Source: Chitinophagaceae bacterium (GTDB lineage: Bacteria; Bacteroidota; Bacteroidia; Chitinophagales; Chitinophagaceae). Taken from it: a DNA stretch of 47,795 nt. The notes below the pieces were generated by a model, which worked only from the letters and a program-made list of their open reading frames with translations, searched no databases and had not been told where the DNA came from. Within the stretch, counting starts at the first letter, position 1. Each line of letters starts with the position of its first letter. Shown piece after piece: positions 1-47,795 of the stretch. The position numbers and the translations under genes were made by a program. The stretch spans positions 1 to 47,795 of the forward strand of contig JACSRW010000019.1 of NCBI GenBank assembly GCA_014879565.1. The letters run 5' to 3'.

Positions 1-561
1 CAAAGGGATTTCGGGGAGAACTATGTACAGGAACTGGCGGAGAAAGCGGAAAATCTGCCTGCGGATATCCGCTGGCATTTTATCGGGCACCTGCAGAGCA
101 ATAAAGTAAAATATATCGCCCCTTTTGTTCACCTGATACATGGGGTGGACAGCGCTAAACTCTTACAGGAAATTGAAAAACAGGGGGCGCGGAATCAACG
201 GGTTATTGACTGTCTGTTACAGATCTATATCGCAAAAGAAGAAACCAAATTCGGGCTGGATGAGCCGGAACTGGAAACCCTGATCCGGCAGGCTGAAGAA
301 CCCGGCAAGTTCCGGCATGTACGGATTAGCGGATTAATGGGTATGGCCTCCTTTTCAGATAATCCGGACCTGGTACGCGGGGAATTCAAAATGCTTAATC
401 AGCTGTACAAGCAATATACCGGCCGGATTACGGAAGCCGTTCAATTCAGCAGGCTTTCCATGGGTATGAGTGGTGATTACCGGATTGCCCTTGAGGAAGG
501 GACTACGATGGTCCGTATCGGCAGCCTCCTTTTCGGCGCCCGCCCGTCTGCAAACTACTAA
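1..561 (+). CDS. YggS/PROSC-family pyridoxal phosphate homeostasis protein, 3' part
   Basis: The reading frame is open from the first base, so the start and the PLP-binding lysine lie upstream of the window. The visible 186 residues contain family hallmarks: FGENYVQE, then WHFIGHLQSNK, then SMGMSGDY followed by EEGTTMVRIGSLLFG near the C-terminus. These match the phosphate-binding and barrel-closing parts of the YggS fold-type III PLP proteins. The family binds PLP, has no well-established catalytic reaction and is linked to vitamin B6 and amino-acid homeostasis in the cytoplasm. The next gene is convergent and ends 18 nt away. The family call is firm. Nothing can be said about the N-terminus or promoter. 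Confidence 0.93.
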   Translation, partial: QRDFGENYVQELAEKAENLPADIRWHFIGHLQSNKVKYIAPFVHLIHGVDSAKLLQEIEKQGARNQRVIDCLLQIYIAKEETKFGLDEPELETLIRQAEEPGKFRHVRISGLMGMASFSDNPDLVRGEFKMLNQLYKQYTGRITEAVQFSRLSMGMSGDYRIALEEGTTMVRIGSLLFGARPSANY

Positions 562-579
562 CTGCTGACTGCAATCTTG

Positions 580-1002
580 TTAACTGTCCCGGTATTCTTC
601 CGTATCCACAATCTCCCCGTAATTCACAAACAATTCTTCCCCCGCTTCAATATCCCGGATGGCTTCAAAATATTCCCCGTCATTTACGGAAACCAGGTTG
701 GGGGTGGAGGAGTGGTTGAGATAATTCACCAGGTCCATAACCTTAAAACCGTAGTCGGGTATAAAATAATGGGTCTCGTCGTACAGGCAATAGGTCTCTA
801 CCAGGTTGCGGCTATGCTCCGGCAGTTTTTCAATATCGGTGATGGGTACGCGGATCCATTCCCCTTTATTGGCTGAGAAAATAGTCCGGCACCCTTTGGG
901 TATGGGACACAGCGCGAATACCCCGATTCCGTGTACCGGCGAGGGGCGCAGTACAGCCCAGGTGTCTGCAGATAACTCCTTCAGTAGGTTTTCCCGGTTC
1001 AT
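580..1002 (-). CDS. SET-domain protein (putative protein-lysine methyltransferase)
   Basis: This 140-residue protein is little more than a SET domain. Visible motifs are HGIGVFA at residues 24-30 (first SET motif), NYLNHSSTPN at 93-102 (the NHSxxPN cofactor/substrate motif, with Ser where many eukaryotic enzymes have Cys) and GEELFVNYG at 121-129 (the ELxxxYG motif with the catalytic Tyr). There is no post-SET cysteine cluster. SET enzymes move a methyl group from S-adenosylmethionine to a lysine side chain; the substrate of small bacterial versions is mostly unknown. The gene starts 6 nt after a lysine-rich 49-residue protein on the same strand and shares its promoter, so that protein is a possible partner. 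Fold call secure; substrate is inference. Confidence 0.88.
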   Translation of the reverse strand: MNRENLLKELSADTWAVLRPSPVHGIGVFALCPIPKGCRTIFSANKGEWIRVPITDIEKLPEHSRNLVETYCLYDETHYFIPDYGFKVMDLVNYLNHSSTPNLVSVNDGEYFEAIRDIEAGEELFVNYGEIVDTEEYRDS

Positions 1003-1008
1003 GATAAA

Positions 1009-1158
1009 TCAGCTGCCCCGCTGGGAGCCGGTATTCTGCTGCTTGCTGACAAAACCGGATTTGGGCTTGGTAATAAACTTGGAGGACTGCGCCGATGCCC
1101 CTTTCTTTTTATCGTCTTTCTTTTTCCCCTTTTTGTTTTGCTGGTTGAGCAATGACAT
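1009..1158 (-). CDS. 49-residue lysine-rich basic protein, co-transcribed with the SET-domain gene
   Basis: An ATG at 1158 opens 49 codons closed by TGA at 1009, 6 nt before the SET-domain ATG. The protein starts MSLLNQQNKKGKKKDDKKKG and continues with a Ser/Gln/Lys-rich tail (SSKFITKPKSGFVSK, then SQRGS). Twelve of 49 residues are lysine, mostly in K-runs between residues 9 and 19. It has no signal peptide, membrane segment or recognised domain, and is probably disordered and nucleic-acid or acidic-surface binding. Support for it being real is the well-formed promoter at 1175-1205, the tight spacing to the next gene and the coherent composition. Function is not known. It could be a substrate of the neighbouring methyltransferase, which is inference only. 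Confidence 0.7.
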   Translation of the reverse strand: MSLLNQQNKKGKKKDDKKKGASAQSSKFITKPKSGFVSKQQNTGSQRGS

Positions 1159-1174
1159 GGATACTAATTTTCAA

Positions 1175-1205
1175 TAAAGATAACAGATTGCATTTACCGG
1201 ACAAA
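1175..1205 (-). promoter_or_regulatory. Promoter of the lysine-rich protein/SET operon
   Basis: On the minus strand TTTG (1202-1205) is followed after exactly 19 nt by TATCTTTA (1175-1182), matching the Bacteroidota pattern TTTG-N19-TAnnTTTG with one change. The start codon lies 16 nt downstream of the -7 box, giving a short leader. Confidence 0.6.
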
Positions 1206-1312
1206 AGCCATCGTTCCGGGATTCTTTCGGCGACGGTGAATTTCCGGTACAAACGGAGGGAGATTTCCGGGTTTTTCATCCGGCATTTTTTATCTTCCCT
1301 GAAAATTTCCAT

Positions 1313-3205
1313 ATGCGGAGATATCTTTTTCCTGTTCTGGCTGTTTTGTTCAGCCTTTCGCTGGCGGCGCAGACCGCCGATCCCGAAACGCAATACATGC
1401 GGGATAATTACGAGAAGTTTGAATATTTTATTCCCATGCGTGACGGGGTGAAACTCTTTACCCTGGTCTATATGCCAAAAGACAAGTCCAGGACCTATCC
1501 CATCCTCATGAACCGCACCTGTTATAATGCTTCTTCCTATGCCGGATACAATACACATGGTCATCCGTCCAGATACCTGGTGCAGGACGGTTATATTCTT
1601 GTATTTCAGGATGTGCGTGGCCGCTATATGAGCGAAGGCCAGTTTAATAATATGACTCCGAATATTCCCGGGAATGACCCGAAAAACAAAAAGGAGGTGG
1701 ATGAAAGCTCGGATACCTGGGACAGCATTGACTGGATGGTGAAAAACCTGAAGGGTAACAACGGGCGGGTTGGTATTTATGGTATCTCTTACCCCGGGTT
1801 TTATTCAGCCGCCTCCCTGCCGGATGCCCATCCGGCTTTAAAGGCAGTATCTCCGCAGGCTCCGATTGCCGATTTTTTCTTTGATGACTTTCATCACCAG
1901 GGAGCGTTTCTGCAGAGTTATGCAGCCGCTTTTGCTGTATTCGGTTATCAGAAAAAAGATACCACCAGGCAGGACTGGTTTATGCCGGAACTGATGCGTA
2001 TGTATGGTAAAGCGCCCAAAGACGGATATGATTTTCATTTGAAGATGGGACCCCTGAAAAATTTTACGGAAAAGATTCACCATGATAATTTTTTCTGGAA
2101 CCAGATTGTTAACCATCCGAATTATGACACATTCTGGCAGAAAAGAAATCTGCTGCCGCACCTGAAAAATATTAAACCGGCAGTTATGACCGTAGGCGGA
2201 TGGTTCGATGCGGAAGATCTCTACGGTCCGCTGAATATTTATAAAACCATTGAAAAATCCACCCCCGGCGTTACCAATACTCTTGTAATGGGTCCCTGGG
2301 GGCATGGTGACTGGGCCGGGGAGAAGGGTAAAAGCACCCATAATCATATTTATTTCGGGGACAGTATCTCCACCTTTTTTCAGCGCGAAATGGAACGGAA
2401 ATTTTTTGCCTTTCACCTGAAAGGGGAGGGAGAAAATAAATTGCCTGAAGCCTGGATGTTTGACACCGGAAAAAAGGAATGGAAGTCATTTGACGTATGG
2501 CCACCGAAAGATATTCCCCCGGTTAAAATGTATTTCGGCGAAAACGGCCGGTTGTCCCTTAATGAACCGACTGATGAAAAAGCGGTTTTTGAATATATCA
2601 GTGATCCGGCCAAACCGGTACCCTATACCTCGCAGACGGAAGGGCTTACCTTTACCCCGCGGAACTACATGAGTGATGACCAGCGCGATGCATCCCGCCG
2701 GCCTGATGTACTGACTTTTCAGACAGATATCCTGAAAGAGGATATTACCCTTGCCGGGGAAATACTGGCCCGGCTGAAAGTGGCCCTCTCTACTACGGAT
2801 GCCGATTTTGTGGTAAAACTGGTGGATGTTTATCCTGACAATCATCCGAATTATGACCACAATCCCAAAAACATCATTATGGGTGGCTACCAGCAACTGG
2901 TTCGCAGTGAAGTTTTCAGGGGCCGGTTCCGGAACAGTTTTGAAAAACCCGAACCCTTTGTGCCGGGGGAAGTGACTGATGTCAATGTGCCCTTGCAGGA
3001 TGTGCTGCATACGTTCAAAAAGGGACATCGCATCATGATACAGGTGCAGAGTACCTGGTTCCCCTTTATTGACCGCAATCCGCAGCAGTTTGTGGAGAAT
3101 ATCTATAAAGCCGAAGAAAAGGATTTTATCAAATCCACTATACGGGTATATGGCAGTTCTTCAGTAGGAGCAGGTGGCGAACAAACGCCAAAAAAAGGAT
3201 TCTGA
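1313..3205 (+). CDS. Secreted CocE/NonD-family alpha/beta hydrolase (X-Pro dipeptidyl-peptidase S15 type)
   Basis: The 630-residue protein begins with a Sec signal peptide (MRRYLFPVLAVLFSLSLAAQ). It has the S15/CocE layout: an alpha/beta-hydrolase core with nucleophile elbow GISYPG (Ser159), acid region GGWFDAED (Asp299), His motif GPWGHG (His331), then a C-terminal jelly-roll from about residue 400 (LAGEILARLKVALSTTDADF, VVKLVDVYPD). Family members hydrolyse acyl or peptide bonds: cocaine esterase, glutaryl-7-ACA acylase and alpha-amino-acid ester hydrolase. The sequence alone does not fix the substrate. It is exported, with no T9SS tail, so it is probably periplasmic. Its stop overlaps the start of the cupin gene (TGATG), implying translational coupling. 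Confidence 0.9.
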   Translation: MRRYLFPVLAVLFSLSLAAQTADPETQYMRDNYEKFEYFIPMRDGVKLFTLVYMPKDKSRTYPILMNRTCYNASSYAGYNTHGHPSRYLVQDGYILVFQDVRGRYMSEGQFNNMTPNIPGNDPKNKKEVDESSDTWDSIDWMVKNLKGNNGRVGIYGISYPGFYSAASLPDAHPALKAVSPQAPIADFFFDDFHHQGAFLQSYAAAFAVFGYQKKDTTRQDWFMPELMRMYGKAPKDGYDFHLKMGPLKNFTEKIHHDNFFWNQIVNHPNYDTFWQKRNLLPHLKNIKPAVMTVGGWFDAEDLYGPLNIYKTIEKSTPGVTNTLVMGPWGHGDWAGEKGKSTHNHIYFGDSISTFFQREMERKFFAFHLKGEGENKLPEAWMFDTGKKEWKSFDVWPPKDIPPVKMYFGENGRLSLNEPTDEKAVFEYISDPAKPVPYTSQTEGLTFTPRNYMSDDQRDASRRPDVLTFQTDILKEDITLAGEILARLKVALSTTDADFVVKLVDVYPDNHPNYDHNPKNIIMGGYQQLVRSEVFRGRFRNSFEKPEPFVPGEVTDVNVPLQDVLHTFKKGHRIMIQVQSTWFPFIDRNPQQFVENIYKAEEKDFIKSTIRVYGSSSVGAGGEQTPKKGF

Positions 3206-3696
3206 TGACAGATCCGGTCCGCCCGATTATTGAGCAGTATGGTATGCAGCCTCATCCGGAAGGTGGTTATTATGTTTCCTCCTACCGGGCTGCCCTGCTT
3301 ATTCACCCGGACAGTTTTCCGGGGCCGCGTCCGGTGTCAACAGCCATTCTCTTTCTGCTGGAAAAAGGAAATTTTTCAGCTTTTCACCGGTTGCGAAGTG
3401 ACGAATGCTGGCATTTTTATGAAGGACAGCCCCTGCTGATTCACCAGATCAGTCCGGAAGGCAGTTTGCTGACCACCCGGCTGGGACCCAACCGGGAAAA
3501 CGGAGAAATATACCAGCATGTGGTGCCCGCAGGGTATTGGTTTGCCAGTGAACCCGCTCCGGGCACACATTATTCCCTGGTGGGTTGTACGGTTTCACCC
3601 GGCTTTGATTTTGCCGATTTTGAAATGGCGGAAAAAGAACCGCTATCGGCCGTTTTCCCCCGCCACCGTGAGTTGATTGGCCGGTTATGCCGCTGA
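3205..3696 (+). CDS. DUF985-type cupin domain protein
   Basis: The 163-residue cytosolic protein has the DUF985 (Cupin_5) signature: HPEGGYYVSSYR near residues 17-28, an AILFLLEKGNFSAFHRLRSDECWHFYEG block at about 50-77 carrying the first cupin motif, then a second cupin strand set through GTHYSLVGCTVSPGFDFADFE. The fold is a small beta-barrel related to yeast YML079w; no reaction is established. The ATG overlaps the hydrolase stop codon by one base, so it is translated from the same mRNA. Its stop directly abuts the stop of the convergent stress-protein gene, with no terminator between them. Confidence 0.87.
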   Translation: MTDPVRPIIEQYGMQPHPEGGYYVSSYRAALLIHPDSFPGPRPVSTAILFLLEKGNFSAFHRLRSDECWHFYEGQPLLIHQISPEGSLLTTRLGPNRENGEIYQHVVPAGYWFASEPAPGTHYSLVGCTVSPGFDFADFEMAEKEPLSAVFPRHRELIGRLCR

Positions 3697-4551
3697 TTAT
3701 TCTTTTTTTCTGAAACTCAGCAGGGGCAGACTGAGTGCATGGGCCATGTCTTCCGTATGGCTGCCGCTGACGAGCTTCTCCCAGATGCTTTTTTCCCGGT
3801 GAAACATGGCAATCCAGCCGGGCTGGCTGCTTTCAATAAATTGGCGGAGCTGTTTCAGCAGGGGAATGTCCAGGCTGGCTTTTTCTTTAACCAGTTGTAT
3901 ATGGATATATTCTTTCTGCCGGATTATATTTTCCGCTTCTTCCGGGCTGATCCGGTTTCCGTTTGTGCCATAATCAAAGTGCAGAATTTCCAGGCGCGCC
4001 TGCAGGCGGATCGCAAAAGGTAAAACCCTGTCCAGCTCATCCCTGAAATGTTCCAGATCGGTGGCATACATCAGTTTACGGACAGGCTGGTATTTATAAT
4101 CCGGCGGTATGGCCAGCACCGGTATATTACAATGGGCTATCAGGGATGATGTATTGGACCCGAAAAGGATTTTCCGCATGCCAGTCGCGCCCTGTGTACC
4201 CATTACGATCAATCCCGCTTTTTCACTGATGGCAGTTTCCTGTATTTTTTCGACAATCAGCGGATGATATTCCGCATTAACGCGGAGTCGGGCCATATCT
4301 ATTCCGGACCGGATTTCTTTTTCGAGGCTTAGGGCTTCTTCCCGGAGTGCATTACAGGCTGCAGTTTCGTTTTCGCGGATCAGTTTGTTCATGGCTTCCT
4401 CCCCGGAAGCAGCGGCCAGCCGGTAAGGAGATTCATGCAATACATGATAAAGCAGCAGATCCGTGCTGTTAGCAACGGCCAGGTGCATACCGGTTGCCAG
4501 CGCGGTGCGGGCATTGGCAGAAAAATCAAAAGGCACAAGAATGGTTTTCAT
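3697..4551 (-). CDS. Universal stress protein, two UspA domains (second degenerate)
   Basis: This 284-residue protein contains two Usp repeats. The first starts MKTILVPFDFSANARTAL and keeps the ATP-binding motif GxxG-9x-GS (GTQGATGMRKILFGSN). The second half has lost that motif (FHREKSIWEKLVSGSHTEDM) and probably does not bind nucleotide. Usp proteins are cytosolic and support survival under stress or growth arrest, often through ATP or AMP sensing. It lies 24 nt downstream of a second, homologous Usp gene in the same orientation. The pair probably arose by duplication and is co-transcribed. Confidence 0.9.
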   Translation of the reverse strand: MKTILVPFDFSANARTALATGMHLAVANSTDLLLYHVLHESPYRLAAASGEEAMNKLIRENETAACNALREEALSLEKEIRSGIDMARLRVNAEYHPLIVEKIQETAISEKAGLIVMGTQGATGMRKILFGSNTSSLIAHCNIPVLAIPPDYKYQPVRKLMYATDLEHFRDELDRVLPFAIRLQARLEILHFDYGTNGNRISPEEAENIIRQKEYIHIQLVKEKASLDIPLLKQLRQFIESSQPGWIAMFHREKSIWEKLVSGSHTEDMAHALSLPLLSFRKKE

Positions 4552-4575
4552 GTCTTTAATTTTTGGGTCAATGAA

Positions 4576-5418
4576 TTATTTTGCCGGGATAGCCAGTACG
4601 GGTACCCTTGTGTGGTAACTCATTTTACGTGTCATGCTGTGATTAAAGAGGCGTCCAAGCAGGCTGCGTTTATGGGTGATCATGGCCAGCAGGTCAACCT
4701 GGTTCTTCGCTATATATTCGTTGATGCTGTCTTCAAAATGATGCCCGAAAAGATGTTCGGTTACTATGACCTGGTCATGCTTTTCTTTCAGTTTTTCCGC
4801 GGCATGATTGAGTATTCTGTCATCCATCAGGTAATCCAGCGCTCCGGCTTCATCTTTATCTGTAAAGATGGCAATATGCATTTCGGCATTAAAAAGACCG
4901 GCGAGTTCAAAAACAGGATCCGTCAGCGGGATGGCTTCATCCGGATCACGGATAGCCAGCAGAAAACGATGAGGCTGGCTCCAGTCATATTCCAGGGGAA
5001 TCGCCAGTACCGGTATCCCGGAGCCGGCAATCAGGGCGGCCGTTTTGCTGCCAAAAATTTTATCTCTTAAACCGGTTATTCCCAGGGTTCCCATTATGAT
5101 GAGCTCTGCTTTATGTTCTTCCGCCGCCACCAGGATCGTATCCAATACCGGGCCGCTGTATAACTGAATATTCACCAGCAGGTTTTCAGTCTCTTCAATA
5201 CTCTGCCGGCGCATTTCCAGTTTTTCAAAGGCGGCATCGGCTATAGCCTGGCTGTATGCCGATTTAGAGAGGGTGTTTTCAAGATAAAGCGGGTCAAGAT
5301 GATCACAGGCATGAATCAGGTAGAGGGTAGCCTCATTTCTTTTGGCCACCTGTACGGCATAGTCAATTGCTTTGTCGGCATTGGGGGAGAAGTCGGTGGG
5401 AACCAGGATCCGTTTCAT
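4576..5418 (-). CDS. Universal stress protein, two UspA domains
   Basis: The 280-residue protein starts MKRILVPTDFSPNADKAIDY, the usual Usp opening strand with the DFS adenine-site motif. The first domain keeps GTLGITGLRDKIFGSK (GxxG-9x-GS, ATP-binding class) and ends VPVLAIP-like. The second ends THKRSLLGRLFNHSMTRKM then VPVLAIPAK. It is the first gene of a two-gene Usp operon on the minus strand, divergent from glnS across a 166-nt gap. Triggers and partners are not visible. Confidence 0.9.
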   Translation of the reverse strand: MKRILVPTDFSPNADKAIDYAVQVAKRNEATLYLIHACDHLDPLYLENTLSKSAYSQAIADAAFEKLEMRRQSIEETENLLVNIQLYSGPVLDTILVAAEEHKAELIIMGTLGITGLRDKIFGSKTAALIAGSGIPVLAIPLEYDWSQPHRFLLAIRDPDEAIPLTDPVFELAGLFNAEMHIAIFTDKDEAGALDYLMDDRILNHAAEKLKEKHDQVIVTEHLFGHHFEDSINEYIAKNQVDLLAMITHKRSLLGRLFNHSMTRKMSYHTRVPVLAIPAK

Positions 5419-5556
5419 GGCAAAAAATCTTTGTATCTGTAATTTCCTTCATTCCACCCGTATTATGGCTGACTCCACTCACGGGGCGCCCTGATTTTTA
5501 TTGTCTTTCGCGCCGTACGGGACGCGGAGACAGGGCGTACACTGGGCGGATTATCG

Positions 5557-5564
5557 TATATTTG
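5557..5564 (+). promoter_or_regulatory. -7 promoter element of glnS
   Basis: TATATTTG is an exact match to TAnnTTTG, 20 nt before the glnS ATG. No clear TTTG lies at the -33 position. The rest of the 166-nt divergent region shows no further motif I can support. Confidence 0.5.
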
Positions 5565-5584
5565 ACACTTATAGCAAGTGAGTT

Positions 5585-7249
5585 ATGTCTGAAGAAAGAA
5601 GCCTTAATTTCCTGGAAGAAATCATCGAAGAAGACCTGAAAAGCGGCAAATACAAATTCATTGTTACCCGCTTTCCCCCCGAGCCAAACGGGTACCTCCA
5701 TATCGGCCACGCCTCCAGTATCTGTCTGAATTTTGGACTTACCCGTAAATATCCCGGGTTTACCAACCTGCGTTTTGATGATACTAATCCTGTAACTGAA
5801 GAAACCGAGTACGTGGAAAGTATCAAAGAAGATGTGAAGTGGCTGGGTTTTGAATGGAAACACGAACGGTATGCCAGTGATTATTTTGGAACCTTGTATG
5901 AATATGCACTGCAGCTGATTGACAAAGGACTGGCCTATGTGGATGACAGCAGCAGTGAGGAAATGGCGGCCATGAAGGGTACTCCTACTGAACCGGGTGT
6001 GAACAGCCCTTACCGTGACCGGACCGTGGAGGAAAACCGCGACCTGTTTGTCCGGATGAAAAACGGTGAATTTCCGGATGGCAGCCGCACCCTGCGGGCC
6101 AAAATTGATATGGCCCATATCAATATGCTGATGCGTGATCCGATTTTATACCGGATCAAACATGCCCATCATCACCGTACGGGAGATCAGTGGTGTATTT
6201 ACCCCATGTATGATTTCGCGCATGGCCAGAGTGACTCCATTGAAGAAATTACACACTCCATCTGTACGCTTGAATTTGTACCGCACCGGGAACTCTACGA
6301 CTGGCTGATTGAGAAACTGGAAATTTATCCTTCCCACCAGTACGAGTTTGCCCGGAGGAATATTAACTATACCGTCACCAGCAAAAGAAAATTGCTTCAA
6401 CTGGTCAATGAGAAATATGTAAGCGGCTGGGATGATCCCCGTATGCCCACGATCAGCGGACTGCGCCGCCGGGGCTATACACCGGAAAGTGTGCGGGAAT
6501 TCTGTGACCGGATCGGGGTGGCCAAACGGGAGAATATGGTGGATGTGGGACTGCTGGAGTTCTGCGTACGGGAGCATCTGAATAAAATAGCCCTGCGCAG
6601 AATGGTGGTTTTTGATCCATTACGGGTGGTAATTACCAATTATACCGGAAGCGGGGAGTGGCTGCAAAGTGAAAACAATCCGGAAGACCCGCAGGGGGGA
6701 AGCCGGTCAGTTCCATTCAGCCGTGAACTCTATATTGAAAGGGATGACTTTATGGAAGTCCCGCCGAAGAAATATTTCCGGCTGGCACCGGGACAAATGG
6801 TGAGACTGAAAAGCGCCTTCATCATCCGCTGTGATGAGGTGATCAAAGACGAAGAAGGAAAAGTACAGGAACTTCGCTGCACCTATTTTCCGGAAAGTAA
6901 AAGTGGTGCGGATACCAGTGGTTTATCGGTAAAGGGAACTCTTCACTGGGTCAGTATACAACATGCTGTTCCGGTGGAAGTGCGTTTGTATGACAGGCTC
7001 TTCCGGGTGGAAGACCCAACGGATGAAGCGGGGGATTTTAAAGATTACCTGAATCCTGATTCACTGAAAGTATTGCCGGGGGTTTATGCAGAGCCTGCGC
7101 TTGCTGATGCCGTTCTTTCAGATCGTTTCCAGTTTATCCGGATGGGGTATTTTGTGCTAGACAGGGATTCACAGCCCGGAAAGCTTATCTTCAACAAGAC
7201 AGTCGGTTTGAAAGACGCCTGGGCCAAAGAAGTGAAAAAAGGCGGATAA
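5585..7249 (+). CDS. glnS: Glutaminyl-tRNA synthetase
   Basis: A 554-residue class I synthetase that charges tRNA-Gln with glutamine. [13 protein letters not shown] (residues 31-43) contains the HIGH signature, and RFDDTNP (63-69) is typical of GlnRS/GluRS. The family KMSKS-like loop appears as VTSKRKL (264-270), where GlnRS usually has VMSKR, so the Met is replaced by Thr. The C-terminal anticodon-binding beta-barrels follow ([20 protein letters not shown], then GTLHWVS and the DSLKVLPG region). Length matches bacterial GlnRS. A TAnnTTTG box precedes it and a terminator follows at 7284. Confidence 0.97.
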
Positions 7250-7283
7250 GACCCGGATTTTCCATTCATTATAAAAGATTAAC

Positions 7284-7308
7284 AGGTGCTTTTCAGGCAC
7301 CTTTTTTG
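7284..7308 (+). terminator. Rho-independent terminator of glnS
   Basis: The stem AGGTGC (7284-7289) pairs with GCACCT (7297-7302) around a 7-nt loop and is followed by a T run. It sits 34 nt after the glnS stop. Confidence 0.85.
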
Positions 7309-7418
7309 TTTTAAATCAGTTTTAATCCGGCAGCAGATTGTCAGATTATCCTGTTAAGCGCTGAATTCTATCATATTTACCGTTGACAGCCGTCATTCAA
7401 ATCTTTTAAGAGGAAAGA

Positions 7419-7426
7419 TAGTTTTG
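7419..7426 (+). promoter_or_regulatory. -7 promoter element of the 7442 gene
   Basis: TAGTTTTG fits TAnnTTTG exactly. The possible TTG start at 7424 lies inside this box, which argues for the ATG at 7442 and a leader of about 10 nt. Confidence 0.5.
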
Positions 7427-7441
7427 GTTAAAACACCCGCT

Positions 7442-7822
7442 ATGAGCTATACGGCCATTACCCGGATCGGAACAGACCATACCATTTGGCTGAAAGGATT
7501 CGGTTTCTATAAAGACGAACTGGATATCATGGAAAGCCGCCTCGCAGAGATTGCTTCCCGCAATACAACTTTTGAAGCCCGTCAGGGGGTTGAGCATTTT
7601 CAGAACCAGTTCATTGTACAGCGTAATAATATTGATGAACTGAAGCACGAGGTGAACCTGTACGTGGAAAAACTGGGCGTGGATGCCCAGCAGCATGGCG
7701 GCAGGATGGAAAGCAATATGGTGGCCGGGCATGCCGCCCTTCATGAAAAGTATGAGGATTTTGAACGGGTCATGAACATTTTAAGGCATGAGTTCAATGA
7801 ATTCCTCAGTAAATGGATGTGA
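7442..7822 (+). CDS. Small cytosolic protein of unknown function, helical
   Basis: I do not recognise this 126-residue protein. It starts MSYTAITRIG and has charged helical heptads (ESRLAEIASRNTTFEARQGV, then LKHEVNLYVEKLGVDAQQHG and YEDFERVMNILRHEFNEFL), suggesting a mostly alpha-helical, possibly oligomeric protein. It has no signal peptide or membrane segment. The frame extends upstream to a TTG at 7424, but that codon overlaps the promoter box, so the ATG is preferred. It is a single-gene unit between the glnS terminator and a convergent bidirectional terminator. Confidence 0.75.
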   Translation: MSYTAITRIGTDHTIWLKGFGFYKDELDIMESRLAEIASRNTTFEARQGVEHFQNQFIVQRNNIDELKHEVNLYVEKLGVDAQQHGGRMESNMVAGHAALHEKYEDFERVMNILRHEFNEFLSKWM

Positions 7823-7828
7823 CTTATT

Positions 7829-7860
7829 AAGGTTAAAAGGTTGACAAGTTGAAAGGTTGA
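7829..7860. repeat. 8-nt degenerate tandem repeat, four units
   Basis: The units are AAGGTTAA, AAGGTTGA, CAAGTTGA and AAGGTTGA in exact 8-nt phase, starting 6 nt after the upstream stop. Part of the array forms the left arm of the following hairpin. Confidence 0.7.
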
Positions 7861-7901
7861 TAAGGAAGTACCTGCCCAACCCGATAACTTGGCAACCTTT
7901 T
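7835..7901. terminator. Long imperfect hairpin acting as bidirectional terminator
   Basis: The 16-nt left arm (7835-7850) is complementary to 7886-7901 with a single mismatch. The right arm runs into T-rich sequence and the left arm begins A-rich, as expected between two convergent genes. The loop is 35 nt. Confidence 0.65.
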
Positions 7902-7906
7902 TGTTT

Positions 7907-9466
7907 TTACCTGTACTCTCCGAATAATTCCCTCAGCGTATCCGCAATCTCTCCCAGGGTGCATTTTGCTTCCACGGCTTCCACCACTACCGGCATGATG
8001 TTTTCCCCGCTTGTGGCTTTGTCACTGAGCAATTGAAGCAGCTGGTCGCATTTGGCATGATCCCGGTTGTTCCGGAGTGTGCGCAGTTTTTCTGACTGCA
8101 CCAGCCGGATGCTGTCATCCACTTTCAGGATCGGGGTATTGTTATGTTCTTCTACCTGGAACTTATTAACGCCGACGATAATCCTTTCACCCGATTCAAT
8201 ATTCCGCTGATAATCGTAGGCACTGCGGGCAATTTCGTCCTGGATAAACCCTTCTTCAATCGCTGATACACTGCCTCCCATCGCATCAATTTTTTCAATC
8301 AGTTTCCAGGCTTCAGTTTCCACTTCCTGTGTCAGGGCTTCCACATAATAGGAGCCGGCCAGGGGGTCAACGGTATCGGCGGCTCCGCTTTCATAGGCTA
8401 CGATCTGCTGGGTTCGCAGGGCTATCCGGGCAGCTTCTTCTGTGGGCAGGCTCAGGGCTTCATCGTATCCGTTGGTGTGAAGGGATTGTGTGCCACCCAG
8501 TACGGCGGCCAGGGTCTGGATAGTGACCCGGGAAATATTGTTCAGCGGTTGCTGAGCAGTCAGGGTGCTGCCGCCTGTCTGTGTATGGAAACGCAGCATC
8601 ATGGCTTTGGGGTCGGTAGCACCGAGGTCTTTCATGATTTTAGCCCACATCCTTCGGGCAGCTCTGAATTTGGCCACTTCCTCAAACAGGTTATTATGGG
8701 CGTTAAAGAAAAAGGAGAGCCGTTTGCCGAAAACATTTATGTCAAGACCTTTCTGCTGGGCGGCCTGTACATAGGCTTTTCCGTTGCTCAGGGTAAATGC
8801 AATTTCCTGTACGGCGGTACTGCCTGCTTCGCGGATATGATAGCCGGAAATAGAAATGGTATTCCATTTGGGCACTTCCTGGCTGCACCATTCAAAGATA
8901 TCGGTGATGATGCGCATGGAAGGTTTGGGCGGATAGATATACGTGCCGCGGGCCGCGTATTCTTTCAAAATATCATTCTGGATGGTACCGGATATCTTTT
9001 TCAGATCGGCACCCTGCTGTTTGGCCAGGGCTACATACAAAGAGAGCAGGATAAAACCGGTGGCATTAATGGTCATGGACGTACTGACATCTTCCAGTTT
9101 AATGCCTTTGAAAAGCACCTGCATATCTTCAATGGAGTCAATGGCAACACCCACTTTCCCCACTTCACCTTCTGCCAGGGCATGATCACTGTCGTAACCG
9201 ATCTGGGTAGGCAGGTCAAATGCCACACTCAACCCGCTTACTCCCTGGGAGAGCAGGTAATGATATCTTTTATTACTTTCTTCAGCCGTGGAAAATCCGG
9301 CATATTGCCGCATGGTCCAGAGTTTTCCCCGGTACATATCGGGTTGAACCCCGCGGGTAAATGGGTAGGAGCCGGGCTTTTCATCCGTAACGGGTGGAAG
9401 GTCCGCGCCGGAATAAAGCTGTTTGACTTCAATACCGGAATCTGTGTATTTTTTTTGCGCGTCCAT
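7907..9466 (-). CDS. Methylmalonyl-CoA mutase-family catalytic subunit without B12-binding domain
   Basis: The 519 residues cover only the TIM-barrel substrate domain of the acyl-CoA mutase family. The C-terminal cobalamin domain (DxHxxG) is absent, so a separate B12-binding subunit is needed. With a constant offset of 34, the active-site residues of Propionibacterium MCM are present: Tyr89 as Tyr55 (RQYAGFST), Thr195/Gln197 as Thr161/Gln163 (GTIQND), Arg207 as Arg173 ([10 protein letters not shown]) and Tyr243/His244 as Tyr209/His210 (GYH). Tyr89 plus Arg207 is the methylmalonyl-CoA signature; isobutyryl-CoA mutase has Phe and Gln. The likely reaction is methylmalonyl-CoA to and from succinyl-CoA. 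It lies 25 nt after a small membrane-anchored protein gene. No B12 subunit or MeaB chaperone is in the window. Confidence 0.9.
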
Positions 9467-9491
9467 ATGGGAGAATTTCAGGGTTGAAAAT

Positions 9492-9992
9492 TTATTGCAT
9501 CAGCTTTTTGGCTTCATGATTCAGCGTTTGGGCGACCATTTCATGCAGGGCGCCATTTTGCTGACTCATCAGGATTTCCAGGATCTTTTTATTCAGATCT
9601 GCCGCGGTGGACTGGGGCGGGAGACTGGCTGCCACCTGGTTAACCACCATAATATTTTGTTCTTTCAGGTTACGCACGGCATCCCAGCTTACCGGACTGA
9701 CATATAACTGCTGGGTACTGTTATAGTCAAACTCCTGACGGATATTCTCCGTGAGGATCACTTTCATCTCCACGGCTGACAAACCGGGCTGATTCAGCCG
9801 GCTGATCAGGTTTGGCAGGGCGATCCTTTCGGTGAGCAGAACCAGTCTTTCATAGGCCTGCAACCGCAACGGGATACTTTCAAAAGATGGCCTGGAAGGC
9901 GGGGGGGCCTGCTGCGTATTTCTGAAAATTGAATAGAGGGCCAGCAGCAGGGCCAGCGCAGACAGTAAGATACTGACAAGAGAAAGGTCCAT
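9492..9992 (-). CDS. Membrane-anchored protein of unknown function upstream of the mutase
   Basis: This 166-residue protein begins [20 protein letters not shown], an N-terminal membrane helix with no cleavage site. A Pro-rich linker ([10 protein letters not shown]) follows, then a soluble helical domain ([60 protein letters not shown]). I do not assign a family. The frame could open seven codons earlier at a TTG (10013), but that codon overlaps a TAnnTTTG box, so the ATG at 9992 is chosen. It is the first gene of a two-gene unit with the mutase. Confidence 0.75.
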
Positions 9993-10010
9993 GTAGAGGT
10001 TGGTTTCCTG

Positions 10011-10018
10011 CAAAAATA
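10011..10018 (-). promoter_or_regulatory. -7 promoter element of the 9992/mutase unit
   Basis: TATTTTTG on the minus strand matches TAnnTTTG exactly, 18 nt before the ATG at 9992. It lies 18 nt from the divergent iscA-type promoter box. Confidence 0.45.
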
Positions 10019-10036
10019 GGCGGATTGCGGCATCTT

Positions 10037-10044
10037 TAACTTTG
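10037..10044 (+). promoter_or_regulatory. -7 promoter element of the iscA-type gene
   Basis: TAACTTTG matches TAnnTTTG exactly. It would give a leader of about 80 nt before the ATG at 10131. No clear -33 TTTG is seen. Confidence 0.4.
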
Positions 10045-10130
10045 CATCCCGACAGCCTGCCGGCTGATTATTGTCAGTAATTTTTCTTTTTCCGAAAACC
10101 CGGCGCCGCCGGAATTGTTATTTTTATCGT

Positions 10131-10475
10131 ATGGAAATAAAGACTATGATACCGGTTCGCCTCACAGCAGGCGCCATGACAGAGATCAGAAGGCTGATGG
10201 AAGAGCCCGGTTTTGATAAAAGCCAGCGCCTTCGCTTTGGGGTAAAGGGAGGGGGCTGTTCAGGTATGACCTATGTACTGGGTTTTGACCAGGCGGGTGA
10301 GAATGATCACCATTTTACCATTGAAGAAATTCCCTGTATTATGGATAAATCCCACGAGCTTTATCTCTATGGTATGGAAGTAGACTGGCAGGACGGGCTC
10401 AATAACAGGGGCTTTACTTTCAAAAATCCGAATGCCAGCAGTACCTGCGGCTGTGGTACTTCCTTTTCCGTCTGA
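10131..10475 (+). CDS. IscA/SufA/ErpA-type Fe-S cluster carrier (HesB family)
   Basis: A 114-residue A-type carrier that accepts Fe-S clusters from the scaffold and passes them to apoproteins. The three cysteine ligands are present: Cys43 in GGGCSGMTY and Cys106/Cys108 in STCGCGTS. The ATG at 10131 gives the usual family length; the 20 in-frame residues upstream (with an Arg-rich stretch) look like untranslated leader. It stands alone, convergent with secDF and separated from it by a strong bidirectional hairpin. No suf or isc genes are adjacent. Sequence alone does not separate IscA from SufA or ErpA. Confidence 0.92.
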   Translation: MEIKTMIPVRLTAGAMTEIRRLMEEPGFDKSQRLRFGVKGGGCSGMTYVLGFDQAGENDHHFTIEEIPCIMDKSHELYLYGMEVDWQDGLNNRGFTFKNPNASSTCGCGTSFSV

Positions 10476-10489
10476 TTTTTTTTAATTAT

Positions 10490-10535
10490 AAAAATAAAAA
10501 GGGGCTGTCTCTGGAAAGAAACAGCCCCTTTTTTT
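10490..10535. terminator. Bidirectional terminator between the iscA-type gene and secDF
   Basis: The perfect 8-bp stem GGGGCTGT (10501-10508)/ACAGCCCC (10521-10528) is followed by seven T on the plus strand and preceded by an A-rich tract that serves as the T run on the minus strand. Confidence 0.9.
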
Positions 10536-10552
10536 ATTTACATCCTGTTTTA

Positions 10553-13500
10553 TCAGGCTTTAGTTGAAGGAGCAGCCGGTTTTGTTTTCGGCGCTTTTTG
10601 TCCCAGTCCGCGCTTACCACCCAGGTCCACCAGGATGGGAGCGGCCACAAATACGGATGAATAAATACCGGTAATCACCCCGATCAGCATCGCAAAGGCA
10701 AAACCACGGGTCGCTTCACCACCTACCAGGAAGAGGATCAGTATGGTCAGGAAAACCGTCAGCGAGGTCATGATCGTACGGCTCAGGGTTTCATTGATCG
10801 CCCGGTTAATAGTGTCTCCGATTGATGCCGTGGGTTGCAGGCGGGTATCTTCCCGGATCCGGTCAAACACAATTACCGTATCGTTCATGGAGAAACCGAT
10901 TACCGTCAGTACGGCCGCGATAAAGTGCTGATCAATCTCAAGCGGGAAAGGCACAATATCCTTCGCGAAAGAGAATACAATCAGGGTTACCAGTACGTCG
11001 TGCAGCAGGGCTACAATGGTACCCAGTGAATAACGCCAGTCACGGAAACGAATGAAAATATACAGGAAGATCACAAAAAGAGCGAAGAGGGTGGCTTTTA
11101 CCGCCCCTTTCTTCAGGTCATCCGATATCGTGGGCAGTACTTTTTTGCTCTGTTCAATATACTTATCGGTATTGAATTGCTCGTAAGTAAGTCCTGCAGG
11201 TAAGAATGACTTTAACCCTTCAAAGAGTTTAACCGATACCAGGGAGTCGGTGGTATTGCGGGTATCCCGGATCAGGTAAGAAGTGGTGATATCCAGTTTG
11301 GAATTATCGCCAATGGTTTTAATGATGGTATTTTCTCCTTCAAAAGCCTTGTTGAGCGACTCCCGCACCTGCTCTTCATTTACCTTTTTGCCGAATTGAA
11401 CGGTATAACTGCGGCCACCGTCAAATTCCACCCCGTAATTGAAGCCGTTGAAAAAAGATGCCACACCCAGCAGCAATACTACTACAGAGATAATGTATGC
11501 AACTTTTCGGTATTCAATGAATTTGTATTTGGCATGTTGAAACACTTTTTTGGAAACCCCGGTAAAGTAATTCAGGTGCTTTTGTTTGCTCGTGAAAATA
11601 TCACTTACCCAACGGCTTACCAGGATGCCACAGAAAAGAGACAGCAGGATACCAATGATCTGGGTGGTTGCGAAACCTTTTACAGGACCTAAGCCAAAAT
11701 AGAAAAGAATAATGGCGGTCAGTAGTGTTGTTACGTGCCCGTCAAGTACGGGAGGCAGGGATCGTTTATACCCTTCATTAATTGCCGGGATATACCCTTT
11801 ACCCTTGGTCAGTTCTTCCTTGATACGTTCATATATAATTACGTTTGTATCCACCGCCATACCGATGGTCAGTACCAGACCGGCAATACCGGGAGCCGTT
11901 AAGGTAGCGCCCAGACCAGCCAGGATACCAACCGTAAAGAGCAGGTTCAGGATCAGGGCGATATTAGCTACCCAGCCGCTGGTATTATAATAGACCAGCA
12001 TCAGCAGGAAGATCACGACAAAAGAAATGAAGAAAGCCATGGAGCCGCTTTTAATGGCCTGGGCACCCAGGGTGGGGCCCACCTGCTGATCCTGTACAAT
12101 CTTGGCCGGAGCGGGCAGTTTACCGATCTTCAGGATATTCGCGAGGTCAGCCGCTTCCTGTTGGGTATAACTTCCGGTGATGGAAGAAATACCGTTCGGA
12201 ATCGGATTGATCACATTGGGCGCAGACTGTACCATACCATCAAGTACAATGGCAATCGGTTTGCCCACATTTTCTTCCGTCATTTTTTTCCAGATAGCGG
12301 CTCCGGCAGGTTTCATCTTCATTTCAATCTGCACCTTGCCGTACTGGTCAAAATCCTGGCGGGCATCGGAAATAGCATCTCCTTCCAGTTTGGCAGTCGT
12401 CCGGTTATAGGTTTTAAGGGCATGCAGGGGTACAATATCCGCCGGTTTACCCTTTTTATCCTTATCGGGTACGCCATAAGACCAAACTACATCAGAGGGG
12501 AAATTATTTCTGAACTCATTGAGATAGCTGCGGAAAAGCGCCGTATCCTTCACGGGTACATAACCGATCCAGGCAGGGTATCCGACATTACCTTTTTCAT
12601 CGCGGTAAGGCTGGGCAAACATCAGGTAACGGTCAATGGTGATTTTACCGGAACTCAGGGATTGACTGGTATCAGCTGTTTTCTTTCCGCTGTCGGCGGT
12701 TTTGGAAACGGCCGAAATATCAATGGTGGTATTTGTGTCAGCGGGATTCAGTGCGGTATCCGGAGCAGCTGTTTTACTGGTGTCCGCCGGTTTGGCGGTG
12801 CTGTCGGCTACTCCGCCGTATTTCGCATTGAAGGCATTGATAGTGCGCTGCCAACCGTTTCCATAATTCTGGTCAGCAAGCGTGTACACTTCCCAGAACT
12901 GGAGATTGGCGGTACTTTGAAGCAGTTTACGTACCCGCTCCTTGTCCTTTATACCGGGCAGTTCCACATTAATCAGTCCGCGGTTGGGGATGGGATTGAT
13001 GGAAGGCTGCGCCACACCAAACTGGTCAATACGGGTCTGCAGCCGGTCAAAAGTCAGGTTAAAGGCGGATTTGGCCTGGTCGCGTATATACGATTCCACT
13101 TTGCTGTCGCTGGATTTGATATCAATTGCACCGGCACTGCCTCCGGCAAAAAGATTGGCCAGCGGGCGACTCGCTTCCAGTTTACGATACTCCTGGATGA
13201 ACAGGGTGATAAAGTCTGCATCACTGTTCCCCTTTCTTTTATCTGCATTGGCCAGCCCTGCCAGGAAATTCGGATCATTTGAATTATTGGCTAATGAACG
13301 CAGGAGTCCGGTCATTTCCACTTCCAGGGTAACGTTCATACCACCCTGCAGGTCAAGACCGAGGTTCAGTTCCTCTTCTTTTGCCTTTTTGTACGACATG
13401 GCGCCGTTGATACCATACGTAAGCGTGGTATTTTCGGTGGCTTTTACCAGGCTGTCATAATAACGTTGCTGGATTTTATCCAGTTCTTCGTTATAGCGAT

Positions 13501-13684
13501 CCTGCTCTTCCTTGTTACCGGGAAATTTTACTTCCGCGGCCGGAAAGTTTTTCTTCACATAGGCTTTAGCCTGCGCATTCAGTTTCTTTTCATGGTTCTG
13601 TACAAACCAGGTAAAGGAAAGCTGGTAAAGAGAGTACACAATAAGCAGCACAGTGAAAAAGCGGACCAAACCTTTCAGTTGCAT
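10553..13684 (-). CDS. secDF: SecDF fusion, Sec translocon accessory membrane protein
   Basis: The 1043 residues hold SecD and SecF in one chain, as usual in Bacteroidota. An N-terminal membrane helix is followed by a large periplasmic region with the SecD P1 signatures (LGLDLQGGMNVTLEVEMTG, FGVAQPSINPIPNRGLINVE). A Thr/Asp/Ser-rich insert occurs around residues 290-345. The membrane half of SecD includes TVGILAGLGATLTAPGIAGL and GMAVDTNVIIYERIKEEL. The SecF half starts near residue 690 and contains VEFDGGRSY and FSMNDTVIVFDRIRED. SecDF uses proton-motive force to pull proteins out of SecYEG on the periplasmic side. The gene has its own promoter and a hairpin-bearing leader. YajC, its usual partner, lies 2.7 kb away in another unit. 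Confidence 0.96.
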   Translation of the reverse strand: MQLKGLVRFFTVLLIVYSLYQLSFTWFVQNHEKKLNAQAKAYVKKNFPAAEVKFPGNKEEQDRYNEELDKIQQRYYDSLVKATENTTLTYGINGAMSYKKAKEEELNLGLDLQGGMNVTLEVEMTGLLRSLANNSNDPNFLAGLANADKRKGNSDADFITLFIQEYRKLEASRPLANLFAGGSAGAIDIKSSDSKVESYIRDQAKSAFNLTFDRLQTRIDQFGVAQPSINPIPNRGLINVELPGIKDKERVRKLLQSTANLQFWEVYTLADQNYGNGWQRTINAFNAKYGGVADSTAKPADTSKTAAPDTALNPADTNTTIDISAVSKTADSGKKTADTSQSLSSGKITIDRYLMFAQPYRDEKGNVGYPAWIGYVPVKDTALFRSYLNEFRNNFPSDVVWSYGVPDKDKKGKPADIVPLHALKTYNRTTAKLEGDAISDARQDFDQYGKVQIEMKMKPAGAAIWKKMTEENVGKPIAIVLDGMVQSAPNVINPIPNGISSITGSYTQQEAADLANILKIGKLPAPAKIVQDQQVGPTLGAQAIKSGSMAFFISFVVIFLLMLVYYNTSGWVANIALILNLLFTVGILAGLGATLTAPGIAGLVLTIGMAVDTNVIIYERIKEELTKGKGYIPAINEGYKRSLPPVLDGHVTTLLTAIILFYFGLGPVKGFATTQIIGILLSLFCGILVSRWVSDIFTSKQKHLNYFTGVSKKVFQHAKYKFIEYRKVAYIISVVVLLLGVASFFNGFNYGVEFDGGRSYTVQFGKKVNEEQVRESLNKAFEGENTIIKTIGDNSKLDITTSYLIRDTRNTTDSLVSVKLFEGLKSFLPAGLTYEQFNTDKYIEQSKKVLPTISDDLKKGAVKATLFALFVIFLYIFIRFRDWRYSLGTIVALLHDVLVTLIVFSFAKDIVPFPLEIDQHFIAAVLTVIGFSMNDTVIVFDRIREDTRLQPTASIGDTINRAINETLSRTIMTSLTVFLTILILFLVGGEATRGFAFAMLIGVITGIYSSVFVAAPILVDLGGKRGLGQKAPKTKPAAPSTKA

Positions 13685-13761
13685 ACAATGTTCGATTTAC
13701 ATTTTTATCCCTTCAATAATTTTTTGCAGTTGGGATAAAGGGTTTACTAAATTTTAAACAG

Positions 13762-13781
13762 CCCCCGTCAGGTCACGGGGG
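13762..13781 (-). promoter_or_regulatory. GC hairpin in the secDF leader
   Basis: CCCCCGT (13762-13768) and ACGGGGG (13775-13781) form a perfect 7-bp stem with a 6-nt loop. It lies about 80 nt before the secDF start and inside its predicted transcript. No T run follows on the minus strand, so it is not a standard terminator. Confidence 0.45.
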
Positions 13782-13796
13782 GCCGTAACGGGCGGG

Positions 13797-13804
13797 CAAA
13801 GATA
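13797..13804 (-). promoter_or_regulatory. -7 promoter element of secDF
   Basis: TATCTTTG on the minus strand matches TAnnTTTG exactly and gives a leader of roughly 105 nt that contains the GC hairpin. Confidence 0.5.
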
Positions 13805-14413
13805 GTTTTTTCAGTTCAAATCAGGGAAAGAAAAACAATGTCTTGATGGCTGATTTTTAAAAGTTTAAACCCGGCAAATTCCTGCTTTCTCCCACCCGCA
13901 TTTTATCGGTACAAGGGCGGGGCTACAATACTGTTACCATGGAAGGGTATAAATGGGTACAGACAATGAATTTGATATAAGTACATGAAATACAATAAAT
14001 TAAAAAAGAGGGGCTTTGAAATAACCCAACCCGGGCCGGGTGCCCCGATTGCTGATGGCCGTGCAGACCCCAAAAACCAGGGATGCGTTATTTGAACCAG
14101 GGGTAATCATTTGTCAGGTGAGTAGTAGGCCGACCCGCTTTATCCGGAGGTTCCGGAAAAGACTGATGCCGGGTTGACGAACCATAACCCGTTCCGGGTA
14201 TTTACCTGTAGTGTCTCGCCGGTACGAACAGGAGTGCGCCGGTAAAAATAAACAGGCGTATGTCGTTTTTGATAAGCCATATAAGAACATAAAATCGTTA
14301 ACTTCACGGCCCTTGAAACGATTGCCTGCTGCAAGTGAAACGGGTCTGGCGCTTTAAGCTGCCGGATCAGCATGTATGAGCAAACAATCAACATTTAAAT
14401 TTTAGATTTTACC
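13805..14413. other. 609-nt gene-free region with several compact stem-loops
   Basis: No supported gene lies here. The sequence holds compact triloop stems: ACCCG-GGC-CGGGT (14030s), CCGGA-GGT-TCCGG (14144-14156) and ACCCG-TTC-CGGGT (14187-14199). On the minus strand, GGGGC (14042-14046) can pair with GCCCC (14010-14014) ahead of a T-rich run, a weak terminator shape. An 84-codon minus-strand frame (14140-14394) has no promoter, domain or convincing composition. Just before the aspartate aminotransferase, TAAATTTT (14396-14403) is a possible weak -7 element. An undescribed RNA is possible but not shown. Confidence 0.4.
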
Positions 14414-15604
14414 ATGCAATTATCTTCTTTTCTGCAGCGCTTCAATGAACCGGAAACATTAAAGATGGCCAAACTTGGAAGGGAACTCCGGGCAAAGGGC
14501 ATTGATGTGATTGATCTCAGTTTGGGTGAACCGGATTTTGATACGCCTGAACATATTAAACAGGCGGCTATAAAAGCGATCCAGGACAACTGGAGTCATT
14601 ATACACCGGTGCCGGGTTTTCCGGACCTGCGGGAAGCTGTCTGCACCAAACTGAAAAGGGATAATAACCTGGATTATAAAACGGAGAATATCGTCAGTTC
14701 CACCGGTGCCAAACAGAGTCTGGCCAATGCCATCCTGGCCCTGGTGGATGACAATGATGAGGTGCTGATTCCGACTCCTTATTGGGTTACATACAGTGAA
14801 CTGGTGAAAATCGCCCGCGGAAAAGTGGTGGAAATTAAAAGCACCCCGCAGCAGGGATTTAAAATCAGTCCCGCCCAGCTGGAAGCGGCAATCACCCCTG
14901 CCTCAAAGGTCTTCCTGTTTTCATCTCCCTGTAACCCGAGCGGCGCCGTATACAGCAAAGAAGAACTGGCTGCCCTGGCGGAGGTATTCCGTAAACACCC
15001 GCAACTTTTTATTATCTCCGATGAAATTTATGAGTATATCAACTTTGTGGGTAAACATGAAAGCATCGCGCAATTCCCCGATCTGAAAGACCGTGTGATT
15101 ATTGTAAACGGGCTCAGTAAGGGTTTTGCCATGACCGGCTGGCGGCTCGGATATATTGCCGCACACGCAGATGTGGCCAGGGCCTGTGAGAAAGTACAGG
15201 GACAGTTTACGAGCGGTACTAACTCAATCACCCAGAAAGCAGCAGTGGTGGCCTTGACAACCGATCTGAAACCCACAATGGATATGGTGGCGGAATTCAC
15301 CCGCCGCCGGAAAAAAGTGCTGGAAATTGTGAAGGATATACCGGGTATCATCTGTCCGGAGCCGGAAGGGGCTTTTTATATTTTCCCGGATATGAGTTTC
15401 TATTACGGTAAATCAGACGGAGAAACTACCATTCACAATGCGGCCGATCTGTCCATGTACCTGCTTAATACGGCCCATGTGTCATCCGTAATGGGAGATG
15501 CCTTTGGCGAACCAAAATGTGTTCGTTTTTCATTTGCCAACAGTATGGAAAAAATTGAAGAAGGGTGGAAGCGGATTAAAGAGGCGCTGAGCAAATTGAA
15601 ATGA
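14414..15604 (+). CDS. aspC: Class I PLP-dependent aminotransferase, aspartate aminotransferase type
   Basis: The 396-residue fold-type I enzyme carries the type Ib aspartate aminotransferase layout: SLGEPDFDTP (36-45), YTPVPGFPDLREAV (63-76), SSPCNPSGAVY (170-180, Asn174 contacts PLP), SDEIYEYI (202-209, Asp203 and Tyr206) and the Schiff-base lysine in GLSKGFAMTGWRLGY (Lys236, Arg244 binds phosphate). VRFSFANSMEKI near the C-terminus carries the substrate-carboxylate Arg. It moves the amino group of aspartate to 2-oxoglutarate; members of this subgroup may also accept prephenate. Monocistronic as far as can be seen. It is convergent with coaE across an 8-nt tandem repeat. Confidence 0.92.
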   Translation: MQLSSFLQRFNEPETLKMAKLGRELRAKGIDVIDLSLGEPDFDTPEHIKQAAIKAIQDNWSHYTPVPGFPDLREAVCTKLKRDNNLDYKTENIVSSTGAKQSLANAILALVDDNDEVLIPTPYWVTYSELVKIARGKVVEIKSTPQQGFKISPAQLEAAITPASKVFLFSSPCNPSGAVYSKEELAALAEVFRKHPQLFIISDEIYEYINFVGKHESIAQFPDLKDRVIIVNGLSKGFAMTGWRLGYIAAHADVARACEKVQGQFTSGTNSITQKAAVVALTTDLKPTMDMVAEFTRRRKKVLEIVKDIPGIICPEPEGAFYIFPDMSFYYGKSDGETTIHNAADLSMYLLNTAHVSSVMGDAFGEPKCVRFSFANSMEKIEEGWKRIKEALSKLK

Positions 15605-15624
15605 ACAGACCAGGATTGAACTGC

Positions 15625-15656
15625 TTGTTAACGAATTAACCTGTTAATCTGTTAAC
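15625..15656. repeat. 8-nt degenerate tandem repeat, four units
   Basis: The units are TTGTTAAC, GAATTAAC, CTGTTAAT and CTGTTAAC in exact 8-nt phase between the convergent aspartate aminotransferase and coaE genes. The coaE stop codon lies inside the array. Confidence 0.7.
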
Positions 15657-16237
15657 CCTCCCCGGCACAGCCGTTTATGCATCTCCAGTACCTGGGGAAA
15701 GAGCAGTACCTGTTCGTCATTCCGGAGTACAAAATCGCAGAGTTTCATTTTCATCTCTTCGTTGAGCTGTCTTTTCATACGTTGTTTCACTTCATCCGCG
15801 CTCAGTCCGTCGCGTTGCTGTACACGACGGATGCGAAGGGCCAGCGGTGCATAAACGCCAATGATATAATCAAGATTCGCGGAAGCGCCGCTTTCAAAAA
15901 GCAACGCTGCTTCACGAACCGCGTAGGGGGCTTTTTGCCTGCTGAACCATTCTTCCGAATGCCGGATCGTAACCGGGTGGATGAGTGCGTTTAGCCGGTT
16001 CAGTTTTTCGGGATCATTAAATACCAGACCGGCCAGGTATTTGCGGTCCAGCCGGCCCTCTTTGTAGCTTGCTTCACCGAAATTTTCACGGATCTGGGCC
16101 TGCAGGGCGGCATCACTGTTCATGATTTCTTTTGCGGCATCATCGGCATAATACACCGGAATACCCAGGGTTTCCAGGATTTTTGCCACCGTGGATTTAC
16201 CACTGCCGATGCCGCCTGTCAGTCCGATACGTAACAT
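15644..16237 (-). CDS. coaE: Dephospho-CoA kinase
   Basis: A 197-residue P-loop kinase with LTGGIGSGKST (residues 6-16). Its CoA-domain motifs are YYADDAAKEIM (29-39), the RKYLAGLVF helix, LNALIHPVT and the C-terminal lid arginines. It phosphorylates the 3'-OH of dephospho-CoA in the last step of CoA synthesis. In many Bacteroidota coaE follows yajC and ybbR in one cluster. Here it follows yajC but a terminator (16304-16328) separates them and no ybbR is present. A TATCTTTC box (16242-16249) lies only 5 nt before the ATG, so the mRNA could be nearly leaderless. The last residues are encoded within the 15625 repeat. Confidence 0.95.
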   Translation of the reverse strand: MLRIGLTGGIGSGKSTVAKILETLGIPVYYADDAAKEIMNSDAALQAQIRENFGEASYKEGRLDRKYLAGLVFNDPEKLNRLNALIHPVTIRHSEEWFSRQKAPYAVREAALLFESGASANLDYIIGVYAPLALRIRRVQQRDGLSADEVKQRMKRQLNEEMKMKLCDFVLRNDEQVLLFPQVLEMHKRLCRGGLTD

Positions 16238-16241
16238 GACG

Positions 16242-16249
16242 GAAAGATA
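16242..16249 (-). promoter_or_regulatory. Possible -7 element of coaE
   Basis: TATCTTTC on the minus strand differs from TAnnTTTG only in the last base. It is very close to the ATG at 16237. Confidence 0.3.
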
Positions 16250-16250
16250 A

Positions 16251-16278
16251 GAAGTTTGAAGTTTGGAGTTTACGGTTG
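16251..16278. repeat. 7-nt degenerate tandem repeat, about four units
   Basis: GAAGTTT, GAAGTTT, GGAGTTT and ACGGTTG follow each other in exact 7-nt phase between coaE and the yajC terminator. Confidence 0.6.
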
Positions 16279-16303
16279 GGGAGAGCGCGGCTGAATCAGG
16301 AAC

Positions 16304-16328
16304 AAAAAAAGCCGGATATCATCCGGCT
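16304..16328 (-). terminator. Rho-independent terminator of the nusB-yajC operon
   Basis: Read on the minus strand, AGCCGGAT-GAT-ATCCGGCT (16310-16328) is followed directly by a run of seven T (16304-16310). Confidence 0.9.
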
Positions 16329-16352
16329 GTATAGAATAGTTTAAATGCTCAT

Positions 16353-16751
16353 TTATTTCTTTGTCTCTGCAGCGGGTTTGTTCAGCGCGGTCGTCCAGTC
16401 CATACTGATCGCCTGCTTTTCAATTTTCAGATAACTGCCGGGGCTGACTTCAAGCATCAGGGTGGTGCCGTCTTCATTCACTTTATTGATAGTGCCATGA
16501 ATACCCGCAATGGTTACAATCTTATCGCCTTTTTGCAGGTTTTCAATAAAGCTTTTCTGGTTTTTGGCGCGTTTGGCCTGCGGGCGGATGAAGAAGAGCC
16601 AGAATACCAGGATCATCAGACCCAGGAAAATAAACTGGAAACCTCCGCCGGCAGCCTGGCCGCCTTTGCCGTCTGCACCCGGAGGCACACAGCCTGCTAA
16701 TAATAAAACAGCCGAAACGATACTGATACGAGTGGTGAGTTGGTTGAACAT
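16353..16751 (-). CDS. yajC: YajC, Sec translocon auxiliary subunit, with an unusual N-terminal lipobox
   Basis: The 132-residue protein has the YajC core: one membrane helix (FIFLGLMILVFWLFFIRPQ, about residues 40-58), the RPQxKRxKxxKxF motif, then the small KGDKIVTIAGIHGTINKV beta-domain. YajC associates with SecDF. Unlike common YajC, there is an extra N-terminal hydrophobic stretch ending in LLLAGC (Cys21), which reads as a lipobox, followed by a Gly-rich linker. It may therefore be a lipoprotein with a second membrane anchor. It lies 10 nt after the DUF1573 gene and ends the operon. Confidence 0.92.
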   Translation of the reverse strand: MFNQLTTRISIVSAVLLLAGCVPPGADGKGGQAAGGGFQFIFLGLMILVFWLFFIRPQAKRAKNQKSFIENLQKGDKIVTIAGIHGTINKVNEDGTTLMLEVSPGSYLKIEKQAISMDWTTALNKPAAETKK

Positions 16752-16761
16752 GCTTGTTGAT

Positions 16762-17214
16762 TTATTTTTTTTCTGTGATATCGCCTGTAAATGTCAGGGT
16801 GAATTCCCTGGCGGGTTTGGTATTGGCAAATACATGCACATACTTATGGATGGTTCCGCTGCCACTCCCGTTAAATTTTGCTTTAATAAGGCCTTCTTCT
16901 CCGGGGGCCAGGGGTTTCTCCGGTTTTTCCGGGATCGTGCAACCACAGGAAGCGGTCACGTTTTCAATCACCAGCAATTTGTCACCGCTGTTACGGAAAC
17001 GCCAGCTGATTTCAATTTCCTTATCTTTTTTCAGCTGACCAAGCTGCTGAGTGGTGGAGTCCAGCCATTCCAGACTCGTGAGCAGGGTACTGTCATTTTT
17101 TGCCTTCTCAATTTCCTCCTTGTTCAGGGTTTCAATCTTACCGCTTTTGGTGTCTGCCTCTTTACAGGCGACCATCACAGAAAGGGACAAAACGAAAATG
17201 AATGCCTTTTTCAT
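16762..17214 (-). CDS. DUF1573 lipoprotein
   Basis: A 150-residue lipoprotein: signal sequence MKKAFIFVLSLSVMVAC with the lipobox Cys at 17, then a charged linker and an Ig-like DUF1573 domain (SWRFRNSGDKLLVIENVTAS, CGCTIPEKPEKPLAPGEEG, IHKYVHVFANT). The CGCT motif is the family hallmark. Function unknown; it is exposed to periplasm or surface. It sits between nusB (43 nt upstream) and yajC (10 nt downstream), an order often seen in this phylum. Confidence 0.9.
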   Translation of the reverse strand: MKKAFIFVLSLSVMVACKEADTKSGKIETLNKEEIEKAKNDSTLLTSLEWLDSTTQQLGQLKKDKEIEISWRFRNSGDKLLVIENVTASCGCTIPEKPEKPLAPGEEGLIKAKFNGSGSGTIHKYVHVFANTKPAREFTLTFTGDITEKK

Positions 17215-17257
17215 TGTTTAAGGATTATTTCAGGATGGCAAAGGTAGAGAAAATGCC

Positions 17258-18190
17258 TTAGTGGCCGGGCTTTTTATAGTCCACTTTATGCAATTTGCCC
17301 TGTGCGGTAAGTTCTTTGTGAATATTGTCCAGTATCCCGTTCACAAACTGTCCGCTCTGGGAGGTGCTGTAATCCTTTGCCAGGTCAATGTATTCATTGA
17401 TCGTCACTTTGGGGGGAATGGTTTCAAAATACAGAAATTCAGCCACCCCCATTTTCATCATCAGCATATCCAGTTGTGCGATCCGCTCCGGATCCCAGTT
17501 CTTTAGTTTGGGGATAATCAGCCCCTGCAGGTGTTCGCCTTTTTCCAAAACGGTACGCAGAAGATCTTTGGCAAAAGCTTCTTTATCGGGACTTAATAAC
17601 TGCCGGAAATTCAAACTGCCTGGTTTTTGAAGGTAACCGCTTAAGAGCTGGATCACCATCTCGCCATCGTCATCCCAGTTGGAGAAATGTTCTTCAATAT
17701 GTGAAATAAAAATTTCGTTAGCAAGCATTAAATCATTGAGAATGAATTCAATGATCTTTTTTTCATCAGCCCTTTCCCGGCTGTTTGATGAAATGTAGGT
17801 TTTGTATTCCGGTGTTTCAACCAGGGTCAGGTAGGTCTTTCTGATCAGATCCTTATCCGTGTATAATTCGGGTTTTTCCCGGCCAAACTGCTCTTTAAGC
17901 GATTCATCCTCCAGCATTTTCCAGAGCAGTTCATTCCCTGCCAGTTTGGTGTTAACATTCAGGTCTTCAGCGGAAGGAAGGTGTTTGGAGGCCCTGTTGT
18001 GCGCATCCGTTTCCGCATAACGGGTCACTTCAGAAAGAAACCAGGTAAGGTATACCAGCAGGGAACGGGTCTGCTCAAAATGCTGTTGCAGAATCTTTTG
18101 CGGATCCCCCGGTTTCATTTCACTTTCTGACACGGCCAGGGTGTAGAGGGTCTGCATCACTTTTACCCGGATATTTCTTCTGCTGATCAT
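17258..18190 (-). CDS. nusB: Transcription antitermination factor NusB, long Bacteroidota form
   Basis: The 310 residues exceed the roughly 140 of proteobacterial NusB. The N-terminus MISRRNIRVKVMQTLYTLAV carries the RNA-binding RRxxRxxxxQxLY motif. The C-terminal half holds the NusB helical core (LRTVLEKGEHLQGLIIPKLK, IAQLDMLMMKMGVAEFLYF, PPKVTINEYIDLAKDYS). The extra middle segment is the insertion seen in Bacteroidota. NusB with NusE binds boxA and supports rRNA transcription. It is the first gene of nusB-DUF1573-yajC. Confidence 0.94.
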   Translation of the reverse strand: MISRRNIRVKVMQTLYTLAVSESEMKPGDPQKILQQHFEQTRSLLVYLTWFLSEVTRYAETDAHNRASKHLPSAEDLNVNTKLAGNELLWKMLEDESLKEQFGREKPELYTDKDLIRKTYLTLVETPEYKTYISSNSRERADEKKIIEFILNDLMLANEIFISHIEEHFSNWDDDGEMVIQLLSGYLQKPGSLNFRQLLSPDKEAFAKDLLRTVLEKGEHLQGLIIPKLKNWDPERIAQLDMLMMKMGVAEFLYFETIPPKVTINEYIDLAKDYSTSQSGQFVNGILDNIHKELTAQGKLHKVDYKKPGH

Positions 18191-18217
18191 GGTGTTCTAA
18201 GAACTTGGTTTGGCCGG

Positions 18218-18225
18218 CAAATATA
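18218..18225 (-). promoter_or_regulatory. -7 promoter element of the nusB operon
   Basis: TATATTTG on the minus strand matches TAnnTTTG exactly, 27 nt before the nusB ATG. Confidence 0.5.
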
Positions 18226-18280
18226 CGGAACCGGGTCCTTTTTACCCAGTTGTTTTCCCCTGTGATAATTTGTCTTTTTG

Positions 18281-21200
18281 TTATTCTTTCAGAAAGCGGT
18301 GCAGGGTGGTTTTGCCATCCTGCTGTATACGCAGGTAACCGATTCCGGCCGCTAAACCCGAAAGCGGAATGGTAATAGTCTGAACCGTTCCTGTGACAGA
18401 AATCTTCCTCAGTAAACGCAGGTCTGAACCCAGCAGGTCAATTTCTTTCCCGGTAAAAGCTTTGTCAAAACGGATCGTAATGGTTTCTTTGGCGGGTATC
18501 GGAAAGACATGGATCATGGATTCACTTTCGGCTGTCCGGACAACGACGGTATGACTGTATTTCTCCCGGTTGATTTCTTCCCGGTATTTCAACCGGTACC
18601 AGTTAAGTCCGGGAACCGGTCTTTCATGCAGATAACTATATTCCTGTTCAGATTCGCTGTTTCCTCGGGATGAAATCCTTGCCAGGAGGGTGAATCGTAC
18701 TCCATCTGTACTTGTTTCCAATTCAAAACCTTCATGATCCTGTTCCCTGGAAGTTGTCCATTTCAGCAGACTTTGTTTCCGGTTGACTGCGCTGCCGGTG
18801 AAACTCCGTAGACTGACCGGGAGTATGACAGCCTGGTCAACCAGGAAGAACCGGGAGAATCCCGTAAAGGATGCGGTAAATACAGTGACACCGCTCCCCA
18901 GGGTGGTTACCACGGGCGTAACGAGTACCGTATTGCCGGCATTTGCGCCCGACGCGGTCGCGGCTGTCGTTTTTGCAATACGCAGGGTGGCCGGATTTTT
19001 TCCGCCCAGTTCTGCGTTTTCAAAATAAAGAGAAATGGTGTATTGAGCGGTGCTGATGTTGCTGACAGGTGTGACAGCAAATATTTTCGCAGACCGTTCT
19101 CCGCCCAGAGCCGTGACCCAGGTAGTTCCTCCGGCATCCAGTCCGGCATCCACACAATCCAGGTTTTGGCTCAGTCCGCTGAGCCGGAAAAGCAATTTAT
19201 TATTATTGGAGTAAAAATAATCATCACTTCCGACTGCAATATGCTGAGCGGCTGTGGCGCCTGCGGCCGTTTCAACAGGTGTGCCTGTTGCGCTAACTCC
19301 CAGCCGGATAATCGGTTTAATGCCGTTCGGGTAATAGGTCACGGTACTGAATGATCCGGAACAGTTAATGCCGTTTTGAAAAATCATATTTCCCTCGGTG
19401 CCGCCGCTTCCATCGGAGTAGGCGCCGGTCAGATCCGCCGCGTTGCCGGCGTCGGCCGTTCCGTTATCATAACAGATCTCAATAGCGAGGTTGCTGCTGC
19501 CATCCCAGGAAAATGGGGTGCTGAGTGTAAAACTGTTCCAGCCCGCAGTGCTGCTTTGGGAAGCAGAACTGTATACTGTTGTCATGCCTCCGATAACGGT
19601 TACCCCGCCGTTAACCAGTAACGAGGTACTGGTTTGCGCCATTTTGATGGAAAAGTTTGTATAGGGCCGGGTGCTTGCTTTTGTATGAATATAAAATTGA
19701 ACGCTGCCGATACTGCCAGCACCGGTACCGGCTGCCTGGAGTTCGGCTGCGCTGTACAGGAACTGGCTCCGCTGGCTTTGCTGCCTGGCATCAAAGGGAC
19801 CTCCACCAATCGTATAAGCGATTGTGCCTATATTATAGGTACCCGAAGAGGATCCGGTTGGGGCCGTGTCATTATCTCCCAGACTGATGGTCAGGGTAGG
19901 AGTGGTTGTGCCTTTTACCGCATCCCCGCCGCCGCTGTTGACTGTAAAGTCAAGCACGATTGTCTCCGATGCTTCCACATTGCCGTCATCATAAATCCGA
20001 ACGGTAAAGCTCTGGGCACTGGTTGAACCCGCGCTGAAACTCAGTACATCACTCGGACTGCTGAAATTGCCATTGGTAGTTACATCATAATCCAGTCCGC
20101 GGATCGCCGTGCCGCTATAGGTTAAAGTGGCCGTAGCTGTGGCAGAGGGCCCGGCACCGATAGTCATCTGATACGTATAGTCTGTGTAACGGCGGCATCC
20201 ATTCAGTGTACCACCGGTACTTTCAGACCGGGCAGAGGAAGCAAGGGAAAAATTTATACTGGTGCCGCAGGGTACCAGGGCCAGGTTGGACGGATCCACC
20301 AGGCTGGAGCGGGAGGGGAGCAGCATGGCAGCCTGGGTGCGCGCTTTCTGTCCGTTGGTAAAAAGCGTATAACAGTTGGTGTAACTCATGAAGTTACTTT
20401 CCGTATTGATGGTATAGTTAGACGGGGAGGCACAGCTGTTCAGCCCGGTCCGGCAACTGAAATCATACAATCCGCTGCCTGCATCATAGTTATTATATAT
20501 CGGATCGGTATCACAAACCCGGTCGCCATTGCTGGTACAATCCGTATTTACCGGGCATTGGGTATTATTCGCCGAACCCTGGAAGGGATGATAAAGATTC
20601 AGGGCATGTCCCACTTCATGGGGTAACGTTTTTTCACCTGCTACCATCTGGGTGGCCAGCATTACCGTTCCGTCGAGCGAAGAGGAGGAACCGGGGAAAT
20701 AGGCAAAACCTGCAATGAACTGTCCGGATGTGCCATCTGCCCCGTCAATCTTGTTCACCAGCCAGATATTATAATATTTAGCCGGATCCCAGCGGGAAAA
20801 GTCTTTCATCGTCAGTTCCGGACACCCGCTGGCGGTTTGCACATTTATACCGTTGGCCGTATAGTTGGGAAGAGAAGAAGCATCCACCCGGTTGATACCT
20901 GTTGTGGCCCCGCAGGAGGGGGTACGCTGGGCCAGGGCAAATTGTATCTCGAGGTTAACCACACCTCCTCCTTCCACCGGGGCGGTCATACCCGGCCAGG
21001 TGCCGGCAAATACCTGGTTCAGGTAATCTATGGCGCCTGTAATCTGTGCGTCGGAGGGGTTATAAATACTGCCAACAGCCCCGCCGGTATGCATCACATG
21101 CACCACCACCGGAATAGTATAGGAAGCTTCTGTCCGGCTGGCAGGCCGGAGCCATTCGGGGTGTGCGGCAATATAAGCACGTATGGAGGCTTCATTGAGT

Positions 21201-21337
21201 TCCATCTGGCGGGCAAAGCCGGGATCAGTACGGAGCAGTTTTTCGTGTGCCAGGTCAAATCCGCAGGGAGGTTGTGCGGATACCATGGAAAATGTCATTA
21301 ATAAACAAAGAGCGGCCGTATACAGGTGCTTGATCAT
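18281..21337 (-). CDS. Secreted M43-family zinc metalloprotease with Calx-beta domain and T9SS type A tail
   Basis: A 1018-residue exported protein. It starts with a signal peptide (MIKHLYTAALCLLMTFSMVS, cut near AQPP) and a propeptide-like region to about residue 70. The pappalysin-like M43 domain has zinc motif HEVGHALNLYH (240-250) and Met-turn NFMSYTN (316-322), with several paired cysteines. A Calx-beta domain (about 365-490, with AIRGLDYDVT and DDGNVEASETIVLDF) and further beta-sandwich modules follow. A T9SS type A sorting domain ends it (HVFPIPAKETITI to the C-terminal HRFLKE). It should pass through Sec, be released or surface-anchored by T9SS, and digest extracellular protein. Single gene with its own promoter. 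Confidence 0.92.
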   Translation of the reverse strand: MIKHLYTAALCLLMTFSMVSAQPPCGFDLAHEKLLRTDPGFARQMELNEASIRAYIAAHPEWLRPASRTEASYTIPVVVHVMHTGGAVGSIYNPSDAQITGAIDYLNQVFAGTWPGMTAPVEGGGVVNLEIQFALAQRTPSCGATTGINRVDASSLPNYTANGINVQTASGCPELTMKDFSRWDPAKYYNIWLVNKIDGADGTSGQFIAGFAYFPGSSSSLDGTVMLATQMVAGEKTLPHEVGHALNLYHPFQGSANNTQCPVNTDCTSNGDRVCDTDPIYNNYDAGSGLYDFSCRTGLNSCASPSNYTINTESNFMSYTNCYTLFTNGQKARTQAAMLLPSRSSLVDPSNLALVPCGTSINFSLASSARSESTGGTLNGCRRYTDYTYQMTIGAGPSATATATLTYSGTAIRGLDYDVTTNGNFSSPSDVLSFSAGSTSAQSFTVRIYDDGNVEASETIVLDFTVNSGGGDAVKGTTTPTLTISLGDNDTAPTGSSSGTYNIGTIAYTIGGGPFDARQQSQRSQFLYSAAELQAAGTGAGSIGSVQFYIHTKASTRPYTNFSIKMAQTSTSLLVNGGVTVIGGMTTVYSSASQSSTAGWNSFTLSTPFSWDGSSNLAIEICYDNGTADAGNAADLTGAYSDGSGGTEGNMIFQNGINCSGSFSTVTYYPNGIKPIIRLGVSATGTPVETAAGATAAQHIAVGSDDYFYSNNNKLLFRLSGLSQNLDCVDAGLDAGGTTWVTALGGERSAKIFAVTPVSNISTAQYTISLYFENAELGGKNPATLRIAKTTAATASGANAGNTVLVTPVVTTLGSGVTVFTASFTGFSRFFLVDQAVILPVSLRSFTGSAVNRKQSLLKWTTSREQDHEGFELETSTDGVRFTLLARISSRGNSESEQEYSYLHERPVPGLNWYRLKYREEINREKYSHTVVVRTAESESMIHVFPIPAKETITIRFDKAFTGKEIDLLGSDLRLLRKISVTGTVQTITIPLSGLAAGIGYLRIQQDGKTTLHRFLKE

Positions 21338-21354
21338 AGATATTGGTTATTGGG

Positions 21355-21386
21355 CAAATATAAAAACCCGGGTTGGGATTGGCAAC
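21355..21386 (-). promoter_or_regulatory. Promoter of the M43 metalloprotease gene
   Basis: On the minus strand, TATATTTG (21355-21362) is preceded after 20 nt by GTTG (21383-21386), close to TTTG-N19/20-TAnnTTTG. The ATG at 21337 is 17 nt downstream, giving a very short leader. Confidence 0.5.
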
Positions 21387-21509
21387 GTAAAATACCGGGT
21401 AAAAATGCAAAAATGTCCTTTGTTTTCAGCTAAATGTAATTTTTGCAGTTCCCGCGGCCCCCGGATATGAAAAAATGGCCCATTTCAGTTCCCGGCATAG
21501 TATTTCGTG

Positions 21510-21517
21510 TACCTTCG
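21510..21517 (+). promoter_or_regulatory. Likely -7 element of groES-groEL
   Basis: TACCTTCG differs from TAnnTTTG by one base, 74 nt before the groES ATG. No CIRCE inverted repeat (TTAGCACTC-N9-GAGTGCTAA) was found upstream. Confidence 0.35.
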
Positions 21518-21591
21518 CGGTCCTCCGCAAAGCCAATGGTTGGGCGGAACCGGCCAAAACCAGTCAATAATTCTAAAAAATCAATACAACT

Positions 21592-21873
21592 ATGGCTAAG
21601 AAAGTCAATGTTACTCCGCTTCACGACAGGGTTATCGTAAAAGCAGCCGCCGCAGAAGAAAAAACAGCCGGTGGTATCATTATCCCTGACACGGCAAAAG
21701 AAAAACCCCAGCGTGGTACCGTGATCGCTGCCGGCCCCGGAAAAAAAGATGAACCCGTAACCGTTAAAACCGGCGATACCGTATTATATGGTAAATATGC
21801 AGGCACCGAAATCCAGATTGACGGGGAAGATTACCTGATCATGCGTGAATCAGACATTCTGGCAATCGTCTGA
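21592..21873 (+). CDS. groES: Co-chaperonin GroES
   Basis: 93 residues with the Cpn10 pattern: [19 protein letters not shown] at the start, the mobile loop [20 protein letters not shown] around residues 24-43, then [14 protein letters not shown] and [14 protein letters not shown]. Seven copies cap the GroEL cavity and trigger folding with ATP. It is followed by groEL after a 121-nt spacer containing a hairpin. Confidence 0.98.
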
Positions 21874-21898
21874 TAACGGAAGATAGTGCGGGAGCGGG

Positions 21899-21923
21899 CA
21901 CGGAACGACAGCGCGGATCCGTG
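21899..21923 (+). other. Intercistronic hairpin between groES and groEL
   Basis: CACGGA (21899-21904) pairs with TCCGTG (21918-21923) and a T-rich stretch follows 5 nt later. It could be a partial terminator or an mRNA-processing or stability element that changes the groES:groEL ratio. The stem is short and this is inference. Confidence 0.35.
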
Positions 21924-21994
21924 AGTTGTTCTTTTTCCCCGCCTGAATAGAGCTTCTAAAAAAAACATTCAAACAAACAAAAACAAAAACTGAT

Positions 21995-23629
21995 ATGGCA
22001 AAGCAAATCTTCTTCGACATTGAAGCAAGAAATAAGATGAAAAAGGGCGTGGATACCCTGGCCAACGCCGTGAAAGTAACCCTGGGTCCTAAAGGCCGTA
22101 ATGTGGTTATTGAGAAAAAATTCGGTGCTCCCGGTGTAACCAAAGACGGGGTAACCGTAGCCAAGGAAATTGAACTGGAAGACCCGATTGAAAATATGGG
22201 TGCCCAGATGGTCAAGGAAGTGGCTTCCAAAACCGCCGATATTGCCGGTGATGGTACCACTACCGCTACCGTACTGGCTCAGGCCATTATCAGCGAAGGA
22301 CTGAAAATGGTAGCCGCTGGCGCCAACCCGATGGACCTGAAACGCGGGATTGACAAAGCGGTCAGCCTGGTGGTGGAAAACCTCAAATCCCAGAGCCAGA
22401 CAGTGGGAAGCGACAGCAAAAAAATCCAGCAGGTTGCCACTATTTCCGCCAACAATGATGAGACAATCGGTAAACTGATTGCCGAGGCTTTTGCCAAAGT
22501 GGGTAAGGAAGGGGTTATCACCGTAGAAGAAGCAAAAGGTACAGACACCACAGTAGATGTGGTGGAAGGAATGCAGTTTGACCGCGGTTATATCTCTCCT
22601 TATTTCGTTACCAACAGCGAAAAAATGGAAGCTGAGCTCCAGAATCCCTACATCCTGATCTACGATAAAAAGATCAGTAATATGAAGGATATTCTGCATA
22701 TCCTGGAGAAAGTGGCTCAGGGTGGCCGTCCGCTCCTGATCATCGCCGAAGATCTGGAAGGTGAGGCACTCGCCACACTGGTGGTAAACAAACTCCGGGG
22801 TACGCTGAAAGTAGCAGCTGTTAAAGCGCCTGGTTTCGGTGACCGTCGTAAGGAAATGCTCCAGGATATTGCCATCCTGACCAAGGGTATTGTGATCAGT
22901 GAAGAGCAGGGGTATAAACTGGAAAATGCTGATCTGAGCTATCTGGGTCAGGCTGCTTCCGTTACCATTGATAAGGATAATACAACAGTAGTGGGCGGCA
23001 AGGGCAAAAAAGAAGATATCAATGCCCGTGTTAACCAGATCAAAGCCCAGATTGAAGTCACTACTTCCGACTATGATAAAGAAAAACTTCAGGAGCGTCT
23101 GGCTAAACTGAGCGGTGGTGTTGCCGTTCTGTATGTTGGTGCCGCTACTGAAGTGGAAATGAAAGAAAAGAAAGACCGGGTAGATGATGCCCTGCACGCA
23201 ACCCGCGCCGCGGTAGAAGAAGGGATTGTACCGGGTGGTGGCGTTGCCTATATCCGCGCTATTGAAAGCCTGGAAGCCAAAGTTCGCGGCCAGATTGAAG
23301 ATGAGCAGACCGGTATGGCGATTGTACGCCGTGCGCTGGAAGAACCGCTTCGCATTCTGACTGCCAATGCAGGAATTGACGGCTCCATTGTTGTTCAGAA
23401 GATCAAGGAAGGTAAGGGAGATTTTGGTTTTAATGCCCGTACCGAGGTTTATGAGAATATGTTCAAGGCCGGTGTAATTGACCCGACTAAGGTTAGCCGG
23501 GTGGCGCTTGAGAACGCCGCTTCTATCGCCGGTATGCTGCTGACAACAGAATGTGTGGTAGCCGATAAACCCAAGAAAGAGGAACCCCATGCACATGGTG
23601 CCCCCGATATGGGTGGCATGGGTTACTGA
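21995..23629 (+). CDS. groEL: Chaperonin GroEL
   Basis: 544 residues, normal family length. The ATP-site motif [14 protein letters not shown] (86-99) is present, with [11 protein letters not shown] near residue 30 and the apical and equatorial signatures GGGVAYIRA (around 413-421) and [13 protein letters not shown] near the end. The C-terminal tail is [13 protein letters not shown], a shorter Gly/Met tail than the GGM repeats of E. coli. The 14-mer folds cytosolic proteins with GroES. The upstream region is A-rich (AAACAAAAACAAAAACTGAT) instead of a classical Shine-Dalgarno, typical of highly expressed Bacteroidota genes. Confidence 0.99.
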
Positions 23630-23650
23630 TAATGAAGTGACTGACACAAA

Positions 23651-23680
23651 AAGCCCCTGCAGAATGCAGGGGCTTTTTTT
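23651..23680 (+). terminator. Rho-independent terminator of groES-groEL
   Basis: The perfect 11-bp stem AAGCCCCTGCA/TGCAGGGGCTT with a GAA loop runs into a T run. It lies 21 nt after the groEL stop. Confidence 0.95.
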
Positions 23681-23767
23681 AGCCGGTATAGCTAAAAAAT
23701 GCTGTTTGGGAATATGCAAAAAACCCTAATTTTAACAGCCTTTTAGTCTATCATCAAACTATAATTT

Positions 23768-26700
23768 ATGCGAAAATTTTACAAAGCTTACCTGGCTATC
23801 CTTGTAGTCAGTTGTCTTTCGTTTTCTGCGGCCGGCCAGCAAAATTACTGGTCACTGCATAATGAAAGCAGCCGGATTACTCCTCACAAAGCGGTAGCAC
23901 GCACTTCCTTCCCCAAAGAGTACAAGCTGTTTAATTTAAACGTCATGCCCCTCCGGCAGCAGCTTTTCTCAATAGTCGGCGCAAATGCAGCCCGCCGCGC
24001 CGCTGTAATATCTCTGCCCAATGCAGAAGGCAATCTGGAGCAGTTTGAAGTTTTTGAAGCGTCCAACTTTGACCCGGCCCTGCAGGCCCGGTTCCCTGAA
24101 ATCCGTGCCTTTTCCGGCCGCGGAATCCAGGATCCCTCCGCCATGCTCAAACTGAGCATTTCTCCGCAGGGTATCCAGACGATGGTATTCCGGACAGATA
24201 AGCCGAATGAATATATTGAGCCCTATTCTTCTGATAATGCTGTGTACGCAGTATTTAAAGCTCAGCGCGCCAAGGGCGGTCTTCCCTGGATTTGTTCCAC
24301 ACCTGACCAGCACCTGGCAAACAGTATCCAGAACCAGGTTTATTCCATCAGCCCCGAAGCCAATAACGGAGTTTTAAAAACCATGCGGCTGGCCCAATCC
24401 TGTAATGCGGAATACTCCAACTGGTTTGGCGCATTCAATGCCTCTCAGGTAGGACTGGTACTGGCAGCCTTTAATGCCACCCTGACCCGGACCAATGGCT
24501 GTTATGAAAAAGACCTGGCCCTGCACCTGAACCTGATCCCGACCACCGACCAGGTGATTTTTTACGATCCCGTTACTGACCCCTATACATCCATGGGCAA
24601 CTGGAATAACCAGCTTCAGACCACGCTAACCAATATTATCGGTGAAGCTAACTACGATATCGGCCACATGTTTGGTGCATCAGGTGGTGGAGGTAATGCC
24701 GGCTGTATCGGTTGTGTGTGCGTAGATGGCCAGAAGGGCAGGGGGATCACGTCCCCGGCAGATGGTATCCCCCAGGGTGATAATTTTGATATAGACTATG
24801 TGGCGCATGAAATCGGCCACCAGCTGGGTGCCAACCATACCTTCTCCATGTCTAATGAAGGTACAGGGGTAAATAAAGAAGTGGGTTCCGGTATTACCAT
24901 TATGGGTTACGCCGGTATCACCAGCCAGGATGTGGCTCCCCACTCTATTGATATCTTCCACCAGGCTTCAATCCAGCAGATCCAGGTGAATCTTGCCACC
25001 AAGACCTGTCCCATTACAACAGATCTGACCGGCGTGAACGCCACCCCGGTGGTGAGCCCGCATCCGAATTACACCATTCCCATTACCACACCTTTTGCGC
25101 TTACCGGCTCAGCTACTGACGCCAATGCCGGTGATGTGCTGACTTATTGCTGGGAACAAAATGATAATGGTACATCCGCTGTAACAGGTAATGCCAGTGT
25201 GGCCAGTCCTACCAAAACAGTCGGCCCCAACTGGCTGACCTTCCCGGCCACCACCTCCCCGACAAGGCTTTTCCCGCGTCTGTCCACAATTCTTACCGGG
25301 GCTTCCGTAACCGGACCACTGCCCGGCGGAGATGCGATTGCCAATACCGAGGCCCTGAGTTCCGTATCCCGTACCCTGAATTTCAGGCTTACCGTACGTG
25401 ATAACAGCCCTTACAGTTCCACCACTCCCCTGAAAGTGGGGCAAACAAATTTCACCGATGTGGTGATTACAGTAGATGCCACCGGTGGTCCCTTCCTGAT
25501 TTCTTCACAGAATACAGCTACCAGCTGGGAAGCAGGCAGCAACCAGACAATCACCTGGTCTGTGAATAACACAACTGCCGCTCCCTTTAACGCAGCAAAC
25601 GTGAAAATCTCGCTGTCAACAGATGGCGGTAATACATTCCCCATTGTACTGGCAGCCAGTACCCCGAACGATGGTACTGAAACCATTTCCGTACCGGCCA
25701 ACCTGACCACAACCGGCCGGATAAAAGTGGAAGCGATCGGAAATATCTTCTTTGATATCAATAACGCAAACATCACCATTACCCCGCCCCCGAATGGATT
25801 CACTTTCAACAGCCCTGCACCCGTAACGGCTGCTTGTCCTGCTCCGGATGTGATGACTTCAGGTAACCTCACCGCTACCTGGGTGGGCACATTTACAGGT
25901 GATGTAAGCCTGAGCGCTGTGGTCAGCCCTGCAGGACCGGTAGTGAGCCTGGGAAGCAACACACTCACACAGGCGTCTCCCTCCACTACTGTTTCTCTGA
26001 GTGGTATGTCAACCCTGTCTCCGGGTACCTATACCGTTACCGTTACCGGCACCGGCACCGGCGCCCCGACACAAACCCGTGCGATCCAGTTTACCATTAA
26101 TCCGGGTTCCGGTCCGGCAATTACCACAGAACCGGCTAACCAGGCTGTATGTGCCGGTACCAATGCCACATTCAGTGTAACATCCAGCGGTACGTATCAG
26201 TGGCAACTGAGCACCAATGGCGGTAGTACCTGGTCCAATATTGCTTCGGCTACTGGTTCCAGTTATACAGTTACCGGTGTTACCACTGCCCAAAACAGTT
26301 ATCAGTACCGTGTAATTGTTACCGGACAGTGCGGCAGCACTACATCAGCCGCTGCTACGCTGACGGTTAATGTGGCTCCTGCCGTTACTTCCCAGCCGGC
26401 CAGTCTCAGCCTTTGTTCGGGCAGCGCAGCTTCCTTCAGTGTTACAGCCACCGGCACCGGTATCGGATACCAGTGGCAGGAAAGCACCGATGGCGGCGCC
26501 AACTGGTCCAATATTTCCGGCGCTACTGCCGCTACCTACAATATCGCTGCGGTAGCCGTTGCGGATAACAACAAACAGTTCCGTTGTGTGGTGACAGGTA
26601 CCTGTACCCCTGCAGCCAATTCAGCGGCAGCTACCCTGCTGGTTTCGCAGTCTATTACTATTTCTAGCAACCCGAGTAACCAGACTGTTTGTGAAGCCAC

Positions 26701-27739
26701 CAATATCAGCTTCAATGTGGCAGCCCAGGGATCCGGTCTTTCCTATCAGTGGCAGGTAAGTACCGATGGCGGCACAAACTGGACCAACCTGAGCAATACA
26801 GGTAACTACAGCGGCGCCACCAGCACAACCCTGACGATTACCGGCGTTCTGCCTTCCCAGAATAACTACCGCTACCGTGCTATTGCATCGAATGCGGCCT
26901 GTAACCCGGGTATTTCCACAGCGGCTACCCTTACCGTAAATACCTTCCCGGTTATTACCACACAGCCTGCCAGCGCCACTATCTGCGCCGGTGCGGCCCA
27001 GACATTCAGTGTTACCGCTACCACCGGTGTGGGCACGCTCACATATCAGTGGCAGTTTAGTACCAATGGCGGAAGTACCTGGACAAACATAGCCGGTGCT
27101 ACCAGCGCCAGCTTTGCACAGACCAATGTACTGGTTGGCCAGAATGGTTATCGTTTCCGGGTAATTGTAACGGCCGGTTGCGGCTCTGTAACTTCCAATG
27201 CAGCCACCCTGACAGTTAATGCATATCCGGAGGTCACATTCAGCCTGCAGCCCTTTATCTGCGTTTCTGATCCGGCATTGAGCCTGAGTGCTTCACCTGC
27301 CGGTGGCAGCTTTGCAGGCCCGGGTGTTTCCGGAACTGTGTTTACGCCTTCTGTTGCCGGTGTTGGACAGAAAACTGTTACATATACCATTTCAAATGGT
27401 TCCTGCCAGACGGTCGCATCCCGGATTATTAATGTGAATGCCTGCGAAGAGCGTCATGTTACACTTGACCAGTATTCTTCTGTAACCGTGTTCCCGAATC
27501 CGAGCAGCGGCCAGTTTAAAATCCGTCTGAACTCTGATCTGTACAGCAAGCTCAATATCCGCATCTATAATGCGATGGGCCAGCAGGTACTGACACAGGT
27601 GAACAGCGGTCTGACTTATGGCGCTGTGGTGGATGTTAATATGGGCACCCTGCCCGGTGGCACCTACCACCTCTTCCTGTCCAATGATGAAAATGGATTT
27701 GTGAAGAGAAGCTCTTCTTTTGTAGTTTACCGTAAATAA
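23768..27739 (+). CDS. Secreted reprolysin-like zinc metalloprotease with Ig-like repeats and T9SS type A tail
   Basis: A 1323-residue exported protein. A signal peptide (MRKFYKAYLAILVVSCLSFS, cut near AAGQQ) is followed by a propeptide-like region to about residue 205. The metzincin domain has HEIGHQLGANH (347-357) as zinc motif and GITIMGYAGI as Met-turn, with clustered cysteines (CIGCVCVDG). Two beta-sandwich modules follow. Four Ig-like repeats of about 90 residues lie at roughly 785-1150, each with a YQWQ...STNGG/STDGG...W core and paired Cys. After one further module, a T9SS type A domain starts at VTVFPNPSSGQF. It probably degrades extracellular proteins, with the repeats acting in spacing or binding. 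Monocistronic, with a strong terminator. Confidence 0.92.
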   Translation: MRKFYKAYLAILVVSCLSFSAAGQQNYWSLHNESSRITPHKAVARTSFPKEYKLFNLNVMPLRQQLFSIVGANAARRAAVISLPNAEGNLEQFEVFEASNFDPALQARFPEIRAFSGRGIQDPSAMLKLSISPQGIQTMVFRTDKPNEYIEPYSSDNAVYAVFKAQRAKGGLPWICSTPDQHLANSIQNQVYSISPEANNGVLKTMRLAQSCNAEYSNWFGAFNASQVGLVLAAFNATLTRTNGCYEKDLALHLNLIPTTDQVIFYDPVTDPYTSMGNWNNQLQTTLTNIIGEANYDIGHMFGASGGGGNAGCIGCVCVDGQKGRGITSPADGIPQGDNFDIDYVAHEIGHQLGANHTFSMSNEGTGVNKEVGSGITIMGYAGITSQDVAPHSIDIFHQASIQQIQVNLATKTCPITTDLTGVNATPVVSPHPNYTIPITTPFALTGSATDANAGDVLTYCWEQNDNGTSAVTGNASVASPTKTVGPNWLTFPATTSPTRLFPRLSTILTGASVTGPLPGGDAIANTEALSSVSRTLNFRLTVRDNSPYSSTTPLKVGQTNFTDVVITVDATGGPFLISSQNTATSWEAGSNQTITWSVNNTTAAPFNAANVKISLSTDGGNTFPIVLAASTPNDGTETISVPANLTTTGRIKVEAIGNIFFDINNANITITPPPNGFTFNSPAPVTAACPAPDVMTSGNLTATWVGTFTGDVSLSAVVSPAGPVVSLGSNTLTQASPSTTVSLSGMSTLSPGTYTVTVTGTGTGAPTQTRAIQFTINPGSGPAITTEPANQAVCAGTNATFSVTSSGTYQWQLSTNGGSTWSNIASATGSSYTVTGVTTAQNSYQYRVIVTGQCGSTTSAAATLTVNVAPAVTSQPASLSLCSGSAASFSVTATGTGIGYQWQESTDGGANWSNISGATAATYNIAAVAVADNNKQFRCVVTGTCTPAANSAAATLLVSQSITISSNPSNQTVCEATNISFNVAAQGSGLSYQWQVSTDGGTNWTNLSNTGNYSGATSTTLTITGVLPSQNNYRYRAIASNAACNPGISTAATLTVNTFPVITTQPASATICAGAAQTFSVTATTGVGTLTYQWQFSTNGGSTWTNIAGATSASFAQTNVLVGQNGYRFRVIVTAGCGSVTSNAATLTVNAYPEVTFSLQPFICVSDPALSLSASPAGGSFAGPGVSGTVFTPSVAGVGQKTVTYTISNGSCQTVASRIINVNACEERHVTLDQYSSVTVFPNPSSGQFKIRLNSDLYSKLNIRIYNAMGQQVLTQVNSGLTYGAVVDVNMGTLPGGTYHLFLSNDENGFVKRSSSFVVYRK
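26113..27222 (+). repeat. Four tandem Ig-like coding repeats
   Basis: Four in-frame units of about 255-290 nt inside the reprolysin-like gene encode similar Ig-like modules: each opens with a (T/S)xPAxxxxC-like strand and contains TYQWQ/GYQWQ/SYQWQ/TYQWQ, then S(T)NGG or STDGG and a W. The DNA is clearly related between units, so recombination could change copy number. Confidence 0.75.
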
Positions 27740-27760
27740 CAGGACAGAATCTTCCCTATA

Positions 27761-29519
<1,759 letters not shown>

Positions 29520-29543
29520 TGAAAAAGAGAAAAGGATATTGCT

Positions 29544-29571
29544 GAACATAGAAGTTAGTAGTTAGTAGCGG
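29544..29571. repeat. 7-nt degenerate tandem repeat, about four units
   Basis: GAACATA, GAAGTTA, GTAGTTA and GTAGCGG lie in exact 7-nt phase, 24 nt after the ABC-F stop. Confidence 0.55.
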
Positions 29572-29627
29572 CTTCGTTGGGCAGGGCTGTCGCCCGACAG
29601 AAATAGTAGTTTTCCTATAGCTGAAAA

Positions 29628-29659
29628 TTTGCATTTCCGCGAGTCTGTTTTTATCTTAG
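29628..29659 (+). promoter_or_regulatory. Promoter upstream of a 36-codon ORF
   Basis: TTTG (29628-29631), 20 nt, then TATCTTAG (29652-29659) fits TTTG-N20-TAnnTTTG with one change. The predicted start near 29665 precedes the small ORF by about 30 nt. Confidence 0.5.
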
Positions 29660-29695
29660 CAGAGACCAACTGATAAAATATTATTCCGGAAATCC

Positions 29696-29806
29696 ATGCC
29701 TACCGTACCTGTTAGTCCTTCCGGGAAAAATGCGTATCCGGCCGGGAGGTATGTACCGCATCCAAACCGGTATATTCGGGTTGAAACCGCAGAAAAAATG
29801 TATTGA
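29696..29806 (+). CDS. Possible 36-residue protein or leader peptide upstream of the APC permease
   Basis: An ATG opens 36 codons (MPTVPVSPSGKNAYPAGRYV, then a basic and aromatic tail containing PHPNRYIR and ending EKMY) closed by TGA at 29804-29806. The stop codon's last base is the first base of a strong terminator stem. A good promoter lies 37-68 nt upstream. The peptide has no signal or membrane helix and is rich in Pro, Tyr and basic residues; I do not recognise it. The unit could encode a microprotein, be a small RNA, or be a leader peptide controlling the permease that starts 64 nt after the stop. There is no run of one amino acid as in classical attenuators. Confidence 0.4.
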   Translation: MPTVPVSPSGKNAYPAGRYVPHPNRYIRVETAEKMY

Positions 29807-29830
29807 GCCCCGCTTTGCGGGGCTTCTTTT
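29806..29830 (+). terminator. Rho-independent terminator between small ORF and permease
   Basis: The perfect 8-bp stem AGCCCCGC/GCGGGGCT with a TTT loop is followed by TCTTTTT. It lies 39 nt before the permease ATG. Confidence 0.9.
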
Positions 29831-29869
29831 TGCCCATTTATTCGCATTCCTTCATATCTTCCCTTTTAT

Positions 29870-31303
29870 ATGTCTGCTGCTTCCGCACTTGCCAAAAAAA
29901 TCGGTTTCTGGTCAGCAACCTCCCTGATTATCGGAAGTATTATCGGTTCCGGAGTTTTTATGAAGCCGGCAGGTATGGCCGCACAGTTGGGTTCGCCGGT
30001 ATGGCTAACCCTTGTATGGATACTGGCCGGTCTATTCTCCCTGTTCGGCGCCCTGGTGTATGCGGAACTCGGTGCCATGATGCCTGAAACCGGCGGGATA
30101 TTTGTTTTTTTCCGGAAAACATTCGGCGATTTTACCGCGTATCTCTATGGCTGGGCTGCATTTGCGGTCATCAATACCGCGGCCGTTGCAGCAATTGCCT
30201 TTGTATGCGCTTATTATGCCGATTATTTCCTGTCATTGCCCCAATTCTCCGAAAGCACGGTATTGCATTATTCCTGGCACCTGCCCTATATTGGAGACCT
30301 TTATCCGCTCCGGCATTTTGGCGTTAAAATGCTGGCGATAGCCATGGTCCTGCTGCTCACGGCCCTGAATTACCGGAGTGTAAAAGCAGGCAGTTATTTC
30401 CAGGTGTTATCCACCCTTCTGAAAATCGGCATAATTCTGGCCCTGGTACTGGGAATATTTCTTTCCGGGAAAGGATCTGTAACAAATTTTACAACTGCCT
30501 TGTCACCACAAACCGGTACCGGCCTGCTGGGCGGGATTATAGCCGCCATGACGGGTGCTTTTTTTGCCTATGACGGATGGATCAATATCACGTCTATGGC
30601 CGGGGAAATAAAATCTCCCGGTAAAAATATCCCCCGAAGTCTCTGGCTGGGCGTTCTGATTTGTATACTGATTTATGTGCTCGTAAACCAGGCCTATCTT
30701 TATGTACTGCCGGTGGAAGCCGTGGCGGCTTCAGACCTGGTGGCGTCAGATGCTATGCGTGTGGCCTTGGGGAAAACCAGTGAAGCCGTGGTAGCTGCCA
30801 TGATTGTCATCTGCACATTCGGGGCGATAAACGGCAATATCATGGCCACCGCCCGAATAACCTATGCCATGGGGAGAGACCGTGTATTCGCCCCCTGGGC
30901 GGGAAAAGAACATAGCCGGTTCGGCACACCGGGTAACGCATTGTGGCTGCATGGCAGCTGGACCTGCCTTTTTATCCTGACCGGCTCTTTTGATATGCTG
31001 GCAGATATGTTTGTGTTTATTACCTGGATCGCCTATGGACTGGGCGCAGCAGGCATCTTTATGCTCAGAAAAAGAGAGCCCTTAGCCGAACGGCCTTACC
31101 GGATCTGGGGTCATCCCTGGATTACCCTGCTCTTTATCGCTTTTTCAGCCTTTTACCTGGTGAGTACGCTATGGAATGATATAAGTAATTACATGGCCCA
31201 CCGGCAACCTGTCATCAATTCCCTGCTCGGATTACTCATTACCGCAGGCGGAATACCTTTTTATTTTTTCTTCAGAAAAAGAAATAGAACAGAAACAGAT
31301 TAA
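29870..31303 (+). CDS. APC-superfamily amino acid permease
   Basis: The 477-residue protein has about 12 membrane helices and the APC substrate-site motif IGSIIGSGVFMKPAG (21-35) in the first helix. Further family signatures are YAELGAMMPETGG and FFAYDGWINITSMAGEIKSPGKNIPRS-type sequence around helix 6. It is closest in look to LAT/serine-threonine exchanger-type transporters; the substrate is not fixed by sequence. A possible own promoter (TTTG 29829-29832, N22, TATCTTCC 29855-29862) would make its mRNA almost leaderless; otherwise read-through of the upstream terminator is needed. Its stop shares bases with the convergent gliding-type gene (TTAA). Confidence 0.9.
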   Translation: MSAASALAKKIGFWSATSLIIGSIIGSGVFMKPAGMAAQLGSPVWLTLVWILAGLFSLFGALVYAELGAMMPETGGIFVFFRKTFGDFTAYLYGWAAFAVINTAAVAAIAFVCAYYADYFLSLPQFSESTVLHYSWHLPYIGDLYPLRHFGVKMLAIAMVLLLTALNYRSVKAGSYFQVLSTLLKIGIILALVLGIFLSGKGSVTNFTTALSPQTGTGLLGGIIAAMTGAFFAYDGWINITSMAGEIKSPGKNIPRSLWLGVLICILIYVLVNQAYLYVLPVEAVAASDLVASDAMRVALGKTSEAVVAAMIVICTFGAINGNIMATARITYAMGRDRVFAPWAGKEHSRFGTPGNALWLHGSWTCLFILTGSFDMLADMFVFITWIAYGLGAAGIFMLRKREPLAERPYRIWGHPWITLLFIAFSAFYLVSTLWNDISNYMAHRQPVINSLLGLLITAGGIPFYFFFRKRNRTETD

Positions 31304-33315
31304 CGGATCAGCAGTACGGTGCCCTTTAGTATTACAGGTTTTCCTGACCGGCGGTCTGTATAGCTGAATAACCAGGCATAAATGCCTGTTTCCTGCAGTT
31401 CACCGTTTATCCGGCCATCCCATCGCCCGGTGGCCGATTGGGAGGCAAAGACCAGTTGTCCGCTCCGGTTGTATACCCTGAAACGGGGAGCCGTAACCTT
31501 GTCAGCATTAAGCGGAAAAAGAAAATCATTCAGTCCGTCATTATTCGGTGTAAAGGCTGATGGAACGGAAACAATACAACTGCTCAGCAATTGCACCGTA
31601 CGTCGGGATGTGTCATAACAGCCGCGCCTGCTGTTTCCGGCAACAAGACTAATCAGTATGGTTTGCTCGGTTGCCGGTGCCGGGAAGCGTACATTCGCGG
31701 GTATGAACTGGTCACTGCCTGTATTATTTCCCCAGTCCCATTTCCAGAAATCTATGCTGCCGCTGCTTTCGTTAACCACTGCCAGCGTATCACCCGGGCA
31801 GATATTTCCACCGGTGCTGAATTGTGATTTTACCGGACTGTAACCTGTCAGGGTCTGTTCGGCTGTGTCGCTGCAAAGACTATTGGAGACAATCAACCGG
31901 ACCAGATGGTTACCGCTTTCTGAAAATGTAAATACCGGAGCAGGTTCAGTACTGTTTCCTTTGTTCCCAAACTGCCAGTACCATTGGCTGGCCTGACCAC
32001 TACCGGTATGTATGAACCGGTAGGTGGATCCGGCACAGTTTTCATCGGCTGTATACCGGAATAAAGCGGAAAGGGGCGCCGTTATAGTGAATTTCCTGTC
32101 TTCTGCCGCATTCATAACCGGCCTGCCACATTCATCGAGGATAAGTTGACCATTGATGCCTGCCGCATTCAACTTTACCAGGTAATCACCTGCGGCCGAC
32201 AAGGGAAATTCAAAACGCAGCAGTATTTCCCTGCAGAGTCCCAGGTTATTGCAATTTAAGGGCATGGCAGAACTTAACCCGGCGGGACCGGGTCCGGTAA
32301 TACTGAACTGGCTGCCATCTGCAGCAACAGAGGCACACAGAATATCATCACTGAAGCGTATGCGGATCGTTTCTGACCGGCATCCGTTTGTGACAACCGA
32401 TTCCGGGATTACAGGAGGATCCGTACCGGCAGTAAAAAGAAGCGTTTGTCCCTCTGGGATTACTTTGTCACAGAGATCAAGTAAACTGTTATTGTCGGAG
32501 CCTTTCTTTATCAGCAGACTGTACTGGCCCGGAGGCAGGGCCTGGGCCAGGGTAAGGAAAATTGAGTCACTCCCGAAAAGGGAACTGCAATCGCCGGGAA
32601 TGGCTGCTGTTACGGCTATGCCATTTGACAGGAGAAAATCAGAACCATCTGCTGCGACTGTGCTGCAGTCAATTTTTTTATTTAACCGCAGGAGCAACCG
32701 CTTTCCGTCACAGCTTACACTGATATGGTCCATCCGGGGTTCTACCGGATCTGCAATACCCGCACTGCCACCGGTTATTGTTAGTTGGTAATTGCCGGCA
32801 GATCCCTGGTTGGCCACCATAAGCAGGTAAGTGCGCCCCTGCAGAATCTGCGGCATTTTACTGAAAACAGCCTGCCCTGAGCCATAACAAACAAGCAACT
32901 CCGAACCGTCGTCTGAAGCGCCGGTTTCACCCGGCTCGGGTGACCAGTTGGCGGCAACGAAAAGCGCGGGTTCTGTAAAAATATCGTATGGGTTTCTGCC
33001 GGTAATATCAAAAAGCTGCCAGTCAAAGTTGGCCGTTGCCTGATCGGGCCGAATCAGGAAACCCAATGTGCCGGAACTGAAACAGGCCATCCGGAAAAAT
33101 GTTGGATTCGTATTCTGATAGGAGAACCCGGAACCACAGGCAACCGGTACGGCCGTGGTTCCGCAAAAAGTAGGCGTATTTACAGTGAGCGGTTCAGATC
33201 CGCAGACAGGTACGGCAGAAATAGGGGTCTGTCCGGGGAAAGTACAGTTTATTTGCCCGTAAATTTTTTGCAGGCAAAACAAAAAGAGAAAAAATAGGCG
33301 GACTGAACCGGACAT
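31300..33315 (-). CDS. Secreted protein with PKD domain and gliding-type (T9SS type B) C-terminal domain
   Basis: A 671-residue exported protein with a signal sequence (MSGSVRLFFLFLFCLQKIYG). The N-terminal third is a cysteine-containing beta module (CGSGFSYQNTNPTFFRMACF, LLMVANQGSAGNYQLTI). Two similar beta-sandwich modules carry DHISVSCDGKRLLLRLNKKI and SVVTNGCRSETIRIRFSDDI. A PKD-like domain follows (YWQFGNKGNSTEPAPVF). The last 90 residues are the gliding-motility-associated domain: VPSAFTPNNDGLNDFLF, then VYNRSGQLVF, WDGRINGE and ETGIYAWLFSY. This tail is a type B signal for T9SS export. Probably a surface or adhesin-like protein. Its stop overlaps that of the permease. Confidence 0.9.
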   Translation of the reverse strand: MSGSVRLFFLFLFCLQKIYGQINCTFPGQTPISAVPVCGSEPLTVNTPTFCGTTAVPVACGSGFSYQNTNPTFFRMACFSSGTLGFLIRPDQATANFDWQLFDITGRNPYDIFTEPALFVAANWSPEPGETGASDDGSELLVCYGSGQAVFSKMPQILQGRTYLLMVANQGSAGNYQLTITGGSAGIADPVEPRMDHISVSCDGKRLLLRLNKKIDCSTVAADGSDFLLSNGIAVTAAIPGDCSSLFGSDSIFLTLAQALPPGQYSLLIKKGSDNNSLLDLCDKVIPEGQTLLFTAGTDPPVIPESVVTNGCRSETIRIRFSDDILCASVAADGSQFSITGPGPAGLSSAMPLNCNNLGLCREILLRFEFPLSAAGDYLVKLNAAGINGQLILDECGRPVMNAAEDRKFTITAPLSALFRYTADENCAGSTYRFIHTGSGQASQWYWQFGNKGNSTEPAPVFTFSESGNHLVRLIVSNSLCSDTAEQTLTGYSPVKSQFSTGGNICPGDTLAVVNESSGSIDFWKWDWGNNTGSDQFIPANVRFPAPATEQTILISLVAGNSRRGCYDTSRRTVQLLSSCIVSVPSAFTPNNDGLNDFLFPLNADKVTAPRFRVYNRSGQLVFASQSATGRWDGRINGELQETGIYAWLFSYTDRRSGKPVILKGTVLLIR

Positions 33316-33430
33316 ACTATTGTACTGTTAATGTACAGAAAATCGGTGAAAGGAACCGGCCGGATGCCTGCTGTAAAAAGGAAATACCCGCATTCGTAAA
33401 ACGGAGCTGTCTGATCTGGCCGCCCCTTAG

Positions 33431-33438
33431 TATCTTGC
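33431..33438 (+). promoter_or_regulatory. Possible -7 element of the 33460 gene
   Basis: TATCTTGC resembles TAnnTTTG (two differences), 21 nt before the ATG. Confidence 0.25.
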
Positions 33439-33459
33439 AGACCGTTAACAGCCTGAAGT

Positions 33460-33858
33460 ATGAAATATGCAAAGTGGACCGGTCTGGCCGGCGCAACTCT
33501 TCTTATCGTGTCCGTGTTTCTGCCCTGGGTTACCATCAGTTCCCGTAACCTGGTTATTACCGGTATGGAATCCACCGGTACCAATTATGGCAGTCCCGGA
33601 TTACTGAGTGTTGTCTTTGTCTCTCTTTATGTGCTGTTTTCCTTTATCCCCCGTTTATGGGCCAACTGGGCCGCCGTTATAGCAGCGGCTATGAACAGCG
33701 CCTGGGTGATCCGGAATTTTTTATTACTGGCCACCTGCAGGGCGTATGAATGCCCGGTCAGAGAAACCGGCTTTTACCTGATGATTTTAGGTTCGGCTGT
33801 TGTCTTGCTTTCCTCTCTCTTCCCTGATACAAAATCCGGTTCGGTCCGTAACAGGTAA
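33460..33858 (+). CDS. Small integral membrane protein of unknown function
   Basis: The 132-residue protein has four predicted membrane helices: about residues 7-24 (TGLAGATLLIVSVFLPWV), 48-65 (LLSVVFVSLYVLFSFIP), 70-90 (AAVIAAAMNSAWVIRNFLLL) and 103-122 (TGFYLMILGSAVVLLSSLF). Two cysteines (CRAYEC) sit in a loop before helix 4. I recognise no family. It stands alone between divergent and co-directional genes for T9SS-exported proteins. Low-complexity translation is absent and codon use resembles the neighbours, so it is probably real. Confidence 0.7.
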   Translation: MKYAKWTGLAGATLLIVSVFLPWVTISSRNLVITGMESTGTNYGSPGLLSVVFVSLYVLFSFIPRLWANWAAVIAAAMNSAWVIRNFLLLATCRAYECPVRETGFYLMILGSAVVLLSSLFPDTKSGSVRNR

Positions 33859-33999
33859 AAAAACAATTTTTTCCGTTTTTTTCCCTTGGCCTGCTGAAAG
33901 ATCTGTACGTATTTCGGATCCGGTTGTTTGTTGGACAGCCCGGACGGCTCCGTGCTGACAATGAAATCAACGTGCATTCATTCATTAAACCTTTCCTGT

Positions 34000-36273
34000 A
34001 TGAAGAAAATCAGTATTGTTTTTCTTTCTTTATTTTATTGCCTCACCGCCACTGCACAATTGGCAGCCTGGGACTTTACCGGTGAGAATGCGCAACTCAG
34101 TTCAGTGGCCGATATCTCTTCACCGGAATTGTCATTCGTTCCGGTACTTTCAAGGGGGGCCGGCGCTCAGCCCAGTTCAGCGGTAAACTCTTTCCGGACA
34201 ACCGGTTTTCAGAATAACGGGCTGGACCCTTCTAATAGTGATTATTTTGAATTCAGCCTCGCCGCCAGTACGGGATACCGGTTATCATTTTCATCTATAA
34301 GTTCACGGATGAATGGCACAGCTTCTTTTGCCGCTGCTCCGGGTGTGAGCCACCAGTATATGTACAGCACAGATGGAAATACCTTTTTTCCCGCCGGTTC
34401 AGTCATCGTTACAACCGGTACGAACCAGGTATTTACGGTGGATCTGTCGGTGATACCCGGTTTGCAGCATATTACAGCGGGCACAACGGTTACATTCCGC
34501 CTTTTTGTGTCCGGTCAGACAAGTACTGGCGGCTGGGGCTATTTTTCCGGATCCGCCGGTCAATTGGGATTGGCAGTTGAAGGTAATCTTGCGCCTGTTT
34601 CCGGAATACCGCTTTTGCAGGTTAGTCCCCCGGTACTCACAGACTTTACCGCCGTTCAGGGAAATATTTCGGCGGAACAGAGCTGTCAGCTTTCAGGAAC
34701 CAACCTGAGCGGAGCTGTCAATATTACCGCCCCTGCGGGTTTTGAAGTTTCGGGGCAATCCGGAAATGGCTTTTCCGGTTCGGTATCGGTTCTTCCTGTG
34801 GCAGGCACAGTGAGTACAACAATTTATGTTCGGATGAATACAACATTGCCCGGCCCCCAGAACGGAGTGCTGAGCTTTCAGAGTGCCGGTGCCAGTCCAA
34901 AAGAAGTGAGCCTTCAGGGACTGGTCTTGAGACCAGAGCCATCTTCTCATGTAAGCGGTTTTATGATGATGGGCAGCAGTGCTTCCACAATCACGACGGC
35001 CTGGACAGATGCAGGCGGATCAGTACCGCCGGAAGGGTATTTACTGAAATGGAGTGATGCCGGATTTGCTGCTATCCTGCCACCGGCAGACGGGATACCG
35101 GAACCGGATGGCCCGGGCCGGATCAATATCGGGCAGGGTATACAGACAGTAATACTGGGGGGACTGATACAAAACCGTGTTTACTATTGCCGGATTTTTC
35201 CTTATACCAATACGGGGGCTTACATTGATTATAAAACGGACGGACTAATCCCGGAGATAAGCGGGACGACCGCTGCCGGAGCCTGGGAAGATTTTGAAAC
35301 AGGCAGTAAAACCGGTTACGCGGCCGGCAATGTAACCTGTTCTGCCGGCAACTGGAATCTGACAGACGCCTTACTCGGCACGGATGCCAATGACAGGAAA
35401 AATGGTGTGAAATCGGTCCGTATCAGAAATGGGTATGCGCAAATGAATTTTGATATCAGCAACGGGGTGGGTATCGTTCAGCTTTACCATGCGGTATATG
35501 GGGCCGATGCCAACGGAACCTGGAAACTGGAAGCTTCCAATGACGGGGGAAACACCTGGGGCTATAGCAGCGCCGAAGTCATCAGTTCATCCACCCAACT
35601 GACCCCGGCAATTTTCCCGGTCAATATGGCCGGGAACGTACGCCTGCGGATTATAAAAACAGACGGGGGAACCAACCGGATCAATATAGACGATATTACG
35701 TACACCCAAAATGCGGCGCTACCGGTGAAATTCGCGGAGGTGAAAGCGCAGCGAGTGGGTAATGCCATCCGTATCAGCTGGAGTAATCTGACAGAAACAG
35801 ATATGCTTTCTTATTCGGCTCAGCGTATGAAGGCCAATGGGGCCTGGGAAGAGCTGGTATCGGTAAAGGCAGCTAAAAATGACGGCGGCCGGGCGGATTA
35901 TCAGTACATGGATCAGCATCCGGCAGAAGGAGTGAATCTTTACCGGATTGAGGCAAATGAAACAGACGGGAAAAAACTGTACAGTGTAATCCTGCGGGCG
36001 GATACAAAAAATACAGAAACCGGAATATCAGTTTTCCCGAATCCCGTAACGGAAGGTGTTTTCTCCCTGCAACTGAACGGACTCGCGAGGGGCGTTTATC
36101 AGGCAGGAATATACAATCTGTCTGGTCAGCAGGTCCGGCAAATGGTAATCAGTAATAAAGGGAATAATGAGACAGAAATGATTTCCTTGCCTGCCGGATT
36201 AAAACCGGGTCTCTATACAATACGGATTAATACGGAGAATGGCCCGCTCAATAAACTATTCCTGGTGAAATAA
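34000..36273 (+). CDS. Secreted multidomain protein with T9SS type A tail
   Basis: With the ATG at 34000 the 757-residue protein starts with a signal peptide (MKKISIVFLSLFYCLTATAQ). Upstream in-frame ATGs at 33928 and 33961 would put a non-signal extension in front. A beta-rich N-terminal domain (from LAAWDFTGENAQLSS) is followed by an Ig-like module of the kind often preceding T9SS tails (SGTNLSGAVNITAPAGFEVS), a fibronectin-like segment, and a jelly-roll domain (AWEDFETGSKTGY, WKLEASNDGGNTW, NRINIDDITYTQN). The C-terminal T9SS type A domain follows (ISVFPNPVTEGVF to LNKLFLVK). No catalytic motif was seen, so binding or structural roles are as likely as enzymatic ones. Confidence 0.85.
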   Translation: MKKISIVFLSLFYCLTATAQLAAWDFTGENAQLSSVADISSPELSFVPVLSRGAGAQPSSAVNSFRTTGFQNNGLDPSNSDYFEFSLAASTGYRLSFSSISSRMNGTASFAAAPGVSHQYMYSTDGNTFFPAGSVIVTTGTNQVFTVDLSVIPGLQHITAGTTVTFRLFVSGQTSTGGWGYFSGSAGQLGLAVEGNLAPVSGIPLLQVSPPVLTDFTAVQGNISAEQSCQLSGTNLSGAVNITAPAGFEVSGQSGNGFSGSVSVLPVAGTVSTTIYVRMNTTLPGPQNGVLSFQSAGASPKEVSLQGLVLRPEPSSHVSGFMMMGSSASTITTAWTDAGGSVPPEGYLLKWSDAGFAAILPPADGIPEPDGPGRINIGQGIQTVILGGLIQNRVYYCRIFPYTNTGAYIDYKTDGLIPEISGTTAAGAWEDFETGSKTGYAAGNVTCSAGNWNLTDALLGTDANDRKNGVKSVRIRNGYAQMNFDISNGVGIVQLYHAVYGADANGTWKLEASNDGGNTWGYSSAEVISSSTQLTPAIFPVNMAGNVRLRIIKTDGGTNRINIDDITYTQNAALPVKFAEVKAQRVGNAIRISWSNLTETDMLSYSAQRMKANGAWEELVSVKAAKNDGGRADYQYMDQHPAEGVNLYRIEANETDGKKLYSVILRADTKNTETGISVFPNPVTEGVFSLQLNGLARGVYQAGIYNLSGQQVRQMVISNKGNNETEMISLPAGLKPGLYTIRINTENGPLNKLFLVK

Positions 36274-36293
36274 CCGTTGTGTGTTGTATTGAT

Positions 36294-36321
36294 AAGGGCT
36301 GCTGAATGGCAGCCCTTTTTT
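36294..36321 (+). terminator. Rho-independent terminator of the 34000 gene
   Basis: The stem AAGGGCTGC (36294-36302)/GCAGCCCTT (36309-36317) is perfect with a 6-nt loop and enters a T run. It also lies just past the end of the convergent rocD gene. Confidence 0.88.
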
Positions 36322-36329
36322 ATTTATTC

Positions 36330-37565
36330 TTAATCCAGCACCCGGAGACTGTCGCGGATGATATCAATGGCTTCGTCCATCTGTTCAGCAGTGATGACCA
36401 GGGGAGGAGCAAAGCGGATTTTATCTCCATGTGTGGGTTTGGCCAGCAGCCCGTTTTCTTTCAGGGCGAGACAGAGATCCCAGGCGGCTTCCGGATTTTT
36501 ATGTTGTATAACAATGGCGTTAAGCAATCCCTTTCCCCGTACGATAGAAATATGCGGGGAGGAAAGGTTGCGTAAACCATCACGCAGCTGTTTACCCCGG
36601 TCGGCCGCATTTTCAGCCATCTTTTCATCTTTCAGCACCTGCAGGGAAGTCATGGCCACGCGGCAGGCAAGCGGATTGCCGCCATAGGTGGAACCGTGTT
36701 CACCGGGCTTTATCGTCAGCATAACCGGGTCGTCGGCCAGCACCGCGCTGACCGGCATAAAGCCACCACTCAGGGCTTTTCCCAGGATCAGGATATCAGG
36801 GCGGACTTCCTCATGATCACAGGCCAGCATCTTACCGGTACGGGCCAGTCCGGTTTGTATTTCATCCGCAATAAAAAGTACGTTTGACGTTTCACATAAC
36901 TCTTTTGCTTTACGCAGGTATCCTTCATCCGGTACTACAACCCCCGCTTCTCCCTGGATGGGTTCCACCAGGAAGCCGGCTACATTTTTATCAGCCAGTG
37001 CCTGTTGCAGTGCGGGCAGGTCATTATAGGGAACCGGGGTGAAACCGGGCATATAGGGTCCGAAATGATTCCGGGCAGAAGGGTCACTGCTGAAAGAAAT
37101 CACCGTGCTGGTACGGCCATGGAAATTGCCTTTGCATACAACAATAACGGCCTTCCCGTCTTCCAGTCCTTTTACTTCATAAGCCCATTTACGGCAAAGT
37201 TTCAGTGCGGTTTCAACAGCTTCCACACCGGTATTCATTGGCAGCACTTTGTCATAACCAAAATACGCAGTGATATAGCGGGTATATTCTCCCAGCAGAT
37301 CGCTGTGAAAAGCCCGGGAGGTAAGGGTTAGTTTTTGGGCCTGTTCAAGAAAGGACTGAAGGATTACAGGATGACAGTGGCCCTGGTTAACAGCGGAATA
37401 GCCACTCAGGAAATCAAAATATTTTTTGCCTTCCACATCCCAGACAAACACATTTTCTCCTCTGTCCAGTACAACGGGAATGGGGTGGTAATTATGGGCA
37501 CCGTATTTTTCTTCCATTTCCAGGAAATGGCGGGAAAGTTCAGGTAAGACTACAGGCGTATTCAT
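36330..37565 (-). CDS. rocD: Ornithine--oxo-acid aminotransferase
   Basis: A 411-residue class III PLP aminotransferase converting ornithine and 2-oxoglutarate to glutamate-5-semialdehyde and glutamate. Hallmarks: [16 protein letters not shown] (51-66), [17 protein letters not shown] (111-127), GNFHGRT (146-152), EPIQGEAGV (201-209), [10 protein letters not shown] (231-240, PLP Asp234) and [13 protein letters not shown] with Schiff-base Lys263. VNQGHCHP and NTGVEAVE are typical of ornithine, not acetylornithine or GABA, enzymes. Monocistronic. The upstream region has a -7 box overlapped by a palindrome, suggesting repressor control. Confidence 0.95.
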
Positions 37566-37691
37566 TGTTGTTCATTTTTATATGATGGATAAATGAAGAA
37601 GACAGCCGGCTTATTGCCGGCGCACAACAATGTGTACTCAGTGATTGAGCAGGTCAAGATTAGCGCCTAATACGCTGCAGATAAGAGGAAG

Positions 37692-37715
37692 ATTTGCAGG
37701 CATGCTGCAAATTTA
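37692..37715 (-). promoter_or_regulatory. rocD promoter element overlapped by a palindromic operator candidate
   Basis: TAAATTTG (37708-37715, minus strand) matches TAnnTTTG exactly. It overlaps the inverted repeat ATTTGCAG-GCATG-CTGCAAAT (37692-37712), whose 8-bp arms are perfect. A dimeric regulator bound there would block RNA polymerase. The leader to the rocD ATG is about 135 nt. Confidence 0.45.
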
Positions 37716-37728
37716 CAAAAAAAAGGGA

Positions 37729-38085
37729 TCAGTTGCCGTCGTAAATCACTCCCGTTGTAGGGGTCTCTTTAAGTTCTATCCGGCTAAGCTGGGGCAGGAG
37801 GGGTTTCAGTTTGTCCCAGAACCAGATGGTAATATTTTCAGCGGTGGGATTTTCGAGCCCGGGAATCTCATTAAGCAACCGGTGATCTACCAGATCAATC
37901 AGGGGTAATACCCGGTCTTTCAGTATTTTGAAATCCATGATCCACCCGGTTTCCGGATCAGGCCTTCCCTTAATATACACCCGGAGGTGATAGGTGTGGC
38001 CGTGCATTTGTTTGCATTTGTGTCCTTCAGGAACAGCCGGCAGAAAATGGGCGGAATCAAAACCAAACTCCTTGTAAATCTCCAT
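37729..38085 (-). CDS. queD: 6-carboxytetrahydropterin synthase
   Basis: The 118-residue QueD/PTPS-fold enzyme makes 6-carboxy-tetrahydropterin from dihydroneopterin triphosphate for queuosine and deazapurine synthesis. Zinc ligands are His13 (SAHFL) and His28/His30 (MHGHTYH); Cys24 just before them is the catalytic residue of the CxxxHGH motif. GWIMDFKILKD, DHRLLN and PTAENI are further family signatures. It follows ispE by 56 nt on the same strand. The other queuosine genes (queC, queE, queF) are not in the window. Confidence 0.95.
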   Translation of the reverse strand: MEIYKEFGFDSAHFLPAVPEGHKCKQMHGHTYHLRVYIKGRPDPETGWIMDFKILKDRVLPLIDLVDHRLLNEIPGLENPTAENITIWFWDKLKPLLPQLSRIELKETPTTGVIYDGN

Positions 38086-38141
38086 ACTGAAAAATTAAAG
38101 CGCAAAAATAACCTCCTTTCGCGGAAACTGTATGAGCAGAA

Positions 38142-38972
38142 TCAGACTCTGAAATTTTTTACCAGCCAGCCCGGAGGAAAGGAGAGCGACAACTCCCTGT
38201 CACCGGAAAAAATACCGTACACACTGCTGCCGCTTCCGCTCATCGCAGCATAAAGGGCGCCGGCCCTGTATAATGCTTGTTTTATCTGTCCGATTTCCGG
38301 AAAACGGCGAAAAACTGTTTTTTCAAAATCATTGATCAGCCGGTCTTTCCAATGCTCAACCGGTTCACAGATAATAGTGGTCAGTTGCTCGTCCGGAATA
38401 CCCGGTTCAATTCCGGCGAAGGCCCCGGCAGTAGGTACATGTATCCCGGGGTTAACAAGAATAAGCTGATGGTTGTGCAGGGTGGTGGCGACCGGCTCCA
38501 TCTTTTCTCCTCTGCCTGTAGCGAGACAGGGCTGGTTAAGCAGGAAAAAGGGACAGTCACTTCCCAGTTTCAGGGCATATTGCAGCAATGTTTCAGCGGG
38601 AATTTCAAGCTTGTATTGTTCGTTGAGTAACTTCAGGGTAAAGGCGGCGTCTGCGCTTCCCCCCCCCAGTCCGGCTCCCATCGGAATATTTTTATACAAA
38701 TGCATCTGTACAGCCGGCAGATCCGGGTAATTTTCTTTTAATAAACGGTAAGCCTTTACACAAAGATTGTCTGCTTCTGTACCGCTAACCGCCAGTCCGC
38801 TCTGGCTGAACCGGACATTTTCCTGCGGGGCAGGGTGCCGGTCCGTTATGATCTCCAGCACATCGGTAAAAGGCAGGGGATAAAAAACCGTTTCCAGGTC
38901 ATGGTAACCATCGTCTCTTTTGCGGAGTATTCGGAGTCCCAGGTTGATTTTGCAGTTCGGGAATACAATCAT
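38142..38972 (-). CDS. ispE: 4-diphosphocytidyl-2-C-methyl-D-erythritol kinase
   Basis: A 276-residue GHMP kinase of the MEP isoprenoid pathway that phosphorylates CDP-ME at the 2-hydroxyl. The N-terminus PNCKINLGLRIL holds the substrate lysine. The ATP loop is PMGAGLGGGSADA (97-109), and KLGSDCPFFL carries the catalytic Asp region. AAMSGSGSSVYGIF is the C-terminal GHMP motif. It begins 14 nt after the bifunctional-nuclease gene, in one minus-strand run with queD. Confidence 0.95.
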   Translation of the reverse strand: MIVFPNCKINLGLRILRKRDDGYHDLETVFYPLPFTDVLEIITDRHPAPQENVRFSQSGLAVSGTEADNLCVKAYRLLKENYPDLPAVQMHLYKNIPMGAGLGGGSADAAFTLKLLNEQYKLEIPAETLLQYALKLGSDCPFFLLNQPCLATGRGEKMEPVATTLHNHQLILVNPGIHVPTAGAFAGIEPGIPDEQLTTIICEPVEHWKDRLINDFEKTVFRRFPEIGQIKQALYRAGALYAAMSGSGSSVYGIFSGDRELSLSFPPGWLVKNFRV

Positions 38973-38986
38973 GCGCGGTGAAGACT

Positions 38987-39589
38987 TTATTTTTTTCTCC
39001 GGCTGTTGATTTCATCGCGGATGGCAATGGCACGGATATAGTCTTCATTTTCCAGTACTTCATTCAGGAGATGGTTGAGTTCTTCCAGCGTCATTGTTTT
39101 CAGGTCTTCGTTGCCTGTATGCTGTTCTTCCTCCACCACCACTTCCTGTTTTGTTTTTTTCTTTTTGCCTCCCCCGGTGTCTTCCATCAGGATACCTGCA
39201 CTGTCAAGGATGTTCTCGTAGGTATAAATGGGACAGCCAAAGCGGACAGCCAGGGCAATGGCGTCGGAAGTACGGGAATCAATTTCAATGGTATCGTTCT
39301 CGCCGGTACATACCAGTTTGGAGTAGAAAATGCCTTCCTGCAGATCACAGATGATGATTTCATGCAGTTCAATAGCGAAAGCGTTCATGAAATTTTTCAT
39401 CAGGTCATGGGTGAGGGGGCGGCTCGGAGCCATCTTTTCCAGTGCCACGGCAATAGCCTGTGCCTCAAAGCCCCCGATGACGATCGGTAAACGCCTCAGT
39501 CCGTTGATTTCTCCCAGTACCACCGCGTAGGAATGGGTTTGTGTGATACTGTGTGAAAGGGCCACGATTTCCAGTTCGATCTTCTTCAT
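38987..39589 (-). CDS. Bifunctional nuclease (DUF151) protein with C-terminal UVR motif
   Basis: The 200-residue protein has a BFN/DUF151 domain at about 1-130 (LGEINGLRRLPIVIGGFEAQ, IEIDSRTSDAIALAVRFGCP), a Lys/Glu-rich linker (GGGKKKKTKQEVVVEEEQ) and a C-terminal UvrB/UvrC-type helical motif (LNHLLNEVLENEDYIRAIAI). Such proteins were described as DNase/RNase in other organisms; the true role in Bacteroidota is uncertain. It is the first gene of the run with ispE and queD. Confidence 0.9.
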   Translation of the reverse strand: MKKIELEIVALSHSITQTHSYAVVLGEINGLRRLPIVIGGFEAQAIAVALEKMAPSRPLTHDLMKNFMNAFAIELHEIIICDLQEGIFYSKLVCTGENDTIEIDSRTSDAIALAVRFGCPIYTYENILDSAGILMEDTGGGKKKKTKQEVVVEEEQHTGNEDLKTMTLEELNHLLNEVLENEDYIRAIAIRDEINSRRKK

Positions 39590-39684
39590 ACGATGCCACG
39601 AAGCTACGGTTTTTCGGCTGAAAATTTAGCGGACAAGGCCTGATTTTGTACCCTTTACGTATGAATTCAGGTGCGGGTAACTAT

Positions 39685-39715
39685 AAAAAAAACCGGGCTG
39701 CCAGCAACCCGGTTT
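39685..39715 (-). terminator. Rho-independent terminator of etfB-etfA
   Basis: On the minus strand AAACCGGG (39708-39715) pairs with CCCGGTTT (39690-39697) around a 10-nt loop and continues into a run of T, 11 nt past the etfA stop. Confidence 0.88.
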
Positions 39716-39725
39716 CACTTTTTTA

Positions 39726-40691
39726 TCAGGCGGTTCCTCTTAGTTTTTTGATGGCGGCTGTCATTTTAGGTACGACCTCAAAAGCATCGCCCACAATCCC
39801 GTAATCTGCGGCCTTGAAGAAAGGCGCTTCGGGGTCCTTATTAATCACTACAATCACTTTACTGCGGTTTACGCCCGCCAGGTGCTGGATGGCACCGGAA
39901 ATACCAATGGCGATATAAAGGTTGGGCGCAATGGCAAAACCGGTTTGACCAACGTGTTCATGATGCGGCCTCCAGTGGGCATCAGCCACCGGGCGACTGC
40001 AGGCCGTGGCGGCATGCAGGGATTGGGCAAGTTCCTCCACAATGCCCCAGTGTTCAGGCCCCTTCATCCCTCTTCCCGCGCTGACCACAATTTCCGCTTC
40101 TGTCAGCGGCACTTCTCCGCTGGCTTTCTGCACCTGCAGCGTTTTTATCCGGCCGGCTTCCACAACGGCGTCCATCGGTACCACTTCCGCCAGGCCTTCC
40201 GAAGTGCTGACGGGGTAGGCATTCGGATTCAGGGTGATAATTTTCACCGGGGTGTTTACCCTAACAGCGGCCCAGGCTTTACCTGAAAAAACATTTTTCC
40301 GGACTGTAAACCCGTTTTCTGTTTCAGGCAGCGCCACCGCACCGGATACCAGACCGGCTTTTAAACGGACGGAGAGCCGGGGGGCAAGGGTTTTACCCGT
40401 AATCGTATTCGACAATATCACCGTATCCGCGCCTGTACCAGCGGCAGCCTGAGCGATAATTTTGGCGTAAACCTGCGCGTCAAATGTTTGCAGCAACGTT
40501 TGATTTACCTGGTGAATTTTTTTAAGTCCGTATTGTCCCAGTCCGGCCAGGTTGTCCTGAACGGCACCCAATATTATTCCTTCTGCCACCGTTCCATTTT
40601 TCTCGGCAAGCTTTGCCCCGTAACAAATCGCCTCCAGGGAGGCCTTTTTGATATGATTATCGGCTGTTTCGATGAATATTAAAACTGACAT
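39726..40691 (-). CDS. etfA: Electron transfer flavoprotein alpha subunit
   Basis: 321 residues. The N-terminal ETF domain is followed by the C-terminal FAD-binding domain with SAGRGMKGPEHWGIVEELA, CSRPVADAHW, VGQTG, GISGAIQHLAG and NKDPEAPFFKAADYGIVGD, all typical of EtfA. Together with EtfB it passes electrons from acyl-CoA dehydrogenases to ETF-quinone oxidoreductase. It follows etfB by 64 nt. No dehydrogenase gene is adjacent. Confidence 0.97.
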   Translation of the reverse strand: MSVLIFIETADNHIKKASLEAICYGAKLAEKNGTVAEGIILGAVQDNLAGLGQYGLKKIHQVNQTLLQTFDAQVYAKIIAQAAAGTGADTVILSNTITGKTLAPRLSVRLKAGLVSGAVALPETENGFTVRKNVFSGKAWAAVRVNTPVKIITLNPNAYPVSTSEGLAEVVPMDAVVEAGRIKTLQVQKASGEVPLTEAEIVVSAGRGMKGPEHWGIVEELAQSLHAATACSRPVADAHWRPHHEHVGQTGFAIAPNLYIAIGISGAIQHLAGVNRSKVIVVINKDPEAPFFKAADYGIVGDAFEVVPKMTAAIKKLRGTA

Positions 40692-40755
40692 AGTGTGTTG
40701 TTGAAGTTTACACCCGTTCTCCCGGGTAAAGTTTGGATTTCGTGCTTCGTACTTA

Positions 40756-41499
40756 TTATATCGCTTTCGCTTCTTCGTGAAGCAATCTCACCAGTTCCTC
40801 CACATTTTCCGCATCCACCAGTTTTACACCGGCTTTGGCAGGAGGCAGCCCGTAACTGGTAACGGCGGTGAAAACATCAGCAGCCACCGGTTCCTGTACT
40901 TTCAGGGGTTTTGTCCGGGCGGCCATAATTCCCCGCATATTGGGGATCCTGGCTTCCGCCATTCCCTTGGTGGCGCTCAGGACCAGGGGGAGGGGAGCTT
41001 CGCAGGTTTCTTCACCGCCTTCAATTTCGCGGTTTACGGTGGCAGTCGTACCGTTTATATCCAGTTTGGTGGCCATCGCGATATAGGGCAGATCCAGTAA
41101 CTCCGCAACCATGCCTCCGATTGAAGAGCCATTGTAGTCAATGGTTTCTTTACCGGTAAAAACCAGGTCGTAAGCGCCCTGCCGGGCTACTTCCGCTATC
41201 TGAAGCGCCACAGCATAACTGTCATCACTTTCCAGGTTCACCCGGATGGCTTCATCCCCACCCAGCGCCAGGGCTTTACGAATGATGGGTTCAGTATCAG
41301 CGGCACCAACGGTTACCAGGTGTATTACGGTGGAAGGATCGGCTTCTTTGAGTTCAATGGCCCTGACAAGGGAATACCATTCGTCATAAGGGTTGATAAT
41401 CCACTGCACACCGTTCACATCGAATTTCGTGTTGTTATCGGTGAAGGCTATTTTTGCAGTGGTATCCGGTGTTTTACTGATGCATACCAGAATTTTCAT
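40756..41499 (-). CDS. etfB: Electron transfer flavoprotein beta subunit
   Basis: The 247-residue protein starts MKILVCISKTPDTTAKIAF and has the EtfB signatures INPYDEWYSLVRAIELKE, DLVFTGKETIDYNGSSIGGM and LPLVLSATKGMAEARIPNMR. It binds AMP and pairs with EtfA. It is the first gene of the etfBA unit; its promoter and a palindrome lie at 41525-41554. Confidence 0.97.
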   Translation of the reverse strand: MKILVCISKTPDTTAKIAFTDNNTKFDVNGVQWIINPYDEWYSLVRAIELKEADPSTVIHLVTVGAADTEPIIRKALALGGDEAIRVNLESDDSYAVALQIAEVARQGAYDLVFTGKETIDYNGSSIGGMVAELLDLPYIAMATKLDINGTTATVNREIEGGEETCEAPLPLVLSATKGMAEARIPNMRGIMAARTKPLKVQEPVAADVFTAVTSYGLPPAKAGVKLVDAENVEELVRLLHEEAKAI

Positions 41500-41524
41500 T
41501 AGCGTTTATTTAATCGTTAGTGAA

Positions 41525-41554
41525 TTAGTTGTTTATGCAACTAAAACAAAGATA
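41525..41554 (-). promoter_or_regulatory. etfBA promoter with an adjoining palindrome
   Basis: TATCTTTG (41547-41554, minus strand) matches TAnnTTTG exactly. Just downstream, over the expected transcription start, lies the inverted repeat TTAGTTG-N6-CAACTAA (41525-41544) with perfect 7-bp arms, a plausible repressor site. Confidence 0.45.
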
Positions 41555-41603
41555 AGTGTCTCTTTCTAATTCCGGGCATTTCCCGTACAAAAAATTTTAT
41601 AAC

Positions 41604-41915
41604 ATGGACAGAATTGAAAAGTTGCAGGAATTTCTGAAAACAAGTCCTTCCGACAGCTTTCTGCTGCATGCCCTCGCCCTGGAATATATCAAAACAGGGG
41701 AGGAGACGCGTGCCCGTCAGTTATTCGAGGAAATCCTTCACCGCGAGCCGCATTATGTAGGCAGTTATTATCACCTGGCTAAATTGCTTGAAAGAACAGG
41801 CGATACAGATGAAGCGGTGAAAGTATATGAAAAGGGAATGGAAGAGGCTAAAAAAGCGGGGGATAACCATGCTTATAATGAACTCAGAAGTGCCTGGGAG
41901 GAACTGACTTTCTGA
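41604..41915 (+). CDS. Small tetratricopeptide-repeat protein
   Basis: With the ATG at 41604 the protein has 103 residues and starts MDRIEKLQEFLKTSPSDSFL. It contains two to three TPR-like helix pairs (LLHALALEYIKTGEETRARQ, SYYHLAKLLERTGDTDEAVK, then VYEKGMEEAKKAGD). No signal peptide. TPR proteins are protein-protein adaptors. An in-frame ATG at 41556 adds a less typical 16-residue N-terminus and is less likely. It precedes tilS by 5 nt, so both are co-transcribed. Confidence 0.85.
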   Translation: MDRIEKLQEFLKTSPSDSFLLHALALEYIKTGEETRARQLFEEILHREPHYVGSYYHLAKLLERTGDTDEAVKVYEKGMEEAKKAGDNHAYNELRSAWEELTF

Positions 41916-41920
41916 TACAC

Positions 41921-43273
41921 ATGCAAACACTGACAGAAAAATTTAAACAAACAGTGGCAGCTGAACTGAAGTTGCCTTCTTCCGTTTTTTTGCTGCTTGC
42001 TGTCAGCGGTGGACTGGACTCTGTTGTGTTGTCGGATCTTTGTTACCGGGCCGGCTACCGGTTTGCAATCCTGCATGTCAACTTTCATCTGCGGGGAGCA
42101 GAAAGTGAAAGGGATGAGCAATTTGTACGCAGGCTGGCTGAAGCTTACCAGGTGCCGGTATGGGTACAGGCATTTGATACGGCTGACTGGTCGGCCCAAA
42201 ACAAATTATCTGTACAGGAAGCTGCCCGGATACTCCGCTATGAATGGTTTGAGGAAATCCGGTCGCAGCAGGAAACAGAAAAAGGAAAACCGGTATACCT
42301 GCTCACAGCACATCAGGCAGATGATAATAATGAAACCCTGCTGATGCATTTTTTCCGCGGTACAGGTTTACATGGTCTTACAGGTATTCCGGTCAGTTAT
42401 GGAAATATCCGCCGGCCGTTGCTGGGTTTTTACCGGAGTGAACTGGAATCGTATGCGCTGGAAAATAAACTAAGCTGGGTGGAAGACAGTTCCAATCAGT
42501 CTTCGGCCTATACACGCAATTTTTTCAGAAATGAAATCCTGCCGGCCATTCGCCGGATTTACCCGCAGGTGCAGGAAAATCTGCAAAATAATATCAGTCG
42601 CTTCAGGGATGCGGAAGTATTGTACCGCCAGTCGGTGGAGCGGTTAAAAAAGAAATTATGCAAACCGCAGGGGGCGGATATATTTATCCCTGTTAAACAA
42701 CTGATGGCTTACCGTAATAAAGCCCTGGTGTATGAAATCATCCGGGACTACGGATTCGGCGAAAAACAAGTGGATGAATTATATAAACTGGCGGAAAGTG
42801 AATCGGGTCGTTACCTTGAATCTCCCGCTTTTCATTACCGGATCATTAAACACCGCGACTGGTTTGTTATCAGTCCTGTGCATACAGCGGAGTCGGCCAT
42901 CCGGGTTGTAGAAGAGAATGAAAAACAGGTGATTTTTGAAAAGGGGATTCTTCAATTTGAAAAAAAGGTATGGACAGAGAAGCCGGTTCCGGACAAAGAA
43001 AATGAAGTATGGCTTGACAGCCGGCAACTGCAATGGCCATTACTGCTGCGGAAATGGAAAGCCGGCGATTATTTTTATCCGCTGGGGATGAAAAAAAAGA
43101 AAAAAATCGCCCGCTTTTTAATTGACCGTAAACTGTCTCTTTCCCAAAAAGAAGAAGTCTGGGTGCTTGAAAGCAACAAAAGAATCTGCTGGGTGATCGG
43201 ATTAAGAATGGATGAACGCTTCCGCCTGCAGAAAAACAGCACCCATTTTATCGCCTTCCGCTGGTTATCCTGA
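41921..43273 (+). CDS. tilS: tRNA(Ile)-lysidine synthase
   Basis: The 450-residue N-type ATP pyrophosphatase has the PP-loop motif SGGLDS (29-34), HVNFHLRGAESERDEQFVRR, HQADDNNETLLMHFFRGTG, LLGFYRSELESYA and ED(S)SN motifs. The C-terminal TilS domains include WKAGDYFYPLGMKKKKKIARF. It changes C34 of tRNA-Ile(CAU) to lysidine so the tRNA reads AUA. The stop abuts that of the convergent rhomboid gene with no spacer. Confidence 0.95.
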   Translation: MQTLTEKFKQTVAAELKLPSSVFLLLAVSGGLDSVVLSDLCYRAGYRFAILHVNFHLRGAESERDEQFVRRLAEAYQVPVWVQAFDTADWSAQNKLSVQEAARILRYEWFEEIRSQQETEKGKPVYLLTAHQADDNNETLLMHFFRGTGLHGLTGIPVSYGNIRRPLLGFYRSELESYALENKLSWVEDSSNQSSAYTRNFFRNEILPAIRRIYPQVQENLQNNISRFRDAEVLYRQSVERLKKKLCKPQGADIFIPVKQLMAYRNKALVYEIIRDYGFGEKQVDELYKLAESESGRYLESPAFHYRIIKHRDWFVISPVHTAESAIRVVEENEKQVIFEKGILQFEKKVWTEKPVPDKENEVWLDSRQLQWPLLLRKWKAGDYFYPLGMKKKKKIARFLIDRKLSLSQKEEVWVLESNKRICWVIGLRMDERFRLQKNSTHFIAFRWLS

Positions 43274-43969
43274 TCAGCCAAACTGGATCAGGTCACGAAA
43301 GCTTACCGCGCGTACCTGCTGGAAAAAATAATCAAGCACGGGATAGTCTGCCCAAAAATGACATACCAGCACGGTAAAGCCGATCCCGAATACGGCGCCG
43401 AATATATGGGCTGAATGGTTGATATTATCCCCGCCCTTCCTGTCCAGTATGGATGAGATAACGAGATACAGAATTCCGAAAAGGAAGCCGGCAATATATA
43501 CAGGAATAAACAACAAACCCATACCCATCAGGGGATTAAAGAGAATGCTGGCAAATACAACAGCCGAAACCGCGCCGGATGCCCCCAGGCTTCTGTAATG
43601 ATAGTTGTCATGTTGTTTGGCATAGGTGGGCAGGATAGAGGCTCCCAATGCCAGCAGGTAAAGACCCAGGTAAATCCATTTTCCTTTTTCACCGAATACA
43701 TCCAGGAATTTGAATTCCACACCCAGGTACACCGGACCACCAGCCGTGTTTATTTTACCTTCCCCGAATATATAAAGGGCAAACATATTGAAAAGCAGGT
43801 GCCCGAAATCGGCATGGATCAGCCCGCAGCTGAAGAAACGGTACCATTGACCTCTTTTAACCGCGGGGGGATAGAAGATCATATCCTGCAGCATGCGCGG
43901 GTTGCTCATGGCTGTCAGTGAAATAATGGTGGTAATGATAATAATGATCAGGGTGATGGAAATCTGCAT
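43274..43969 (-). CDS. Rhomboid-family intramembrane serine protease
   Basis: A 231-residue protein with about six membrane helices. HADFGHLLFN (52-61) is the loop with the conserved His and Asn, GASGAVSA (129-136) holds nucleophile Ser131, and AHIFGAVFGIG (187-197) carries catalytic His188, so the Ser-His dyad is complete. Rhomboids cut membrane proteins within or near the bilayer; the substrate is unknown. It begins 27 nt after rlmH on the same strand. Confidence 0.92.
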   Translation of the reverse strand: MQISITLIIIIITTIISLTAMSNPRMLQDMIFYPPAVKRGQWYRFFSCGLIHADFGHLLFNMFALYIFGEGKINTAGGPVYLGVEFKFLDVFGEKGKWIYLGLYLLALGASILPTYAKQHDNYHYRSLGASGAVSAVVFASILFNPLMGMGLLFIPVYIAGFLFGILYLVISSILDRKGGDNINHSAHIFGAVFGIGFTVLVCHFWADYPVLDYFFQQVRAVSFRDLIQFG

Positions 43970-43996
43970 ATAGAATTAATCCGGGTAAGTTAAACT

Positions 43997-44470
43997 TTAC
44001 TTGTGATGATATTTTTCATTATTCAGGATCGTGCAGGCCCGGTACACCTGTTCGGCAAGAATAAGCCGTACCAGCTGGTGCGGAAATACCAGTTGCGACA
44101 GGCTCCACCGGAACCGTGCTCTTTGCTGTACCGCCTCATCCGTGCCAAAGGCGCCGCCGATCAGAAATATAAGCTGACGCACACTTTCATTGGCTCTTTG
44201 CTCCATGAACCGCGCCAGCCCCTCTGAACTCAGTTCTTTGCCCCTTTCATCCAGCAGAACAAGATAATCTTCCCTGCTGAGTTTATCCAGGATCAGCTCT
44301 CCTTCTTTTTTCTTCAGATCCGTTTCACTGAGCGCAGCCGCATTCTTCGGAGCGGGTATAATAACCCAGTCAGTCTTATAGTACCGGTTTATCCGCCGGG
44401 TAAATTCCACCACACCCTCCTTAACATAAGGTTCATGTATTTTCCCCACTGACCAGAATGAAATTTTCAT
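43997..44470 (-). CDS. rlmH: 23S rRNA (pseudouridine1915-N3)-methyltransferase
   Basis: With the ATG at 44470 the protein has 157 residues, the usual length. An upstream in-frame ATG at 44515 would encode the 8-nt repeat and is rejected. The SPOUT fold is recognisable: MKISFWSVGKIHEPYVKEGV, LDERGKELSSEGLARFM, FLIGGAFGTDEAV and the C-terminal SLSQLVFPHQLVRLILAEQVYRA-type knot with YHK ending. RlmH methylates Psi1915 in 23S rRNA helix 69. Confidence 0.95.
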   Translation of the reverse strand: MKISFWSVGKIHEPYVKEGVVEFTRRINRYYKTDWVIIPAPKNAAALSETDLKKKEGELILDKLSREDYLVLLDERGKELSSEGLARFMEQRANESVRQLIFLIGGAFGTDEAVQQRARFRWSLSQLVFPHQLVRLILAEQVYRACTILNNEKYHHK

Positions 44471-44483
44471 ACCCAACCCATTT

Positions 44484-44526
44484 ATCTGCAAATCTGCAAA
44501 TCTGCTAATCTGCAAATCTGCAAATC
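44484..44526. repeat. 8-nt tandem repeat, five units, directly upstream of rlmH
   Basis: ATCTGCAA is repeated five times in exact phase (one unit has CTA for CAA), plus three bases. It fills most of the 59-nt gap between the M16 gene and rlmH. On the minus strand each intact unit contributes TTTG. Confidence 0.9.
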
Positions 44527-44529
44527 CTC

Positions 44530-45921
44530 TCAGAATCCTTTCTTCCCTTCTTCCTTTATCTCCACCTGTGTCACCTTCCCGTATTTCTCTGCAATCTTCC
44601 GGATATCGGCAGCTTTGCCCACGAGTACAAACTGCAGTTTGTCTTTGGGGAAATATTTAGCTATGATTTCTTTTGCCTTGTCCAGGTTCAGTCCGTCCAC
44701 ATTCTTTTCAAAATTGTTGATGAAGGATTCGTCAAAATTATACCAGAACATCTGGGTCATCAGCCCGGCCAGCTGACCGGCGGTTTCATAACGGGGAGGG
44801 AATTGTCCTTTTACATAGTTTTTGGCGGATGTCAGGCTTTTCTCGTCTATGCCCTCTTTGTGCAGGCGGTTCAGTACTTCCAGTGCTTTGTCAATGGCCG
44901 GTTCAGTGGATTTGCCGGCGGTGAAGGTACTGATCACGAAACTGCCGCCGTTTTTCAATGCACTGAAACGGCTGCTGGCGCCATAGGTCAGTCCGCTGTT
45001 TACCCGCAGTTCATCGTTGAGCATGGAGGTGAAACGACCACCGAAAAGGGTATTGATCACATCGATGGCTACAAAATCGGGATTATTCCGGGCAATACCC
45101 GGAGCGCCGATATAAAAGGTGGTTTCGCGGGCATCGTCTTTATTCACCAGCAATACCCTGTTTTCGGCAGGTTTAGCGATGGGGGCGGAGGCGGCATTAC
45201 CGGTTGTTTTGGGACCTTTTTTCCAGCCAGAAAAAAGGGCGGTGATTTTGGCCCGCATTTCTTTCGCGTTAAAATCTCCGGCCACACTGATAGCGGAGCC
45301 ATCCGGCCGGTAATTAGCCGTATAAAAAGCCTTCAGGTCGGCAGTAGTTAATCCGCTGACGGTGCCGGGTTTGCCCTGCACAATATTTCCGTATACATGA
45401 TCGCCGTAAAGAAACTTGTCAAAATAGGAGCCGATCACTGAGCGGGGACTTTCTTTTTGCTGCTCCAGGCTTACCAGCAGCCTTTTTTTCTCTTTGCTGA
45501 ATTCGGCGGTATCAAATACGGGTTCCAGCAGCAGATCGCGGATAATCGCCAGAATTTTTTCCCGGTCTTTGGCTGCGAATTTGGCCGATAGTCCGGCGGA
45601 TTCCTTGGATGCATAGGTATTAACGGAGGCGCCGAGAAAATCCAGTTCTTCATCCAGTTTTGCCTTGCTGAAATTTTTAGTCCCGTGTTTCAGGGAAACA
45701 GCTGTCAGGGAAGCCAGTCCGGCTTTTTCCCCGTCATAGATCGCGCCAGCAGGCAGAATGGCTGAAACGCTGATCACCGGCACTTCGTGCTGTTCCATCA
45801 GGTAAACAGTAAGGCCGTTGGCCAGTTTGAATTTTTCGTAGGCCGGCAGTTTATAGCCCTGGGCGGTAAGCTGTATGCTGAGTACAAGAAGAGTCAGCAA
45901 AAAATATAATTGACGTTTCAT
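44530..45921 (-). CDS. M16-family peptidase, non-catalytic partner subunit
   Basis: The 463-residue exported protein (signal MKRQLYFLLTLLVLSIQLTA) has the M16 fold but lacks the HxxEH zinc motif: the corresponding region reads SLTAVSLKHGTKNFSKAKLD. It keeps the partner-subunit motif RVNSGLTYGASS, in which Arg and Tyr bind substrate. M16B enzymes often act as heterodimers of an HxxEH chain and such an R/Y chain. It starts 2 nt after the stop of the catalytic chain, so the two are translated from one mRNA in 1:1 fashion. Confidence 0.9.
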   Translation of the reverse strand: MKRQLYFLLTLLVLSIQLTAQGYKLPAYEKFKLANGLTVYLMEQHEVPVISVSAILPAGAIYDGEKAGLASLTAVSLKHGTKNFSKAKLDEELDFLGASVNTYASKESAGLSAKFAAKDREKILAIIRDLLLEPVFDTAEFSKEKKRLLVSLEQQKESPRSVIGSYFDKFLYGDHVYGNIVQGKPGTVSGLTTADLKAFYTANYRPDGSAISVAGDFNAKEMRAKITALFSGWKKGPKTTGNAASAPIAKPAENRVLLVNKDDARETTFYIGAPGIARNNPDFVAIDVINTLFGGRFTSMLNDELRVNSGLTYGASSRFSALKNGGSFVISTFTAGKSTEPAIDKALEVLNRLHKEGIDEKSLTSAKNYVKGQFPPRYETAGQLAGLMTQMFWYNFDESFINNFEKNVDGLNLDKAKEIIAKYFPKDKLQFVLVGKAADIRKIAEKYGKVTQVEIKEEGKKGF

Positions 45922-45923
45922 GG

Positions 45924-47240
45924 TTATTCTTCAGTATTCGTTTTTAAAACTCCCACCGTGCGGTTGGATTTGGTAAAATATTTCCGGGCCACGCGCTGTA
46001 CATCGGCAGCGGTTACTTTATTGTATTGGACCGGTGCATCAAACATTTTGCGATAATCGCCGAAGAACACTTCGTAGGTGCCGATATTGTTCGACTTTCC
46101 GTTGATGGTTTCCACCTGCTCGTAAAATTCCAGCAGCTTCTGGTTTTTTATTTTCTGCAGTTCGGCTTCGCTGATACCGTCTTTTTTGATTTTTTCGATC
46201 TCGGCGTAAATCGCGTTTTCCAGGGTTAATTCCTGTACACCTTCCGAAGCCACCGCGTAAAACTGGAAGAGGGTGGGGTCGAAGCTTTCACTGAAAGCCG
46301 TCACAACATCGGTAGCCAGTTGCTGCTGGTCAACAACCGCCGAATAAAGACGGGAAGATTTACCGCTGCTCAGGATGGAACTGAGAATATTCAGCGCGTA
46401 ATAATCTTCATGTCTGGTTTCCGGGATATGATAGGCAATCATCAGGTAGGGGGTGGCCACTTCTTTTTGCACCAGCACGCGGCGTTCGCCGGTTTGCGGC
46501 GGTTCGGTGATATGCACTTTCGGCGGATCGGGTTGTGCGGGGATAGGTTCCAGGTATTTCTCGGCCAGCTTTTTCACCTCTTCCATCCTGATACCGCCCG
46601 ATACCACCACTACGCAGTTATTGGGGGCATAGTAGGTTTTAAAATACCGTTCCAGGTCGGCCTGTTTCCAGTTTTTCATATCATCCTCATAACCGATAAC
46701 AGGCCAGTGGTAGGGGTGTTCCTGGAAAGCGGCTCCCTGTACGGTTTGTCCCAGCAGGGCCCAAGGGGAGTTTTCCAGGCTGGTGCTGCGTTCGCTGAGT
46801 ACCACGCCTCTTTCACTTTCCACCATTTTCGGGTCAATACTGAGGCTGGCAATCCGGTCGCCTTCCAGGTCAAAGATCACTTCGGCGGCTGAGGCGGGGA
46901 ACCAGTTGGTATACACGGTAACATTTTCCGTAGTATAAGCATTATTGGCGCCGCCGTTGAATTCCATGGTCTGGTCGAATTGTTTAGGGCCATATTTTTT
47001 CGCTCCGTTGAACATCATATGTTCAAAAAAGTGGGAGAGGCCTGTAATGCCCTGGTATTCGTTACGGCTGCCGACCTTGTAGAACAGGTACATATTGGCA
47101 TTGGGAATGGAGAAATCCTCCACTACCAGGAACTTCATCCCGTTTTTCAGGGTGAAGGTCTTGACGTCATCTGCTTTGAGCTGGCCGTTTACCAGGAACG
47201 GCAGCAGCAGGAAGGAAAGGAACAGTTTTTTCATATTCAA
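45924..47240 (-). CDS. M16-family zinc peptidase, catalytic subunit
   Basis: The 438-residue exported protein (signal MNMKKLFLSFLLLPFLVNGQ) carries the inverted zinc motif HFFEH (70-74) in GLSHFFEHMMFNG and the downstream acidic ligand region VLSERSTSLEN. It is a periplasmic clamshell peptidase that degrades peptides enclosed between two halves; here the second half is supplied by the next gene. First gene of the run M16cat-M16partner-rlmH-rhomboid. A weak -7 box (TAGCTTTA, 47253-47260) precedes it. Confidence 0.93.
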   Translation of the reverse strand: MNMKKLFLSFLLLPFLVNGQLKADDVKTFTLKNGMKFLVVEDFSIPNANMYLFYKVGSRNEYQGITGLSHFFEHMMFNGAKKYGPKQFDQTMEFNGGANNAYTTENVTVYTNWFPASAAEVIFDLEGDRIASLSIDPKMVESERGVVLSERSTSLENSPWALLGQTVQGAAFQEHPYHWPVIGYEDDMKNWKQADLERYFKTYYAPNNCVVVVSGGIRMEEVKKLAEKYLEPIPAQPDPPKVHITEPPQTGERRVLVQKEVATPYLMIAYHIPETRHEDYYALNILSSILSSGKSSRLYSAVVDQQQLATDVVTAFSESFDPTLFQFYAVASEGVQELTLENAIYAEIEKIKKDGISEAELQKIKNQKLLEFYEQVETINGKSNNIGTYEVFFGDYRKMFDAPVQYNKVTAADVQRVARKYFTKSNRTVGVLKTNTEE

Positions 47241-47270
47241 TAGTTAGGCGGGTAAAGCTACGGAAAGACG

Positions 47271-47319
47271 GGGAGACATGAGTCGGGAGACGGGAGACAG
47301 GAGACAGTAAACAGTTGGC
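47271..47319. repeat. 7-nt degenerate tandem repeat, about seven units
   Basis: The units GGGAGAC, ATGAGTC, GGGAGAC, GGGAGAC, AGGAGAC, AGTAAAC and AGTTGGC follow in exact 7-nt phase upstream of the M16 operon. Confidence 0.7.
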
Positions 47320-47367
47320 AAGGAGGGTTCTGTGGTGGCAGAAATGTCTCTTAAGTCATGCTTTTCT

Positions 47368-47398
47368 TTTGTTTGAAATATCAAATTCCCTATCTTTG
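47368..47398 (+). promoter_or_regulatory. Strong promoter of the tRNA-like/tRNA-Arg unit
   Basis: TTTG (47368-47371), exactly 19 nt, then TATCTTTG (47391-47398): a perfect match to the Bacteroidota consensus. Transcription should begin near 47404-47406, at the first tRNA-like module. Confidence 0.75.
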
Positions 47399-47404
47399 CC
47401 GCCC

Positions 47405-47480
47405 GTTGGCCCTCTGGCCAACTGAACAGCGCATCCCGGCCACCGCGCCGGGAAGGTTTCAGGAGAAAAGAAAATAAAAA
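47405..47480 (+). ncRNA. tRNA-like two-hairpin module, copy 1
   Basis: It opens with a perfect 7-bp hairpin GTTGGCC-CTCT-GGCCAAC (47405-47422), overlapping AACTGAACAG (47420-47429), a match to the D-arm of the tRNA-Arg below. A hairpin CCCGG-N8-CCGGG (47435-47452) sits where the anticodon arm would be. GGTTTCAGG (47455-47463) is identical to the 5' part of the tRNA T-arm. The 3' half of the T-arm and acceptor is replaced by an A-rich tail. It cannot work as a tRNA. Confidence 0.6.
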
Positions 47481-47558
47481 CTGGCTCCTTAGCTGAACTG
47501 AACAGAGTATCCCGGCCAGCGTGTCGGGAAGGTTTCAGGCGAAGGGAAAATAAAAATA
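47481..47558 (+). ncRNA. tRNA-like two-hairpin module, copy 2
   Basis: The first 30 nt match the start of the tRNA-Arg region (47559-47588) at 25 positions. The central hairpin is CCCGG-N8-TCGGG (47511-47528), where the last pair is G-U in place of G-C in copy 1, so pairing is kept although the bases differ. GGTTTCAGG (47531-47539) and an A-rich tail follow. Motifs are spaced exactly 76 nt from copy 1. Confidence 0.6.
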
Positions 47559-47560
47559 CT

Positions 47561-47634
47561 GGCCCCGTAGCTCAACTGAATAGAGCATTTGACTACGGAT
47601 CAAAAGGTTTCAGGTTTGAATCCTGACGGGGTCA
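47561..47634 (+). tRNA. tRNA-Arg (anticodon ACG)
   Basis: A full cloverleaf: acceptor GGCCCCG/CGGGGTC (one G-U), D-stem GCTC/GAGC, anticodon stem TTTGA/TCAAA with loop CTACGGA (anticodon ACG at 47595-47597), a 5-nt variable loop and T-stem TCAGG/CCTGA with loop TTTGAAT; discriminator A. CCA is not encoded. A34 would be deaminated to inosine by TadA to read CGU, CGC and CGA. The 5' leader consists of two tRNA-like modules. Confidence 0.96.
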
Positions 47635-47635
47635 C

Positions 47636-47665
47636 AAAGGTCTGCCACCAGCAGGCCTTTTTTTG
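47636..47665 (+). terminator. Rho-independent terminator after tRNA-Arg
   Basis: AAAGGTCTGC (47636-47645) pairs with GCAGGCCTTT (47651-47660) through ten pairs including one G-U, with loop CACCA, followed by a T run. It starts 1 nt after the discriminator base. Confidence 0.9.
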
Positions 47666-47667
47666 TA

Positions 47668-47690
47668 GATTTCGAGCGAAGCGAGAAATC
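47668..47690. repeat. Hairpin repeat ATTTCGAGCG-type, copy 1
   Basis: GATTTCGAGCGAAGCGAGAA plus ATC. The ends pair (GATTTC with GAAATC) and the centre GC-GAA-GC can form a small loop flanked by tandem G-A mismatches. It shares its core with the copy at 47718-47746. Similar elements are common between genes in this phylum. Confidence 0.65.
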
Positions 47691-47717
47691 TTACTTTTTC
47701 CCCTCTAAAATTGCCTT

Positions 47718-47746
47718 GTCATTTCGAGCGCAGCGAGAAACCTTAG
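47718..47746. repeat. Hairpin repeat ATTTCGAGCG-type, copy 2
   Basis: This copy, with core ATTTCGAGCGCAGCGAGAAA, differs from copy 1 mainly by A to C in the loop. It is in the same orientation, about 51 nt downstream. Nothing else is supported between here and the window end. Confidence 0.65.
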
Positions 47747-47795
47747 AAAAAATGCCTCTAAACGCTGCTATCCGGCCAAAGGAAAAAGGAACTGT

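What the first reader, a model, noticed from the sequence alone, without database searches (positions are those of the whole stretch)
47368..47665. Two tRNA-derived two-hairpin modules transcribed as the leader of tRNA-Arg(ACG)
A perfect promoter (TTTG-N19-TATCTTTG) points at a unit of two roughly 76-nt modules, tRNA-Arg and a terminator. Both modules share the D-arm-like AACTGAACAG and T-arm-like GGTTTCAGG with the tRNA, but have a GC hairpin in place of the anticodon arm and an A-rich tail in place of the 3' half. The central stem keeps pairing in both copies although one pair changes from G-C to G-U, which hints at selection on structure. RNase P cutting at 47560/47561 would release a leader RNA of about 155 nt. 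It may be a decaying tRNA array or a functional small RNA.
Basis: partly seen in the sequence, partly recalled or inferred. Interest (0 to 1): 0.75.

Follow-up and report, generated by a model that had tools for sequence, protein, structure and literature searches.

The report
Hairpin-plugged tRNA halves before a tRNA
The two odd RNA modules in front of this arginine tRNA gene are partial tRNA copies whose anticodon arm was swapped for a hairpin; similar copies, some joined to a small nuclease gene, flank tRNA genes in many Bacteroidota, which suggests a little-known kind of mobile DNA living in tRNA genes.

Summary
In detail: promoter, two modules (47408-47482, 47483-47560), tRNA-Arg(ACG) 47561-47635, terminator. 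Each module is positions 1-26 of the tRNA, a 7-bp hairpin replacing 27-43, about 10 nt of 44-53 and an A-rich tail. Of 140 unique modules 60 could be classed: 35 of 35 that keep only the 5' half lie upstream of the tRNA, 22 of 22 that keep only the 3' half lie downstream. Unconstrained stem pairs covary. Some downstream copies form the 3' end of a GIY-YIG nuclease gene whose stop codon is the tRNA D-loop TAG; 26 of 30 GIY-YIG loci hold a same-strand tRNA call. Most likely the window holds two upstream remnants of a GIY-YIG-linked element that inserts into tRNA anticodon arms and restores the tRNA. Cutting and repair are inferred; no nuclease gene is in the window. Nine full-text searches found no description.

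The parts
47368..47398 (+). Bacteroidota-type promoter: TTTG (47368-47371), N19, TATCTTTG (47391-47398)
   Evidence: only TAnnTTTG near; 26 module-free genus stretches have a TAnnTTTG 9-73 nt before the tRNA
47408..47433 (+). module 1, degenerate copy of tRNA positions 1-26; begins 9 nt after the promoter (CCGCCCGTT). In 4 of 26 module-free genus stretches the tRNA itself begins 9 nt after the promoter: L022 and L075 (same 9 nt, two places of one genome), L010 and L011 (CCGCCCGCT)
   Evidence: D-stem partly broken
47434..47453 (+). module 1 hairpin, 7 bp, in place of tRNA positions 27-43 (TCCCGGC-CACCGC-GCCGGGA)
47454..47463 (+). module 1 copy of tRNA 44-53 (variable loop and 5' strand of the T stem)
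   Evidence: alignment
47464..47482 (+). module 1 A-rich tail
47483..47509 (+). module 2 copy of tRNA positions 1-26
   Evidence: 21 of 26 identical to the intact tRNA
47510..47529 (+). module 2 hairpin, 7 bp with one G-U (TCCCGGC-CAGCGT-GTCGGGA)
47530..47539 (+). module 2 copy of tRNA 44-53
47540..47560 (+). module 2 A-rich tail
47561..47635 (+). intact tRNA-Arg(ACG)
   Evidence: ARAGORN; Rfam RF00005 62.5 bits
47636..47665 (+). intrinsic terminator-like hairpin and T-run

Best explanation
The two modules are the upstream ('left-hand') remnants of a mobile element that lives inside tRNA genes. The element family carries a small GIY-YIG nuclease gene. Its insertion replaces the anticodon arm (27-43) of the outer tRNA half with a hairpin of usually 7 or more pairs, mostly TCCCG...CGGGA, and duplicates the missing half so that one intact tRNA survives. 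Upstream units are [5' half, hairpin, 44-53, tail]. Downstream units are [tail or GIY-YIG gene, D arm, hairpin, 3' half, often a terminator copy]. Proposed mechanism (inferred): the nuclease cuts the anticodon-arm region of an intact tRNA gene, and repair copies a neighbouring or incoming unit by homology to the 5' or 3' half. That adds a unit, restores the tRNA and yields tandem arrays; the hairpin copies have lost the target and are not cut. In the window, two upstream units (M1 more decayed, M2 less) remain without a nuclease gene. They are transcribed passively with the tRNA and would be removed by RNase P. Shown: architecture, polarity, recurrence, linkage to GIY-YIG genes, stem covariation. 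Inferred: cutting, repair, direction of spread, processing.
For: Polarity: 35 of 35 5'-half modules upstream and 22 of 22 3'-half modules downstream of the matching tRNA (60 of 140 unique modules classed, 3 matching both halves); same-strand tRNA near 100 of 140, opposite-strand near 3. Survey of 98 tRNA-Arg(ACG) stretches blind to the hairpin: 11 carry hairpin modules, each with at least one copy showing the 27-43 swap, no hit on the opposite strand. GIY-YIG profile: 50 ORF hits in held loci (some are the same place held twice); by my reading of the printed rows 23 end in a TAG followed at once by the hairpin. In 30 loci chosen by protein similarity alone, 26 hold a same-strand tRNA call and none an opposite one. 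GIY-YIG ORFs in 3 of 11 module-bearing and 0 of 87 module-free tRNA-Arg(ACG) stretches, Fisher p 0.001. 47 GIY-YIG cores without the D-arm-encoded tail cluster by tRNA type: 11 changes against 26.4 shuffled, 0 of 200 as low. The window's genome has one such gene running into tRNA-Arg(TCT). M1 starts where the tRNA starts in 4 of 26 module-free genus stretches. Patchy in the genus.
Against: No GIY-YIG match lies in the window's contig, and 8 of 11 module-bearing tRNA-Arg(ACG) stretches lack one (several are cut by contig ends). In the own genome only 1 of 5 GIY-YIG matches reads into a tRNA; one lies about 350 nt after tRNA-Ser, two have no tRNA in the held stretch, one (490 aa) was not examined. 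Of 140 unique modules 80 could not be classed, and 32 of these have neither a tRNA nor a GIY-YIG ORF near and include chance matches. 5'-half modules never end a GIY-YIG ORF (0 of 35), so their link is by locus only: 12 of 29 such loci hold a GIY-YIG ORF, as do 6 of 22 loci of the 3'-half class. Homing of this protein has not been shown; its nearest solved relatives by sequence are UPF0213 proteins. Clustering by tRNA type could be vertical inheritance of loci. One origin of the modules in the genus is not rejected (AU p 0.18).
Confidence: 0.6

Rival explanations
1. Decaying tandem tRNA array: extra tRNA-Arg copies lost their anticodon arm and 3' half by ordinary mutation.
For: M1 and M2 are degenerate in the D stem; full tandem tRNA-Arg genes exist in the genus (L026); M2 folds little better than shuffles (z -0.82); some copies elsewhere are also degenerate (one of L064).
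Against: Decay does not predict that upstream copies keep only 5' halves and downstream copies only 3' halves (35 of 35, 22 of 22), often with 26 of 26 identity; that the arm is replaced at one boundary by a longer hairpin in unrelated tRNAs; or that unconstrained stem pairs covary (46 both-side cells against 12 shuffled).
Confidence: 0.12
2. Functional small RNA or cis-acting leader: the module is selected as RNA, for example a processing or decoy element for tRNA-Arg.
For: It must be co-transcribed; stem covariation; module folds of M1, G027 and G104 beat shuffles (z -2.55, -2.15, -4.19).
Against: Found at only 4 of 31 genus tRNA-Arg(ACG) stretches (30 distinct places); a mirror class lies downstream of the tRNA; loops, D arm and tail are not conserved; attached to many different tRNAs. 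DNA-level selection on a hairpin would give the same covariation.
Confidence: 0.13
3. Toxin-antidote reading: the GIY-YIG protein cuts tRNA (RNA) at the anticodon and the hairpin-plugged tRNA halves act as uncleavable decoys.
For: The hairpin replaces just the anticodon arm; GIY-YIG genes track tRNA type.
Against: No evidence for RNase activity; 5'-half and 3'-half copies would be poor decoys; 8 of 11 module-bearing tRNA-Arg(ACG) stretches lack the gene.
Confidence: 0.05
4. Scars of a dispersed palindromic repeat family that happens to insert into tRNA copies, with the GIY-YIG gene a bystander.
For: Other hairpins sit in the D stem or T loop of dead copies (L013, L181; L118, L197, L216 by reading). 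The loose hairpin pattern occurs 63 times in the own genome against 17 for the reversed control.
Against: GIY-YIG ORFs read directly into D arm and hairpin; association 3 of 11 against 0 of 87. The genome-wide pattern matches that were listed differ in their inner sequence, so they show no one repeat family.
Confidence: 0.1

Closest known systems
Free-standing homing endonuclease genes next to tRNA genes (phage T4 SegB, a GIY-YIG enzyme; recalled, not read)
   Same: small GIY-YIG gene beside tRNA genes; expected to spread by cutting and repair
   Different: no hairpin-plugged tRNA halves, no reading into the tRNA D arm and no restored tRNA are known to me there
tRNA-gene disruption by a mobile element in Caldiarchaeum (PMC3293823, abstract and outline seen)
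   Same: a 5' tRNA-Thr fragment 1.8 kb upstream of a tRNA-Thr, with a repeated, recombinase-coding insert between
   Different: archaeal, intron-containing tRNA, DNA recombinase; the abstract mentions no hairpin replacing the anticodon arm
Group I introns in tRNA genes (PMC3984707, start of abstract seen in the listing; anticodon-loop position recalled)
   Same: mobile DNA in tRNA genes, some with homing endonucleases
   Different: they self-splice out of the precursor; here the tRNA is duplicated, and Rfam finds no ribozyme in 46000-47795
tRNA-integrating islands and prophages that restore the tRNA 3' end (recalled)
   Same: insertion restores an intact tRNA and leaves a partial copy
   Different: no duplicated hairpin unit known to me; integrases were not looked for here
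REP sequences and RAYT transposases (recalled)
   Same: hairpin units with a linked nuclease-type gene, often non-autonomous
   Different: RAYTs are HUH enzymes of the IS200/IS605 type, and REPs are not built from tRNA halves
E. coli tyrT 178-bp repeats and rtT RNA (recalled)
   Same: repeats holding a tRNA fragment, transcribed with a tRNA
   Different: only the tRNA 3' end, downstream, no anticodon-arm swap
UPF0213 / GIY-YIG proteins (PF01541; 1ywl, 1zg2)
   Same: the associated gene belongs here by sequence
   Different: C-terminus encoded by the tRNA D arm

Membership tests
tRNA gene (modules themselves) | complete cloverleaf recognised by tRNA models | tested here: not met
   ARAGORN and Rfam call only 47561-47635
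GIY-YIG homing-type element | GIY-YIG nuclease gene within the element | tested here: inconclusive
   present in related loci; no match in the window's contig, which ends 130 nt after the terminator; absent from 8 of 11 module-bearing tRNA-Arg(ACG) stretches
GIY-YIG homing-type element | gene sits at or next to its presumed target, in one orientation | tested here: met
   26 of 30 GIY-YIG loci hold same-strand tRNA calls (two only undefined '???' calls), 0 opposite; 3 hold none and 1 gave no ORF above threshold. In the own genome 1 of 5 matches reads into a tRNA
GIY-YIG homing-type element | nuclease lineages keep to one tRNA type more than by chance | tested here: met
   47 proteins, 11 changes of tRNA type against 26.4 shuffled (quick tree of 76 columns, weak branches, labels set by hand; vertical inheritance not excluded)
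GIY-YIG homing-type element | cuts the element-free allele and is copied into it | not testable with these tools
   needs enzyme and strains
Group I intron in tRNA | catalytic intron within the tRNA gene | tested here: not met
   no intron family in the Rfam scan of 46000-47795; the tRNA is uninterrupted
tRNA-integrated island | tyrosine integrase beside the tRNA | not tested
   integrases were not searched for
REP/RAYT | HUH transposase linked to hairpins | not tested
   RAYT genes were not searched for
Known Rfam RNA family | module reaches a gathering score | tested here: not met
   of 7 matches at E up to 10 only RF00005 at the intact tRNA passes its gathering score

The most novel reading that the evidence does not exclude
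A widespread, undescribed class of tRNA-gene parasites: GIY-YIG nucleases, each lineage aimed at the anticodon arm of one tRNA gene type, spread by cut-and-repair that plugs the outer tRNA half with a structure-selected hairpin while restoring an intact tRNA. Non-autonomous units of this class build tandem arrays on both sides of tRNA genes, and their hairpin is the recognised end of the element.
Probability: 0.4. Interest if true: 0.9.

Novelty: new variant of a known kind. Interest (0 to 1): 0.78.

Why it matters
If right, essential tRNA genes in many Bacteroidota, and sporadically in other phyla, are a niche for a small self-restoring element that is easy to miss: its nuclease gene ends inside a tRNA-like copy, and its non-coding units look like tRNA debris or are even called as tRNAs of undefined type. 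It might also explain some contig breaks at tRNA genes. It would give a natural set of nucleases aimed at different tRNA genes, and a specific cut-and-repair model that can be tested in a laboratory strain.

Tried and rejected
A covariance model of the five Arg modules (R1) also matches intact tRNA-Arg at up to 58.5 bits, so its tally over 396 order genomes says nothing by itself; I used only matches whose sequence I read (8 genomes: G000, G104, G299, G415, G416, G173; G243, G061; the printed match list was cut, so this is a lower bound). The prevalence in the order set (7 of 67) is biased upwards because loci were taken from the top of that list. The 31 genus stretches hold one place twice (L019 and L070) and two places of one genome (L022, L075), so 30 distinct places; the 87 module-free stretches include that repeat. 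Covariation on the five Arg copies alone is not significant; the 60-row set (linked modules with 8 free bases, 60 of the 75 modules of that length) is, and there the outer five pairs were fixed by my search pattern. In the GIY-selected loci, which were not chosen by hairpin, outer pairs also differ with pairing kept (CTCCG/CGGAG, TTCCG/CGGAA); I count a hairpin at the junction for 18 of 37 ORFs by reading, two of them in L288, where the tRNA context is unclear. For the tree, 47 of the 77 ORFs were kept; the rest were dropped for lack of a clear tRNA label, a short matched domain, an identical core or being a second copy in a locus.

An att-site reading (one element with a hairpin at each end and a tRNA in the middle) was considered: in the operon of L120 left and right units belong to different tRNAs, which points to independent units. 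Plasmid and phage collections gave no relative of one GIY-YIG protein at E 1e-8. The viral contig scan gave 7 stretches; one (L302) holds the full arrangement around a tRNA-Pro, the held stretches of the other six have no tRNA call. NCBIfam has no model hit for three GIY-YIG proteins. Nine paper searches found no description; only listings with starts of abstracts were seen, plus outline and abstract of PMC3293823. A paper on a single-strand-specific GIY-YIG family that I recall was searched for and not found in the library.

Full report
WHAT IS THERE. Aligned to the tRNA, each module is a copy of positions 1-26, then a 7-bp hairpin with a 6-nt loop in place of positions 27-43, then about 10 nt of positions 44-53 and an A-rich tail. 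Neither module is called by ARAGORN or passes an Rfam gathering score. The D stem is partly broken in both, more in module 1. Module 1 begins 9 nt after TATCTTTG with CCGCCCGTT. In 4 of 26 module-free genus stretches the tRNA itself begins 9 nt after the promoter: L022 and L075 (same 9 nt, two places of one genome) and L010 and L011 (CCGCCCGCT). The leaders of the 26 run from 9 to 73 nt, against 128-162 nt in three module-bearing stretches (L001, L003, L004). The 73-nt case, L013, carries a tRNA remnant with a hairpin in the D stem; L005 has no upstream sequence. So module 1 probably occupies the old start of the gene.

IN THE GENUS. Among 34 other genus genomes searched, three (G027, G004, G012) have one module of the same kind directly before tRNA-Arg(ACG); a further genus mate, G415, found, has several modules on both sides. 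In L003, L004 and L005 the 26 nt of the module are identical to their own tRNA, 26 of 26; in the window 21 of 26 for module 2. A GroEL gene tree of 25 genomes (G004 and G012 gave no match) puts the window outside the clade that holds G027 and G415 together with five module-free species, so presence is patchy (two changes needed), but one origin is not rejected (AU p 0.18).

IT IS GENERAL. 88 are Bacteroidota, of which 74 are linked to a same-strand tRNA within 1.5 kb or hold a GIY-YIG ORF; of 6 Actinomycetota stretches none is linked. Linked cases also occur in Thermodesulfobacteriota (3 of 3), Fidelibacterota (3 of 4), Verrucomicrobiota (1 of 2), Kiritimatiellota (1 of 1) and some others. Of 140 unique modules, 100 have a same-strand tRNA within 1.5 kb and 3 an opposite-strand one. 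Sixty could be classed by identity to a neighbouring tRNA: 35 keep the 5' half only and all lie upstream, 22 keep the 3' half only and all lie downstream, 3 match both. The other 80 were not classed: 32 have neither tRNA nor GIY-YIG ORF near, and 48 do but fall below my identity limits or lie at contig ends. In several downstream copies the homology runs on into the tRNA's own 3' flank or terminator (L113, L115, L138, L172). Tandem runs of three or four copies occur (L125, L128, L166, L182).

THE HAIRPIN. In the free bases of the pattern, stems extend by 2.14 further Watson-Crick pairs on average against 0.42 after shuffling, in 108 linked modules; in the 32 unlinked ones 1.53 against 0.44. 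On 60 aligned modules, pair six is A-U, C-G or U-A and pair seven U-A, C-G, A-U or G-C: 46 cells changed on both sides against 12.0 (sd 2.8) shuffled, at most 15 when the partner column is slid. The set is not free of relatedness and its outer five pairs were fixed by the search. A survey blind to the hairpin, using only the tRNA halves, found hairpin modules in 11 of 98 tRNA-Arg(ACG) stretches (4 of 31 in the genus set, 7 of 67 in the order set, which is enriched by its selection). In each of the 11 at least one copy has the hairpin at 27-43, in ten with a TCCCG/CGGGA stem and in one (L081) with CCCCG/CGGGG; one copy in L064 is degenerate. There was no hit on the opposite strand. Apart from these, L026 and L233 carry full-length second tRNAs and L254 a different hairpin.

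THE NUCLEASE GENE. In L063 and L064 an ORF in the array is a GIY-YIG protein (PF01541, 53.6 bits for L063). A profile built from four such proteins finds 50 ORFs in the held loci, some of them the same place held twice; by my reading of the printed rows, 23 end in a TAG followed at once by the hairpin, and in most of these the TAG is that of a tRNA-like D loop. By a strict position test on the pattern modules this holds for 13 of 140, none of the 5'-half class. Searching 198 order genomes with one of these proteins, without regard to tRNAs or hairpins, gave matches in 40 genomes; of the 30 loci returned, 26 hold a same-strand tRNA call (two of them undefined calls that look like modules), none an opposite one, three have no tRNA, and one (L291) gave no ORF above threshold. 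The tRNAs are Val, Arg, Met, Ala, Lys, Gly, Leu, Ile and Pro. In the window's genome one of five GIY-YIG matches ends in the D loop of tRNA-Arg(TCT) (WSGSSVE) and lies at a contig end; a second lies about 350 nt after tRNA-Ser(GGA), two have no tRNA in the held stretch and the fifth, 490 aa, was not examined. GIY-YIG ORFs occur in 3 of 11 module-bearing and 0 of 87 module-free tRNA-Arg(ACG) stretches (p 0.001), in 12 of 29 loci with 5'-half modules and in 6 of 22 with 3'-half modules. A tree of 47 protein cores, with the D-arm-encoded tail removed, groups them by tRNA type across host families (11 changes, shuffled mean 26.4, 0 of 200 as low); support is low because only 76 columns exist, and vertical inheritance of loci could contribute.

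HOW IT PROBABLY WORKS. The polarity is what repair of a break in the anticodon arm would give. The 5' fragment can copy an upstream unit and the 3' fragment a downstream unit, so each event adds one unit and leaves an intact tRNA; units already plugged lack the target. This accounts for tandem identical copies, for the mirror classes, for the 27-43 replacement and for a nuclease gene that uses the D arm as its own end. None of the enzymatic steps was tested. The hairpin's role (protection of the unit, recognition by the protein, or both) is open; its paired changes say that pairing matters, at DNA or RNA level. In the window only two upstream units remain. They lie between promoter and tRNA and must be transcribed with it; that RNase P removes them is expected from general knowledge, not shown.

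WHAT IT IS NOT. Random decay does not produce the strict polarity or the exact swap. A conserved small RNA is unlikely given the patchy presence in the genus and the downstream class. Group I introns, tRNA islands, REP/RAYT and the E. coli tyrT repeats were compared, mostly from recall; each differs in a defining feature or was not tested (see membership table). The nearest precedent seen is a tRNA-Thr fragment and insert in Caldiarchaeum (PMC3293823, abstract).

Noticed in passing
G000:C10:76854-77204 (L092): GIY-YIG ORF in the window's own genome runs into tRNA-Arg(TCT); its last residues and stop codon are encoded by the tRNA D arm, at a contig end.
   Followed up: partly
window 47668-47741: Two copies of a dispersed-looking repeat (TTTCGAGCGAAGCGAGAAATC-like) just after the terminator, also seen after another GIY-YIG ORF of the genome (L093).
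   Followed up: no
window 47270-47310: Short imperfect repeats of GGGAGACA upstream of the promoter.
   Followed up: no
L013, L181, L118, L197, L216: Other perfect hairpins sit in the D stem or T loop of the dead tRNA copies, so hairpin insertion is not confined to the anticodon arm.
   Followed up: partly
L302:145-701: A contig from the viral collection carries three hairpin-plugged copies, a GIY-YIG ORF and a tRNA-Pro; it may be host DNA beside a prophage.
   Followed up: partly
L182, L177 (Desulfobacterales), L135 (Verrucomicrobia): Plugged tRNA copies outside Bacteroidota, beside tRNA-Asp/Val and tRNA-Pro.
   Followed up: partly
L026:1510-1732: Two full tRNA-Arg genes in tandem with anticodons ACG and TCG.
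   Followed up: no
L065:994-1228, L066:1481-1556: Full-length plugged copies are called by ARAGORN as undefined tRNAs or as tRNA-Pro, so tRNA counts of such genomes may be wrong.
   Followed up: no
G289:C7, G333:C3, G361:C1: Several R1 matches lie kilobases apart on one contig, probably repeated tRNA-Arg(ACG) genes; only one stretch (L233, G361) was checked for this, and it holds two intact copies.
   Followed up: partly
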